This document shows, piece after piece, positions 1-64,000 of a DNA stretch of 64,000 nucleotides; position 1 is the stretch's first letter, and each line of letters begins with the position of its first letter. The stretch lies in contig CAMNFQ010000002.1 in the NCBI GenBank assembly GCA_946537295.1, forward strand, positions 1-64,000, read 5' to 3'. A model generated the notes under the pieces. It ran no database searches, had not been told where the DNA came from, and saw nothing but the letters and a program-made list of their open reading frames with translations. This DNA is from an uncultured Bacillota bacterium. Its GTDB lineage: Bacteria > Bacillota_I > Bacilli_A > Erysipelotrichales > Erysipelotrichaceae. The position numbers were made by a program, and so were the translations under genes.

Positions 1-2
1 GG

Positions 3-824
3 GATATAGATAAGGCTAAAGAATATGCCGAAAAATATGATTGCAGGGAATATGGTGACTATGATCATTTTCTAAACAGCGATATCGATGCTGTATATAT
101 TGCGACATATAACGGATCGCATCACGAACTGATCGAAAACTGCCTTAAACATCATAAAAACGTCATCTGTGAAAAACCGATGTTGTTTTCGGTGAAAGAA
201 AACGATGAAATGTTTGATCTAGCCAAAGAAAACAATGTGTTACTAATGGAAGCGATGAAAGCCGTTTTTCTTCCTGTAAACATCAAGGTTAAAGAGCTTA
301 TAAAAAAACAAGCCATTGGAAAGATAAATAAGATCACAGCTTCTTTCATGCGTAAGGGAAATCATGGAGATGATCATTGGATCAATGATCTGATCTGTGG
401 TGGAGCTTTTAAGGATCTGGGTTCCTATTGTGTAGGAATGATTAATTATCTTTTAGAAAGACAAGGAAAGCTTATATCACTGGAATCAGATCGAAGATCA
501 GATAAGGCTGAAACAACAGCTTTTGCGAAGCTGGATTATGATGGTATTGAAGCTGAAGTATCAGTGTCTAATTCAAAAGATGGTGATATGTCACTAACGG
601 TATATGGTGAAAGAGGAATGATTAAAGTTAATGAATTCTGGAAGAGTGGAAAAGGCTACTATATCATTGATGATGTGAAATATGAGTTAGATGAAGAGCT
701 GATCTCGGACTTCTATTATGAACTTAAACATTTTGCGGATCTTGTAGATCGCGGAATAAAAGAATCTGAGATCATGAGCAGAAGAGCATCAAGTGAAATA
801 CTGAGGATTACTGAACAGATATGA
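3..824 (+). CDS. Gfo/Idh/MocA family oxidoreductase (5' truncated by window edge)
   Basis: Frame is open upstream of the listed ATG at 180 (DIDKAKEYAEKYDCREYGDYDHFLNSDIDAVYIATYNGSHHELIENCLKHHKNVICEKPM), containing the family-typical CEKP motif. Confidence 0.85.
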   Translation, partial: DIDKAKEYAEKYDCREYGDYDHFLNSDIDAVYIATYNGSHHELIENCLKHHKNVICEKPMLFSVKENDEMFDLAKENNVLLMEAMKAVFLPVNIKVKELIKKQAIGKINKITASFMRKGNHGDDHWINDLICGGAFKDLGSYCVGMINYLLERQGKLISLESDRRSDKAETTAFAKLDYDGIEAEVSVSNSKDGDMSLTVYGERGMIKVNEFWKSGKGYYIIDDVKYELDEELISDFYYELKHFADLVDRGIKESEIMSRRASSEILRITEQI

Positions 825-1267
825 TCAGAAGATATGAAGAAAGAGATTTTGATGATATCTATAAGCTGATCTGTGATCTTGAGAAACAAGAGATGGACAA
901 GGAAGCATTTAGAAACAGGATGAACTATCAGCTTAACAGCTCCATTTATCATGGCTTTGTCTATGAAACAGATGATGAGATCAATGGCTTCATGAACATC
1001 AGGATTGAAGTACAGCTTCATCATGAAAGAAAAGTAGCTGAGATCATGGAACTGTGTGTCAAAGAAAATTGTCGTAATAAGGGTATAGGAAAGGAAATGA
1101 TCTTGTTTGCCAGAAAATTTGCGGAAGATCAGGATTGTGAAAGACTGGAGCTTTCTACCAGTACCTATCGGGTTGATGCGCAACGTTTCTATATAAATAA
1201 CGGATTTGAACTGTCACATTTCAATCTGACATGTGATCTGATCAAGAATAAGGGGGACAATAAATGA
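821..1267 (+). CDS. GNAT family N-acetyltransferase
   Basis: ELCVKENCRNKGIGKEMILFARKFAEDQDCERLELSTSTYRVDAQRFYINNGFE is a GNAT acetyl-CoA binding pattern; ATGA overlap with upstream gene. Confidence 0.85.
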   Translation: MIRRYEERDFDDIYKLICDLEKQEMDKEAFRNRMNYQLNSSIYHGFVYETDDEINGFMNIRIEVQLHHERKVAEIMELCVKENCRNKGIGKEMILFARKFAEDQDCERLELSTSTYRVDAQRFYINNGFELSHFNLTCDLIKNKGDNK

Positions 1268-2415
1268 TAATTCAGAGTAAACGGGTCTACTATGAAGAAA
1301 AACTGCAGCCAAAGCAGATCGAGATTAAAAAGGATACGATCACAGGAGTATATCCCTACGATCTGTTCAAGGCTGATAAGGACTATGGTGATGATATCAT
1401 CATGCCTGGTCTGATCGATGTTCATAATCATGGCTATAACGGCAAAGAATCAAATACCGCGACCTTGAAATGGCTGAAGGAATGGAGTGAATATCTTCCA
1501 AGTGAAGGTGTTACTTCAACACTGGCTTCGATATCTTCCTTTCCTAAGGAAGGGCTGTTAGTAGCATTGAAGAATATCGGTGATTTTATTGATAATCACA
1601 ATAAGAAAGGTACTCATATTCTTGGTGTCTATGAGGAAGGTCCATTTATCTGTTCTGGCAAGGAGAGAGGAGCACAGAATCTTGACTTCCAGATCATTCC
1701 AAATCGGAAAGTTATTGATGAGTTCAATAAGGCTTGCAACAATCATCTGATTTATGTCATGATCGCTCCGGAAATGTTGAAGGGTGATTATAGTGTAATC
1801 GATTATTGTGTATCCAAAGGAATGAAGGTTGCCTTGGGTCATACGGGTGCAATGTTTGATGTCTGTAAGCAAGCCATTGAACATGGTGCCATCTCATTTA
1901 CTCACACCTATAATGGTATGCGAGGACTTCATCATCGTGAACCGGGTGTCGTAGGTGCCGCAATGTATTTTGATGAATGTTATGCTGAATGTATCTGTGA
2001 CGGCATTCACGTAAACAAATATGCAGCTAATATACTTGCCAAGACAAAAGGTAAGGATAAGCTGATCCTGATCACTGATTCGGTCAACATCAAGGGATTG
2101 AAACCTGGGGTCTATAGCTTCAGAGACAAGGGCAGAACAACCACAATCACTGAGCAGGGTGTAGGCTATATCACAGGTACTGATACCTTGGCTGGCTCAT
2201 GTCACAAACTAAATCATATCCTTGATTTTGCGATCCGTGAGGCTAAGATTGACATGGTTACTGCATTGAATGCGGTAACGATCAATCCGATGAGAATGTT
2301 AGGAATCAATGATCGTGGTCTGATCAAAGAAAACTATAAGGCTGATATTGCGGTGTTTGATGATTCATTCAACAATAAGGCTACTTATATAGATGGAAAA
2401 CTATTCAGAAAGTGA
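1264..2415 (+). CDS. nagA: N-acetylglucosamine-6-phosphate deacetylase (divergent)
   Basis: MPGLIDVHNHG, EEGPF, LGHTGA, THTYNGMRGLHHREPG, CDGIHV, ITDSV; NagA amidohydrolase pattern; next to murQ. Confidence 0.85.
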   Translation: MIIQSKRVYYEEKLQPKQIEIKKDTITGVYPYDLFKADKDYGDDIIMPGLIDVHNHGYNGKESNTATLKWLKEWSEYLPSEGVTSTLASISSFPKEGLLVALKNIGDFIDNHNKKGTHILGVYEEGPFICSGKERGAQNLDFQIIPNRKVIDEFNKACNNHLIYVMIAPEMLKGDYSVIDYCVSKGMKVALGHTGAMFDVCKQAIEHGAISFTHTYNGMRGLHHREPGVVGAAMYFDECYAECICDGIHVNKYAANILAKTKGKDKLILITDSVNIKGLKPGVYSFRDKGRTTTITEQGVGYITGTDTLAGSCHKLNHILDFAIREAKIDMVTALNAVTINPMRMLGINDRGLIKENYKADIAVFDDSFNNKATYIDGKLFRK

Positions 2416-2422
2416 GGATAAA

Positions 2423-3313
2423 ATGGCTGTTAATATTTCAAACCTGGCAACAGAGACCAGAAATGAAAAAACTCTGAACATTGATCTGCTCAGCACCAGA
2501 GAAATTATTGAGATCATGAATGAAGAGGATCTCAAGGTCGTTGAAGCAATTAAAGGAGCACTACCTGCAATTGAAGCTCTGATCAAGGAAACGATCAAGG
2601 CTTATAAAAATGGTGGCAGAATCATCTACATTGGTGCCGGAACTTCTGGAAGATTAGGTTTGATGGATGCGGTAGAAGTAGTACCGACATTTAATTCCGA
2701 TCGCTTTGTAGGATTGATTGCCGGTGGAGACAACGCCTTTGTCAAAGCAGTTGAAGGTGCGGAAGATTCCAAGGAACTCTGTGTCAATGATCTGAAAAAT
2801 CTGGATCTTAATGAAAAGGATTTTGTGATCGGTATTGCCGCAAGTGGCAGAACACCTTATGTTATCGGTGGTTTGGATTACGCAAGACAGATTGGTGCCA
2901 AGACAGGTTGTGTATGTTGTAACGTGAATACTGAGATCGCTAAACATTGTGATTATCCAATTGAACTCACAGCTGGTCCGGAAGTCCTTACAGGTTCTAC
3001 CAGACTTAAATCCGGAACATGTCAGAAGATCATTCTGAATATGATCTCAACAGCTACAATGATCGGTGTCGGTAAAGTCTATGGCAACCTGATGGTCGAC
3101 GTCAAGGCTACAAATGAAAAGCTGGTCGAAAGATGTCGTCGTATCGTCATGGAGGCTACCGGTTGTGATCATGATAAGGCAGATGCTGTATTGAATGAAA
3201 CAGGCAATAACTGTAAACAAGCGATCATTATGATCCTGTTAGGTATTGATAAAGATGAAGCCAGTGCCAGACTTGCCAAGGCAGATGGTTTTATCAGAGA
3301 AGCGTTGAAATAA
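2423..3313 (+). CDS. murQ: N-acetylmuramic acid 6-phosphate etherase
   Basis: IYIGAGTSGRLGLMDAVEVVPTF, GIAASGRTPYVIGGL, GPEVLTGSTRLKSGTCQKIILNMIST; start placed at the internal ATG after aagtgagg. Confidence 0.95.
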   Translation: MAVNISNLATETRNEKTLNIDLLSTREIIEIMNEEDLKVVEAIKGALPAIEALIKETIKAYKNGGRIIYIGAGTSGRLGLMDAVEVVPTFNSDRFVGLIAGGDNAFVKAVEGAEDSKELCVNDLKNLDLNEKDFVIGIAASGRTPYVIGGLDYARQIGAKTGCVCCNVNTEIAKHCDYPIELTAGPEVLTGSTRLKSGTCQKIILNMISTATMIGVGKVYGNLMVDVKATNEKLVERCRRIVMEATGCDHDKADAVLNETGNNCKQAIIMILLGIDKDEASARLAKADGFIREALK

Positions 3314-3316
3314 TAT

Positions 3317-3349
3317 AAGAGGTCATTAATTTGACCTCTTGTTTTCTTT
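3317..3349 (+). terminator. Rho-independent terminator after murQ
   Basis: AAGAGGTCA-ttaatt-TGACCTCTT followed by a T-rich tract. Confidence 0.8.
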
Positions 3350-3366
3350 TTGTGAATACTGTTTTA

Positions 3367-5136
3367 TTATTCCTGAACAGGATCTTTCCAGCCATATAGT
3401 TCATCCATGATCTCATATAGTTTTAGTGATCTTTCATCTGTTAGGGCAACCTTTTCATCAAACTGTAGCAGTGTTTTTGAATCAGCATTTATTGGCCAGT
3501 TGATGTTTTCACTATTATTCGGATTGCCATTTCTGATGAATGATACCCAATACTTGAACATCTGATCAGAAAGTTTTCGATCTGTATCATCATAGATTTT
3601 TACTCCATCAGGAATATTGTGATAGGCATAGATCATCTCACCAGAATGCCATGGACCTAATGAACCGTTATGTCTGCTGAAGAAATATTCATAGACTGGA
3701 ATATTATTTTTTAAAGCCAGACGGTTGAGACAATAATGAGGGTAACTGAAGAAGACTGCTCCATATATCTCGGCCCAGTTTTGATCGGCTTCTTGATCAT
3801 TTTCAGCAGGATAGATCTTCAATACTTCATCAGTATAATCTTCAAAGTAGTATCTGATCCTGTTTTCATAGTCATTAAGTTTGGCGTGGTCAAACATAAT
3901 AAATGGTGCGCTTTCTTCTGAATTATAGCCATGAAGAATGGCTGTTTCATGATGAATACCTTTCATGTAGGAATTGTATGGTGCTTCTTTTAGCGCATAG
4001 CCATCATTTACCATGTAGTGTTCTGTTTCAGAATATTTGACCAGATCCTTGGCTGGGATGTTACGAAGTTCTTGAAGATCTGATACCCCAAGTTCATTTC
4101 TGATCTTCTCACAACGATTCAGAGAAACTGAGAGGTCACGATATGAATGAGGTGGCGTGATCGAAGCCAGAGTTGAACTTTCCATGATTGCCTTGTTGAA
4201 GAGGCCTTCAGCTAAAGGAGAAACACATAAGGCTGATACAGAAGCTGATCCGGCTGATTCTCCTGCGATCGTCACATTGTTTTTATCTCCACCAAAGTAT
4301 TCAATATTGTTCTGTACCCATTCTAAGGCTTTGATCTGATCGAGCAGGCCATAGTTACCGGTTGTGTTATTTGGTGATTCTTTGATCAGGTTTTCATCTG
4401 CATAATAGCCAAATATGCCAAGACGATAAGTGATAGTGACCATGATGATATCCTGTCTGGCCATTTGTTCACCGTTATAGTCTTTGGTATAGCTCTGACC
4501 ACTTTTTAAGGTACCGCCATGGATAAAGACAAGAACAGGAAGATCTTTCTTATTACCCGATGGTTTAAAGACATTGAGATAGAGTGAATCTTCCGACATC
4601 TTTTCCCGATAGTTATCTTTTAAAGAGATCTGATAGTCGTGGAAACCGATGATCCTGACTAGTGAATTATAGACAGGAAGATTCTGAGCCTGATAGCTCA
4701 TTGGTGCGAAGTGATCAGCTACAAGTACTTCATTCCAGTTTTCTGGTTCCTGGGGTTCCTTCCATCTGAGATCACCAACAGGTGGTTTGGCATAAGGTAT
4801 TCCGGCATATACTTCAACACTGTGATCTTCATTGAATACACCCTGAATTGGGCCATTCTTAATATTAAGTACTTCTGTTTTATCAGGATTTGTATTTTTT
4901 ACCGCAGGTACATTCTTATAAGGCGGGAAACTGATAAAGACGATAAGAAGATAAATGACGATACTTGAGAGTATTAGTAAGATCTTATGATCGCTCTTTG
5001 TTGAAAAATAGATGAATGATCCGATGAGTGCTACAAACAGGATCCAGCCAATAATAGTGTTTTTGTTTAATTCCAGGAAGATTGCTTCCAGAATAAACAG
5101 CAGTATCTCAATAGTTATTAAAAAGAATTTTTTCAT
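3367..5136 (-). CDS. Carboxylesterase type B with N-terminal membrane-spanning region
   Basis: PIQGV...YAGIPYAKPPVGDLRWKEPQEPENW, EDSLYLNVF, GESAGSASV, PWHSGEM; several hydrophobic N-terminal helices. Confidence 0.88.
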   Translation of the reverse strand: MKKFFLITIEILLFILEAIFLELNKNTIIGWILFVALIGSFIYFSTKSDHKILLILSSIVIYLLIVFISFPPYKNVPAVKNTNPDKTEVLNIKNGPIQGVFNEDHSVEVYAGIPYAKPPVGDLRWKEPQEPENWNEVLVADHFAPMSYQAQNLPVYNSLVRIIGFHDYQISLKDNYREKMSEDSLYLNVFKPSGNKKDLPVLVFIHGGTLKSGQSYTKDYNGEQMARQDIIMVTITYRLGIFGYYADENLIKESPNNTTGNYGLLDQIKALEWVQNNIEYFGGDKNNVTIAGESAGSASVSALCVSPLAEGLFNKAIMESSTLASITPPHSYRDLSVSLNRCEKIRNELGVSDLQELRNIPAKDLVKYSETEHYMVNDGYALKEAPYNSYMKGIHHETAILHGYNSEESAPFIMFDHAKLNDYENRIRYYFEDYTDEVLKIYPAENDQEADQNWAEIYGAVFFSYPHYCLNRLALKNNIPVYEYFFSRHNGSLGPWHSGEMIYAYHNIPDGVKIYDDTDRKLSDQMFKYWVSFIRNGNPNNSENINWPINADSKTLLQFDEKVALTDERSLKLYEIMDELYGWKDPVQE

Positions 5137-5250
5137 AATCGTTCCTTCAATATCTAAAGTATATATCAATATTATCCATGATTGGTTTAAAGTACTTTAT
5201 TCATTTTGTTTCAAATGAGATAAAATTATTATAAAAGTAAGGAAAATGAT

Positions 5251-6009
5251 ATGCTTGAAATATTGGAAACAGATATCCCGCAGTTAACGGGAGATGAAAC
5301 AAGAAGGATATATGTCTATGTACCTGATCAGAAAGGAAACTTTCCGGTTCTGTATATGTTTGATGGACAGAATCTGTTCTTTGATGAAGATGCCAGTTAC
5401 GGAAAGAGCTGGGGAATGTATGATTATCTGAGTGAAAATAAAATTCCTTTGATGGTTGTCGGTGTTGAATGTAACCATCATTCAGAAAAGGATAAATGTG
5501 GTGGTCGTCTTTCGGAATATTCACCATTTGATTTCAAAGACAGAGATTGGGGAAAGATCAAAGGCAGAGGAAAGATTACTATGGATTTCTTTGTCAAGGA
5601 ACTTAAGCCTTATATTGATGAGAACTATCCTACGATGCCAGAAAGAGAATATACCTTCATTTCCGGCAGTTCTATGGGTGGATTGATGTCACTATATGCG
5701 ATAAGTCGCTATAATTCCGTTTTTTCCAGAGCTGCAGCTTTATCACCTTCGATCATCTTTTCGCCAGAAGAGGTCAATAAGATGATTGAAAAGACCCGTT
5801 TCAGAAAAGGTACTGTACTGTATATGGACTATGGTGAAAAAGAGATCGCATATAAGAATACCCGTGCCCTTTATGGCGAACTTAGTGATCTGCTGATAAA
5901 AAAGAAAGTCTTACTTGAAAGCAGGGTCATTCCAGATGGTGAACATAATGAGGCATCATGGGAAAAACAGATCCCGTTCTTTATCAATACACTGTTTTAT
6001 AATCTTTAG
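5251..6009 (+). CDS. Alpha/beta hydrolase, esterase D / enterochelin-esterase-like
   Basis: RRIYVYVPDQKGNFPVLYMFDGQNLF, ISGSSMGGLMSLYA, GEHNEASWEKQIPFF. Confidence 0.85.
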   Translation: MLEILETDIPQLTGDETRRIYVYVPDQKGNFPVLYMFDGQNLFFDEDASYGKSWGMYDYLSENKIPLMVVGVECNHHSEKDKCGGRLSEYSPFDFKDRDWGKIKGRGKITMDFFVKELKPYIDENYPTMPEREYTFISGSSMGGLMSLYAISRYNSVFSRAAALSPSIIFSPEEVNKMIEKTRFRKGTVLYMDYGEKEIAYKNTRALYGELSDLLIKKKVLLESRVIPDGEHNEASWEKQIPFFINTLFYNL

Positions 6010-6020
6010 GAGAATAAGTT

Positions 6021-6776
6021 ATGGAAGAGAATTATTTTGAAATGTATTCCGAGAATCTGAGCAGGGTAATGCCGATCAAGGTCTATGGACATCATGGCAA
6101 GCCTGTGCTGTTCATTCCTTGCCAGGATGGCAGATTCTACGATTTTGAGAATTTTCATATGAATGATATCTATGCGCCATGGATCAATGATGGCAAGTGT
6201 ATCGTCTTTGCGATCGATACTATTGATATCGAGACCTGGAGTGATCGCAATGGTGATCCATATCATCGTGTCAGACATCACGAAGAATGGATCAACTATA
6301 TCACCAGAGAAGTCGTTCCTTTCATCAGAAACTATGTCAACGAAAAGAATGGCTGGGATGGCTATCCGGGAATCATGACCTTTGGCTGTTCCATGGGTGC
6401 TACTCATGCCTTGAATCTGTATCTGCGTTTTCCTGATCTGTTTGACAGATGTCTGGCATTAAGTGGTATCTATCATGCTTCATATTTTGTTGGTGATTAT
6501 ATGGATGATGTAGTCTATCAGAATTCCATCACCGATTATATGAGCGGTATGAGTCCTGATCATCCGTTTATTGCAGAGTATAACAGACACAAGGCAGTTG
6601 TCTGTGTCGGTATGGGTGCCTGGGAAGAACCTTGGTCAACCCAATATCTTGACAAGCGTTTCCATGAACTTGGAATCAATATCTGGGTCGATTACTGGGG
6701 CTATGATGTAAATCATGACTGGCCTTGGTGGTATAAGCAGGTACCATATTTCCTGCCATATCTGATAGGAGAATAA
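6021..6776 (+). CDS. Esterase family alpha/beta hydrolase
   Basis: KPVLFIPCQDGRFYDFENF, FGCSMGATHALNLYLRFPDLFD, NHDWPWWYKQVPYFLPYL. Confidence 0.8.
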   Translation: MEENYFEMYSENLSRVMPIKVYGHHGKPVLFIPCQDGRFYDFENFHMNDIYAPWINDGKCIVFAIDTIDIETWSDRNGDPYHRVRHHEEWINYITREVVPFIRNYVNEKNGWDGYPGIMTFGCSMGATHALNLYLRFPDLFDRCLALSGIYHASYFVGDYMDDVVYQNSITDYMSGMSPDHPFIAEYNRHKAVVCVGMGAWEEPWSTQYLDKRFHELGINIWVDYWGYDVNHDWPWWYKQVPYFLPYLIGE

Positions 6777-6780
6777 GCGT

Positions 6781-7953
6781 ATGAACTTTATTTACATCTC
6801 TCCGAATTTTCCGGAGAATCACTGGAATTTCTGTGACCGTCTCAACAACAATGGAGTCACAGTACTGGGCATTGGTGATGCCGAGTATGATTCATTAAGC
6901 TATGATCTGAAAAATGCCTTGACGGAATACTACAAGGTACCTTCTTTGGAAGATTATGATGAAGTCTTCAGAGCTGTTGCTTTCTTCTCATTCAAATATG
7001 GAAAGATCGATTGGCTCGAATCCAACAATGAATACTGGCTTGAACAGGACGCAAAACTTAGACAAGACTTCAACATCACAACCGGTTTCCATCCGGAAGA
7101 TATGGAAAAGGTCAAATACAAATCAAAGATGAAGGAAAACTACATCAAGGCAGGTGTTCCAGTTGCCCGTTATCATCTGGTTGATACAATTGAAGGATGC
7201 AAGAAATTCATTGAAGAAGTTGGCTATCCGGTTGTTGTAAAGCCTGACAACGGTGTAGGTGCATCTGATACTCATAAGATCAAGAACGAGGAAGATCTGA
7301 AGAAGTTCTTCAAATATACAAATAAAGTCAAATACATCATGGAAGAATATATTGATGGTGAAGTTCAGACCTATGATGCGATCATCAATTCCAAGGGTGA
7401 AGCTTTATTTGAGAATGGCAATGTCACAGTTGCGAATCTGATGGAAACCGTTTCAGAAGGACTTAATTCATCTTTCTATCTGCGAAGCAGATTGCCAGAA
7501 GATATTCTGAAAGCCGGTAGAGCTACTGCCAAGGCTTTTGGAATCAGAAACAGAATGGTTCATTTTGAATTCTTCCGTCTCAACAAGGATCAGCACATCG
7601 GCAAGAAGGGTGATATCGTAGCTTTGGAAGTAAACATGCGTCCAAGCGGTGGTATCTCACCAACAATGATGAACTGGGCTAATGGTACTGATGTCTATGA
7701 GATCTGGGCTGATATGATCGCCTATGACAAGACTGATATTGAAAGAAGTATGGAAGAAGTATGTGCCTTTGCCTCAAGAAGAAAAGGACTCAAGTTCCGT
7801 CTTTCAGAAGAAGATGTCAGAGAAAGATATGAACTCTTAAGGGAGGGTCCGGTTGAAGAAGCTTTGTCTGGTGCCATGGCTGATTATATGTTTATATCTA
7901 ATTTCAAAACAGAAGATGAGGCCAGAGCCTTCATCAAAGACGTACTATCATAA
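6781..7953 (+). CDS. ATP-grasp domain protein (carboxylate-amine ligase-like)
   Basis: YPVVVKPDNGVGASDTHKI, YIMEEYIDGEVQTYDAI, VALEVNMRPSGG: ATP-grasp core motifs. Confidence 0.88.
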   Translation: MNFIYISPNFPENHWNFCDRLNNNGVTVLGIGDAEYDSLSYDLKNALTEYYKVPSLEDYDEVFRAVAFFSFKYGKIDWLESNNEYWLEQDAKLRQDFNITTGFHPEDMEKVKYKSKMKENYIKAGVPVARYHLVDTIEGCKKFIEEVGYPVVVKPDNGVGASDTHKIKNEEDLKKFFKYTNKVKYIMEEYIDGEVQTYDAIINSKGEALFENGNVTVANLMETVSEGLNSSFYLRSRLPEDILKAGRATAKAFGIRNRMVHFEFFRLNKDQHIGKKGDIVALEVNMRPSGGISPTMMNWANGTDVYEIWADMIAYDKTDIERSMEEVCAFASRRKGLKFRLSEEDVRERYELLREGPVEEALSGAMADYMFISNFKTEDEARAFIKDVLS

Positions 7954-7980
7954 GACCGACGCTTAGCCGGTCTTTTGTTT
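7952..7980 (+). terminator. Rho-independent terminator
   Basis: AAGACCG-acgcttagc-CGGTCTT followed by T-rich tract; overlaps the ATP-grasp stop codon. Confidence 0.75.
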
Positions 7981-8025
7981 GGCTTAAATGTTATACTAAA
8001 GAAAACAGGCGGTAAAGGAGTAGAT

Positions 8026-9645
8026 ATGAAATGTCCAAACTGTTCCGGAACACTCTACTATAACATCACCGATAAGAATCTGAAGTGCAGACACTGTTCT
8101 TCTGTTTTTAAAGTGGATGATTATAAGGAAAGAAATATTGCTGAAGAGACAAGTCTTGAAGATGCGCGTCTTTTTATCTGCCAGAACTGTGGAGCTGAGC
8201 TGATTTCAGAAAATGATGAGGCTGTATCTTATTGCAGTTATTGTGGATCTGAGGCAATGCTTGAAAGCAATATGTCAGGTATAAAGAAGCCTAAGAAGAT
8301 CATTCCTTTTAGGATCAGTAAGCAGCAGTGTAAGAACATCTACGAACAGAAACTCAAGAATGTGATCTATGCTCCAAAGGAGATGAAGGATCCTGACTTT
8401 ATTGATCGTTTCCGTCCATTCTATATTCCTTATTGGATGTACAGGATCAGTTTCAGAACTGATTCATTTGAACTGGATGGTACTAAAAGCTATACCAAGA
8501 AGGGTTATGACTATTATGAGGAATATAAGGTCAAAACCCAGGTAAACAATAATGGCATCTATGGTATACCTTATGATGCCTCACGTAATTTTGATGATAC
8601 GATCGCTGAAGAGATCGCTCCTTTCAATAAGAAAGATATTACTGATTTCAAACCAGGCTATCTGGCGGGAATGTATGCTGACTCACCAAATGTTGATGCG
8701 AATACCTACAAAGAAGAAGTCATGCAGAAGGCATCAGAAGTTGCGTTTTCCGATATTGAGAATCAGTTTTCTGGTATTACTCTGAAAGTTCCAAGAAGGC
8801 AGAAACTGCAGGAATTTTTGCAGACAAAATACAATGGTGAAGAGGCGATCTACCTTCCGGTCTGGTTTTTGACCTGGAAAAGAAATGATCGTGTAGTCTA
8901 TGCGATCGTCAATGGTCAGACAGGTAAAATACACATTGATATGCCTGTCGATATCAGACAGTTCCTCTTATACACTCTTGCGGGAGCAGCGGTTCTGTTT
9001 GTATTTTTGACTGTATTTGTAAGTGTAACATCACGCTTTGTCATCTGGTTTTCAGCTTTACTGGTATATCTGGTCTCAATCAGATACTACAAGGAATTAA
9101 AGGAGATCAGAAACAGAGAAAATCATGTATTTGATAAAGGATATCTCTTGAATGATGGTGATAAACTGCCGATGTCAGAAAAGAAGAGAGCCAGACTCAG
9201 AGCCAGAGAAGGATTTACAAATTCAAATATCATAAAGATCATCTATTATGTTTTTATGAGTTTTATCGTTGTGATATCATTCGGTTTAATTGGTGGACTC
9301 TATGATGAACTGGTCAGTCAGTCGGGGGCTATCGCCATGACATTCATCATTTCGATATTGCAGCTGATCAGATTCTTCAGAACACTGAATGTTTCAAGAT
9401 ATTTGCGTAATAAAAGATCCATGCTGGTAGCTCTGATAGCTTTAATGGCGGTTTTATACAGCTTTGGAGTATCATCAGCTGAACCGGTGGAAGACTGGTG
9501 GTACTATCTGGGATCTTTGATCTGTCTGGCAGCTGCCAGTATCATGGCCTTTGATCTGATCTTCAGAATTAATGAATCTGCTACTAGACCTTTACCGTCA
9601 TTCTATGTAAGGAAAGGAGGAAATGATAATGCTAAAGAAAGCTAA
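8026..9645 (+). CDS. Membrane protein with N-terminal zinc ribbons (TFIIB-type)
   Basis: MKCPNCSGTLYYNITDKNLKCRHC and CQNCGAELISENDEAVSYCSYCG, followed by a soluble region and C-terminal TM helices. Confidence 0.75.
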   Translation: MKCPNCSGTLYYNITDKNLKCRHCSSVFKVDDYKERNIAEETSLEDARLFICQNCGAELISENDEAVSYCSYCGSEAMLESNMSGIKKPKKIIPFRISKQQCKNIYEQKLKNVIYAPKEMKDPDFIDRFRPFYIPYWMYRISFRTDSFELDGTKSYTKKGYDYYEEYKVKTQVNNNGIYGIPYDASRNFDDTIAEEIAPFNKKDITDFKPGYLAGMYADSPNVDANTYKEEVMQKASEVAFSDIENQFSGITLKVPRRQKLQEFLQTKYNGEEAIYLPVWFLTWKRNDRVVYAIVNGQTGKIHIDMPVDIRQFLLYTLAGAAVLFVFLTVFVSVTSRFVIWFSALLVYLVSIRYYKELKEIRNRENHVFDKGYLLNDGDKLPMSEKKRARLRAREGFTNSNIIKIIYYVFMSFIVVISFGLIGGLYDELVSQSGAIAMTFIISILQLIRFFRTLNVSRYLRNKRSMLVALIALMAVLYSFGVSSAEPVEDWWYYLGSLICLAAASIMAFDLIFRINESATRPLPSFYVRKGGNDNAKES

Positions 9646-10390
9646 AGTAATATTTGTTATAAGCATTATATTGTCATTTCTGATCCTTCCGTTTAAGGTA
9701 TCTGGTGAAAATGACTATCAGCTGATCATTGATGATGAACAGGATCTGCTTAGTGAAAATGAAGAGAATCTGCTTAGAAACAAGATGTCAGAGATTCTCG
9801 AATATGGAAATGTTGCCTTTGTGACAGTTGCTCAATATGATGATACAGGATCATATGCCAAGCAGCTTTACAGACAACTGTTTGGCACTGATAGCGGTTT
9901 TCTGTTTCTGATCGATATGGGCAGAAGAAATATCTGGATCCATTCCAATGGTGCAATATATCGGGTCATAGATAAATCATATGCGAATACTATTACTGAT
10001 AATATCTATCGCTATGCTTCAAAAGAAGAATACTACAATTGCGCCTATAACGCCTATGATCAGGCTCTGACTTTACTTAAAGGAGGCATGATTTCACAAC
10101 CAATGAAATACATTTCCAACGCCCTGATCGCTTTGGTCAGTGCACTGTTATTGAATTTCATGGTATTGGTCATACAGAAAGGATATCTCCATCCAAAGGT
10201 TAAAGAGTATACTGCAAAAGCCCTTACGACTGCAGTTGGAGTTAAGGTCCTGGAAAAGACCCTGCTCAAACGTAAGAAAAGCAAGCACATCGAATCTTCC
10301 GGTGGAAGCAGTGGAGGACACTCTTACAGCGGAGGAGGTGGAGGCTCCTCTGGTGGCGGAGGAGGAGGTGGCGGTGGCCACAGTTTCTGA
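9629..10390 (+). CDS. TPM-domain protein (YgcG-like) with Gly/His-rich C-terminal tail
   Basis: Signal-like N-terminus, DDEQDLLSENEENLLRNKMSEI...GFLFLIDMGRRNIWIHSNG, TM helix, tail GGSSGGHSYSGGGGGSSGGGGGGGGGHSF. Confidence 0.85.
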   Translation: MLKKAKVIFVISIILSFLILPFKVSGENDYQLIIDDEQDLLSENEENLLRNKMSEILEYGNVAFVTVAQYDDTGSYAKQLYRQLFGTDSGFLFLIDMGRRNIWIHSNGAIYRVIDKSYANTITDNIYRYASKEEYYNCAYNAYDQALTLLKGGMISQPMKYISNALIALVSALLLNFMVLVIQKGYLHPKVKEYTAKALTTAVGVKVLEKTLLKRKKSKHIESSGGSSGGHSYSGGGGGSSGGGGGGGGGHSF

Positions 10391-10392
10391 TT

Positions 10393-10417
10393 AAAAAGAG
10401 TCAAGTCGACTCTTTTT
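10393..10417 (+). terminator. Rho-independent terminator
   Basis: AAAAAGAGTC-aagtc-GACTCTTTTT. Confidence 0.8.
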
Positions 10418-10451
10418 AGGTTATAAGGATATAATTGTTAAGTAAATAATT

Positions 10452-11810
10452 ATGATGTTTAAGAAAAAAAGAAATGAAACATTTGATGCTTCTTTAATAA
10501 CAACGATCCTGAACTTTGTCTGGCCGATCATGTTGGCAAATGTGTTGCAGATAACTTTTCATTTTGCTGATACAGTTGTCATTGGAAACTTCACCTCAAA
10601 ACAGGGTCTGGCAGCAGTTGGCACAACAGGTCCATTGACTATTTTCTTTACCTGGGGTTTAGCCGGACTATCATTAGGTATCAATGTCCTGGTTTCAAGA
10701 ATGATCGGTGAAAAGAAATATGATTCGATCAGACAGGCAGTCTTTACCGGTATGTTTATCGGACTTATGGCTGGTCTGGTAGTCTCTTTTATCGGCATAA
10801 CTCTTTCGGGTTTCTTTCTAAAACTGCTAGGAACACCAGCTGATATCTTTGCGGATGCCTTATTGTATATGCGGATCTATTTTATTTCAGCTATACCGAT
10901 CGGTGTCTTTGATTTTGGTATGCATATACTTAGATCAAGTGGTGACAGTAAAAGGCCAACACTATATCTTAGTATTTCCGGTGCCTTGAACGTCATTCTC
11001 AATCTGATATTTGTAGTTGTACTTAAAATGTATATAGCTGGCGTTGCTTTGGCAACTGTAATCTCTCAATTTGTGGCTGCAATACTGGTTGTAATAAGAC
11101 TTATAAAGGAAGAAGGTTATATTCATCTAGATCTGAACTTTGAGAATCTGAACTTTGAGCTGTTTAAGAAGATACTTCATTATGGTATTCCTTCTCTGTT
11201 ACAGAATCAGATGTTTTCTTTCAGTAATATGGCGATTCAGTCTTCGATCAATTCTTTTGGCTCTCTGATGGTCGCTGCCAATACGGCTGCTAATTCGATT
11301 GAAGAATTTGTCTATGTCTTCTGTGATGCCTTTCCTCAGGCTTCTTTAACTTATACCTCAAGATCTTATGGAGCCAGAGATCTTAAAAGCATCAGAAAAC
11401 TGATGATCGCAAACATCATATTATGTACGATCGGCTCGTTTGCGATTGGCTTTTTCAGCTTTCTAAATGGAAGATCCTTGTTGAGTCTTGTTGCCAGTGA
11501 CGCACAGATCATTGAACTTGGAATGATAAGACTAAGACATGTGACGCTGTTCCTGTTCCTTAACGGTATTCTGGATGTCATCGTCAATTCGATCAGAGGA
11601 ATGGGGCTTTCAATTCTGCCAACAATCGTGACCTTGTTTGGTGTCTGTGGCTTCCGAATTGCCTATATTATGACTTATTTCAGAATTAATCATCAGCCTG
11701 ATATACTCTATAACTGTTTCCCTTTGAGCTGGCTGATCACGATCATCATTCAGTTTATTCTCTGGCTGATGGTCTATCATCATAATCTGAAAAGCTTATC
11801 AGAGAATTAA
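10452..11810 (+). CDS. MATE family efflux transporter
   Basis: About 12 TM helices; FHFADTVVIGNFTSKQGLAAVGTTGPLTIFF and related MATE patterns. Confidence 0.9.
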   Translation: MMFKKKRNETFDASLITTILNFVWPIMLANVLQITFHFADTVVIGNFTSKQGLAAVGTTGPLTIFFTWGLAGLSLGINVLVSRMIGEKKYDSIRQAVFTGMFIGLMAGLVVSFIGITLSGFFLKLLGTPADIFADALLYMRIYFISAIPIGVFDFGMHILRSSGDSKRPTLYLSISGALNVILNLIFVVVLKMYIAGVALATVISQFVAAILVVIRLIKEEGYIHLDLNFENLNFELFKKILHYGIPSLLQNQMFSFSNMAIQSSINSFGSLMVAANTAANSIEEFVYVFCDAFPQASLTYTSRSYGARDLKSIRKLMIANIILCTIGSFAIGFFSFLNGRSLLSLVASDAQIIELGMIRLRHVTLFLFLNGILDVIVNSIRGMGLSILPTIVTLFGVCGFRIAYIMTYFRINHQPDILYNCFPLSWLITIIIQFILWLMVYHHNLKSLSEN

Positions 11811-11813
11811 AAA

Positions 11814-11833
11814 AAAGAGAATTGCTTCTCTTT
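11814..11833. terminator. Bidirectional terminator between convergent genes
   Basis: AAAGAGAA-ttgc-TTCTCTTT between convergent MATE and Nif3-like genes. Confidence 0.7.
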
Positions 11834-12682
11834 CTACATGTAGGTATACATATCACCGGCTTGCACAAAGTCGGTTTTTATATGGGTCTTTAAGGCATCA
11901 TCGATCCAGTTGACCATATATTCCATACCAGGTTCTTCCAGATTGAAGTGTCCAGCCGCAATAATGGCACGATCATAACCTAACTGACCAGAATCTTTGA
12001 TGTATTCACTGAGAGTAAAATCGATCAGTTCCAGCGGTAATAACAGATTGATATTGTTTTCATCTACTTTCTTGATAAGTGAATTGGAATCACCGCCTTC
12101 GGATACATGACCACAGACCATGATCTTATTTACTTTCGCATCCATGTTGCCAATACATTTTAGTCCACTGAGATGCCATTTCTCTTTTAAGAGTTTTCCA
12201 ACTTCTCTAGGAGTTGTCGTCTCACATTCCAGATAGATGGCACCGGAAACATCACTGGAGATAATGGCCTTATCCCAACCTGTCAGTTTGGCGATACCAT
12301 AGAAGATTCCATCGATGTAGTCATCACCAACAGGGATACCGGAGTGAATATAATCATGGAAACGCCATACGGTAATGCCATAATCATCTAACATTTTCTT
12401 CTTGGCAAGATAAGTTTTGTTTTGTGATTCTTCAAGCCATTCACGATGATCTCCTCTGTTCCAGAACAGTGCTTCATGAGCAATGATCAGATTAGCTCCC
12501 AGTTCATGGGCTTTTCTGATTACGTTGGTTGAGGCATAGATTGTTGTGACGATGCCGGTACATTCTTTATCAGTATCACCATATAAGACCTTGTCCCTGG
12601 TCTTTTCATCAGTGATAACAGTACCATTCCAGGTACCTTTACAATATGATTTGATATTCTGAATAACGTCTTTTATAAGCAT
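11834..12682 (-). CDS. Nif3-like dinuclear metal center protein
   Basis: ANLIIAHEALFWNRGDH, AVCGHVSEGG-like segment (IMVCGHVSEGGDSN), AAGHFNLEEPGMEYM. Confidence 0.8.
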   Translation of the reverse strand: MLIKDVIQNIKSYCKGTWNGTVITDEKTRDKVLYGDTDKECTGIVTTIYASTNVIRKAHELGANLIIAHEALFWNRGDHREWLEESQNKTYLAKKKMLDDYGITVWRFHDYIHSGIPVGDDYIDGIFYGIAKLTGWDKAIISSDVSGAIYLECETTTPREVGKLLKEKWHLSGLKCIGNMDAKVNKIMVCGHVSEGGDSNSLIKKVDENNINLLLPLELIDFTLSEYIKDSGQLGYDRAIIAAGHFNLEEPGMEYMVNWIDDALKTHIKTDFVQAGDMYTYM

Positions 12683-12697
12683 TGATCTTCTCCTTTT

Positions 12698-13627
12698 CTA
12701 ATAGCGGTATTCATGTTCACCTATGGAATAGGTGCTGTTATTCTGTTCATCAGGATATGATTTTCTTAGTTCAATCAGATTAAGGACATCATATCCATTT
12801 TTCTTTAAGAAGCTGAGCATTGCATCATTATTAGGATGAACACTCATATACAAAGTTGTATTGCCATATTCTTTGGCTATAGCTTCAGCTTTCTGCAGAA
12901 GCAGTCTTCCTACACCTTTGAGGCGATCCTGTTTTCTGACGTAGATTGCTTCAAGATAGATGACATCATCATCTTCACGACAGATCACAAAACCGATATA
13001 TCTGCCATTATCAGCGATCGCATAGATAAGATCGTTTTTTGACAGATGATGTTTGAGTTGAAGCAATGCTTCATCTTCATCAATATCATTGTTTATGTTT
13101 TTGAAACTGCTTAAGGTCTTGCGAAAATCAATATAGAGATAAACCAGAGAATAGATATTGTCTTCATTGACATCAATATAGCGATAATTGTGCTTGTTTT
13201 TAGGTGATGGAGTTATTGTTTCTGCTTGTTTGTTTACCTTGAATGGTTCGTCTTCCAGGTATTCGATTCCATAGTATTCACACCAGTTGATCGCAATGTT
13301 TTCATGAGCCTGCGCAAGATAGTCATACCATCTGTCTGTCATTGCGAATCTTTGCAAGGTTGAACGGAAACGTCGGAAGGCTCCTGCACCTCTGATACAT
13401 TCTTCAAGCCATTCCTTTGCTTCACCTTCTTCAAGATCTTCAATGAATTCTTTCATCGTGCCATAGTCATCGATCTCACTATGAGTTGGTAAAGGAATCA
13501 GTTTCTTTAAAGGAATAGAATCATCATCATTGATAATGATTCTTTCTTCTGGAATATAGTAACTGTAAGTGACTTCCGTAGTAGTGTCATCTATTGCATC
13601 GATCACATCATTTAGTTTTACTTGCAT
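12698..13627 (-). CDS. UPF0158-like N-terminal domain fused to GNAT acetyltransferase
   Basis: N-term FIEDLEEGEAKEWLEECIRGAGAFRRFRSTLQRFAMTDRWYDYLAQAHENIAINWCEYYGIEYL (UPF0158-like); C-term IYVRKQDRLKGVGRLLLQKAEAIAKEYGNTTLYMSVHPNNDAMLSFLKKNGYD (GNAT). Confidence 0.75.
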   Translation of the reverse strand: MQVKLNDVIDAIDDTTTEVTYSYYIPEERIIINDDDSIPLKKLIPLPTHSEIDDYGTMKEFIEDLEEGEAKEWLEECIRGAGAFRRFRSTLQRFAMTDRWYDYLAQAHENIAINWCEYYGIEYLEDEPFKVNKQAETITPSPKNKHNYRYIDVNEDNIYSLVYLYIDFRKTLSSFKNINNDIDEDEALLQLKHHLSKNDLIYAIADNGRYIGFVICREDDDVIYLEAIYVRKQDRLKGVGRLLLQKAEAIAKEYGNTTLYMSVHPNNDAMLSFLKKNGYDVLNLIELRKSYPDEQNNSTYSIGEHEYRY

Positions 13628-13707
13628 GGTTCAGATACTTCCTTCATATCCTATTATATTGCAGTTAAGGGATGATTTTTAACTGTTAAAAAAAGTATAA
13701 TAATAAT

Positions 13708-14310
13708 ATGGAAACCATCAAGTATACAAAGATGGATAAGGATAAAATAATCAAGACTTTGATTGACGGGGGGATATTGGCTTTTCCTACTGATACCGTT
13801 TTTGGTTTGGCCTGTATCATGGATAAAAACGCAATCGCCAAGGTCTATGCCGCCAAGGGTAGAAGTTTTGATAAACCTTTACCAATGATGTGTAATTCTC
13901 TGGAAATGATTGAAAGTGTTGCCTATGTCTCAGAAACAGCGAAGAAGCTGATCAGAAAGTTTGTACCAGGGGCAATCACGCTGATTTTCAGAAAAAAAGA
14001 TAATGTTGAGGACTACATCACCCAGGGCAAGGATACGATCGGTATCAGGGTTCCTGATGATGCTTTTATTCTGGATCTGATCAAAGAACTGGATCAGCCG
14101 ATCTTGGTTACCAGCGCCAATATTTCCGGTAATGGATCATTACTTAAATGGGAAGATGTCTATGAATGCATGAAAGATAAAATCAATGCGATCGTAATGG
14201 AAGATGCCAGAGGCGATAAGGCTTCGACGATCGTTGATGTTTCAGATGAAATAAGAATACTGAGACAGGGCCCGATATCTGAAGAAGAAATAATGGAGGC
14301 AATCAGATGA
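13708..14310 (+). CDS. Sua5/YrdC/YciO-type L-threonylcarbamoyladenylate synthase
   Basis: GGILAFPTDTVFGLACIMD, IYAAKGR-type segment KVYAAKGRSFDKPLPMMC, TSANISGNGS, STIVDVSDEIRILRQGPI. Confidence 0.93.
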   Translation: METIKYTKMDKDKIIKTLIDGGILAFPTDTVFGLACIMDKNAIAKVYAAKGRSFDKPLPMMCNSLEMIESVAYVSETAKKLIRKFVPGAITLIFRKKDNVEDYITQGKDTIGIRVPDDAFILDLIKELDQPILVTSANISGNGSLLKWEDVYECMKDKINAIVMEDARGDKASTIVDVSDEIRILRQGPISEEEIMEAIR

Positions 14311-15923
14311 AAAAACGTCCGATCTATGTAGTAGGTCATAAGAATCCTGATACTGATGCGATTGTATCAGCGATAGCCTACGCCGAATATAAAAGACAGC
14401 TGGGAGTAAATGCTGTTGCAGCCAGGATTGGTTCCGTAAGTGGAGAGACTGAGTATCTTCTGGAACGTTTTGGTTTTGATGATCCAATGATGCTGTTTAC
14501 CGCAAAATCCATCTTAAGAGAGATCGACATGGATAAGGCAGCATTGGCTGATCGTGATATGACCATGAAGGAAGCACTTGATAAGGTCATTAAACTGAAA
14601 AACAGAGGTCTGATCGTTGTTGATCGTAAGAAGAGACTGGAAGGCATTGTTACACTTGATGATCTTACCTATATGTGGACTAAGACTGATGAGGAACTTT
14701 CTTCCATCATCAAAACAATTGAAGTAGACAATATCGTCAAGACTTTAAATGGAACCTTGGTTCTAAGAGGAACACATAAGCTTTCAGGAAAGATGCATAT
14801 GTTCCCAAGCCTGAAATCAAATGTTGAAGATGATTCAATAGTCTTGCTTCGTAATGAAGATGACAAGATGCAATACTGTCTGGAACTTGGGGCAACGATG
14901 TTGGTAATATGTACGTCCCATCCGATCTCCAAGAAGATCCTTTCGATGGCTAAGGATGCGCAAGCTACGATCATCACAACAGAGCTTACACCTTTATCAA
15001 TCACCCGTCTGATCTATCAGACACCTACGATCGAACACATCATGATCGAAAAGGAAAAGATTGATTATTTCAATATCAATGATACGATCGATGAGGCCAG
15101 CAAGAAGATCGCCAAGTCACGTCACAGATCATATCCTGTCCTTGATCAGGAAGATAAGGTCGTTGGGGCGATTTCACGTTATCATCTGTTCAACTATCAG
15201 CGTAAACAGCTGATTCTGGTCGACCACAACGAAAAGAAACAGAGTATTGATGATATCGATGAAGGTATCGTTCTTGAGATCGTTGATCATCACCGTTTTG
15301 GCGGATTTAAGAGTGATAATCCGATCAATATTACTACCATGCCGATCGGGGCAACTTCAACGATCGTCGGCAATATGTTTATAAACAATAAGGTCAAACT
15401 GAGTAAGAAACTTGCAGGTCTTTTACTTGGTGCAATCATTTCTGATACGATGAATTTCAAGTCTCCGACGACAACTCAGATCGATATTGAAGTGGCACAA
15501 AAACTTTCTAATATTTCCGGTATTGATGCCAAGGAACTGTCCAAAGCTATGATCGAACATGCGGAATCACTTCTTGATAAGAGATTCATTGAGATCGTCT
15601 ATAACGACTTCAAGGAATTCAATATCGAAGGTAACAGAGTCGGACTTGGTCAGGCTGTTTCCAAGAGCAGAGAAGAATATTTCAAGCTTAAAGATGAATT
15701 GCAGAAGTATCTGGATGATTCATGCAAATCAGGTAATTATGATCTGATGGTCGTCATGCTTACGCTGGCTAATGGATCTGGTTCATATATTCTGGCTTCC
15801 GGAGATCTCAAACATTTTGTGAAGAATATTTTCGATAAGGATCATGATGGGTTTGTCAGTGGTCTGGTATCAAGAAAGAAGCAATTGCTTCCGACGATCA
15901 TTTCTGCCTTAGGAGCAAAATAA
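14307..15923 (+). CDS. Putative manganese-dependent inorganic pyrophosphatase (family II) with CBS/DRTGG insert
   Basis: VVGHKNPDTDAIVSAIAYAEY, VDHNEKKQ, EIVDHHRFGG, GATSTIVGNMF; internal CBS-like segments. Confidence 0.9.
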   Translation: MKKRPIYVVGHKNPDTDAIVSAIAYAEYKRQLGVNAVAARIGSVSGETEYLLERFGFDDPMMLFTAKSILREIDMDKAALADRDMTMKEALDKVIKLKNRGLIVVDRKKRLEGIVTLDDLTYMWTKTDEELSSIIKTIEVDNIVKTLNGTLVLRGTHKLSGKMHMFPSLKSNVEDDSIVLLRNEDDKMQYCLELGATMLVICTSHPISKKILSMAKDAQATIITTELTPLSITRLIYQTPTIEHIMIEKEKIDYFNINDTIDEASKKIAKSRHRSYPVLDQEDKVVGAISRYHLFNYQRKQLILVDHNEKKQSIDDIDEGIVLEIVDHHRFGGFKSDNPINITTMPIGATSTIVGNMFINNKVKLSKKLAGLLLGAIISDTMNFKSPTTTQIDIEVAQKLSNISGIDAKELSKAMIEHAESLLDKRFIEIVYNDFKEFNIEGNRVGLGQAVSKSREEYFKLKDELQKYLDDSCKSGNYDLMVVMLTLANGSGSYILASGDLKHFVKNIFDKDHDGFVSGLVSRKKQLLPTIISALGAK

Positions 15924-17057
15924 ATGAAGTACCTGCTTGTTCATTGCCATCTTATCGCTGATGGACAAAGAGAATTTCTGGATGGGTCATTACTGATTGA
16001 AGATGACAGGATTAGTGATGTCTTTCCTCAAAGTAATATCAAGCCATCAGATGACACCAAGGTTGTTGATCTGGGTGGACTCATTGTTATGCCGGGCTTT
16101 TTTGATACGCACACCCATGGCATAGATATGATGTCTTTTGATTCCTGTGATCATGAACAGATGGACAGGATCTCTTATGAATTTGCTAAAGATGGCACAA
16201 CTTCCTATCTGGCATCGCTTTCCTATGATATGGGAGCAGAAGGAATAAGAAGACAACTTCAGGAATTTGAAGAGTATGAAAGTCCGTATGCCCGTTTTGA
16301 TGGCTTCCATCTGGAAGGACCATTTCTCAGTAAACTGCATCTTGGTATGGGTGATCCTGATAAGTTTATTGAACCTGATATTGAGATGGTAAAAGACTTT
16401 ATCAGTCAATCAACTAAGATCAGACAGATGACAATCGCCTACGAACTTGATGGAGCTAAAGAGATCGGTAGACTACTCCATGAAAACAATATCAGAGTCA
16501 TGTGTGGACATTCTGATGCCCTGTATGAAGATCTTGATGAATATGTCGATGGCTTTACACATCTGTTTAATGCGATGAGAGGTCTACATCATCGTGATCT
16601 GACCTTGGTCAACTGTGCCTTTATGAACAGATGGTATTGTGAACTGATCGCTGATGGCAATCACATCGATCGCAACGTTTTGAAACTTGCAATAAACAAT
16701 ATCGATAAAGATAAGATCATTCTGGTAAGTGATTCAAGTATTGCCAGAAACCTGCCGGATGGGGATTATGAATTCATCTCCAAGAAGTGTCATAAGAGTG
16801 GTACAAAGTTTATTTCCTTTGACGGACACTATGCCGGCAGTGTAGTATCGATAAATGACGAGATGAAGGTTCTGTATGAACTGGGGGCTAAATATACTGA
16901 TCTATTAATGTATTCAGGTCTGAATGCCTATAGACTCTATGGTCTTGATAAACACTATGGAACATTAAGCAGAGGTAAATATGCTGATCTTGTCATCATG
17001 AATGATGATCTTGATATAAAGAAGGTACTGATGAAAGGAGGATTTATAGATGACTGA
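15924..17057 (+). CDS. nagA: N-acetylglucosamine-6-phosphate deacetylase (second paralog)
   Basis: MPGFFDTHTHG, FHLEGPF, MCGHSDA, THLFNAMRGLHHRD, ELIADGNHID, LVSDS. Confidence 0.88.
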   Translation: MKYLLVHCHLIADGQREFLDGSLLIEDDRISDVFPQSNIKPSDDTKVVDLGGLIVMPGFFDTHTHGIDMMSFDSCDHEQMDRISYEFAKDGTTSYLASLSYDMGAEGIRRQLQEFEEYESPYARFDGFHLEGPFLSKLHLGMGDPDKFIEPDIEMVKDFISQSTKIRQMTIAYELDGAKEIGRLLHENNIRVMCGHSDALYEDLDEYVDGFTHLFNAMRGLHHRDLTLVNCAFMNRWYCELIADGNHIDRNVLKLAINNIDKDKIILVSDSSIARNLPDGDYEFISKKCHKSGTKFISFDGHYAGSVVSINDEMKVLYELGAKYTDLLMYSGLNAYRLYGLDKHYGTLSRGKYADLVIMNDDLDIKKVLMKGGFIDD

Positions 17058-17256
17058 TTTCTATCTTAGAGTTCTGATCTATTTTTTCTGTTTTCTGATT
17101 TCGTTGTATGGATTACAGGCTCTGGATTTCTCCCGTTTTGTGAAACAGGGAAGAGTCTTTCAGGCTCAGCTGCTGTATTTCATCATAGCCTGCTCACTGG
17201 CTTATCTGATGGGAAGTTTTATGATGTCAGTCATATACTATTTCTATAAAGGATGA
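17050..17256 (+). CDS. DUF1146-like small membrane protein
   Basis: 68 aa, two TM helices, ALDFSRFVKQGRVFQAQLLYFIIACSLAYLMGSF; overlaps flanking genes. Confidence 0.65.
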   Translation: MTDFYLRVLIYFFCFLISLYGLQALDFSRFVKQGRVFQAQLLYFIIACSLAYLMGSFMMSVIYYFYKG

Positions 17257-17258
17257 TA

Positions 17259-18086
17259 ATGAAGAAGAATTTCTTAAAAATATTACTGGTGGTCTTTCTT
17301 GTCAGTTGTTTCCCTTTTTCAATAAACGCTGATGTTGGACCAAAACCATCTGTCAAAGTGACGATCATTGATGCCCCTGAGGGTAATTACTATGTCACGC
17401 TTTTATGTGATGAAGAACGATTTGGCCCATGGTCAAGAATCAGCAATGAAGAAGCACAGGATCTCGGTACAACAGATGAAGAAAAGGAAGCGGTCCTGGC
17501 TTTCATGAATTATCGTGATGCTGATGGCTATCATTTCATGGGATATTTTGATGAATGTTCCAAGAAGGAAGCATTTAACTGGGGCTATTATGCACCAAAG
17601 AGATTCAAGATCGCCATATACAGTGTAGATGATCAATCACTTAAAATTTCAGAAGCTTTTGAAAGAGATGCCTTTGAAGCATCCTATGAAGTACAATATG
17701 GTGATACTTTAAAGGTCAATGAGATCTCAAATCTGGGTAGAAGACTTCTTTTATTCGCAATGAGAGTACTGGTAACTTTTGCGATCGAAATGGTTCTGGC
17801 TTTACTGTTTAATCTAAGAAGCAAGAAACATCTGCTTACGATCTTTATTGTCAATCTGATTACACAGGTTACTTTGAATATCGCAATGATGATACTGGAA
17901 TACAGTTCAGGAGGCTTTGTCTGGGTGATCCTGTTCCCGATATGTGAGCTGTTAATCACAATCTTTGAACTGATATTGTATCTGATCATGTTTAAGGATC
18001 GTCCTAAATGGCTTATCATCATTTATACCTTGTTGGCAAACGGTATTACGATGTATCTGGGCATGATCAGCGGTTTTATATCCTGA
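17259..18086 (+). CDS. Uncharacterised membrane protein with signal sequence
   Basis: Signal-like N-terminus, extracytoplasmic segment, 4 C-terminal TM helices; translationally coupled to upstream gene. Confidence 0.65.
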   Translation: MKKNFLKILLVVFLVSCFPFSINADVGPKPSVKVTIIDAPEGNYYVTLLCDEERFGPWSRISNEEAQDLGTTDEEKEAVLAFMNYRDADGYHFMGYFDECSKKEAFNWGYYAPKRFKIAIYSVDDQSLKISEAFERDAFEASYEVQYGDTLKVNEISNLGRRLLLFAMRVLVTFAIEMVLALLFNLRSKKHLLTIFIVNLITQVTLNIAMMILEYSSGGFVWVILFPICELLITIFELILYLIMFKDRPKWLIIIYTLLANGITMYLGMISGFIS

Positions 18087-18132
18087 ATTAAAAGTAGTAT
18101 AATCATTTTTGTATATACAGGAGGTATTTACT

Positions 18133-18369
18133 ATGTCATTACTCATATCTTTACTGTTAAGTGCAGCCTTCGGCTATGTAGCTGCTACGATCATGCATCT
18201 TAATGGACCTTGGTATGTCTATATGTTGCTTGGTCTTGCAGGCGGATTCGTAGGAAATGTGCTTTTTGGCCTTATCGGTTTTGAAAGTACTTCGATCCTG
18301 TCTCATGCCATCGTATCAATCGTTGGTGCGTGCGTGGTCGTATTCCTCTACAGAAAACTTAAAAAATAG
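18133..18369 (+). CDS. GlsB/YeaQ/YmgE-like small membrane protein
   Basis: AAFGYVAATIMHLNGPWYVYMLLGLAGGFVGNVLFGLIGF...ISIVGACVVVFLYRKLKK-type transglycosylase-associated protein pattern. Confidence 0.7.
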   Translation: MSLLISLLLSAAFGYVAATIMHLNGPWYVYMLLGLAGGFVGNVLFGLIGFESTSILSHAIVSIVGACVVVFLYRKLKK

Positions 18370-18373
18370 AAAG

Positions 18374-18398
18374 TGATCAGATCGTTCTGATCATTTTT
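18374..18398 (+). terminator. Rho-independent terminator
   Basis: TGATCAGA-tcgt-TCTGATCA followed by TTTTT. Confidence 0.75.
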
Positions 18399-18399
18399 A

Positions 18400-18458
18400 T
18401 TGAAATGGATATTAAATAATATATAATAAATAGTTAGTTTACAAACTAACTATTTATT
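18400..18458 (+). promoter_or_regulatory. Promoter plus MarR-type palindromic operator
   Basis: TTGAAA (18400-18405), N16, TATAAT (18422-18427); overlapping near-perfect inverted repeat ATAAATAGTTAGTTT(ac)AAACTAACTATTTAT just upstream of marR-like gene. Confidence 0.8.
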
Positions 18459-18471
18459 TTGAGGTGAAAGT

Positions 18472-18906
18472 ATGGAAAGAAATGTTGCAAAAGATATCAG
18501 AGATCTGGAATATCGGATACGTCGTTACGTATCTAATGATTTTGATCCAAATATAATGTTCAACATCACACAGTTCAGGATCGTCAATTATCTGCTCAGA
18601 CATGCTGATGAAGATGTTTGTCAGAAAGATCTGGAGAAGGAGACGAACCTGAAAAAGGCTTCCATCACCGGATCACTTGATTCACTGGTTGAAAAAGGTG
18701 TTGTCGTCAGAATCCAGTCAACTGAAGACAGACGCAAGAACTATATAAAACTCACAGAGAGTTCTGACAAATTCTATAAGGAATTTGAAGAAAGGATTCT
18801 CAAACTCAATAATCTGATTGAGGAAAGAAATTCTAAAGAAGATATCGATACTTTTTATCGGGTAATGAACAGTATTGATGAAATAATTGGAGAACAGAGT
18901 AAATGA
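18472..18906 (+). CDS. MarR family transcriptional regulator
   Basis: winged-helix pattern: CQKDLEKETNLKKASITGSLDSLVEKGVVVRIQSTEDRRKNYIKLTE; upstream of ABC exporter. Confidence 0.9.
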   Translation: MERNVAKDIRDLEYRIRRYVSNDFDPNIMFNITQFRIVNYLLRHADEDVCQKDLEKETNLKKASITGSLDSLVEKGVVVRIQSTEDRRKNYIKLTESSDKFYKEFEERILKLNNLIEERNSKEDIDTFYRVMNSIDEIIGEQSK

Positions 18907-21014
18907 AACTTATTTTCAGATATTTAAAACCATATATTCTGACAGTCCTGGCGATCGTCGTTTTGACTTTTGTACAGGTACAAAGCGAACTGCTGCTACC
19001 GGATTATATGTCAGGTATTGTCACAAATGGTATTCAGTATGGAGGAATAGAGGAAGAGACTCCTGTTGCGCTTACCAAGAAGGATATGGATAATATTCTG
19101 ATCTTTACAGAAGATGATAATACAATTCTTTCGCAATATGAATTACATAAGGCAAATGAAACAGCAATCATTGATGATCAGAAAATTGTCTTTAATGAAG
19201 ATGTCTATCTGTTAAAAGATAAGAGCGAAATCGCTGAGATGCGAGATCCACTGGTCTATTCCTATATGGCAAAGCAGAATGGTCTTGCTGTAAGCGAAGA
19301 AAACAAAGCTGAACTTATCAGTCAGCTAAACGATAAACTTAAGGGCTTAGAAGACAACTATGGTTCAATGGCTCGTATCTACAATAAATCTTTGTATGAT
19401 AATGTAGGTCTTTCCATTACAACCATTCAGAACAACTATATCCTCTCTTCTGGTCTAAAGATGCTGGGTATTGCTGCAATTGGTGTACTGGTTCAGTTTA
19501 TTTCAACTTACCTGGCAACAAAGACGGCTGCCAAAGTTGCAGCAAAGATGCGTAAGGATGTCTTTGAAAAAGTAGAATCATTCTCATCAAGTGAATTCTC
19601 CCGTTTTTCAACTTCATCACTTATCACCAGAACCGGTAATGATATCACCAAGATTCAGCAGCTGATCCAGATGATGTTAAGAATGATGCTGATGTCACCG
19701 ATCATGGGTATTACCGCTGTCATCAAGGTCACCAGATATCCAAATATCTCCTGGCTCTTGCTGGTAGCGATCGGTATTATGATCTGTGCCATGATTGTCC
19801 TGGCGGTATTTGCGGTACCAAAATTTGAAGTAATTCAGAAACTCACTGACCGTCTCAATGCGATCATGAGAGAATTCCTCGATGGAATGCTGGTAATAAG
19901 GGCATTCAATTCACAAAAGATCGAAGAGAATAAATTTGATGATATCAACAGCGGTTTAAAAAAGACTGATCTGTTTGTTTCCAGTGTCATGAATATCATG
20001 ATACCGGTCATGACTCTGGTCATGAATGGACTAACTGTTTCCATAACCTGGTTTGCTTCCAAGCAGATCGATATCGATGCCATGACGATTGGTGAAATGA
20101 TGGCGTTCTCACAATATGCGATTCATGTAGTCATGTCGTTCATGTTTGTCACCGGTATGTTCTTCATGGTTCCTCGTTCTCTTGTTTCAGTCAGACGTAT
20201 CAAGGAAGTGCTTGATACCAAGAATACGATCAATGATGTTGCTGAACCAAAGGTGTTACCGGAAGAAAATGGCGTTTTGAGTTTTGAACATGTCTCCTTC
20301 CGCTATCCGGGAGCTGAAGAATCAGTTCTGGAAGATGTCAGCTTTACAGCTGATCCGGGTCAGACTGTTGCCTTTATCGGCTCGACCGGTTCAGGTAAGT
20401 CAACGATCGTCAAACTGATCCCGCGTCTGTTTGATGTCAGTTCAGGAAGGATAAGTTACTGTGGTGAAGATATCCGTAATGTCTCACAGAAACAGTTACA
20501 TGAAAAGATCGGTTATGCTACACAAAAAGCTATCCTGTTTTCGGGTGATATCAGATCAAATATCTCCTTTGGCAGAGATGTAGCCGAAGAAGATATCCTT
20601 AAGGCAGTAAAGATTGCCCAGGCTGAAGATATCATCAAGGAAAAAGATGAAGGACTGGATGCGCCGATTACCCAAGGCGGTACCAATGTATCGGGTGGTC
20701 AGAAACAACGTATCTCAATTGCCAGAGCTTTAGCTCAGGATAAGAATATCTATATCTTTGATGATACGTTCTCAGCTTTGGACTACGAAACAGATAAGAG
20801 ATTAAGAAAAGCACTGGATGAGCTTATCAGTAAGACCAAGGCAACTGTCATTATGGTTGCGCAGCGTATCTCGACGATTAAGAATGCTGATAAGATCATC
20901 GTATTAGATAATGGCAAAGTGGTAGGTGAAGGAAAACATGCTGACTTGCTTAAAAATTGCGATATCTACAGACAGATCGCTTATTCACAACTTTCAAAGG
21001 AGGAATTAGCCTAA
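18903..21014 (+). CDS. ABC transporter ATP-binding protein/permease (heterodimer subunit, long TM1-TM2 insertion)
   Basis: Walker A GSTGSGKST, signature VSGGQKQR, Walker B FDDTFSALD, MVAQRIST. Confidence 0.95.
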   Translation: MKLIFRYLKPYILTVLAIVVLTFVQVQSELLLPDYMSGIVTNGIQYGGIEEETPVALTKKDMDNILIFTEDDNTILSQYELHKANETAIIDDQKIVFNEDVYLLKDKSEIAEMRDPLVYSYMAKQNGLAVSEENKAELISQLNDKLKGLEDNYGSMARIYNKSLYDNVGLSITTIQNNYILSSGLKMLGIAAIGVLVQFISTYLATKTAAKVAAKMRKDVFEKVESFSSSEFSRFSTSSLITRTGNDITKIQQLIQMMLRMMLMSPIMGITAVIKVTRYPNISWLLLVAIGIMICAMIVLAVFAVPKFEVIQKLTDRLNAIMREFLDGMLVIRAFNSQKIEENKFDDINSGLKKTDLFVSSVMNIMIPVMTLVMNGLTVSITWFASKQIDIDAMTIGEMMAFSQYAIHVVMSFMFVTGMFFMVPRSLVSVRRIKEVLDTKNTINDVAEPKVLPEENGVLSFEHVSFRYPGAEESVLEDVSFTADPGQTVAFIGSTGSGKSTIVKLIPRLFDVSSGRISYCGEDIRNVSQKQLHEKIGYATQKAILFSGDIRSNISFGRDVAEEDILKAVKIAQAEDIIKEKDEGLDAPITQGGTNVSGGQKQRISIARALAQDKNIYIFDDTFSALDYETDKRLRKALDELISKTKATVIMVAQRISTIKNADKIIVLDNGKVVGEGKHADLLKNCDIYRQIAYSQLSKEELA

Positions 21015-22825
21015 TGCCTCCTAGAATGCAAAAAATAGAAAAACCAAAAGATTTCAAGGGTACACTCAAACAGCTGATAACCTATATCAGACCATACTAC
21101 GCAAGGATCATCCTATCACTGATCCTGATGGTCATCTCAACTGTCATGTGTATCTATGGACCGAAACTGATCGGTAATGTTACAACACTAATTTCTGAAG
21201 GCATCATTTCAAAATATGCCGGAGGAGCTGGAATCGATTTCGATACGATCGGAAAACTGGTATTGACGATCCTTATCATCTATATCATCAGTGCTCTGAT
21301 CGATTATGTGGTAAATCTCTTACATGTCAATATCGCAGTAAACATCTCATATAAACTGCGTGATGATATTTCCAAGAAGATCAATAAACTGCCATTAAAG
21401 TATTTTGATTCCCAAAGTCATGGTGATGTATTGTCGCGTGTCACTAATGATGTCGACAACATCTCCAATAACCTGACATCAACAGTTTCGCAGGTACTCA
21501 ATTCAATGGTCAACATCGTTGGTGTACTATTCATGATGATCTCCATTTCCTGGAAACTGACACTTGTTTCACTGGTAGTCATTCCTTTATCAGGTGTCAT
21601 AGCAGCAATGACTGTCAAAATATCACAGAAATACTTCTCGGCGCATTCAAAATATCTTGGTGCGATCAACGGTCATATTGAAGAGATGTATTCCGGTCAT
21701 CTGCTGGTAAAGACCTATAACTATGAAGAGAAGTCGATTGAAAAATTCGATGAACTCAATGAAGAACTATATAATGCTGCCTATAAGTCACAGTTTTATT
21801 CCGGTATGATGTTCCCATTAACGGGATTCTTACAGAATGTCGGTTATGTGGCGGTATGTCTGATCGGTGGCTTTGAAGTAATTCAGGGCAGAATGGCAAT
21901 TGGTGATATTCAGGCCTTCACTACTTATGTACGTCGACTCCAGCAGCCAATCTCACAGGTCGCTCAATTGCTCAATACGATCCAGACAATGGTTGCTGCA
22001 GCAGAAAGAGTCTTCAATCTGTTAAATGAAACAGAAGAAGAAAAAAATTGTGAGAATCCGGTAAAGATCACTGATGAAAATGGTGTATCAAAGATCCAGG
22101 GTAATGTCACATTTGAAAACGTCAGATTCGGGTATGATCCTGATAAGATCATCATCAACGACTTCTCAATGTTTGTAGCTCCTGGTAAGGATGTTGCGAT
22201 CGTTGGACCAACTGGTGCTGGTAAGACAACACTGGTAAAACTGCTGATGAGATTCTATGAACTCAATGGTGGTGGAATATATGTCGATTTCAAGAATATA
22301 AGAGACTATAAACGTGAAGATCTCAGATCGATCTTCGGTATGGTGCTTCAGGATGCCTGGCTGTTTGATGGAACGATCAGAGACAATATCCGTTTTGGTA
22401 AACCTGATGCAACAGATGAAGAGATCTATGAAGCCTGCCGTCTGGCTCATGTCGACAGATTCATAAAGACGCTGGAGGATGGCTATGATACGATCGTTTC
22501 AGAAGATACCTCTGCGATTTCACAGGGTCAGAAACAGCTGTTGACGATCGCTCGAGCATTCCTTAAAGATCCTAAGATCCTGATCCTTGATGAAGCTACT
22601 TCCTCGGTTGATACCAGAACAGAACAGCTGATCCAGGATTCCATGGAAGAACTTCGTAAAGGCAGAACAGCCTTTACCATCGCTCATCGTCTATCTACGA
22701 TCAGAAATGCTGATATAATCATCGTTCTTGATAAGGGTGATGTCGTAGAAGTCGGTGATCATGATTCCCTGATGGAAAAGAAGGGCTTCTACTACAAGCT
22801 GTATAATTCACAATTCGACAGCTAG
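21014..22825 (+). CDS. ABC transporter ATP-binding protein/permease (partner subunit)
   Basis: Walker A GPTGAGKTT, signature ISQGQKQL, Walker B LDEATSSVD, IAHRLST; TAATG coupling with upstream gene. Confidence 0.95.
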   Translation: MPPRMQKIEKPKDFKGTLKQLITYIRPYYARIILSLILMVISTVMCIYGPKLIGNVTTLISEGIISKYAGGAGIDFDTIGKLVLTILIIYIISALIDYVVNLLHVNIAVNISYKLRDDISKKINKLPLKYFDSQSHGDVLSRVTNDVDNISNNLTSTVSQVLNSMVNIVGVLFMMISISWKLTLVSLVVIPLSGVIAAMTVKISQKYFSAHSKYLGAINGHIEEMYSGHLLVKTYNYEEKSIEKFDELNEELYNAAYKSQFYSGMMFPLTGFLQNVGYVAVCLIGGFEVIQGRMAIGDIQAFTTYVRRLQQPISQVAQLLNTIQTMVAAAERVFNLLNETEEEKNCENPVKITDENGVSKIQGNVTFENVRFGYDPDKIIINDFSMFVAPGKDVAIVGPTGAGKTTLVKLLMRFYELNGGGIYVDFKNIRDYKREDLRSIFGMVLQDAWLFDGTIRDNIRFGKPDATDEEIYEACRLAHVDRFIKTLEDGYDTIVSEDTSAISQGQKQLLTIARAFLKDPKILILDEATSSVDTRTEQLIQDSMEELRKGRTAFTIAHRLSTIRNADIIIVLDKGDVVEVGDHDSLMEKKGFYYKLYNSQFDS

Positions 22826-22847
22826 TAATGTATAATCAATGAAGACG

Positions 22848-22873
22848 AAAGCCAACTTTCTGTTGGCTTTTTG
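22848..22873 (+). terminator. Rho-independent terminator
   Basis: AAAGCCAAC-tttct-GTTGGCTTTTT. Confidence 0.75.
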
Positions 22874-22878
22874 TAAAA

Positions 22879-24651
22879 ATGAAAACAACAGTTAGAAACT
22901 ATTATCTCAAATATATTGGCCTGTTTCTGATCGGAATCGTGGCTGATATCATCGTTGATGTAGTACAGACCTATGTACCTGAGCTTTTAGGTACCATGGT
23001 CGAAATAGTTTCCAATAATACAAATGTCAGCTTAGCTGATATTTCAGATGTTGTGAAAAACGTCATCATCATCGCCTTTGTCTTGATGGCAGGAAGATTC
23101 GTGATGCGTTTCTCAATCCTTTCCGCTTCAGGCAAGATCGAGGCCAATATCCGTCATGATATGTTTCTGAAAGCTGAAAGACTATCACAACGCTACTATC
23201 ATGAAAACAAGATCGGTACCATCATGTCGTGGTTTTCTTCTGATGTTGAAGCAGTGGAAGAGTTTACCGGATGGGGAACGATCATGGTTGTTGATGCGGT
23301 ATTCCTATCAGCTGTATCTTTCTTCAAGATGATCAGACTTGATATCGTCCTTTCCATAATTGCGATCATTCCAATGTTGGCACTTGTTATCTGGGGAAAC
23401 AGAGTTGAAAAGATCATGTCAGACAAGTGGGAAGAAAGACAGAAACAGTTTGATGCACTCTATGATTTTACCCAGGAGACTTTTACCGGAATCCGTGTCA
23501 TCAAAGCTTTTGTCAAGGAAGTTCAGGAACTGAAGGCTTTCTCTAAAGTAGCCGAAGAAAACAGCAACAAGAATCTGGAATTTGCCAGACTATCCATTAA
23601 ATTTGATGTATATATTGAACTGATCATTGGTGTTACGATGTCCTTACTGATCGGTGCAGGTTCATATTTTGTCTATCTGAATTCTTTAGGAAGACCAATT
23701 GTTTTATTTGGTCATGCGATCGCGATCAGTGCCAGTAAGCTAATCACTTTCATTGGTTATGTCGATACTCTGATCTGGCCAATGATTGCTATGGGTCAGA
23801 TCCTTCAGATGCATTCTAGATATAAGACTTCCATTGGCAGAATCTATGCCTTCCTTGATCAGGAAGAAGAGATTCATTCCATTGAGAATGCGGTTAAGCT
23901 GACTGATTGCAAGGGAAAGATCAGATTCAACGATTTTTCGTTTGTCTATCCGGATGGTGATACCCATTCGTTACATAATGTCAGTTTTGAGATCAAGCCT
24001 GGTGAAATGGTCGGTGTTGTCGGCAAGATCGGTTCAGGCAAGACCACACTGGTCAATTCTTTGTTAAGACTATACAACATTGAAAAAGGCAAGATCTTTA
24101 TTGATGATATCGATCTGATGGATCTTGATATCACAAATCTCAGAGATAATATCGCCTATGTACCACAGGATAATTTTCTGTTTTCTGACAATATCAGAAA
24201 CAATATTTCTTTTTCCAACACCAAGGCTGATATGTCTGATATCAGAAAGGCTGCCAAGTTTGCGGATGTTGATGACAATATCCTGGGCTTCTCGGAAGGC
24301 TATGAAACAGTTACCGGCGAAAGAGGCGTGACTCTTTCCGGTGGTCAGAAACAGCGTATTTCTATTGCCCGTGCCTATATCAAGAATGCACCGATCATGA
24401 TCATGGATGATTCGGTTTCAGCTGTTGATATGAAAACGGAAGAAACGATCTTAAACAACATCTATGAAAAACGTAAAGGAATGACAACAATCATCATCGC
24501 TTCAAGAGTTTCCACCGTATCACATCTTGATAAGATTTTGGTACTGAAGGAAGGAACAGTTGAAGCTTTTGATACACCTGATAATCTTCTGAAGATATCT
24601 CCAACATATCAGAAGATGGTCTATCTGCAGAAACTGGAGAGTGAACTGTAA
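22879..24651 (+). CDS. ABC transporter ATP-binding protein/permease (YheI-like)
   Basis: Walker A GKIGSGKTT, LSGGQKQR, MDDSVSAVD, IASRVST. Confidence 0.93.
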   Translation: MKTTVRNYYLKYIGLFLIGIVADIIVDVVQTYVPELLGTMVEIVSNNTNVSLADISDVVKNVIIIAFVLMAGRFVMRFSILSASGKIEANIRHDMFLKAERLSQRYYHENKIGTIMSWFSSDVEAVEEFTGWGTIMVVDAVFLSAVSFFKMIRLDIVLSIIAIIPMLALVIWGNRVEKIMSDKWEERQKQFDALYDFTQETFTGIRVIKAFVKEVQELKAFSKVAEENSNKNLEFARLSIKFDVYIELIIGVTMSLLIGAGSYFVYLNSLGRPIVLFGHAIAISASKLITFIGYVDTLIWPMIAMGQILQMHSRYKTSIGRIYAFLDQEEEIHSIENAVKLTDCKGKIRFNDFSFVYPDGDTHSLHNVSFEIKPGEMVGVVGKIGSGKTTLVNSLLRLYNIEKGKIFIDDIDLMDLDITNLRDNIAYVPQDNFLFSDNIRNNISFSNTKADMSDIRKAAKFADVDDNILGFSEGYETVTGERGVTLSGGQKQRISIARAYIKNAPIMIMDDSVSAVDMKTEETILNNIYEKRKGMTTIIIASRVSTVSHLDKILVLKEGTVEAFDTPDNLLKISPTYQKMVYLQKLESEL

Positions 24652-24653
24652 AC

Positions 24654-26414
24654 ATGAATGACGAACTCGAAAAGCTGAAAGGTGACCATAAGTTACCCTT
24701 AAGTGTGATCATCAGAAGGACACTTAAGTATGTCAGTTCAGAGAAGTCAGGTTTTATCCTGTCGCTGTTTTTGCTTATCCTGAATGTCATTCTTGATTCG
24801 ATCTCACCATTATTCACCAGTTCCATTACAGATGAACTGGTTAAGGATAATATCAATCTGAAACTGGTTCTGACACTGGCAATCCTGTCCTTTGTGATCG
24901 TAGTGATAAATCAGGCTTTCCTGTATATTGAATCAATTATCTTGCAGAAATGTGGACAAAGGATCATCTATCGATTAAGAAAAGAGATCTTCGAACATAT
25001 TGAGAATATGTCATTAAATCAGTTCAACGAGATGCCGGTAGGTTCACTTGTTACCCGTGTAACATCCTATACTGCTTCGATGTCTGATCTGTTTACCGGT
25101 GTCTTAGTCAGGATACTTCGTGATATCACGACCCTGGTTGGTGTCTATGTGATCATGTTTTTCATCTCACCATCATTAGCTATGTCACTATTTGGTGTAG
25201 TTGTGCTGGTGTTCATCATATCGTTTATCTTCTCTAAGACAGTAAGAGAGATCTTTAGAAAAGAAAGAGCTTCTATTTCTGATATCAATACCTTCCTTTC
25301 TGAAAACCTGGCAGGAATGAAACTCACACAGGTCTTCAATCAGGAAGAAACAAAGGATCAGCAGTTCTCTGAGAAGAATGAAACTTTGAGAAAACAGCGT
25401 TTCAATGTCATAAAGGCTTTTGGTATCTATCGTCCACTGATCTCTTTCATCTACACCTGTTCGATTGCCTTATGCTTTGTGCAGGGTGTCAGATTCGGCT
25501 TATCAGCTGGTGAGATAGTGGCCTTCTATCTGTATCTGTCAAAGTTCTTTAATCCGATCCAGAATCTGGCGGATCAGCTCAACGCCTTACAAAAAGCACT
25601 GACTGCTTCAGAAAGGATCTTCAATCTGCTGGATGTCAAACCTGATGTGCTTGATGCCGAAGATGCGATCAGAATCGATCACTTTGAGGGTAAGATCGAA
25701 TTCAAGAACGTCTGGTTTGCCTATAAGGATGATAACTGGATCCTGAAGGATGTCTCCTTTGTGATTGAACCTAAGCAGACCTGTGCCTTTGTCGGTGCAA
25801 CTGGTGCTGGCAAGACCACAATCCTTTCACTGATCGTCAGAAACTATGAAGTCCAGAAAGGCGAGATCCTGATCGATGGTATCAACATCAACAGAATCGA
25901 GATCTCAAGTCTTCGTAAAGCAATCGGTCAGATGTTGCAGGACGTCTTCTTATTCTCAGGTACGATCAAAGAAAATATCACCCTTCATGATGATTCCTTC
26001 ACTAAGGAACAGATTGAAGAAGCATGTGAATATGTCAATGCGGATAGTTTTATCAACAAGCTTCCAAAAGGCATTGATGAACAGATCATTGAAAAAGGTG
26101 AGAATCTCTCGCAAGGTCAAAGACAGCTTCTTTCCTTTGCCCGTACCGTTATTCATAAGCCACAGATCCTGATCTTAGATGAAGCGACCGCAAACATTGA
26201 TACCGAGACAGAAGTTTTGATTCAGAAGTCATTAGAAAAGATGAAGAATATCGGAACAATGCTGGTAGTCGCACATCGTCTTTCAACCATTCAACATGCT
26301 GATCAGATTATTGTCTTACAGAATGGTGAGATCGTTGAAAGCGGAAATCATCAGCAGCTTCTGAAAAAAAGAGGCTATTACTACAAGCTCTATCAGTTAC
26401 AGTTTGATAACTGA
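24654..26414 (+). CDS. ABC transporter ATP-binding protein/permease (YheH-like partner)
   Basis: Walker [34 protein letters not shown]. Confidence 0.93.
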   Translation: MNDELEKLKGDHKLPLSVIIRRTLKYVSSEKSGFILSLFLLILNVILDSISPLFTSSITDELVKDNINLKLVLTLAILSFVIVVINQAFLYIESIILQKCGQRIIYRLRKEIFEHIENMSLNQFNEMPVGSLVTRVTSYTASMSDLFTGVLVRILRDITTLVGVYVIMFFISPSLAMSLFGVVVLVFIISFIFSKTVREIFRKERASISDINTFLSENLAGMKLTQVFNQEETKDQQFSEKNETLRKQRFNVIKAFGIYRPLISFIYTCSIALCFVQGVRFGLSAGEIVAFYLYLSKFFNPIQNLADQLNALQKALTASERIFNLLDVKPDVLDAEDAIRIDHFEGKIEFKNVWFAYKDDNWILKDVSFVIEPKQTCAFVGATGAGKTTILSLIVRNYEVQKGEILIDGININRIEISSLRKAIGQMLQDVFLFSGTIKENITLHDDSFTKEQIEEACEYVNADSFINKLPKGIDEQIIEKGENLSQGQRQLLSFARTVIHKPQILILDEATANIDTETEVLIQKSLEKMKNIGTMLVVAHRLSTIQHADQIIVLQNGEIVESGNHQQLLKKRGYYYKLYQLQFDN

Positions 26415-26431
26415 TAACATAATTTATAAAT

Positions 26432-26464
26432 GAAAGTGAGGTTAAGTTTCCTCACTTTCTTTTG
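26432..26464 (+). terminator. Strong Rho-independent terminator
   Basis: GAAAGTGAGG-ttaagttt-CCTCACTTTC followed by T-rich tract; separates ABC operon from TIR operon. Confidence 0.85.
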
Positions 26465-26522
26465 TCTTAAAAGAGATGTTAGTTAACACTTTTATTGAAT
26501 TACGGTTTAAAATAAAGGTGAA

Positions 26523-28262
26523 ATGAAGTCTTACTCAGGTAATCAGAAACCGTACGTTTACGTCTGTTACAGTAAAGCAGATGATGTAAATGAGTTTTTG
26601 AATGAATTGGATAAAAATAATATAGCTCTGTGCCTTAACGAAGGATATGACAGAAAACAAGAGAAGCAGATTGCTTCATCTTTTGGTGTCCTTCTTTTCA
26701 TATCCAAACAACTGCTTAAAGAAGAACATTTCCGCAAGGTCGTTGATTGTGCAATCAGGAATGGCAAGAATATCCTCAGTGTCTATCTGGAAGATGTCGA
26801 GCTTGATTCCACTTTGAATATGCAACTTAACTCCCAACAAGCTTTATTTGAAAGCAAATATGCCAGCAGAGAAGAATTGCTCAATGAGATGAAAAAGAGT
26901 GTGATCTTTACTGATATGAAGATCACCGAGCAACAAAAGAAGGCTCAGAAAAACAGAGCTCTTACCATGATCATTATTCCAATCGTTGCTGCATTACTGG
27001 TATTTGTTGGTGTCATCTATCCAATGATCCAGGAAAACAAAGCCAAGGCTAAGGCGGAAGCAGATGCTTTGGCTCAGTTTGGTCTTGCCGGATTGAGTCA
27101 AGAAGATCTGGAAAAGATCACTTCGCTTCATATTGTTGGTGATACAGTCTTTCCTGATGCTGATACGATCAATAAAGTAGCTTGTAATTACAGTGATGAT
27201 GGCTCGATCGATTATGAAGTTGAAAGTATCGATGAAGATGGAAACTGGTACTGGAGTTCGGCAGGAAATGTCGCTCCTGGTACGATAGATGATGTTTCTG
27301 TTCTTACAAAGTTGCCTAATCTTGAAAGACTGACAATAGCTGGTGAACAGATAAGAGATATATCGCCACTTTTTGAATTACAGAAGTTAAGAGAACTGGT
27401 TATCGATTGTAATCCGATCGAATCACTATCAGGCATAGAAAACTGCAAGAGTCTCAAAAGGATCGAATTAAGATCAACACTTGTTTCTGATCTTAGCCCA
27501 CTATACTCTATACGTTTTTTAGATGGTATCTGGGCAGGTAATTGTGAAAACATCACCACAATTGATGGTATCGAAAACTCCAACATCGTTGATCTTGAAA
27601 TTTATGGAACAAATATCAGAAATATCGCACATCTTCCAAAACTGAATGATCCATTTAAGCAACAAAGTGGTTTTGGTCTGAATATAACAGGATATGAAGG
27701 TTCATATGAATTTCTGAATGAATTAACCAGATATAACTGGCTGGAAATCAATGCACCTCTAAGTGCGATCTCACCATATCTTAAAAATGCCTGGGCTCAT
27801 TATTTTGGCTTTTATGATGATAACTTACAGTCAATAAGGGAAATGGATGGCATCTTTTCAAATGGTCTTGGTTCTTTGAAGATCAGATCTAGATCGTTGA
27901 ATTCACTTGAAGGTTTCGCTGAAATATTCCGACTTGCCAATACGTTGAGATTAGAATGCTGTGAGCAGTTATCGGATCTGAGTCCTCTGACTTCGAGCAG
28001 AATCGTTTCTTTAGATCTTTGGGACTGTCCAGGTCTCAGAAATCTATCTACTATCTCTTCGAGTAAAATTTCCATCTTACAAATCAGGAGATGTGAAAAC
28101 ATTGAAGATCTTGATTTTGTTCTTAACAGTAACATCAAAGATCTGACGATCGATGAAGATCTGTTGGATTTACTTACCGATGAGATCAAAGAGATGGGCA
28201 TTAAGATAAAGGTCGTCAATGATCAAGGTGAAGTTATCGAATCTTATTCAACCGAAGAATAA
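26523..28262 (+). CDS. TIR-like domain, TM helix, C-terminal LRR protein
   Basis: N-term YVYVCYSKADDVNEFLNELDKNNIALCLNEGY; TM ALTMIIIPIVAALLVFVGVIYPMI; SDS22-like LRRs LPNLERLTIAGEQIRDISPLFELQKLRELVIDCNPIESLSGIENCKSLKRIEL. Confidence 0.8.
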   Translation: MKSYSGNQKPYVYVCYSKADDVNEFLNELDKNNIALCLNEGYDRKQEKQIASSFGVLLFISKQLLKEEHFRKVVDCAIRNGKNILSVYLEDVELDSTLNMQLNSQQALFESKYASREELLNEMKKSVIFTDMKITEQQKKAQKNRALTMIIIPIVAALLVFVGVIYPMIQENKAKAKAEADALAQFGLAGLSQEDLEKITSLHIVGDTVFPDADTINKVACNYSDDGSIDYEVESIDEDGNWYWSSAGNVAPGTIDDVSVLTKLPNLERLTIAGEQIRDISPLFELQKLRELVIDCNPIESLSGIENCKSLKRIELRSTLVSDLSPLYSIRFLDGIWAGNCENITTIDGIENSNIVDLEIYGTNIRNIAHLPKLNDPFKQQSGFGLNITGYEGSYEFLNELTRYNWLEINAPLSAISPYLKNAWAHYFGFYDDNLQSIREMDGIFSNGLGSLKIRSRSLNSLEGFAEIFRLANTLRLECCEQLSDLSPLTSSRIVSLDLWDCPGLRNLSTISSSKISILQIRRCENIEDLDFVLNSNIKDLTIDEDLLDLLTDEIKEMGIKIKVVNDQGEVIESYSTEE

Positions 28263-29122
28263 TGAAACATTTTAAATATATATCATATGGCGGACCTGAA
28301 GATTTTATCTTCATACGTTGTCATCTGAACGATTATAATAAATCGTTAAAACTCGCCGAAAGACTTGCTGATGAAAAGATCAGAGTCTTTTTTGATTGTG
28401 CTGATTTCAAGGATGAACATCGTCCTGATGAAGTTGCCGGTGGCATTCTCAATGCGAAGCTGTGCGTCTTTTATCTATCAAAACAAGCGCTTGAAGATCT
28501 TGATTTTCGTAATAGTATCAACTTTGCCCTAGGCAAGAGGATGAAGGTAGTATGTCTCAGAGAAGATGAAAAGGAAATGGGACACGGCATGGATATGCAG
28601 CTGGCTAATATCAGAATGTTTAAAGATACTGATGCACTCTATGATCATATCATCAATAATGATGAATATTACAGTTGTCGTGGTGAAGGACAGATTCTTG
28701 ATCAAAGAGGAGATAAGGGAAAAGTGCTTGCCCTGATCATGAGTGCTCTGGCGATCATCCTTGCCTTGGGTCTGTTTATTATTATCAATAACAGAATCAG
28801 ATATTATCGTTCAGCAGAATATCTTCTAGGAAGAATAGGTGATAGTGAATATCTGGACTTTACCTCTTTCAGACAGGATGATCTTGTCTATCTTAAAGAT
28901 AAGAAGATCAGTTTCCTTTATTGTGCTGATATGGATCTGAATGCATCTGATTTAATTCAGGAACTTAAGATAGATAAGATCGATATCAGTGGCAATGTTG
29001 ATATTGATGTAAGTGGTTTATGTAAAAATCCAAATCTGAAAGAAGTAATTCTTTCTCAAGACATGCTTAGTCAGGCAAGACAACTTAGTGAAGCAGGAAA
29101 GATAGTGGAGATCAGCAGATAA
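28262..29122 (+). CDS. TIR-like domain, TM helix, short LRR-like C-terminus
   Basis: DFIFIRCHLNDYNKSLKLAERLADEKIRVFFDCADFKDEHRP...LCVFYLSKQALEDLDFRNSINFALGKRMKVV; TM VLALIMSALAIILALGLFIII; TAATG coupling. Confidence 0.7.
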   Translation: MKHFKYISYGGPEDFIFIRCHLNDYNKSLKLAERLADEKIRVFFDCADFKDEHRPDEVAGGILNAKLCVFYLSKQALEDLDFRNSINFALGKRMKVVCLREDEKEMGHGMDMQLANIRMFKDTDALYDHIINNDEYYSCRGEGQILDQRGDKGKVLALIMSALAIILALGLFIIINNRIRYYRSAEYLLGRIGDSEYLDFTSFRQDDLVYLKDKKISFLYCADMDLNASDLIQELKIDKIDISGNVDIDVSGLCKNPNLKEVILSQDMLSQARQLSEAGKIVEISR

Positions 29123-29123
29123 G

Positions 29124-30089
29124 ATGAACAGGACACCGGCTTATGAAGGCAAAAACAACTATCTGTTTGTAAGCTATGCTCATAAAGATTCTGAGCAGGT
29201 TTTGCCTATGATCAGAAGGATGTATGAAGAGAAATACCGGGTCTGGTATGATCAGGGGATCGTTCCCGGTAGTGAATGGCCACACAATATTGAAGTACAT
29301 CTGAAAGGATGTTCAACGGTATTGACCTTTACCTCAAAAAATTCCCTGGCTTCTCCAAACTGTGAAAACGAAGTAGTCAATGCGATCAGAAACAAGAAGA
29401 AGATCATCCAGTATTCCTTAGATGGCTCTGTTCATCCACTTTTAGGAAGTGATGTTGTAGATACGCCAGATGAGCTGATAAACAGACTCAGCGATGATTT
29501 GATAGGTGATGGAACCGGTTATGAGATAAAACAATCAAATAAGAGAAGACTGTCTTTCTGGAATGTATTGCTTGGTTTTTCCTTTATACTGATCATTGCT
29601 CTGATTGGGGCTATCTATGGCTTTGAGCAGGGCTATTTTGATAAATATCTGCCTAGTAGAGATACATCTGAAGAAGAAATCATTACCGTAAAACCTGAGG
29701 AAAAAGTTGAAATCGATAATGATATTTTTGCTCAGGCAATCCTTGCTCAGCTAAGCGAGGAAGATCTGTTTCGGGAAATAGAAATCACAGATGATGATCG
29801 GATTGTGTTATGCGATGCCTTGAATTTAGATAAGAATAAGAAACTGACATATTATGATCTTACAAAAATAGCAGATCAGGATGTGATGATAAGTGATTGT
29901 TCTGAGAAGTGTCTAAGTCTTCTTAAATATCTTCCACAATTAAGAAGACTTCAGATCGATTCAACAAATATCGATTCTCTGGAAGCATTAAATGAATGCG
30001 CAAAACTTGAAGAAGTTACCATCAGTGAAAGAAGCTTTCCAATAAAAATAGAAAGTGAAAGAAGATTCAAAATAATATACACAAAATAA
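29124..30089 (+). CDS. TIR domain, TM helix, short LRR-like C-terminus
   Basis: NNYLFVSYAHKDSEQVLPMIRRMYEEKYRVWYDQGIVPGSEWPHNIEVHLKGCSTVLTFTSKNSLASPNCENEVVNAI; TM FWNVLLGFSFILIIALIGAIYGF; LPQLRRLQIDSTNIDSLEALNECAKLEEVTI. Confidence 0.88.
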   Translation: MNRTPAYEGKNNYLFVSYAHKDSEQVLPMIRRMYEEKYRVWYDQGIVPGSEWPHNIEVHLKGCSTVLTFTSKNSLASPNCENEVVNAIRNKKKIIQYSLDGSVHPLLGSDVVDTPDELINRLSDDLIGDGTGYEIKQSNKRRLSFWNVLLGFSFILIIALIGAIYGFEQGYFDKYLPSRDTSEEEIITVKPEEKVEIDNDIFAQAILAQLSEEDLFREIEITDDDRIVLCDALNLDKNKKLTYYDLTKIADQDVMISDCSEKCLSLLKYLPQLRRLQIDSTNIDSLEALNECAKLEEVTISERSFPIKIESERRFKIIYTK

Positions 30090-30112
30090 AAAGCTCAAAT
30101 TTGAGCTTTTTA
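30089..30112. terminator. Bidirectional terminator
   Basis: AAAAAGCTCAAATTTGAGCTTTTT perfect palindrome between convergent genes. Confidence 0.8.
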
Positions 30113-30592
30113 GATGATTTCAATAGTTTTGATCTTCTGTTCAGTAAGCGGCTTATCTCTGAAATCGGTCTTGGTTTCAGCGATCTCATCGACAACTTCG
30201 ATACCGCTTGTTATCTTACCGAAAGCAGCATATTGTCCATCAAGATGAGGTGAATCTTTATGCATGATGAAGAATTGTGATGAAGCAGAGTTAGGATCCA
30301 TAGCTCTGGCCATTGATAAGACACCTCTGGTATGTTTCAGTTCGTTGATAACACCATTGGAAAGGAATTCACCTTTGATCTTGTTGCTTGAGCCACCCAT
30401 ACCTGTACCGGTTGGATCACCACCCTGGATCATGAAACCTCTGATAACGCGATGAAAGATCAGCCCGTCATAGAATTTTTCTTTGACAAGATTTACAAAA
30501 TTCTCAACTGTGATAGGGGCTACATCAGGATAGAGTTCAGCTTCCATCTGCTTGCCGTTGTCCATTGTAATTCTGATTTTGATATTTTCCAT
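30110..30592 (-). CDS. Cyclophilin-type peptidyl-prolyl cis-trans isomerase
   Basis: YDGLIFHRVIRGFMIQGGDPTGTGMGGS, LSMARAMDPNSASSQFFIMHKDSPHLDGQYAAFGKI. Confidence 0.95.
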   Translation of the reverse strand: MENIKIRITMDNGKQMEAELYPDVAPITVENFVNLVKEKFYDGLIFHRVIRGFMIQGGDPTGTGMGGSSNKIKGEFLSNGVINELKHTRGVLSMARAMDPNSASSQFFIMHKDSPHLDGQYAAFGKITSGIEVVDEIAETKTDFRDKPLTEQKIKTIEII

Positions 30593-30658
30593 AATTAACC
30601 TCGTTAACACCATTCTAGCATTTTGAGATATAATTTAAACATAATTTTGGAGGGTAGT

Positions 30659-32008
30659 ATGAACGAATATGTTAGTAGCGTCATCTCTTATGTAAAAGAG
30701 AAATATGCCCATCAGCCTGAATTTGTTCAGACGGTTGAAGAGGTATTGACTTCAGTCTCTCCAGTGATCGATGCTCATCCTGAATATGTCAAGGCAGATC
30801 TATTGAAGAGAATGGTGGAACCAGAGAGATTTTTCAGATTCAGAGTAGTTTGGACAGATGACAACAACAACGTCAAGGTAAATATTGGATACAGATGTCA
30901 GTTCAATGGTGCCATTGGACCTTACAAGGGTGGACTTCGCTTTAAAAACAATGTTAATGAAAGTATCATGAAGTTTCTGGGCTTTGAACAGATCTTCAAG
31001 AATTCGCTGACCGGTTTACCAATCGGTGGAGCTAAGGGTGGCTCAGATTTTGATCCGGCAGGTAAATCAGATGCGGAGATCATGAGATTCTGTCAAAGTT
31101 TCATGACCGCTTTATATCGCTATATCGGACCGGATATCGATGTACCAGCCGGTGATATCGGTGTTGGTTCTCGAGAGATCGGTTATCTTTATGGCCAGTA
31201 CAGAAGACTTAAAGGTGTCTTTGAAAATGGTGTTCTTACCGGTAAAGGATTGAGCTATGGCGGATCACTGATCAGACCGGAAGCTACAGGCTATGGAGCA
31301 GTCTATTACCTGCAGAGAGTTCTGGAACATGAAAATGATACATTGGAAGGCAAGAAGATTGCTGTATCAGGATATGGAAATGTTTCCTGGGGTATCATGA
31401 AAAAGGCAGCTCAGCTTGGTGCCAAAGTAACATACATGTCAGGCTCAGCCGGTTATATCCATGATGAAGAAGGCATCAATACCGATGAGAAACTTGATTT
31501 CATTCTGAAACTCAGAGAAAGCAACTCCAAGAATCTTAAATCATATGCCGATAAATTCAATTGTGAATTTGTACCAAACGCAAAATTCTGGGGCATAAAG
31601 GATGTTGATATCTATATGCCTGCCGCTACACAAAATGAAGTCGACATGGCTGAAGCAGAAAAGATTGTAGCATCAGGTGTGAAATACTATCTGGAAGTAT
31701 CCAATATGCCTACAACAAATGAGGCTATTGCATATCTGAGAAGTAATGGTATTATCGTTGCACCATCAAAGGCTGTCAATGCCGGAGGTGTTGGTGTTTC
31801 AGCCTTAGAAATGGCACAGAACTCAGAAAGACTGATCTGGACAGCAGAAGAAGTAGAAGCTAGGCTGAAACGGATGATGTATGACATCTATGATAAATCA
31901 GTTGCTGCAGCGAAAGAATATGGTCTGGGTTATGATCTGATCGCCGGTGCCAATATTGCCGGATTCAAGAAAGTTGCACAGGCTATGCTGGAACAGGGAT
32001 TATTCTAA
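30659..32008 (+). CDS. gdhA: Glutamate dehydrogenase (hexameric, NADP-type)
   Basis: GPYKGGLRFKNNVNESIMKFLGFEQIFKNSLTGLPIGGAKGGSDFDP, DIDVPAGDIGVGSREIGYLYGQY; start placed at ATG after ggagg. Confidence 0.95.
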   Translation: MNEYVSSVISYVKEKYAHQPEFVQTVEEVLTSVSPVIDAHPEYVKADLLKRMVEPERFFRFRVVWTDDNNNVKVNIGYRCQFNGAIGPYKGGLRFKNNVNESIMKFLGFEQIFKNSLTGLPIGGAKGGSDFDPAGKSDAEIMRFCQSFMTALYRYIGPDIDVPAGDIGVGSREIGYLYGQYRRLKGVFENGVLTGKGLSYGGSLIRPEATGYGAVYYLQRVLEHENDTLEGKKIAVSGYGNVSWGIMKKAAQLGAKVTYMSGSAGYIHDEEGINTDEKLDFILKLRESNSKNLKSYADKFNCEFVPNAKFWGIKDVDIYMPAATQNEVDMAEAEKIVASGVKYYLEVSNMPTTNEAIAYLRSNGIIVAPSKAVNAGGVGVSALEMAQNSERLIWTAEEVEARLKRMMYDIYDKSVAAAKEYGLGYDLIAGANIAGFKKVAQAMLEQGLF

Positions 32009-32019
32009 AAACAATGAAG

Positions 32020-32044
32020 ACAGCAGAAAGATCTGCTGTTTTTA
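32020..32044 (+). terminator. Rho-independent terminator after gdhA
   Basis: ACAGCAGA-aaga-TCTGCTGT followed by TTTT. Confidence 0.75.
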
Positions 32045-32093
32045 TATGGAAATAATATCTTATAATGAAAACAGGTATTTAAAGGGGATCGTT

Positions 32094-33332
32094 ATGAATA
32101 GAAAGATTATAATACTCGTATTACTTTTATTATTTGTCTTAAGTGCCTGTGGCAAGAAAGAAGAAAAAGTAAACAGCAATGCAGAAACACTGAAACTTAA
32201 CAGTATCTTTAAACCGAAAGGTGATCTTGCGAATATCAAGATGCAGGATACTTCGGAATTAAGTGAAGAACAGGTTGCGGAAGTAAACAGAGCTATGAGA
32301 GCCTATTCGCCTGGTTCAAATACACCTCTGATCAATAATGCTGAGAATTTCTATTATTATTCAAGACTTGAAGGAGAAGCCAAAGACATCTATGATGCTT
32401 TGATCCTGCTGGTAGAGGATCCAGTTGATCCAAATAATATCGTCATGTATTCAACTGCAAGTGATGTAAATTCTGATGAATTCAATCAGACACTTCGTCT
32501 GGCTTACTATTCAATGTTGTATGATCATCCGGAACTTTTCTGGCTGTATAACGATATCGATGCTTCGATCATGATCGGTGCTGCCAAGAATCGTTCAGCT
32601 GATGGTTATCTTGATGTCTATTTCTATTTTGAAGAACCATATACCGATTTCAGAAAGAATGTTGAGACCTTCAACAAGGCTGCTGAAGATTTCCTCAAAG
32701 ATATTGATCTGAATGCAAGCGAAGCTGAGATAGCTTTAGCGATCCATGATAAACTGATTAATTCAGTAAGATATGATCAGGAAGTATTAAACAATGATAT
32801 CTATGCTGATTATGCTCATACCGCCTATGGTGCTTTAGTTGCTAACAGCAGAGGCGAAGCAAATACGGCAGTATGTGATGGCTATTCTCTGGCTTATGAA
32901 TATCTGCTGCAGCAGGCAGGACTTGAAGCAGCCGTGATTATTGGTAATGCAGGAAATACTGCAAGTGATGCCGGAGGCCATGCCTGGAGTATTGTCAAGA
33001 TCGATGGTGAGTGGCATGAAGTAGATTCCTGCTGGGATGACTTTGGAACACTCGATGAACAGCTGGAAGACTATAAGAATGAAGATTTCTATTCCTACTA
33101 TATGGAAGCACTTAATGATAAAGACTATCGTAACACTCTGGAACACTATCTCTATATGGTATCAACCGATACGATTTCCAAATATGTTCCTGGTGAAGAA
33201 TATACCTATTATTCAAAAGATGGTGCCTACAAGTATTCATTAGTTGATGAAGGAGTGCATATCAGAGCTTCTGAGGTATCTGATTGGGTACCGGTAAATG
33301 AGCTGATCGAACTGGCACCGGTAGCAGAATAA
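32094..33332 (+). CDS. Lipoprotein with transglutaminase-like domain
   Basis: Lipobox LSACGKK; AVCDGYSLAYEYLLQQAGLEAAVIIG, GGHAWSIVKIDGEWHEVDSCWDD (Cys/His/Asp triad pattern). Start chosen at ATGAATAGAAAG. Confidence 0.85.
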   Translation: MNRKIIILVLLLLFVLSACGKKEEKVNSNAETLKLNSIFKPKGDLANIKMQDTSELSEEQVAEVNRAMRAYSPGSNTPLINNAENFYYYSRLEGEAKDIYDALILLVEDPVDPNNIVMYSTASDVNSDEFNQTLRLAYYSMLYDHPELFWLYNDIDASIMIGAAKNRSADGYLDVYFYFEEPYTDFRKNVETFNKAAEDFLKDIDLNASEAEIALAIHDKLINSVRYDQEVLNNDIYADYAHTAYGALVANSRGEANTAVCDGYSLAYEYLLQQAGLEAAVIIGNAGNTASDAGGHAWSIVKIDGEWHEVDSCWDDFGTLDEQLEDYKNEDFYSYYMEALNDKDYRNTLEHYLYMVSTDTISKYVPGEEYTYYSKDGAYKYSLVDEGVHIRASEVSDWVPVNELIELAPVAE

Positions 33333-33341
33333 ACAAAACAG

Positions 33342-33363
33342 ACCGGAGTGATTCCGGTTTTTT
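33342..33363 (+). terminator. Rho-independent terminator
   Basis: ACCGGA-gtgat-TCCGGT followed by TTTTT. Confidence 0.7.
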
Positions 33364-33369
33364 GGATTT

Positions 33370-36300
33370 ATGAAGACAAAAGTTCAAAAGATCATCGCTG
33401 TACTGCTTATCATTCTTATTCTGGCAGGATGCAACAAAGAAAGTAATAAGGTCAAGCCAAAGCTTGAACTTCTTGATGTGCCTGAAACAAGTATCTCCAA
33501 GGCAATGGATCAGAAGTCTAAACAGGTTGAGACTGATAACAGTGAACTGAAACAGCTACAGAAAGCTGATAAAAAGAAAAAGGCATACACGATCATGATC
33601 TATATGGTCGGCTCAAACCTGGAAAGCCGTAATGGAGCAGCAACCAAAGATCTCAGAGAAATAGAATCAGCCAACGTCGATTTCACTAACAATAATGTAC
33701 TGGTCTATGCCGGAGGAAGCAGAAGATGGAACTATGATGTACCTAATACTGCTAACTCTCTTCTTGATATGGCTAAGGAAGATAAGATCATTGCTCAGAC
33801 TGATGATACAGCCGATATGGGTACACCAGAGACCTTAGCTTCCTTTATCAATTACGCAACAGATAATTATCCGGCTGAACATTATGGATTGATCCTGTGG
33901 AATCATGGTGGTGGACCAGTCTTTGGCTATGGTGCTGATGAACTGTTCTCTAATGACTCACTGCTCTTACAGGAAATGCGATCAGCCCTTGATACAACAA
34001 TCTTCAAAGATCAGAAACTGGACTTTGTCGGCTTTGATGCCTGTCTGATGGGTAGTGTCGAGCTGGCGAAACTCTGGAAAGACTACGCTTCATACATGAT
34101 CGCTTCAGAAGAACTGGAAGCAGGTGATGGCTGGGATTACAGTTTCTTAGAAACTCTTAATAACGGAGTAGAGCCGATCGGTGTTTCATCAGCTATCGTT
34201 TCAAGCTATGAGAAATACTATAAGGACAATCAGAGTGAATTCTATCATCCTGATGCGACATTGGCTTTAATGGATCTCAGTAAGACTGAAGAGTTTGCTT
34301 CAGCAATGGATGAACTCTTTGATCAGATCAACAATAACCTTGATGAACAAAGCTACATTGAACTATCCCGTAACCGTGCAGAAAGTAAAGCCTTCGGTTT
34401 GGCGGCTACAGGCAGTATTGAAGAGTCCTATGATCTGTTGGATGCTCTTGATTTTGCACAAAAGTATGAAGCGATCTATCCTGACAGCGTCAATAAAATA
34501 AACAAGTCACTAGAAGAAATGATCGTAACAATGACTTCAAACGTTGAAAACGTCAATGGCATCTCGATCTATTTTCCTGGTGATAATACAGAACTGTATG
34601 AATCTTCTAAAAAGGTTGATTATTATCAGTCTGATTCCTTAAACAGACTTACAGAGAATTATTCACGTTCTCTGATAAGTGGAGAAACTGACTGGAGACT
34701 TAATGAAATTGAACAAAGTGGAGATGAACTCACTTTAAAACTTACTGAAGATCAAAGTGGTGAACTAGCCAAAGCAATGTATACAGTCTTACGGAGAAAC
34801 TCTTTTGGCCGTTTTGCCTATGCCTTGTGTAATATTGAAATCAAACCAGATGAGAATGGTATCCTTCATATACCATCTGATCCTAAACTTATTGCAGCAG
34901 TATCTGATCTATCCGAGAGTTATGTACCATGGACTTTTGTAGAGACCAGTACCAGTTCTTCTTCAAAGAGTTATCGCAGTGTTCTGACTTATCTTTCAGC
35001 CGGATCAGATTTCACTGATTTTGATTCCAATGCGGATGAAAAGGTTCAGATAAGTATCGATATGATTGGTGATGATATCCTCATTAAAGATGTAATTGCT
35101 GATGAAGCGGCAGCCGGCCTTGCTGGTAAAGGTTCGATCGATGTTTCACACTACAAGACGATCATTGATGGTGCCTTTGGTGCCTATACGCCATCGCGAG
35201 ATGAAGAAGGCAATATGAAACCATTCTATGAGTGGCAAAGTTCCGGTATGGAATACTATCCACTTGATCTGGAAAGCAATTTCCATTTTGTCACCAGAAA
35301 CGTATCTGATTATAATGCTGAATTTGTTGTACAGGTTTTATGTCGCGATGCCGATGGAAAGACACATGCTTCAGACATCGCATATTTACCAAAACGTAAT
35401 GAAGGCATTACCAGAAGTATTACAACACCAAATGGTTCATTCAATTTCAGGATCTATGATGATCACGCGGAAATGATTACATATGAAGGAACTGATGAAA
35501 TCTTAGAAATACCAGAAACTGTTTCAGGTCTTCCTGTAACAGTTCTTAGTAACCTGACTGGCGTACATAATGATACAATCAAGAAATTAACTATTCCTGA
35601 TAGCGTTGTAGAGATCAAAGATGAGACTTTCTATAAGTATTCAGCACTTGAAGAAGTCAGCTTTCCAGATGGTCTAAAAAAGATCGGTGCAGCAGCTTTC
35701 AAATATTGTCAGAACTTGAAAAAAGCAGATCTACCATCATCGCTTGAATCAATCGGGCGTTCAGCCTTTGCGAGATGCGATATCGAAACTTCAAACATTC
35801 CAGAGAATGTTTCATATATTGGTTCACTCATCTATCTTGATAATCAGAATCTGAAGAAGATTAGCGTTGATAGTAACAATAAAAACTATAAAGATATTGA
35901 TGGTGTGCTTTTCAGCAAGGATGGCACTAAACTGATTGAATATCCATGTGGTAAATCAGTTTCCTATACGATCCCAGAATCCTGTGAAGAAATAATATAT
36001 GGTGCCTTTGGTTCATCTAAACTTGAACATATCACAATGAATGAAGGTCTTAAAAAGATTGGAAACAATGCGTTCTTTAATTGTATCTATCTCAAGGAAC
36101 TGGAGTTACCAGAAAGCTTGGAAGAAATTGGCGAAAGAGCTTTTGGTGATCTGTTACTGTTCAGTCTTGATAAAGATAAGATGACACTAATTGATAATGT
36201 ACATATTGGTTCCAAGGTAAAGTATATCGGACAGAAGGCTTTCAATGGCTTACTGATCAGAAACTTTGATGTTGATGAAAACAACGAACAGTATGGTTCT

Positions 36301-37761
36301 AACGGTGGTTTTATTACCAATAAAGCAAAAGATACAATACTGCAATGTCCACGTTCTATGGGTGAACTGATCGTGATTCCTGAGAGTATCACAACATTAA
36401 GTTACTCGGTATTTGAAGATATGGAAGGAGCCAGAGAATTCTTTATTCCTGATGAAACCTTCCGTTTTGCCAGCAGGATCTTTAAAGTTGATTCCTATGA
36501 CTATGATGAAGATGGCAGATCGATCCCAATCTATAATGTCATCATTCATTGTAGTGAAGGCTCAGCTGCTGAAGAATATGCGGAAATGTTTGAATATGAA
36601 CATGATGAGATAACAGATCCGGAATTAAGGAAAAAAGAAAGAATCAGTGAAAAGACTGAAAATGGTGAAATGGTCTTTGATGTATATGCTGATCATGCAG
36701 CATTTGTCGGATATGCTGGTGAAGATGAAGAACTGATCATACCTGATACATTTAATGAGAAACCGGTAGAAGAGATATACAGAAGAGATACTGTTGATTA
36801 TTCTGATCGAGCTTTTGATGCCTCTAAATTGAAGCGTTTGGTTTTGCCAGCCCATCTTAAGAAGATCGATACCAAGGTATTGAATGATATGTATAATCTG
36901 AAAGAGATTGAGATCTCAGAAGAGGCAGAGAACTATGTGATCAAAGATAAGATCCTTTTAAGTAAAGATGGAAAACAATTGATCTATCTGTTCAAGAATG
37001 AAAAAGACATTACGCTACCTGAAGGAATAGAAACAATATGCAGCTATTCATTCAGAAGCGGAGGATCGATCGAAAAGGTCGTTATGCCTGATAGTGTTGA
37101 AACGATCGAGAAAAATGCGATGTCTGGAATGTATTCTTTGAAACAGATCGAATTCTCAAAGAATCTGAAAGTGATTGAAAACAGCGCCTTTGGTTCTGCT
37201 TCATTAGAGAACATTGTCTTACCGGAAAGTGTTAAAACACTTGGTTCATATCTGTTTGAAATAGAGTATCCGCAAAATGAACTAATCATTCCTGATGGTA
37301 TTGAAAGTATTGGGGATAGCTGTTTCTATAGCTATGATCAGCAACATCCTATCAAAGATGGTGTGATCCATATTGGAAAGAATACCCAGATCCATTATTC
37401 ATCTTTTGATGGTCTCTTATATGACAGTTTTGATCTGAATAAGGATAATCCATACTACAGTGTTAAAGATGGTTTCCTGTTGGATAAACAGGGAAAGAAA
37501 CTGATCCTTTGTCCTAGCAATATTACAGGAACGATAAAAGTTCCTGAAGGTGTAGAAGAACTGGGTTCAGGATGTTTCAGAGCAGCGCATGGAGTAAGAG
37601 ATATCTATCTGCCTGATTCTTTGATCAGTATCTATTCAACTGCCTTTGATGTACATTATGGTGAAGAACAGAAATACGATATCGTACTTCATTGTTCAAA
37701 AGATTCTGAGGCAGCCAGATATGCTGAAAGTAATGACATACCATGGGTTGATGATAACTAA
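33370..37761 (+). CDS. Lipoprotein: clostripain-type (C11) cysteine protease domain fused to BspA-like LRR domains
   Basis: Lipobox LAGCNKE; GLILWNHGGGPVFGYG (His) and FVGFDACLMGSVELA (Cys); many LRR_5-type repeats (LKKIGAAAFKYCQNLKKADLPSSLESIGRSAF). Confidence 0.9.
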   Translation: MKTKVQKIIAVLLIILILAGCNKESNKVKPKLELLDVPETSISKAMDQKSKQVETDNSELKQLQKADKKKKAYTIMIYMVGSNLESRNGAATKDLREIESANVDFTNNNVLVYAGGSRRWNYDVPNTANSLLDMAKEDKIIAQTDDTADMGTPETLASFINYATDNYPAEHYGLILWNHGGGPVFGYGADELFSNDSLLLQEMRSALDTTIFKDQKLDFVGFDACLMGSVELAKLWKDYASYMIASEELEAGDGWDYSFLETLNNGVEPIGVSSAIVSSYEKYYKDNQSEFYHPDATLALMDLSKTEEFASAMDELFDQINNNLDEQSYIELSRNRAESKAFGLAATGSIEESYDLLDALDFAQKYEAIYPDSVNKINKSLEEMIVTMTSNVENVNGISIYFPGDNTELYESSKKVDYYQSDSLNRLTENYSRSLISGETDWRLNEIEQSGDELTLKLTEDQSGELAKAMYTVLRRNSFGRFAYALCNIEIKPDENGILHIPSDPKLIAAVSDLSESYVPWTFVETSTSSSSKSYRSVLTYLSAGSDFTDFDSNADEKVQISIDMIGDDILIKDVIADEAAAGLAGKGSIDVSHYKTIIDGAFGAYTPSRDEEGNMKPFYEWQSSGMEYYPLDLESNFHFVTRNVSDYNAEFVVQVLCRDADGKTHASDIAYLPKRNEGITRSITTPNGSFNFRIYDDHAEMITYEGTDEILEIPETVSGLPVTVLSNLTGVHNDTIKKLTIPDSVVEIKDETFYKYSALEEVSFPDGLKKIGAAAFKYCQNLKKADLPSSLESIGRSAFARCDIETSNIPENVSYIGSLIYLDNQNLKKISVDSNNKNYKDIDGVLFSKDGTKLIEYPCGKSVSYTIPESCEEIIYGAFGSSKLEHITMNEGLKKIGNNAFFNCIYLKELELPESLEEIGERAFGDLLLFSLDKDKMTLIDNVHIGSKVKYIGQKAFNGLLIRNFDVDENNEQYGSNGGFITNKAKDTILQCPRSMGELIVIPESITTLSYSVFEDMEGAREFFIPDETFRFASRIFKVDSYDYDEDGRSIPIYNVIIHCSEGSAAEEYAEMFEYEHDEITDPELRKKERISEKTENGEMVFDVYADHAAFVGYAGEDEELIIPDTFNEKPVEEIYRRDTVDYSDRAFDASKLKRLVLPAHLKKIDTKVLNDMYNLKEIEISEEAENYVIKDKILLSKDGKQLIYLFKNEKDITLPEGIETICSYSFRSGGSIEKVVMPDSVETIEKNAMSGMYSLKQIEFSKNLKVIENSAFGSASLENIVLPESVKTLGSYLFEIEYPQNELIIPDGIESIGDSCFYSYDQQHPIKDGVIHIGKNTQIHYSSFDGLLYDSFDLNKDNPYYSVKDGFLLDKQGKKLILCPSNITGTIKVPEGVEELGSGCFRAAHGVRDIYLPDSLISIYSTAFDVHYGEEQKYDIVLHCSKDSEAARYAESNDIPWVDDN

Positions 37762-37788
37762 AAAAGTAAACGTTAAGTTTACTTTTTT
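37760..37788. terminator. Bidirectional terminator
   Basis: AAAAAAGTAAAC-gttaa-GTTTACTTTTTT. Confidence 0.8.
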
Positions 37789-38579
37789 AAGGAATCTTTG
37801 AATACGTAATACTTCTGATATATGAATTCGGTGATCAGGTTTATCACCATATTCATGATCGTGACCACATAATCATTCCAACCCAGTGTACCTGTGAGGT
37901 AGTTACCTAATATGGTCGATAATGGGGTAAAGACACAATAGAAGGCAAAGACCTTAGCCATCGCAATTGGAACATTTGATGCTGACTTGAAAGTGATATT
38001 TCTGTTGAGGGTAAAGTTCCACAAGACAGACAAGACAAGTGAGATCACATAACTTGGCCACCAGCCCAGTTTGATCACATCATTAAGTAATGCAAAACTT
38101 CCTAACTGAATGATACCTGCCGACAATGAGAACAGGACAAACTTGATGCTTTGAAACAGACTTGAGTCATTACCTTTTTTCTTTCTGAGATAATCCTCTG
38201 CCTTATCGAGAACTTCCTTCATGTTTTCGAATGTCAGGATGTTTCTGGCATCGACATAATCTAACAGAAGGATCTCATCAACTTCATCTTCCTGTTTCTG
38301 ATACTGCTGATTCTTGTAGGTTCCGATAAAATAGATCGAACGTTTATCCTTGCCGTTAGGCATTACATAATCAAGAACTTCACGGAATCCTGTATCAAGT
38401 TTTATCTTGATTCCGACTTCTTCTCTTATTTCTCTTTTTGCCGCTTCGACTTCTGTTTCTCCTTCTTCGATGTGTCCTTTAGGGAAACCGTAGTTTCCAT
38501 GGAAGTCTTTGCTGACAAGATATTTTCTTTCACCATCTATCAGAGTATAGATGATTGCTCCTGCACTGATTTCTGACAT
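37779..38579 (-). CDS. NUDIX hydrolase domain fused to GtrA-like membrane domain
   Basis: NUDIX box GHIEEGETEVEAAKREIREEVGI; C-term four-TM GtrA-like LSVLWNFTLNRNITFK...LITEFIYQKYYVFK. Confidence 0.88.
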   Translation of the reverse strand: MSEISAGAIIYTLIDGERKYLVSKDFHGNYGFPKGHIEEGETEVEAAKREIREEVGIKIKLDTGFREVLDYVMPNGKDKRSIYFIGTYKNQQYQKQEDEVDEILLLDYVDARNILTFENMKEVLDKAEDYLRKKKGNDSSLFQSIKFVLFSLSAGIIQLGSFALLNDVIKLGWWPSYVISLVLSVLWNFTLNRNITFKSASNVPIAMAKVFAFYCVFTPLSTILGNYLTGTLGWNDYVVTIMNMVINLITEFIYQKYYVFKDSLKK

Positions 38580-38646
38580 GATAACATTATAACCTTTTCA
38601 TATAATCAAAGCACAATTAATGATTAAATTATTATATGATAGGTAT

Positions 38647-39516
38647 ATGAAACTGCTGATGCTTATAAATGCCAGATCCGGACTTAGAAACTCCAAAGCT
38701 AAACTGGTCGAAGTTATTGATATCTTCTGTCGACAAGGCTACGATGTCTCTGCCTATGTGACCCAGAAAAGAAATGATGCCTATGAATATCTGATGAAGA
38801 ACAGAGTTCATTATGATGTGGTAGCTGTTTTTGGGGGAGATGGCACGATGAATGAGGTCAGCAATGCCCTTATGCATAAAGAACATAAGCCACTCTTAGG
38901 TTATTTCCCAAGTGGTACCATGAATGACTTTGGTTCTAACTTTGATCTGGGTAACGATCTGGTAGCGATCGCCAAAAGAATCTGCGAAGGTAATATCAGA
39001 GAATTTGATGTCGGTAAGTTCAATAATCGCTATTTCAACTATGTGGCGGCATTTGGAGCAATGTGCGATGTGCCATTCACAACTGACCGCAATGCCAAGG
39101 AAACATTAGGAAATATCGCCTATATCCTGGAAGGAATTGGTAAGCTTCCGGAAATCAGGATGCATAAAGTCAAATATGTCATCAATGGCAAGGAATATAA
39201 GAAGGATGTCCTGTTTGGTCTGATCTATTCAGGTAACAGAGTAGCAGGAATGGAACTGGAAGATAAGAAACGTTCAAGGATCGATGATGGTATGTTCAAT
39301 GTATTGATCGTTGATTATGTTCCATCCATCTTTGAACTTCCTGATATCCTATCAACGATATTGCAGCAGAATCGTTTCATTCACCGCTATCGTACTGATA
39401 ATATAAGTCTGGAATTTGAAGATAAGGTCATCTGGACACTGGATGGTGAAGAAGCAAAGATAAATAATAAAGTTGATATCTCAATACAACAAAAAGCACT
39501 CAAGATCTTAGCCTGA
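38647..39516 (+). CDS. Diacylglycerol/lipid kinase (DagK/YegS-like)
   Basis: LMLINARSGLRNSKAKL, VAVFGGDGTMNEVSNALM, LGYFPSGTMNDFGSNF. Confidence 0.92.
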   Translation: MKLLMLINARSGLRNSKAKLVEVIDIFCRQGYDVSAYVTQKRNDAYEYLMKNRVHYDVVAVFGGDGTMNEVSNALMHKEHKPLLGYFPSGTMNDFGSNFDLGNDLVAIAKRICEGNIREFDVGKFNNRYFNYVAAFGAMCDVPFTTDRNAKETLGNIAYILEGIGKLPEIRMHKVKYVINGKEYKKDVLFGLIYSGNRVAGMELEDKKRSRIDDGMFNVLIVDYVPSIFELPDILSTILQQNRFIHRYRTDNISLEFEDKVIWTLDGEEAKINNKVDISIQQKALKILA

Positions 39517-39524
39517 GTGCTTTT
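39492..39524. terminator. Terminator hairpin spanning lipid kinase 3' end
   Basis: AAAAGCACTCA-N11-TGAGTGCTTTT. Confidence 0.65.
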
Positions 39525-39547
39525 CATTAAACCATTAAATCTGTTAC

Positions 39548-40228
39548 TTACTTATTCATGAACTGGGCAAGAAGTCCAAGCAGTTCAGTACCATCAGCCT
39601 TCTGAGCAGAGTTGTTACCACCAAGAAGCGATCCAAGCAGATTGCTTACGGCTGGAGCCTGCTGAGTCTGCTGAGATGATCCGCCTAAGAGGCTTCCAAT
39701 TAAACCGGCAGCAGGATTTGCTTGTGTATTAGTTACGCTTGCACCACCGAGTAAACCAGCGATATCTGAAAGATCGATACCATCAGAAAGGTCTACTTTA
39801 TTAGCAGCAGGTTTTTGCATAGCAGCAGAATTAACTGTTGATAAGCTGTTAAGGATTGCAGGAGCAATGTTGTTTAATACGGAGTTTACCTGAGCAGTTG
39901 TCAGATTAGCGTCGCTGGCAAGTGAATTAACGATAGTGTTCTGGTCTTTGCCTAAGATATGAGCAATGATCTTGGCACCATCATCAGAGTCAGCGTTCTT
40001 GATCTGCTGTGATACTGTTGCAGTAGAAGTGTGCTGCATCAGAGCACCTAATAATGATTGAGCTCCTTCTTTCTTGGAAGCATTCTTTGTCAGATAAGAG
40101 ATCAGAAGTGGAACTGCCATAAAAAGAAGCTTTTTGATTGCGGCATTAGAAACACCAGTTTTCTTTGAAACCGAATCAACAGAGTCATTTGTGGTTAAAG
40201 TTCCAGTTAAAAGCTGTAATAGATTCAT
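39548..40228 (-). CDS. DUF937-like protein
   Basis: LGALMQHTSTATVSQQIKNADSDDGAKIIAHILGKDQNTIVNSLASDANLTTAQVNSVLNNIAPAILNSL. Confidence 0.75.
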   Translation of the reverse strand: MNLLQLLTGTLTTNDSVDSVSKKTGVSNAAIKKLLFMAVPLLISYLTKNASKKEGAQSLLGALMQHTSTATVSQQIKNADSDDGAKIIAHILGKDQNTIVNSLASDANLTTAQVNSVLNNIAPAILNSLSTVNSAAMQKPAANKVDLSDGIDLSDIAGLLGGASVTNTQANPAAGLIGSLLGGSSQQTQQAPAVSNLLGSLLGGNNSAQKADGTELLGLLAQFMNK

Positions 40229-40325
40229 ATATGATTTCTCCTTATAATTTATACTTCTATTTTAAACCTTTTTTGCCCGAGCAATAATAAATTAATGCAG
40301 TTAAAATGTGTTAAAATTGTAGCGT

Positions 40326-42062
40326 ATGTTCAGACTATTGAGAAATTATACTAAAGATGGATGGTGGGCAGCCCTTTTAGGACCTGCCTTTACTGTTCTG
40401 GAAGTAGTTGTAGATGCTTTGATCCCGCTTGTCATGTCGGATATCATCGATAAAGGTATCTATGCCTTGAATGGTGATATGAACTATATCCTCACCAGAG
40501 GTATCTATATGGTCGTTCTGGCAATTCTGGGAGCCGTCTTTGGTGCTTTATCAGGACTGTTTTCTTCGATCTCATCGACAAGATTTGTCAGAAATATACG
40601 TCTGGCAATGTTTTCCAAGATTCAGGAATACAGTTTTGAAAATATTGAGAAATTCCCTGTACCAACTGTCGTCATGCGTCTGACAACTGATATGCGTATG
40701 ATGAGAATGGCCTATGTCAGTATCGTCAGAATGCTGATAAGAGCTCCATTCAATCTGGCTATTTCTGCCTACTTTGTCTTTACCATGAACAGACACCTGG
40801 CATCGGTTTTCCTTGTGGCTATCCCTGTTCTAGGTGCGGGATTGATCATGATCTATATCAAGGCTCATCCGCGTTTCCGTGAGATGATGCTTAAATTTGA
40901 TGCAATGAATGCCAACCTTGAAGAAAACATTGAAGGCATTGGTGTTGTTAAGACTTTTGTCAGAGAAGATTATGAAAACAAGAAATTCATCAACTCTTCT
41001 TCACTTGTCACTAAAGCTCAGCGCTTTGCGGAAAATATCGTCATAATCGACAGACCATTCTTTGAACTGGTCATGTATGCCTGCATGATCGCGATCGCCT
41101 GGATAGGTGGGCAAGAAGTTATCAACCAGAATATGAGTACTGGTAATTTCATGGCATATCTTTCCTATATCAGAGCTATTTTATTCTCGTTATTGATGAT
41201 CTCCAACGTCTTCTTACAGATCGTTATGGCTCAGGCTTCCGTTGATCGTGCCAATGAGATCCTTAATGAAGAATCGACTATCAGAGATGATGAAGCTGAT
41301 CCTGAACTGAAGGTTGAAGATGGTTCAATTGAATTCAATAATGTTTCATTCAAGTATTCTGCTGATGCAGAAAAGAATGTCTTGAGTAATGTTGATCTTA
41401 AGATCAGATCTGGTGAAGTAATTGGTATCTTAGGTCCAACCGGATCAAGTAAGACCACTCTGGTTCAGCTGATCCCACGACTTTATGATGCAACAGAAGG
41501 AAATATCAGAGTTGGTGGTCATGATATCAAGGAATATAAACTGAATAATCTCAGAGATGCAGTGGCAATGGTCTTACAGAAGAATACGCTTTTCTCCGGT
41601 TCAATTGAAGAAAACATGCGCTGGGGTAATCCTCAGGCAAGTCACGAAGAGATCGTTGAAGCTTGTAAGAATGCTCAGGCTGATGAATTCATTACCCGCT
41701 TACCTAATGGTTATAATACTGATCTGGGTCAGGGTGGTTCAAATGTTTCCGGTGGTCAGAAACAGCGTCTCTGTATTGCCAGAGCACTGTTAAAACATCC
41801 AAAGATCATCATCCTTGATGATTCGACCAGTGCTGTTGATACCGATACTGATCATCGTATCCAATTGGCTTTGAAAGAAAAACTTGGTGGTATGACGACG
41901 ATCATCATTGCTCAAAGAGTAAGTTCGATCAAGGAAGCCGACAGGATCATTATCATGAAAGATGGCAAGATCGATGATATCGGCAATCATAGTCAACTGT
42001 TAGAAAGAAACGAAGTCTATCGTGATCTTTACAATACTCAAATGGAAGGAGCTCTGGAATAA
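40326..42062 (+). CDS. ABC transporter ATP-binding protein/permease (heterodimer subunit)
   Basis: Walker A variant GPTGSSKTT, VSGGQKQR, LDDSTSAVD, IAQRVSS. Confidence 0.94.
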   Translation: MFRLLRNYTKDGWWAALLGPAFTVLEVVVDALIPLVMSDIIDKGIYALNGDMNYILTRGIYMVVLAILGAVFGALSGLFSSISSTRFVRNIRLAMFSKIQEYSFENIEKFPVPTVVMRLTTDMRMMRMAYVSIVRMLIRAPFNLAISAYFVFTMNRHLASVFLVAIPVLGAGLIMIYIKAHPRFREMMLKFDAMNANLEENIEGIGVVKTFVREDYENKKFINSSSLVTKAQRFAENIVIIDRPFFELVMYACMIAIAWIGGQEVINQNMSTGNFMAYLSYIRAILFSLLMISNVFLQIVMAQASVDRANEILNEESTIRDDEADPELKVEDGSIEFNNVSFKYSADAEKNVLSNVDLKIRSGEVIGILGPTGSSKTTLVQLIPRLYDATEGNIRVGGHDIKEYKLNNLRDAVAMVLQKNTLFSGSIEENMRWGNPQASHEEIVEACKNAQADEFITRLPNGYNTDLGQGGSNVSGGQKQRLCIARALLKHPKIIILDDSTSAVDTDTDHRIQLALKEKLGGMTTIIIAQRVSSIKEADRIIIMKDGKIDDIGNHSQLLERNEVYRDLYNTQMEGALE

Positions 42063-43951
42063 TGGCAGAAACAGGATACAGACAGTTACGTACATCCAGA
42101 GCAAACGATGTGCTTGGCACGATTGCCAGAACTTTTTCCTATATCAATAAACACTTCAAATATCGTTTTATTCTGGCTATCTTATTTATAATTATTTCTT
42201 CACTAGCTGGAGTAGTAAGTTCCTATCTGTTTACTCCGATTATCAATAACTATATCGTTCCATATATCGGATCCAAGAATCCGGATATGAGCGGCTTTAT
42301 CAGAATGTTATGGCTGATGATCGGTATCTATACGGCCGGACTTGTTTCATCATATGCCTTCTCGAAACTGATCTCGATCGTTTCAACAGGCATGCTTAAC
42401 TATATGAGACAGGATCTGTTTAGAGTAATGGAGAAACTTCCAATGAGTTTCTTTGTCAGAAAGACTCATGGTGAAGTAATGAACTATTACACCAATGATA
42501 TCGATACGATCAGACCAATGATTGCTGATGGTTTCCCAACTTTGATCACAACAATGATCACTGTTATTGGCTGTTTTGCGTTCATGTTTTCATTGAACTT
42601 CTCTCTTTCAGTAATCATGGTTGCAGTCTTGCTGGTAATGTTCTTTGTAACTTATCTGCTGGCAAAAGGATCAAGAAAGACCTTTGCGGGATTACAGCAG
42701 CAGATCTCCAACATCAACGGTTATGCCCAAGAGATGTTCTCAGGTCAGAAGGTCATCAAGGTCTTCAACCATGAAGATGAAACGATGGCTGGTTTCAAGA
42801 AATTCAATGATCAGCTCTATCAGTATTCCTTAAGAACTAATGCCTATGCCTCGATGCTGATGCCAATCAATGGTAACCTGGCTTATATCGCCTATGCGAT
42901 CGTAGCGGTAGTCGGAGGCAAGATGTGCATTGATGGCACGATGAGAATCGGTGATCTGGCTTCGTTCTTACTGTTTGTCAGACAGTTTGCCGGACCAATT
43001 TCCAATATCTCTCAACAGTTCAATGGCATCATGATGTCATTAGCTGGTGCAGAAAGAGTCTTTGATCTGATGGATAGAGAAAACGAACTCGACTATGGCA
43101 TTATTGAACTGGTCAATGTCGAAGAAGGAAAAGATGAACTGATCGAAACTAAGTCAAAAACCAAACGCTGGGCCTGGAAGATTCCGGTCGAACCAGTCAA
43201 ATATATTGAACTAAAGGGTGATATCCGTCTGAATAATGTCACATTTGCCTATAACGAGAAAAAGACGATTCTGAAGAATATCTCACTATATGCCAACCCA
43301 GGTCAGAAGATCGCCTTTGTTGGTAGTACCGGTGCTGGTAAGACAACAATCACTAATCTGCTCAATCGTTTCTATGATGTAGAAGATGGTAATGGTATGA
43401 TCACCTTTGATGGAATACCAATCAAGGAAATAAAGAAAGACGATCTTAGAAGATCAGTTGGTATGGTCTTACAGGATACCAATCTGTTCTCGGGAACGAT
43501 CATGGATAATATCAGATATGGCAGACTCGATGCGACTGATGAAGAATGTATTGCGGCAGCAGAAAGATGTAATGCCTCATCATTTATTGAAAGACTTCCA
43601 CATGGCTATCAGACAATGTTAAGTGCCAATGGTTCAAACCTTTCACAAGGTCAAAGACAGCTGCTTAATATTGCCAGATGTGCTGTTGCGGATCCACCAG
43701 TCATGGTATTGGATGAAGCTACCTCATCAATCGATACTCATACCGAGAAACTGATTGAAAAGGGTATGGATGAACTGATGAAGGGACGTACAACCTTTGT
43801 TATCGCTCATCGTCTTTCGACCGTAAGAAATGCCGATGCGATCATCGTACTCGAACATGGTGAGATCATCGAAAGAGGAAATCATGAAGATCTGATTAAA
43901 TTAAAAGGCAGATACTATCAGTTATATACAGGAAAGGCGGAATTAGAATAA
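42062..43951 (+). CDS. ABC transporter ATP-binding protein/permease (partner subunit)
   Basis: Walker [34 protein letters not shown]; 1-nt coupling with neighbours. Confidence 0.95.
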
Positions 43952-44322
43952 TGAACAAGATCATTACCTCTTTTTTAGCTCCAGCAGCTATCGGACCATA
44001 TTGTCAGGCAGTTGAGACAGATGGCTTTATCTTTGTTTCAGGACAGCTTCCAATTGATGCAAGTACTGGCGAAATGAAACAGGGGATTGAAGAACAGACC
44101 AGACAGTCTTTGAACAATATTCTTTATATCCTGGAAGCAGCAGGTTCCAATATGGACAAGATCGTCAAGACAACTGTTCTCTTAAAGGATATGAATGATT
44201 TTGGAAAGATGAATGAAGTCTATGCTTCGTTTTTCAACAGCTATCCTGCCAGAGCGTGTTATCAGGTAGCAAAACTGCCAAAAGATGCCCTGGTAGAGAT
44301 CGAATGTATCGCTAAGAAATAA
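43951..44322 (+). CDS. ridA: RidA family protein
   Basis: [27 protein letters not shown]...[25 protein letters not shown]. Confidence 0.93.
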
Positions 44323-44388
44323 ACAGGATGGAGGTCGTTGACCTTCATCTTTTACGCATTAAAATAGAAGATGCCAGGAGGATGTTAA

Positions 44389-45228
44389 ATGAAAACTGGA
44401 CTAGTACTGGAAGGTGGCGGACTCAGAGGTGTATTTACCGGTGGAGTCATCGACTGCCTGTTAGAGAACAATATCAATTTTGATTATGTGGTCGGTGTAA
44501 GTGCCGGTTCATGTAATACATTTGCCTATGTCGGCAAGGCACATAAATATATCAGACACTGTATGATCCAGAAAAAAGGTGCAGATTCCTTCTATGGCGT
44601 AAGACAGATGATCGATTCGCATAAGTATGTCGATCTTGATAAGGTCTTTGATGAATATTCAATCAAATACGGATTTGACTATGACAAATTCATCAAGAAT
44701 CCGATCGAATGGGAAATGGTCGTTTCCAATATCCGTACCGGTAAGGCTGAATATATGCATACCGATAATATTGCGAAAGCCAATCTGATCGGTAAGGCTT
44801 CATGTTCAATGCCTGCTTTGACAGAGCCAAGAGAAATAGATGGAGAATTATATCTTGATGGCGGGATCTGTGATTCGATCCCGGCACAAAGAGCTTTGGA
44901 TAAAGGTTGCGATAAACTGGTCATTGTTTTGACCAGAAAGAAAGGCAACTATTCACATATGAATGGTGCCTTAAGAGAACTGTTCAAGAGGATTTATGGG
45001 GACTATCCTTTGTTTGTGGATGCCTTATTAAGAAGAAATGAATTATATAGGGAACAGGTCGCCTTATCTGAAAAACTGGAAGAAGAAGGCAAGGCTATCA
45101 TCATCAGACCGACGATGCAGGAAGTAGGAAGATTGGAATCTGATGAAGAAGAACTGTTACTTTCTTATTACCATGGCTATACCAAGGCCAAGGAATATAT
45201 TCCAAAGATCAGAAATTGGACGGAATAA
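44389..45228 (+). CDS. Patatin-like phospholipase family protein
   Basis: GLVLEGGGLRGVFTGGVIDCLLE, GVSAGSCN, LDGGICDSIP. Confidence 0.93.
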   Translation: MKTGLVLEGGGLRGVFTGGVIDCLLENNINFDYVVGVSAGSCNTFAYVGKAHKYIRHCMIQKKGADSFYGVRQMIDSHKYVDLDKVFDEYSIKYGFDYDKFIKNPIEWEMVVSNIRTGKAEYMHTDNIAKANLIGKASCSMPALTEPREIDGELYLDGGICDSIPAQRALDKGCDKLVIVLTRKKGNYSHMNGALRELFKRIYGDYPLFVDALLRRNELYREQVALSEKLEEEGKAIIIRPTMQEVGRLESDEEELLLSYYHGYTKAKEYIPKIRNWTE

Positions 45229-45272
45229 TACACAACTAGTGTAGTATCATATATCGGGGGAGGTTTTAGAAT

Positions 45273-46691
45273 ATGATAAATAAACAGACTAAGATAATCT
45301 GTACAATTGGTCCCGCATCAGACAGTTATGATGTGATCCTGAAAATGGCTCAGGCCGGTATGAACATTGTCAGATTGAATTTCTCACATGGCACATATGA
45401 TGAGCACCTGTCAAGGATCAATACTGTCAGAAAAGTAGAAAAGGAAAACGGACTCAATCTGGGTATCATGTTGGATACTAAGGGTCCTGAAATAAGACTT
45501 GGTGTCTTCAAGAATGAAACTGAAAACTATCAGAAGGGTGAGATCGTTACCATTCAGAAGGAAGATATCGAAGGAACACATGATCGTTTTACTATTCAGT
45601 GTAAGGAACTGTTTGATGATGTTAAACCGGATGACTATATTCTGGTAAATGATGGTAAACAGAAACTTACGATCTTAGAGAATAATGGCGAAGAATTGAA
45701 ATGTCGTGTAGAAGTTACCGGTCCATTAGCTTCAAGAAAGGGTTGTAATGTTCCAGGTGTTAAACTGTCAATGCCATTTATCTCATTGAAAGATGATGAA
45801 GATATCCGTTTTGGCTGCACCAACGATGTTGACTTCATTGCTGCTTCATTTGTCAGAAGAGCAGAAGATGTCATGTCAATCAGAAAGATCATAACTGAAA
45901 TGGGCAAACCAAAGATCCAGATCATAGCCAAGATCGAGAATCAGGAAGGATTTGATAACCTTGATGAGATCCTGGAAGTTGCGGATGGTGTTATGGTTGC
46001 CAGAGGTGATCTGGGCGTTGAAGTTGAAACTGCCTATGTACCTATCTATCAGAAGAAGATCATTGAAGCTGCCAACAAGAAAGGTAAGGCTGTCATCACT
46101 GCTACCCATATGCTGGATTCAATGACAGCTAATCCACGTTGTACCAGAGCTGAAGCATCTGATGTATCCAATGCGGTACTGGATGGTTCTGATGCTGTAA
46201 TGCTTTCAGCTGAAACAGCAGCTGGTGAATATCCGGTTGAAGCTGTTACCACAATGGCTAAGATCGCTCAGGCAACAGAAAAGATCATTCCATATAGAGA
46301 AAATCTGGAACATGCTAAGCAATCCAACAACAAGACAATTCAGGATGCGATCGGTATTGCGATCTCTGATGCAACTCTGACTCTTGATATTGCCGCGATC
46401 GTTGTCTTTACTCAGGGTGGTACAACTGCCAGACGTATTTCCAAATATCGTCCACCTGTACCAATCTTTGCGGTCACTTTCACCAAGTCAACACAGGGAA
46501 AACTGGAACTGTATTGGGGTGTTAAACCAATCTTCTCCTATGTTCAGAACAATATGACTAACGATGATGAACTTGCTTCAAGTGTTGTTAAATCATATGG
46601 AATCAAGCCAGGCGCACAGATCATTCTTTCGGCTGGCTATCCTACAGGAGAAGGTTCAGCCAACTTCATGAAGATCATTACTGTTAAATAA
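45273..46691 (+). CDS. pyk: Pyruvate kinase
   Basis: TKIICTIGPASDSYDVILKMAQAGMNIVRLNFSHG, IIAKIENQEGFDNLDEIL, MVARGDLGVEV, SAETAAGEYPVEAV. Confidence 0.97.
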   Translation: MINKQTKIICTIGPASDSYDVILKMAQAGMNIVRLNFSHGTYDEHLSRINTVRKVEKENGLNLGIMLDTKGPEIRLGVFKNETENYQKGEIVTIQKEDIEGTHDRFTIQCKELFDDVKPDDYILVNDGKQKLTILENNGEELKCRVEVTGPLASRKGCNVPGVKLSMPFISLKDDEDIRFGCTNDVDFIAASFVRRAEDVMSIRKIITEMGKPKIQIIAKIENQEGFDNLDEILEVADGVMVARGDLGVEVETAYVPIYQKKIIEAANKKGKAVITATHMLDSMTANPRCTRAEASDVSNAVLDGSDAVMLSAETAAGEYPVEAVTTMAKIAQATEKIIPYRENLEHAKQSNNKTIQDAIGIAISDATLTLDIAAIVVFTQGGTTARRISKYRPPVPIFAVTFTKSTQGKLELYWGVKPIFSYVQNNMTNDDELASSVVKSYGIKPGAQIILSAGYPTGEGSANFMKIITVK

Positions 46692-46711
46692 GCTCTTTAC
46701 AGAGCTTTTTT
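46690..46711 (+). terminator. Rho-independent terminator after pyk
   Basis: AAGCTCT-ttac-AGAGCTT followed by TTTT. Confidence 0.8.
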
Positions 46712-46809
46712 ACTTATTTTGGATAATTATGTGAAATAAGCATACTTTTCTGGAAAGCTACAAGTCTTATGTTAGAATATATACGTAGATTATTTAGAGA
46801 ATTTGTTCA

Positions 46810-47259
46810 ATGGAAAAATTTGCTGAGCTCGTAAAAGAGGCGATCAAAGCCCGTGAAAAAGCATATGCGCCATATTCAAATTGGCTTGTTGGTGCTGCTT
46901 TATTATGTAAGGATGGAAAGATCTATCAGGGCTGCAATATCGAAAATTTTGCATTTACGGCTACCAATTGCGCAGAAAGAACAGCTTTCTTTAAAGCAAT
47001 CTCAGAAGGTGAATATGATTTTGAAGCCATTGCAATAGTTGGTGGTGACAGACAAAAGGGACTTGAAAGTTACTGTTACCCATGTGGTGTCTGTCGTCAG
47101 GTCATGTCTGAATTCTGTGATCCTGATGAGTTCAAGATTATCAATGGTATATCTGAACAACAGTATCAGGTATACACTCTACGGGAAATGCTTCCTCATG
47201 CCGGCTATGTTAAAGGCGGAAATAATGAAGGAAACAGCTTCTTCGGAAACAAGGTTTAA
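46810..47259 (+). CDS. cdd: Cytidine deaminase
   Basis: YAPYSNWLVGAALL, CNIENFAFTATNCAERTAFF, CYPCGVCRQVMSEF. Confidence 0.95.
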   Translation: MEKFAELVKEAIKAREKAYAPYSNWLVGAALLCKDGKIYQGCNIENFAFTATNCAERTAFFKAISEGEYDFEAIAIVGGDRQKGLESYCYPCGVCRQVMSEFCDPDEFKIINGISEQQYQVYTLREMLPHAGYVKGGNNEGNSFFGNKV

Positions 47260-47308
47260 ACATCGCGCGATGATTAAACATACTAGTGATTAAAGGAAGG
47301 GAGAAAAA

Positions 47309-48445
47309 ATGAAAAAACTTTTATCATTACTTTTAGCAGTATTGATGGTTGTTTCACTTTCAGCTTGTGGCAAGAAAGAAGAAACTCCAACCGATACTCC
47401 TGATGCTGCTCCAACTACTGATGTCTATGAAGTAGCTGTTGTTACTGATGTTGGTCAGTTAAACGATGGTGGCTTTAACCAGTACACTTTCGAAGGTGCT
47501 AAACTCTTCGCTGAAGCTAATGGTTACAACTACAACTACTATGCTCCTGCAAACGGCACTGACGCTACTGATAACGACAGAATCGATGCAATGAGACTTG
47601 CTATCGAAAATGGTGCAAAGGTCATCGTTACTCCTGGTTTCATGCAGGCTACTGCATTACAGACAGTTGCTGCTGAATCTCCAGATGTAAAATTCGTCTT
47701 CGTTGATGGTTGGGCATTAGGTTTACCAAACGTAACAGCTATCTCTTATAAAGAGCAGGAAGCTGGTTACTTCGCTGGTTATGCTGCTGCTAAAGATGGT
47801 TATACTAAGTTAGCTGGTACATTCGGTGGTGCCGGAACTAACGCTGCTTGTAACCGTTATGCTTATGGTTATGTTCAGGGTATCGAAGCTGCTGCTGCAG
47901 AATTAGGTACTACTTGTGATGTAACTATTTCCTTCTTATATGGTGCTGCATTCTCTGCTTCAACTGAATTACAGACTCAGGTATCTGGTTGGTACAACAA
48001 CGGTACTGAAGTTGTATTCTCTTGTGGTGGTTCTATGTTACAGTCTGTTAAGGCTGCTGCTGCTGAAACACAGAACGGCAAGATCATTGGTGTTGACGTT
48101 GACCAGGCTTCTGAATCTGACAGAGTCATCACTTCTGCTTGTAAAGGTTTAAGTGCTTCTGTACAGCTCGTTCTTACTGAATGGAACAATGGTGAATGGG
48201 ATGCTAAGTTAGCTGACCAGTGTTCAGTATTAGGTGCTGCTGAAAACTCAACAGAAATCCCTACTGCTTCTGGTTCTTGGAGATTCAACACATTCACAGT
48301 TGATGAATACAAGGCATTATTCGACAAGGTTGTTGCTGGTGAAGTTACTCCATTAGACAACGTATCTGACAATATGTCTACACAGGCTTCTTGGGATGCA
48401 TTAACTGCAGACTTCAGCCATGTAAATCTGACTGTTGAAGAATAA
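47309..48445 (+). CDS. BMP family lipoprotein, probable nucleoside-binding
   Basis: Lipobox LSACGKKEE; VTDVGQLNDGGFNQYTFEGAKLFAE, FVFVDGWALGLPNVTAISYKEQEAGYFAGYAA. Confidence 0.93.
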   Translation: MKKLLSLLLAVLMVVSLSACGKKEETPTDTPDAAPTTDVYEVAVVTDVGQLNDGGFNQYTFEGAKLFAEANGYNYNYYAPANGTDATDNDRIDAMRLAIENGAKVIVTPGFMQATALQTVAAESPDVKFVFVDGWALGLPNVTAISYKEQEAGYFAGYAAAKDGYTKLAGTFGGAGTNAACNRYAYGYVQGIEAAAAELGTTCDVTISFLYGAAFSASTELQTQVSGWYNNGTEVVFSCGGSMLQSVKAAAAETQNGKIIGVDVDQASESDRVITSACKGLSASVQLVLTEWNNGEWDAKLADQCSVLGAAENSTEIPTASGSWRFNTFTVDEYKALFDKVVAGEVTPLDNVSDNMSTQASWDALTADFSHVNLTVEE

Positions 48446-48468
48446 TCTTCAAAAAAAGATCACTAAAC

Positions 48469-48504
48469 AAAAACGTCATGGTTTTAAAGCCATGACGTTT
48501 TTCT
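48469..48504. terminator. Strong bidirectional terminator
   Basis: AAAAACGTCATGG-ttttaaag-CCATGACGTTTTT. Confidence 0.85.
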
Positions 48505-50542
48505 ATTCACTGATCTTTACAAAATCATATTCTTTGGCGATGAACTCTTTGAGATTGTTGAAGAAGGATGGCGCATCGGCCGTATCGATCATTCCATCAA
48601 ACAGGATCACCGGCATGGCGATCATCCTGTTTCTGTTAGGACGGGACAGATCACCGATTGAGAACTGGATCTTTAGTGGTGCCTGCATATTCTTGATGAA
48701 GATACCATCATATTCTCTGATCTTTCCAACTTTCGTGTTCTTAACGATATCCATGACCTTTGAGCCGATACAGACTCTGAAAGTATAGGCAATATCATTT
48801 GGATCAAGTTCAGCTTCTTTCTTTTCATCAAAACAGTTCAGGAATCTTTGCATAAGTAATTCGATTTCATTGAAGTCGACCTTCCAGTGATTGGAACGAC
48901 GATTGATCATTTCCAGAAGTTCCACATATTCAAACCATTCTTCCTTTTTTCTCAGTTCGACTATTTTTGGTAGATCCCAATTGTTCAGATACAGCTGATC
49001 GCCCATGCCTTCGATCTCGTCGAGGATCTCACAGTTTTCAAAGAATTCCGAGAAGGCAAACTGCAGTTCTTCGATCGATACTTCCTTTTCACCATGATTT
49101 AGATACATACTGTTAAGGAAGAAATTCTCCGGTTTAACATCATCAGGGAAGAGAGCCTTGCATTGGAAACAGTTGGTGAAGATCGAATTATAGTAGATAT
49201 CGATCAGGCGCTTGAGCTGATGATGGAATGGTTTGTTTGGATCATAGAGGCAGTTATGAACAGGATCCTGACCATTAAGATCGTAGTTTTTAACAATATA
49301 GTTTCGATAAAACATCGTACGACTGTAAGGGTCAACTTTTCCTTTGGCTTGGGTACCATTCATATGTGTCTGGCAAAACGCCTGCATGGAGATAGTCTTT
49401 AGAGTTACCAGAAATTCATCGATCTTACTGTCATCCAGATGCATGTTTGCTGCCAACATCATATTATTGTCTCGATTAATTGCCAGATTAGAACAGAAGC
49501 GCAGGAATTGGGCAGAATGCATATCATCCTGTGCGGTCCAGTTTTCCTTGATGCAATATAGTGAAACATCGGCACAGATTTTATTCCAGGCTTCGATCAC
49601 ATCTTTGTCCTGATCGGCTTTTATCTTAGAAATATAAGGAGTAAATTCATTAATACCATAAAGAAAGACAATGATACTGCCGTTTGATAGTAATGAAATG
49701 AATGCTTCCTTGTCTTTATCATCGTTTCTGATGAGATCCTTGAAATAGTTGGTATAGATTAATGAATTTCTTTTGATGATCACCTGCTTACAATGAAACA
49801 GTGATAACAGGAAATTGCGTTTGCGATAATCGTTGAGATAGGAAACTATCTTATCAGAAAGAAAACCGTTTCTTTCAAAGTCATCATATAAAGGATTTTC
49901 CGGATCATAGAGTTCTTCCGGTAGCCATTGATTATCGATCGCAAAAGGATAGACGCAGGAAGTTGCTAAGTCGGCTGGGAAAGTCTTGTAGTAGATGTTG
50001 TTGGCATCATTATCAAAAGCTTTCTCTGGCAAGGAATTGTGGTTGATGAAAGAACTGGAATCATCTGTGATCTTATTCTCGTTACCTTTTTCAATGCCGT
50101 CACTTCTGATTGCTCTAAGCAATTTCTTCATTGAATCGATCGTTACTTCACCATAGGCTGACAGTTCAATATACTGATATTTGGAAAGATAATCACTGAT
50201 CTCAGCAGAACTGTCCTTGTCTTTGAACCAGGAAGAATGGATCTGACCAATGACCACAAAAAAGAGTCTGAACTTGTCTAGACCATCTTCCTTCATCCTT
50301 TTAAATGCAAGCGAGATCTCTCTTAAGACCTCTGTTCGCCTTAAGGAATTGGCTGAAAGGATGGCGACGACGACATCAGAAGATAATAAGGCCTCATCGA
50401 TGTCCTTTGACCAGCTTCCTCCTAAAGAAAGACGATCAGAGTCGATCCAGACATCGCAACCGTGACGTGAAAGATACCTGGCTATGCCATGAGCGCAGCT
50501 GCTATCCTGATGCGAATAGCTAATGAAGACTTTTTCTGCCAT
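48503..50542 (-). CDS. TIR domain protein with ~500 aa uncharacterised C-terminal region
   Basis: AEKVFISYSHQDSSCAHGIARYLSRHGCDVWIDSDRLSLGGSWSKDIDEALLSSDVVVAILSANSLRRTEVLREISLAF; remainder not recognised. Confidence 0.88.
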   Translation of the reverse strand: MAEKVFISYSHQDSSCAHGIARYLSRHGCDVWIDSDRLSLGGSWSKDIDEALLSSDVVVAILSANSLRRTEVLREISLAFKRMKEDGLDKFRLFFVVIGQIHSSWFKDKDSSAEISDYLSKYQYIELSAYGEVTIDSMKKLLRAIRSDGIEKGNENKITDDSSSFINHNSLPEKAFDNDANNIYYKTFPADLATSCVYPFAIDNQWLPEELYDPENPLYDDFERNGFLSDKIVSYLNDYRKRNFLLSLFHCKQVIIKRNSLIYTNYFKDLIRNDDKDKEAFISLLSNGSIIVFLYGINEFTPYISKIKADQDKDVIEAWNKICADVSLYCIKENWTAQDDMHSAQFLRFCSNLAINRDNNMMLAANMHLDDSKIDEFLVTLKTISMQAFCQTHMNGTQAKGKVDPYSRTMFYRNYIVKNYDLNGQDPVHNCLYDPNKPFHHQLKRLIDIYYNSIFTNCFQCKALFPDDVKPENFFLNSMYLNHGEKEVSIEELQFAFSEFFENCEILDEIEGMGDQLYLNNWDLPKIVELRKKEEWFEYVELLEMINRRSNHWKVDFNEIELLMQRFLNCFDEKKEAELDPNDIAYTFRVCIGSKVMDIVKNTKVGKIREYDGIFIKNMQAPLKIQFSIGDLSRPNRNRMIAMPVILFDGMIDTADAPSFFNNLKEFIAKEYDFVKISE

Positions 50543-50572
50543 TCGTGATCCTCCGTTAATTATGTTAGTATA

Positions 50573-50590
50573 AGAAAACAATTGTTTTCT
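50573..50590. promoter_or_regulatory. 18-bp perfect palindrome in the TIR gene promoter region
   Basis: AGAAAACAATTGTTTTCT, immediately upstream (minus strand) of a TATACT -10-like hexamer for the 48503-50542 gene. Confidence 0.55.
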
Positions 50591-50771
50591 CTTATCCTAA
50601 CTTCATTATACATTACTGGTGCATATTAATACCTGTCATTGTGTAAATATGTCTTTGATCGATATTTTAGGAGTTGTTCAGGCATGAAAACTCTTTTCCA
50701 TCCTGTATAAATTTCTGAGATAACTAAGTAATTGTCTATAGTATAATTATGGTAATAATGGAGGGGTCTTA

Positions 50772-52307
50772 ATGAGTGATAATTATGTAATTGAAATGCG
50801 ACATATCACCAAGATCTTCCCTGGTATTATAGCTAATGATGATATCAATCTTGCTTTGAAGAAAGGTGAGATCCACGCTTTGCTGGGAGAAAATGGTGCA
50901 GGTAAATCAACCCTGATGTCTGTCCTTTTTGGTATGTATCAGCCGGAAAAAGGTGAAATACTCCATAATGGACAGGTAGTAAAGATCACCGATCCAAATG
51001 TTGCGACCCGCCTTGGAATCGGTATGGTCCATCAGCATTTCAAACTTGTAGAATGTTTTACCGTTTTAGACAACATTATTCTGGGTGCTGAAGATGCGAA
51101 ATTCGGTTTTGTCCAGAAGAAGGCTTCAAGAGAAAAGGTCGAAAGATTATCTGAGCAGTATGGCCTGCATGTTGATCTGGATGCGTTAATTTCAGATTGT
51201 ACTGTTGGTATGCAACAGCGTACTGAGATTCTGAAGATGCTGTATCGTGATAATGAGATACTGATCTTTGATGAACCTACAGCCGTTCTGACACCGCAGG
51301 AAATCGATGAACTGATGCAGATCATGAGAAACCTCAAGGCTGAAGGAAAATCGATCCTGTTCATCTCACATAAGCTCAATGAGATCATGGCAGTATCTGA
51401 TCGCTGTACCGTCTTGAGAAAAGGCAAGTACATCGGAACTGTCAATACAGCAGATACCACTAAGGAAGAACTGTCTTCCATGATGGTTGGCAGAGATGTC
51501 AAATTCGTTGTCGATAAAGACGATGCCAAACCTACTGATACAGTCCTTGAGATCAGGAACATGGTGGTCAAATCAAAGACTTCTCATAAGAATGCTGTAA
51601 ACAATGTATCGCTCAATGTCAGAAAAGGTGAGATCGTCTGTATTGCCGGAATCGATGGCAATGGTCAGACCGAATTTGTTCAGGGTCTCACAGGCTTAGA
51701 GAAGATCGAATCAGGACAGATCATCCTGAATGGTGAAGATATAACTCATAAGACAATAAGATATAAAAATACTCACGGTATGGCTCATATACCGGAAGAC
51801 AGACATAAACATGGTCTGGTTTTGGATTTTGCTCTGGAACAGAACCTTGATATCCAGCGCTATTTCGAACCGGAATTCCAGAAGAACGGTTTCATCAAAT
51901 TCAATGCGGTAAGAGACTACGCAACAAAACTTATCAATGAGTTTGATATCAGAAGTGGACAGGGTCCTGTTACTATGGCTCGTTCCATGTCTGGTGGTAA
52001 CCAGCAGAAGGCGATCGTTGCCAGAGAAATGGACAGAAAGCACAATCTGTTAATAGCTGTGCAGCCAACCAGGGGTCTCGATGTTGGTGCGATCGAAGAT
52101 ATCCATTCCAAGATCGTCAGAAAACGTGATGAAGGTGATGCGGTCTTACTGGTATCACTTGAACTTGATGAAGTCATGAATCTCTCAGACAGGATCTATG
52201 TCATGTATGAAGGTGAGATCGTTGGTGAACTTGATCCGAAGAAGACCAATGTTCAGGAACTTGGCTTATACATGTCAGGAGCTAAAAGAGATAAGGAGGT
52301 AGCATAA
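50772..52307 (+). CDS. Nucleoside-type ABC transporter ATP-binding protein (two ABC cassettes)
   Basis: LLGENGAGKSTLMSVLFGMYQPEKGEI, IFDEPTAVLTPQEIDEL, SGGNQQKAIVAREM; YufO-like. Confidence 0.94.
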   Translation: MSDNYVIEMRHITKIFPGIIANDDINLALKKGEIHALLGENGAGKSTLMSVLFGMYQPEKGEILHNGQVVKITDPNVATRLGIGMVHQHFKLVECFTVLDNIILGAEDAKFGFVQKKASREKVERLSEQYGLHVDLDALISDCTVGMQQRTEILKMLYRDNEILIFDEPTAVLTPQEIDELMQIMRNLKAEGKSILFISHKLNEIMAVSDRCTVLRKGKYIGTVNTADTTKEELSSMMVGRDVKFVVDKDDAKPTDTVLEIRNMVVKSKTSHKNAVNNVSLNVRKGEIVCIAGIDGNGQTEFVQGLTGLEKIESGQIILNGEDITHKTIRYKNTHGMAHIPEDRHKHGLVLDFALEQNLDIQRYFEPEFQKNGFIKFNAVRDYATKLINEFDIRSGQGPVTMARSMSGGNQQKAIVAREMDRKHNLLIAVQPTRGLDVGAIEDIHSKIVRKRDEGDAVLLVSLELDEVMNLSDRIYVMYEGEIVGELDPKKTNVQELGLYMSGAKRDKEVA

Positions 52308-53500
52308 TGAAAGAAAAACTATATGATCTTTTACATCTAGAAGCTACCAAGACGATTATTTCTTCCCTGATCTCAATTGCGATCGGTGTCCTATTTGGTT
52401 TTATCATCATGGTCGGTATCGCTTTGACATCAGATGGTGGAACGATCTCTGATGCCTTTAAAGGTCTCACGATCCTGTTACAGGGACCATTCTCATCAAC
52501 TGTTCAGAAGTATGTATTAACTTCAACAGGTGATGTTATCTTCTATGCTGTACCATTAATCTTTACGGGTCTTTCCGTATCGATTGCCTACAAGACCGGA
52601 TTATTCAATATCGGTGCACCAGGACAATATGTCATGGGTACGATCGGTTCTTTATTGGTTGCACTGTATCTTCATTCATCAAGCGCCATTGGCCAATTTG
52701 GTATCTGGCTCTTAGCTGTTTTGACTGGTACTTTACTAGGTGCTTTATGGGGTGTTATTCCAGGTGTCTTAAAGGCCTTCTTTGATATTAATGAAGTTAT
52801 CATCTGTATCATGACCAACTGGATCGCTGCTAATCTCTCATCATGGATCTTCAAGTATACGACAGCTATTCAGTCTACGGAGAATACCAAGGGTGGTTTC
52901 CTGATGAAACCATTAGAAAACTATACACCTAGACTGGGACTTGATAAGCTGTTCCCGGGTTCATATATCGACAGTGGTATCTTTATTGCGATTATCGTAG
53001 CAATAATCATCTATATCATCTTAAATAAGACAACATTTGGTTTTGAGCTCAAGGCCTGTGGCAGCAACAAGAATGCCGCAAAATATGCCGGTTTAAACGA
53101 GAAGCGCAATATCATTATTTCTATCGCTATAGCTGGTGCTTTAGCAGGAATGGGCGCAAGTCTTTATTACCTGAACAGTGGTATTGAATACAAATTCATT
53201 TCACAATACGCTGGTCTTCCTGCATATGGTTTCAATGGTATTGCTTCAGCATTCCTAGCTAACTGTAATCCGATCGGCGTTGTCTTCTCATCACTATTCA
53301 TCAGATACCTCAGCAAGGGTGGTGAATATCTGGTTAAAGTTAAATTCAACCGTTACGTAGCTGACTTCATCGTATCGGTAATCATCTATATGGCAGGTTT
53401 CACCAGAATCATCCGTGAAAAAATGCTTAAAGATCGTAAACGCGAAAGGAATAAACAGACTGGCGAAGAGCTAAAACCAGAAGGAGGTAAGAAAGCATGA
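52307..53500 (+). CDS. ABC transporter permease (YufP-like)
   Basis: Multi-TM; ALTGLSVSIAYKTGLFNIGAPGQYVMG-type motif (PLIFTGLSVSIAYKTGLFNIGAPGQ), FELKACGSNKNAAKYAG. Confidence 0.93.
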   Translation: MKEKLYDLLHLEATKTIISSLISIAIGVLFGFIIMVGIALTSDGGTISDAFKGLTILLQGPFSSTVQKYVLTSTGDVIFYAVPLIFTGLSVSIAYKTGLFNIGAPGQYVMGTIGSLLVALYLHSSSAIGQFGIWLLAVLTGTLLGALWGVIPGVLKAFFDINEVIICIMTNWIAANLSSWIFKYTTAIQSTENTKGGFLMKPLENYTPRLGLDKLFPGSYIDSGIFIAIIVAIIIYIILNKTTFGFELKACGSNKNAAKYAGLNEKRNIIISIAIAGALAGMGASLYYLNSGIEYKFISQYAGLPAYGFNGIASAFLANCNPIGVVFSSLFIRYLSKGGEYLVKVKFNRYVADFIVSVIIYMAGFTRIIREKMLKDRKRERNKQTGEELKPEGGKKA

Positions 53501-54462
53501 GTAATTTCATCCTTATCTGTCAGAAAACGATCATCTATGCGATTCCCTTACTGATCGTTGCCTTAGCCGGTGTCTTTGCGGAAAGAAGTGGTATCATCAA
53601 CCTGGCCTTAGAAGGTGAAATGATCTTTGGAGCTTTCGTTGGAGCATTGTTTGTCTATTATGCTCAAGCCGGTGGCTGGTTCTTAGAAAATCAGCAGCTC
53701 TTATTTATCATTGCCTTATTAATCTCAGGAATATTTGGCGCCTTATTCTCGCTGCTCTTGTCATTTGGTGCCATCAAGTTCAAGGCTGATCAGACGATCG
53801 TCGGTACAGCTTTGAATATGATCGCTCCTGCAGCATTCCTGACTATTACCCTGGCTTTCTTCAACCAGGAAAAACTGGTCATGAATCCAATGCCACTATA
53901 TTCATTGAACCTGATCACAAGTGATAATCCAATCTTACAGATCCTGTTCAATAAAGCTTATATCTCAACGTTTATCTGTATCATTCTCTATGTTCTGTTA
54001 TCGATCTGGCTGTACAAGTCAAAGGTCGGTACTCATATGAGAGCCTGTGGTGAACATCCTCAGGCAGCCAGTTCCGTTGGTATCAATGTCTATGCGATGA
54101 GATATCTTGGTACAACGATCTCTGGTTTCCTGGCCGGAGTTGGTGGCTATACCTATATCGCCACAGTTGCGGCAGGTACAGCTGAAAGCTCCGTCGGTGG
54201 TATGGGCTTCCTGGCTTTAGCTATCATGATCTTTGGTAACTGGGATCCAAAAGGTATTGCGATGGGATCATTGCTGTTTGGTTTCCTGAAGTGTATCGGA
54301 CCAATTGCCAATCAGGTTGAATTCCTAAAAAAACTCAACATAGACATCTATGTCTACAACATCATTCCATATCTGATCGTTATTGTAGTGCTTATCCTGT
54401 TCCGTAAGAAATCAGGATGTCCAAAAGCTGAAGGTCAGCCATACGATCAGTCACAAAGATAA
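53497..54462 (+). CDS. ABC transporter permease (YufQ-like)
   Basis: AGVFAERSGIINLALEGEMIFGAF, GTHMRACGEHPQAASSVGINVYAMRY. Confidence 0.93.
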   Translation: MSNFILICQKTIIYAIPLLIVALAGVFAERSGIINLALEGEMIFGAFVGALFVYYAQAGGWFLENQQLLFIIALLISGIFGALFSLLLSFGAIKFKADQTIVGTALNMIAPAAFLTITLAFFNQEKLVMNPMPLYSLNLITSDNPILQILFNKAYISTFICIILYVLLSIWLYKSKVGTHMRACGEHPQAASSVGINVYAMRYLGTTISGFLAGVGGYTYIATVAAGTAESSVGGMGFLALAIMIFGNWDPKGIAMGSLLFGFLKCIGPIANQVEFLKKLNIDIYVYNIIPYLIVIVVLILFRKKSGCPKAEGQPYDQSQR

Positions 54463-54466
54463 TACA

Positions 54467-54491
54467 AAAAGCCGTGTCAATACGGCTTTTC
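54467..54491 (+). terminator. Rho-independent terminator
   Basis: AAAAGCCGT-gtcaat-ACGGCTTTT. Confidence 0.8.
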
Positions 54492-54515
54492 AATCGTTTA
54501 TAGAGGTTAGTATAT

Positions 54516-56114
54516 ATGATCAGTAATATTGTTTTAGGTGTTTCCCTGGTAATTCTTTTATGTGTTATTTCCGAGAAATTCTCCTATAAGATCGGTGTTC
54601 CGGCACTGATCTTCTTCATGTTTGTCGGCATGCTGTTTGGCTCAGATGGTATCATGCGGATCGAGTATTCCGATTTCTCATCTGCTGAGATGATCTGTTC
54701 GATCGGTCTGATCTTCATCATGTTTGATGGAGGTTTCAATACCAACTGGAAATCAGCCAAGGCCTATCTGAATAAATCCATTACATTATCGACTCTTGGT
54801 GTCTTGCTGACTGCTGCCATTTCAACATTGTGCTTTCATTATTTCTTGAGCCTATCCTGGCCGGAAAGTTTTCTGATCGCTGCCGTACTTGCATCAACTG
54901 ATGCTGCCAGCGTCTTTTCCATCCTCAAGTCCAATAACCTTGATTTAAAGGAAGGAACTTCATCAATTCTCGAAGTTGAATCAGGAAGCAACGATCCGAT
55001 GGCATATTTACTTACTGTCACAGCTATCGGGATCATGCAGTCAGGCAAGGTAGGCAATATCTTCATGACCATCTTTATCCAGCTTGCTGTGGGACTCCTG
55101 ATGGGTTTTATTGTTGCCTATGCCACCAGATATGTCTTATCAAGAAAGAATGTTCTGACCGATGGTCTTGATATCATCTTTATCATTGCCATCGTCTTAC
55201 TTTGTTATGCAGTAAGTGACAAGCTGGGAGGAAATGCCTATCTTTCGGTCTATATCCTGGGATTATATCTGGGAAATATCCGTATGAATTCCAAGCGGAC
55301 AATCATTGCCTTTTTCAACGAGATGACTTCATTATTACAGATATTGATCTTCTTTATCATTGGCTTACTCAGTTTCCCTAAGAGTATGCCCGCAACCATG
55401 CCACTGGCCTTTGCGGTTGTTGCGATATTGACCTTCATATCTCGTCCGCTGATGTGTATCATCCTGCTTAAACCATTAAAGTGTTCCTTGAAACAGTGTC
55501 TGCTTATTTCGTGGGCTGGACTTCGTGGGGCATCATCAATCGTTTTTGCGATCGTTGCGGTATCTTCGGGAATCAGGCTCAGTTTTGATCTGTTCCACGT
55601 CGTCTTCCTGGTATCGTTATTCTCAATCGCAATACAGGGTGCACTATTACCATATTTCTCCAAGAAACTTGATATGGTAGAAAAGAACGCCAATATCTCC
55701 AAGACCTTCAATGATTATGGCGAGACTGTTGATTTCCAGTTTGCCAAAGTTCATATCAATGAAGGAAATTCCTGGGTAGGAAAGAAGATCAAGGAGATCG
55801 ATGTACCATTTGGCTCACAGGTCATCATGATCAAACGCGATGGTAAATCGATTGCTGCCAGAGGAAAAAGTGTTGTTGAGGTCAACGATGATCTGATCAT
55901 GAATGTGCCACCATACTATCCGGCCAAAAAGGAAATGGTAGAACAGGTCGATATCTATGCAGGTCATCATTGGGCTAATAAAACTGTCAGAGAGCTGGCT
56001 ATCCCTGATAATCAGCTGATCATCATGATCATCAGAGATGAGGAAAAGATCATTCCTAATGGCGATACGATCGTTTTAGAAAATGATATCTTGCTGATCT
56101 TTAAAGGTGAATGA
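54516..56114 (+). CDS. CPA-type K+ (or Na+)/H+ antiporter with TrkA-C-like domains
   Basis: Multi-TM N-term (DAASVFSILKSNNLDLKEGTSSILEVESGSNDPMAYLLT), C-term paired TrkA_C-like segments. Confidence 0.9.
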   Translation: MISNIVLGVSLVILLCVISEKFSYKIGVPALIFFMFVGMLFGSDGIMRIEYSDFSSAEMICSIGLIFIMFDGGFNTNWKSAKAYLNKSITLSTLGVLLTAAISTLCFHYFLSLSWPESFLIAAVLASTDAASVFSILKSNNLDLKEGTSSILEVESGSNDPMAYLLTVTAIGIMQSGKVGNIFMTIFIQLAVGLLMGFIVAYATRYVLSRKNVLTDGLDIIFIIAIVLLCYAVSDKLGGNAYLSVYILGLYLGNIRMNSKRTIIAFFNEMTSLLQILIFFIIGLLSFPKSMPATMPLAFAVVAILTFISRPLMCIILLKPLKCSLKQCLLISWAGLRGASSIVFAIVAVSSGIRLSFDLFHVVFLVSLFSIAIQGALLPYFSKKLDMVEKNANISKTFNDYGETVDFQFAKVHINEGNSWVGKKIKEIDVPFGSQVIMIKRDGKSIAARGKSVVEVNDDLIMNVPPYYPAKKEMVEQVDIYAGHHWANKTVRELAIPDNQLIIMIIRDEEKIIPNGDTIVLENDILLIFKGE

Positions 56115-56165
56115 TAAGAAAGAGTGTTTCAGGTATAATAAGAAGAGAATTCAGGAGTAAAAAAA

Positions 56166-56675
56166 ATGAAAACATTAGTAGCTTATTTTTCTCATGTAGG
56201 AGAAAACCTTCAGAATAATGAAATAGTTGAACTTACCAAAGGCAATACCGAGATCGTTGCCGAAAAGATCGCCAGTCTGACTGGTGCTGATCTCTACAAG
56301 ATCGAAGAGGAAGAACCATATCCTTTCAAGTATGATGATTGTGTCAGAAGAGCGAGAAGAGAAGATGAAAACAATGAGAAGCCTGCCATGAAAGGTGGGG
56401 TACGTCTCAATATGGATGAATATGATACTGTCTATATCGGCTTCCCGATCTGGTATCGTACCTATCCAAGGATCGTTTCAACTTTCCTTTCTGCCTATGA
56501 TTTTTCTAATAAGAAGATCAGACCATTCTGTACCAATGATGAAGGTACCTTTGGTATCTCATTATTAGAGATGCAGGGAACACTTAAAAATGCTAAGATT
56601 TCTGATGGTCTGGCTATCAGAGGTGTCGATGTAAGAAATGCTGATGAAAGGATAGAAACTTACGTAAAAGGATAA
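56166..56675 (+). CDS. Flavodoxin-like protein
   Basis: MKTLVAYFSHVGENLQ, YDTVYIGFPIWYRTYPRIVSTFL. Confidence 0.88.
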   Translation: MKTLVAYFSHVGENLQNNEIVELTKGNTEIVAEKIASLTGADLYKIEEEEPYPFKYDDCVRRARREDENNEKPAMKGGVRLNMDEYDTVYIGFPIWYRTYPRIVSTFLSAYDFSNKKIRPFCTNDEGTFGISLLEMQGTLKNAKISDGLAIRGVDVRNADERIETYVKG

Positions 56676-57508
56676 TGAAAAGAAAAGATGCTGTACTGTT
56701 GAATGATCCTGATCCATTTCATTCAATAATTCCTTATGTAATGCCTAAAAGAACAGAGGCTGAGGTATCAACAACTACAGTCTTTGATATCACCGATCTG
56801 CTGAAGTTTATCAAGAAACACAACGAAGAAGAAAATACCCAATACAAGCTGTTTCATTGTATCTGCACTGCTGTCGCAAGAACGATCTATCATCGTCCAA
56901 AGATGAATATCTTCATTGCCGGCAGAAAGTTCTGGCAAAGAAACGATATTACACTGTCTTTTGTTGCCAAACAGAAGTTTGAAGATGAAGCAGTCGAAAC
57001 ATTGATGACACTCAAGGTCAAGGAAGATATGAATCTCGATAATATCTCCAAGATCATTCTGGGTGATGTATCCAAAGCCCGTAAATCTGGTCCTAACTCA
57101 TTAGACAAGACGATGGAGTTTGTAGGAAAACTTCCCAGGTTTATCTTAGAGATCTTCTTCTGGATCTTAAGCAGGATGGAATACCATGGGATCTATCCGC
57201 AGGATTTACAGAAAGGTGATCCAAACTATACGACCTGTCTTTTATCAAATCTTGGCTCGATCGGTGCTGATTCGTGCTATCACCATCTCAGCAACTTTGG
57301 AACCAATTCCATGATGATTACGATCGGTACGATGTATAAGGATGATAAGGGAAGAGATAAGGTGGAAACAACCATCACTCTTGATGAAAGAATCGCTGAT
57401 GGCTTCTATTTCGCCAGATCATTAAAACTGCTGAAACACCTTCTGGAACATCCTCAACTGCTGATGGAAAAGATCGGCGATCCGGTCGATAAAAGTGTAT
57501 ATGAATAG
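56675..57508 (+). CDS. Stand-alone 2-oxoacid dehydrogenase acyltransferase (E2/CAT-fold)-like protein
   Basis: LLSNLGSIGADSCYHHLSNFGTNSMMITIG...TITLDERIADGFYFARSLKLLKHLLEHP resembles the E2 catalytic domain, with no lipoyl domain. Confidence 0.75.
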   Translation: MKRKDAVLLNDPDPFHSIIPYVMPKRTEAEVSTTTVFDITDLLKFIKKHNEEENTQYKLFHCICTAVARTIYHRPKMNIFIAGRKFWQRNDITLSFVAKQKFEDEAVETLMTLKVKEDMNLDNISKIILGDVSKARKSGPNSLDKTMEFVGKLPRFILEIFFWILSRMEYHGIYPQDLQKGDPNYTTCLLSNLGSIGADSCYHHLSNFGTNSMMITIGTMYKDDKGRDKVETTITLDERIADGFYFARSLKLLKHLLEHPQLLMEKIGDPVDKSVYE

Positions 57509-57534
57509 ACTTCTCCGATATGGAGAAGTTTTTC
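57509..57534 (+). terminator. Rho-independent terminator
   Basis: ACTTCTCC-gatat-GGAGAAGT followed by TTTT. Confidence 0.75.
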
Positions 57535-57546
57535 TTTGTACTGATA

Positions 57547-57573
57547 GTAAAACGCTTACATTTGGCATATAAT
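57547..57573 (+). promoter_or_regulatory. cre-like (LacI/CcpA family) site next to -10 element upstream of MFS/GH42 cluster
   Basis: GTAAAACGCTTACA (57547-57560) matches the cre core except its first two bases; TATAAT at 57568-57573. Confidence 0.55.
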
Positions 57574-57609
57574 AGAAGAGGTTTAGTTTTAAAAAGGGGT
57601 TTTTATAAT

Positions 57610-59016
57610 ATGAGTAAACTAGAAAGAGAAAAACGGGAAATTGCCCAACTTGAGAAGGCAAGCGCCTTTCATTCTCACAAACATTACTTTGCGATCCTTA
57701 TAGTTGTACTGACCATCGTCTATATCGTTGATGAACTTGCTTCATCGGTAAGAGGTGTCGTTGATGTACAGACTACAAGAGATCTTTTTAATGTTGTCTA
57801 TCCTTCTACAGAATATGACAACGCATCTGCTACCTTAGGTTTTATCACCATGGCAGGTTATCTGTCTTATCTGATCTCACCATTCTACAAGTCATTGGCT
57901 GACCGTTATGGCAGAAGATTGTTCCTTATCATCAATACTTTAGGAATGGGTGTGGGAATGTTAGTATGTATCATTTCCAAGAGTATCTTTGTCTATGTCA
58001 TTGGTGCGGTCATTATGACTTTCTTTACACCTAATGATGTACAGGTCATCTATATCATGGAATGTGCACCGAAGAAGCATCGTGCAAAGCTGTGTTCAAT
58101 CACCAAGGGTCTGGCTTTGATCTCCGTTTCTTCTTTAGGTCTGTTTGTTAAACTGTTTGTCAATGACGCGGTACCTAGTACCTGGAGAAATGTCTTCATC
58201 ATTCCAATCATCCTGGCTTTTGCGGTCGGTATTGCTGCAATCTACTTTGTCAGAGAAACACCAGTCTATACCAAGAGGAGATTAGAATATCTGAGATCTT
58301 CAGAAGCTGAAAGAGCAGCCAAGGCTGAAGCAGAAAAGAAGGCTCAGGAAGAAGAAAAGAAAAAAAGTGTATCAGTCTGGTCTTCCTTCAAGTTCATCTT
58401 CACTAACCGTCAGACCAGAGCTATTGCGATCGTTGCTTTACTGATGGCTTTCTCAACCGGTTATACCGGTAAGTATCAGGCAATGTTAGAAGCTGGTAAA
58501 TATAATGGCGTCATGAACACTGATGCGACTAATATCGTACTTATGTTCTACCCGATTATCAATGGTGTCTTCACAATGATCGGTGGCTTTATCACTGACT
58601 CATTAGGTCGTAAGAAATCTGCTCTTATTCTGGGTCTTTGGGCAGCTTTAGGACTTGCGGTATTTGCCTATGGCTGTATCAATCCATTAAATCCATATAT
58701 CACCGGTTTGGCCTATGGTATCTCAATTGCCGGCTTATGGTCGATCTCTGATATGATCTATTTCGTTATCACATCTGAATCAACACCGACGGAAATGCGT
58801 GCCTCTGTTGTTGGCTCAATGCAGCTCATCGGTATGTTTGGTACAGGTTTCAATATGATCTACAACAATATCGTTACAATGGCTGCCGGTTCAACCAATC
58901 TGCCTAGTGTCTTAACTATCGCTTATCTTCCAATCATGGTTGTTGCCTTAGCTATCATGATGCTGATGGTCAAAGAGACCAAGGATGTTGATCTTCATAA
59001 TGTTCAGGTAGATTAG
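57610..59016 (+). CDS. MFS transporter
   Basis: About 12 TM; SPFYKSLADRYGRRLFLIINTLGMGVGM, GGFITDSLGRKKSALILG; start at ATGAGTAAACTAGAAAG. Confidence 0.9.
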   Translation: MSKLEREKREIAQLEKASAFHSHKHYFAILIVVLTIVYIVDELASSVRGVVDVQTTRDLFNVVYPSTEYDNASATLGFITMAGYLSYLISPFYKSLADRYGRRLFLIINTLGMGVGMLVCIISKSIFVYVIGAVIMTFFTPNDVQVIYIMECAPKKHRAKLCSITKGLALISVSSLGLFVKLFVNDAVPSTWRNVFIIPIILAFAVGIAAIYFVRETPVYTKRRLEYLRSSEAERAAKAEAEKKAQEEEKKKSVSVWSSFKFIFTNRQTRAIAIVALLMAFSTGYTGKYQAMLEAGKYNGVMNTDATNIVLMFYPIINGVFTMIGGFITDSLGRKKSALILGLWAALGLAVFAYGCINPLNPYITGLAYGISIAGLWSISDMIYFVITSESTPTEMRASVVGSMQLIGMFGTGFNMIYNNIVTMAAGSTNLPSVLTIAYLPIMVVALAIMMLMVKETKDVDLHNVQVD

Positions 59017-59017
59017 A

Positions 59018-59977
59018 ATGATCTGGGTTTTAATAGGAATAATCATCATTCTGATTCTTTTGTTGGCTGGAGGATTCTATGTTTTTAATTCGGTCTTTCT
59101 TTATAATGACCAGCAGAAAGGTGATAAGGAAAGTGCTCTGGATCCCGCAAATATTGATTCAGAAAGTGATCTGATGCGTCCAACCGCCAGAGAATACTAT
59201 AAATTCCGTGAGCCGTATATTGAGAAATTCAATAAGATCTTTTTCAAGGAAGTTTCAATCACTTCTTTCGATAATCTGACACTTTATGGCTATCTTCTGG
59301 AAGGCAATCCTAAGGAAGTTGTCATCTGTGTCCATGGCTATAAATCTTCGATGCAGGAAGACTTTGCGGATCGTATCGAGATCTATCGTAAAAGAGGTTC
59401 CACAATCCTGCTACTTAACGATAGAGCTCATGGAAAATCAGAAGGAAAATATCTGGGATTCTCTGAACATGATAAACGAGATGTTGCCCGTTGGGTCGAT
59501 CTGGTAAATGAGATGTATTATAAGCCAAAGATCTATCTGCACGGTGTATCAATGGGTGGTGCTACAGTCATTCATTGTGCTAATGAAAAACTTGAGAATG
59601 TCTGCGGTATCATTGATGATTGCGGTTTTGATTCAATTGAAAACATCTCAAAATATCTGATCAAGGATATCTACCATATGCCATATTTCCCACTTGGTTA
59701 TCTGGCCTGGTTCTGGTCAATCGTAATTACCGGTATCAGTTTCAATACTTCCAAAGGAGAGAAGTGTGTAAGTGAAACTGATATACCAATACTGTTTATT
59801 CATGGAAAAAACGATCACTTCGTACCATGCAGTATGTCAGAGAGAATGTATAAATATTGCCGCTCACCTAAGGAACTTCATCTGATCGATAATTGCGGTC
59901 ATGCGGCAGCATATATGAGAGCGAAAGATGAATATACAGCAGCTGTAAACAGACTGCTTGATGGAGAATTTAAATGA
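59018..59977 (+). CDS. Membrane-anchored alpha/beta hydrolase
   Basis: N-terminal TM; VVICVHGYKSSMQEDFADR, LNDRAHGKSEGKYLGF, LHGVSMGGATV, FIHGKNDHFVP. Confidence 0.9.
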   Translation: MIWVLIGIIIILILLLAGGFYVFNSVFLYNDQQKGDKESALDPANIDSESDLMRPTAREYYKFREPYIEKFNKIFFKEVSITSFDNLTLYGYLLEGNPKEVVICVHGYKSSMQEDFADRIEIYRKRGSTILLLNDRAHGKSEGKYLGFSEHDKRDVARWVDLVNEMYYKPKIYLHGVSMGGATVIHCANEKLENVCGIIDDCGFDSIENISKYLIKDIYHMPYFPLGYLAWFWSIVITGISFNTSKGEKCVSETDIPILFIHGKNDHFVPCSMSERMYKYCRSPKELHLIDNCGHAAAYMRAKDEYTAAVNRLLDGEFK

Positions 59978-61749
59978 AATATCTTGGAGTAGATTATTAT
60001 CCCGAACAATGGGGAATGGATCTGGTTGATGAAGATCTTGACAATATCGTTGAACTCGGGGCAAATCTGATCAGGATCGGTGATTTTGCCTGGGACAGAT
60101 TTGAACCATCTGATGGTCACTATGATTTCACTTTCTTTGATGAAGTCATAGCCAAGGCCAAGAATAAGGGACTTAAGATCCTGATGTGCGTGCCAGGAGC
60201 CACAATACCTTCATGGTTATATCGGGCACATCCGGAAATAATGAACGAAGATGAAAAAGGCTATCGACAGCCTTTTGGTGCCAGAAGAGGACACTGCTAC
60301 AACAATGACATCTATCTGGAAAAAGTTACATCTTTAGCTAAGGCAATCGCCAAGCACTACAAGGATGAAGAAGCCATCGTTGCCTATCAGATCGAAAATG
60401 AGATCGGACACGAAGGTTCTGACATGTGTTATTGTGAGACATGTCATAAAAAGTTCATCGCCTATCTGAAAAACAAATATCAGGATATCAATGATCTGAA
60501 TGATAGATGGGGAACTTCCTTCTGGAATCAGACCTACTATGAATTTGAAGATATTCCTTTACCTAGACCTTCCTTTGTTGCACAAAACCCATCACTAAGA
60601 CTTGAATGGGAAAGATTCAGAAATCTCTCAACTGTCAATGTCATTAAACTGATGGCTGAAGCTGTAAGAAGTGAAGATCGCAATCACCTGGTTACCCATG
60701 ACTTTGAAGGTGGAACGATCCAGAAACATTTCTCACCATTTGATGTTGCGAAGACCTTGGATTTTGTTTCCTACAACAACTATCCGGTCTGGGGTGGCCA
60801 GAAGGCTCCAATGTCAGAATCAGACCTGGCCTTTACCGTTGATTTTGCCCGTGGTTTCAAGCAGGACAAGATCTGGATCACCGAAGCGATCATGGGTCAG
60901 CAGGGTCATAATGATATCGGTTATGCCCCAAGACCAGATGAAGCCAAGAAATGGTCATTAAGTTCACTTGATCATGGTGTTGAAACAGTTATCTTTTTCC
61001 GTTACCGTGGTTTCATTAAGGGTGCTGAACAGTTCTGTTTTGGAATCCTTGATGCGGATAATGTCAAAAGAAGAAAATACTATGAGACCAAGTCATTCTT
61101 TGAAGAAGCAAGACAAAGAAAGATCGAATATCCAAAGTCAGATGTCGCAATCGTCTATGATTTTGATTCCAAGATCTCCATGTCTTTACAAAGACAGTCA
61201 GATGTCTTTGATTATGAAAAAGAATGTCAGAAGCTCTATAAACAGCTTTATATCAGAAATCTTAACTGTGATATCATCCCATCAGATGCGGATTTCTCTA
61301 AGTATAAACTGCTGATCTTACCATATTTCATCATCATGTCTGATGATTTCAAGAAGAAACTGAAAGATTTCGTTTCTAAGGGCTCAAAAGTCCTCATGAC
61401 GCCACGAACAGCCTGGAAGGATACAGATAATAATCTGGTCTTCAATAAGCGTCTGCCGGTCGATCTTGATGATCTGACAGGATGTGTCATTGAGGAACAT
61501 GAATCATTACTATCAGGTCAAAGTGCCAAGTGTCTTTATGGAAATGAAGAAGGCGAAGGCTATGTCTTTGAGGAACTGCTTAAGGTTACGACCGGTAAAG
61601 AACTGATCAGTTATGTCGATAATCCATTTGGCAAATACTCTGCTGCCGTAGTTAATGATTATGGCAAAGGAAAAGCCTATTATATGGGCACATCATTTGA
61701 TGAAAAAACATTAAACAGGCTATTTGACGAAATTTTAGCGAACGAATAG
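59974..61749 (+). CDS. Beta-galactosidase, GH42 family
   Basis: LGVDYYPEQWGMDLVDEDLDNIVELGANLIRIGDFAWDRFEPSDG, AYQIENEIGHEG, ITEAIMGQQGHND. Confidence 0.93.
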   Translation: MKYLGVDYYPEQWGMDLVDEDLDNIVELGANLIRIGDFAWDRFEPSDGHYDFTFFDEVIAKAKNKGLKILMCVPGATIPSWLYRAHPEIMNEDEKGYRQPFGARRGHCYNNDIYLEKVTSLAKAIAKHYKDEEAIVAYQIENEIGHEGSDMCYCETCHKKFIAYLKNKYQDINDLNDRWGTSFWNQTYYEFEDIPLPRPSFVAQNPSLRLEWERFRNLSTVNVIKLMAEAVRSEDRNHLVTHDFEGGTIQKHFSPFDVAKTLDFVSYNNYPVWGGQKAPMSESDLAFTVDFARGFKQDKIWITEAIMGQQGHNDIGYAPRPDEAKKWSLSSLDHGVETVIFFRYRGFIKGAEQFCFGILDADNVKRRKYYETKSFFEEARQRKIEYPKSDVAIVYDFDSKISMSLQRQSDVFDYEKECQKLYKQLYIRNLNCDIIPSDADFSKYKLLILPYFIIMSDDFKKKLKDFVSKGSKVLMTPRTAWKDTDNNLVFNKRLPVDLDDLTGCVIEEHESLLSGQSAKCLYGNEEGEGYVFEELLKVTTGKELISYVDNPFGKYSAAVVNDYGKGKAYYMGTSFDEKTLNRLFDEILANE

Positions 61750-61776
61750 AAAAAATACGAACAAAAACGAACGAAT

Positions 61777-61809
61777 AAGCGAACGAATATACTTTGCGTT
61801 CGCTTTTTT
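61777..61809 (+). terminator. Rho-independent terminator after GH42 gene
   Basis: AAGCGAACG-N11-CGTTCGCTT followed by TTTTT. Confidence 0.8.
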
Positions 61810-61810
61810 A

Positions 61811-61984
61811 CAACGGGCAGTCGTTCTATTCTGACTGATCGAAATATCAGCCCATGGAATTACGGCAGAGGGTAAGTATAGTCTAATGCATCATCGTGAG
61901 GTGATGTGTGAAGGTAATAAAGGCAAATCTTCAGACGCGAATCTATCAAGGCGTATGTGGACTAAGTCATTGGCGACCTTCAAA
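61811..61984 (+). other. Candidate structured non-coding segment / small mobile-element remnant
   Basis: No long ORF; potential stems GGGC/GCCC enclosing two hairpins, a CATCATC-gtga-GGTGATG hairpin with GNRA loop, and interleaved TAGTC/GACTA and GAAGGT/ACCTTC pairings. Confidence 0.4.
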
Positions 61985-61986
61985 AA

Positions 61987-62270
61987 AAAGAAAATAAATC
62001 ATATACAAAAAGTGAGAATAAACCACTCTACGAAATCAGGGAAAACAGTATTACAATAGTTCTTCCGATATTGGAAGAAAAACAGATATGAATGAAGATG
62101 AAAAACAGGTCTATAACCTTATAAAAAGAAAAACAATGTCGAGTTCAGAGATTTTAGCTGATCTGGATTTTGGCAAAACAAAAACTGTAAGAATTATAAA
62201 CAGACTTATAGAAAAAGGATATATCGTAGCGTTAGGGAATGGCAGAAGCAAAAAATACACAGTAAGGTGA
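61987..62270 (+). pseudogene. Frameshifted C-terminal remnant of a COG2865/AlbA_2-type ATP-binding/DNA-binding protein
   Basis: One frame reads SENKPLYEIRENSITIVLPILEEKQI*; the next continues as MNEDEKQVYNLIKRKTMSSSEILADLDFGKTKTVRIINRLIEKGYIVALGNGRSKKYTVR. Together they resemble the C-terminus plus winged helix of that family. Confidence 0.7.
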
Positions 62271-62282
62271 TCAAAACAAAAA

Positions 62283-63956
62283 CTACTGCTGTTTACTGTA
62301 ATAGGCCTCAAGTTCACTTCTGGCAGCTACATAGTATGGTTCCAGGATCTTATCGAACTGTTTTCCCATACCTTCCATGATGATCTTGTCTGCCTGTTCA
62401 AAGGACATCTTATCTTTGTATACTCTCTTGGATACTAAGGCATCATAGACATCAGCTATTGCCATGATCTTGGCTTCCATTGGTATTTCGTTACCTTTAA
62501 GTCCTTCCGGGTAGCCTGATCCATCGACTCTTTCATGATGGTAGTGCGCAACGTTTTCTGCGATCTTCTTGAACTTTTCATCATCAATACTCTCTAAGAC
62601 GGTACTGACGATTCTGGCACCCTCGGCCGCATGTTTCTTCATCTGTTCAAATTCTTCCGGAGTAAACTTACCAGGTTTTCTTAAGATCGCATCATCAACG
62701 GCGATCTTACCCAGATCATGCATTGGAGCAGCCTTGATCAGATCGGAGATGAATTCTTCACTCAGATTGAGCCTGTTGTCTTTTCTGATCTGATCAGTCA
62801 GGATCCTGACTCCTTCAGAAGTCCTTTTGATATGACCACCGGTTGAATTATCACGGCTTTCAACCATGGTCGCCATACCCATGATGAATGCATCGTTCAT
62901 TTCTTCGATATGTTCCGTCTTTTCTTTGACAGCTTTCTGTAACTGCTGATTGAAACGCTGATTCTTGGTGTCATCAGTAATGAAGAGCTGATAACCTCTT
63001 TTTCGTAAACCATCATGCAGGTAATTGATATCGACCTTATAGATACTGTCATCTTTTTCATAGTAGGTATCAGATGGTTTTCTTGATCTGTTACATTCTT
63101 CAAGCCATAGATAGATACTGTTTTTAAGAACCTCATTATTTCTGATGTCCGTATCAACTCTTAGATCACTTAGTTCCGGAAAGATTGTCCTGGCTGTCTC
63201 ATTACTTCCCAGATAGTTGTAGCCAAAATCAAAGGAGGCAAAACCGACATTACCTTTCTGTATCAGTGAATCAATTACCGTATCAGATATATTATAGAGA
63301 TTAAGTTTTTTGATAATAATCAGGTAGACAATCTGGGCTATATTGTAAGTTAAAGGTTCCAGATCAAATCCCAGTTTGATGATCCTTTCAAAGAAGTAGC
63401 AGAAGATCGAAATGAATTCCGTAAAGAATAAGAGGGTTACGATTTTACGGGAAACATCTTTGCGATGGTAATAACCGATATAAAGGCCTATTATATTGAT
63501 CAACAGATAGATAATGACCATTATGTAGAAAACTGGATGAAGGATACCATATTCCTTGATAAGCGATGCGCTGTTGTTGACAAGTTTAAATTCAACGTGG
63601 GAATAGAAGACATCACTTCTTCCGGTGGAAAGAATAATTATATAGACGATCGAACTCAGGACAAAAAAGCCCAGTCTGACCCATTTTTTTACATTGATAT
63701 TACACAGATCCAGCACAGCTAAGGTTATAAATGGTAAGAGGAAACAACCTCCCAGATATATGATCTTGTTTGCCAATAAGGCTTCTTCCAGATTAACAGA
63801 TCGAGAAAACTGAATGTATCCTAAGATCGTGATCGGGATCAGGATAAAGATCATAGTGATGTGAATATTAAAGTGTCTATGCCATCTCCAGACATAGATT
63901 ATACTTAGGACCAAAGATGCAATAAAGGTAATATCGTAATAAGTAAAAATATTCAT
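62283..63956 (-). CDS. Multi-TM sensor with HD-GYP domain (putative cyclic-dinucleotide phosphodiesterase)
   Basis: N-terminal multi-TM region; HDLGKIAVDDAILRKPGKFTPEEFEQMKKHAAEGARIV, HHERVDGSGYPEGLKGNEIP. Confidence 0.92.
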   Translation of the reverse strand: MNIFTYYDITFIASLVLSIIYVWRWHRHFNIHITMIFILIPITILGYIQFSRSVNLEEALLANKIIYLGGCFLLPFITLAVLDLCNINVKKWVRLGFFVLSSIVYIIILSTGRSDVFYSHVEFKLVNNSASLIKEYGILHPVFYIMVIIYLLINIIGLYIGYYHRKDVSRKIVTLLFFTEFISIFCYFFERIIKLGFDLEPLTYNIAQIVYLIIIKKLNLYNISDTVIDSLIQKGNVGFASFDFGYNYLGSNETARTIFPELSDLRVDTDIRNNEVLKNSIYLWLEECNRSRKPSDTYYEKDDSIYKVDINYLHDGLRKRGYQLFITDDTKNQRFNQQLQKAVKEKTEHIEEMNDAFIMGMATMVESRDNSTGGHIKRTSEGVRILTDQIRKDNRLNLSEEFISDLIKAAPMHDLGKIAVDDAILRKPGKFTPEEFEQMKKHAAEGARIVSTVLESIDDEKFKKIAENVAHYHHERVDGSGYPEGLKGNEIPMEAKIMAIADVYDALVSKRVYKDKMSFEQADKIIMEGMGKQFDKILEPYYVAARSELEAYYSKQQ

Positions 63957-64000
63957 AACTATATTGTAGGAAAAATTCGCTAAATTAAAAAGGATAGCTT

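Follow-up and report, generated by a model that had tools for sequence, protein, structure and literature searches.

A non-coding block near the end of the 64,000-nucleotide stretch analysed here (the window) is, we conclude with high confidence, what remains of a group IIC (bacterial class C) intron that has died and lost its 3' part. Group IIC introns are retroelements that insert just after transcription terminators. The block is flanked by a gene for a GH42 beta-galactosidase (59974-61749, + strand) on one side and a gene for an HD-domain protein (62283-63956, - strand) on the other. The homologous unit begins with the intron 5' end, includes domain I as far as its target-recognising EBS1 hairpin, and spans about 61808-61995 rather than the 61811-61984 of a preliminary description (Table 1). 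It is the front part of the retroelement, from which D2-D6 and the reverse transcriptase (RT) are gone, and the remnant is able neither to splice nor to move.

Table 1. Features of the very probable intron relic and of its flanks in the window
Feature	Coordinates	Strand	Sequence or basis
Intrinsic terminator at the end of the beta-galactosidase gene (insertion target)	61777-61809	+	Stem AAGCGAACG / CGTTCGCTT; T-run 61804-61809
3'-truncated group IIC intron fragment, D2-D6 and RT missing	61808-61995	+	R2, RF02001, C42 copy
Intron 5' end and first stem	61808-61824	+	TTACAAC GGGCA GTCGT; alignments
Domain I hairpin CTGAT-CGAAAT-ATCAG	61835-61850	+	Alignment; relatives GTAGG-TGAAAG-TCCTAC
Domain I hairpin ATGCATCATC-GTGA-GGTGATGTGT	61886-61909	+	Covariation; RF02001 alignment
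Decayed EBS1 hairpin, ACCTT C AAAAAAAA G AAAA	61975-61995	+	R2 alignment
Downstream flank, decayed gene remnant	62021-62270	+	Three-frame translation

Homology was assessed with R2, a covariance model trained exclusively on introns of four genomes of other genera (G056, G118, G243, and G180), the copies of the own genome being left out. R2 matched the window at 61874-61995 with 51 bits (E 6.4e-17, window alone), a match that takes in the EBS1 hairpin and stops at 61995, and it matched a second copy of the block, on contig C42 of the same genome, with 64.3 bits (E 1.9e-21). By these scores both copies are homologous in domain I to RT-bearing introns. The next-best R2 match in the window (16896-17029, 11.2 bits, E 0.014) is probably due to chance. 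At Rfam gathering thresholds there was no match within the window, and RF02001 (group II intron D1-D4) was the sole RNA family that scored meaningfully in either copy, with 27.2 bits (E 0.0014) in the window and 31.4 bits (E 1.1e-4) on C42. Both scores are below the gathering cut-off of 32, which counts against the relic reading; the Rfam comparison suggested in the preliminary description gave no omega RNA but a match to RF02001 below its cut-off. Truncated fragments such as the window copy score under Rfam cut-offs, and they are recognisable by a terminator-adjacent site together with a lineage-specific domain I model. The folding energy of the block was unexceptional (z = -1.27), and folding z-scores gave no information on it.

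The second copy (C42:4230-~4425) is 82-84% identical to the window block over C42:4231-4404 and has unrelated surroundings, and because of it the block, which is non-coding as the preliminary description had it, is more than chance. The search for further copies that had been proposed found this one in the own genome, with ends that are not identical, and none besides the window and C42. The strings and small hairpins named in the preliminary description could be read in the sequence at the places given, and its CATCATC-GTGA-GGTGATG hairpin (within 61886-61909) is real and covaries, with 8 of 17 consensus pairs changed on both sides in the first alignment, which held four relatives. The pseudoknot it had proposed from TAGTC/GACTA and GAAGGT/ACCTTC was not confirmed, because C42 has no GACTA and because GAAGGT and ACCTTC are not paired in the G056 and G118 introns; in the homologues, CCTT, CCAT, or CCGT pairs instead with the opposite strand of the EBS1 hairpin.

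For class C introns the site of insertion is the 3' side of an intrinsic terminator (PMC4424553, PMC4028801). The corresponding target, a hairpin with a T-rich stretch, lies directly 5' of all 13 related copies, the window copy included. In a scripted check, each of the 12 other copies came after a T-rich stretch preceded by a stem of 8 bp or more; the rule applied (stem of at least 6, loop limit of 9) held for 2.2% of random positions drawn from these loci. The window copy stands outside this count because its 11-nt terminator loop exceeds the limit, and its target hairpin was judged by eye. EBS1, the loop of the hairpin that follows GACC, complements the bases right before the intron, with GAAAAC against GTTTTC on C42 (6/6), TGAAAA against TTTTCA in G243 (6/6), AAAAA against TTTTT in G056 and G118, and GATAA against TTATT in G180, where the script listed no exact match because of one G-T wobble. 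EBS1 and IBS1 thus vary among copies yet match each other, and some fragments, that on C42 for example, retain in this pair a record of the original insertion. For the window copy the match is trivial, an A-run against a T-run only, and IBS1 would be the T-run 61804-61809.

Decay is visible in the window copy. Across the intron 5' end and the stem that begins there, relatives read GTGCGAC AGGCA GTCGC and C42 reads GTACGAC GGGCA GTCGT, the C42 stem ACGAC/GTCGT being compensatory to the GCGAC/GTCGC of relatives, and one pair of this stem is broken in the window. The 5' GUGYG has become TTACA in the window and GTACG on C42, against GTGCG or GTGTG in relatives. The EBS1 hairpin, ACCTT GCGAAAACA AAGG on C42 and CCAT GCGAAAAA ATGG in intact introns, has a decayed stem in the window copy, several D1 stems of which are broken, and 3' of this hairpin neither D2-D6 nor RT was recognised. 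With no D5, RT, or GUGYG, the block is therefore a fragment and not an intact intron.

Both copies adjoin gene remnants. The one beside the window copy ends in a 60-aa winged-helix C-terminal ORF (62088-62270; Pfam HTH_27, 24.5 bits), and the part before this piece sits in another frame, indicating a frameshift. This remnant is directly 3' of the intron fragment, and the congener loci examined lack it after their beta-galactosidase gene. On C42 the copy is inserted, in antisense orientation, in a lanC-like gene (L006:3789-4229, - strand; LANC_like, 62 bits) represented by its C-terminal part only, whose frame runs exactly to the intron edge, and no N-terminal part was evident on the other side of the copy. 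Deletions reaching from the intron into the flanking genes would explain the remnants beside both copies.

Among relatives of the same order the family extends to introns that carry an RT, with several copies in G056 (L028, L029, L045); the RT gene of one (L028:2054-3079) has an in-frame stop at a place where the L029 copy reads through. A complete relative from the same family (L048 in G243) shows, in this order, the hairpin GGCAGTCAG/CTGACTGCC, TTTTCA, GTGTGACAGGCAG... (with the 5' GUGUG start at ~441), and domain I. Its ORF at 984-2450 encodes a group II intron reverse transcriptase/maturase (TIGR04416, 359 bits), and D5/D6 follow at 2485-2558 (RF00029, 41.6 bits, cut-off 40). The solved structures nearest to this RT are 7uim and 5hhl/5hhj, which we take to be class C enzymes, and the GsI-IIC RT 6ar1. 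A full intron with the same short domain I as the window copy was not found. RT-less, 3'-truncated class C fragments with intact 5' ends occur at L009, L010, L026, L027, L030, and L050, and in number such fragments roughly equal the RT-bearing copies at the loci seen in the order. Intron leftovers of this kind are ordinary in bacterial genomes, in which the majority of group II intron copies are truncated (PMC4028801, PMC4424553).

The own genome (G000), a draft of 149 contigs and 95% completeness, contains no RVT_1 domain, for which control genomes were positive, and no L028-type RT in a protein search that had no positive control of its own. No D5 was found in the window with Rfam or in the own genome at E<=1, control genomes again being positive. 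An active copy could be missing from these data because the genome is a draft. A model designated R1 matched 10 of the 316 genomes of the order, and among 35 congeners there was no convincing match, one reaching E 0.06. The orthologous beta-galactosidase gene was located at 11 congener loci, and reading on beyond its stop codon showed the insert at none of them. Plasmid and phage collections gave no match, and a pattern search of genome contigs returned only Faecalibacillus intestinalis and F. faecis, which carry fragments of the same intron type.

One feature of the two copies counts against a relic: both break off close together, just after the EBS1 hairpin, and independent random deletions would not obviously produce such a shared breakpoint. 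Two copies in one genome with similar ends, both in proper class C sites and one, on C42, with an EBS1 that fits its own target, would suit a non-autonomous solo domain I element, mobile or functional in its own right, that relies on D2-D6 and RT from elsewhere for splicing or retrohoming in trans, and group II introns split into parts have been produced in experiments (PMC3410883). We nevertheless regard such an element as very unlikely, given a genome with neither RT nor detectable D5, a window copy that has lost GUGYG, a first-stem pair, and the EBS1 stem, RT-less relatives (those listed above) that stop at various points, and 35 congeners without further convincing copies. It appears extremely improbable that class C derivatives consisting of domain I alone are maintained and multiply as minimal non-autonomous units that find terminators by way of EBS1 and borrow catalytic domains and RT in trans. 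An exapted structured RNA, in which the domain I remnant 3' of the terminator is transcribed and has a regulatory role, would account for the hairpins that are kept and for the covariation of the main hairpin in the family, but this covariation is common to intact introns and is therefore older than the truncation. Moreover, the terminator lies before the block, several D1 stems of the window copy are broken, and the locus is not conserved, the 11 congener loci having the gene without the insert, and we give exaptation hardly any credence. Beyond the similar 3' breakpoints, we found nothing positive in favour of either a solo element or an exapted RNA.

The preliminary description had proposed a defective mobile element, a lone structured RNA, or both, and this general idea stands; the families that it named do not, the block being a group IIC fragment instead. 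A non-autonomous, PATE/MITE-like IS200/IS605 element or an omega RNA was suggested by TTTTTTAC on the 5' side, TTCAA on the 3' side, and subterminal hairpins, and the genome does hold a short Y1 (IS200/IS605) transposase fragment, its sole match of this kind, with a 65-aa open frame (G000 C89:6315-6476). However, the TTAC and TCAA-type ends are not conserved between copies and could not be confirmed, because C42 differs at both, having GTAC on the 5' side and ACCTTGCGAAAAC on the 3' side. The genome has just one other copy, no omega RNA or HEARO family matched, the neighbours are GH42 and HD-domain protein genes, and the homology to group II D1 is strong; this reading, the least probable of those weighed, is already refuted by comparing the two copies. 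A group I intron, whose core comprises P3-P8 with P7, was also rejected: there was no group I match at E<=10, and the TAGTC/GACTA pair, besides lacking GACTA on C42, stands in reversed order.

For the group IIC relic we infer the following order of events. Guided by the hairpin and by the pairing of EBS1 with IBS1, an RT-bearing intron would have retrohomed into the T-run that follows the beta-galactosidase terminator, and the same intron type would also have entered a hairpin-plus-T site inside the lanC-like gene on C42. Later deletions may then have taken everything 3' of the domain I EBS1 hairpin, including the RT gene and the catalytic D5/D6, after which all active copies would have been lost from the lineage. 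The relic probably has no present function, and an unannotated structured block would thereby be accounted for as ordinary retroelement debris.

Compared with the group IIC introns of L048 (G243) and the others of the order, the window copy shares the domain I sequence and hairpins, the EBS1 hairpin, and insertion after a hairpin and T-run, but it is without D2-D6 and RT and its 5' end is degenerate; relative to the introns of G056 and G118, moreover, its compact domain I is missing about 100 nt. Likeness to the Geobacillus GsI-IIC and Eubacterium rectale introns was judged only via the RT of L048. The Rfam family RF02001 (group-II-D1D4-3) aligns across the hairpin and the TGAAGG and GGCAAA motifs, whereas most of the middle of the model is deleted in the window copy. 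A further close parallel is with the truncated group II copies of bacteria (PMC4028801, PMC4424553), which are likewise intron fragments without an IEP, at intergenic sites and among gene remnants, and from which the window copy differs in its particular sequence alone.
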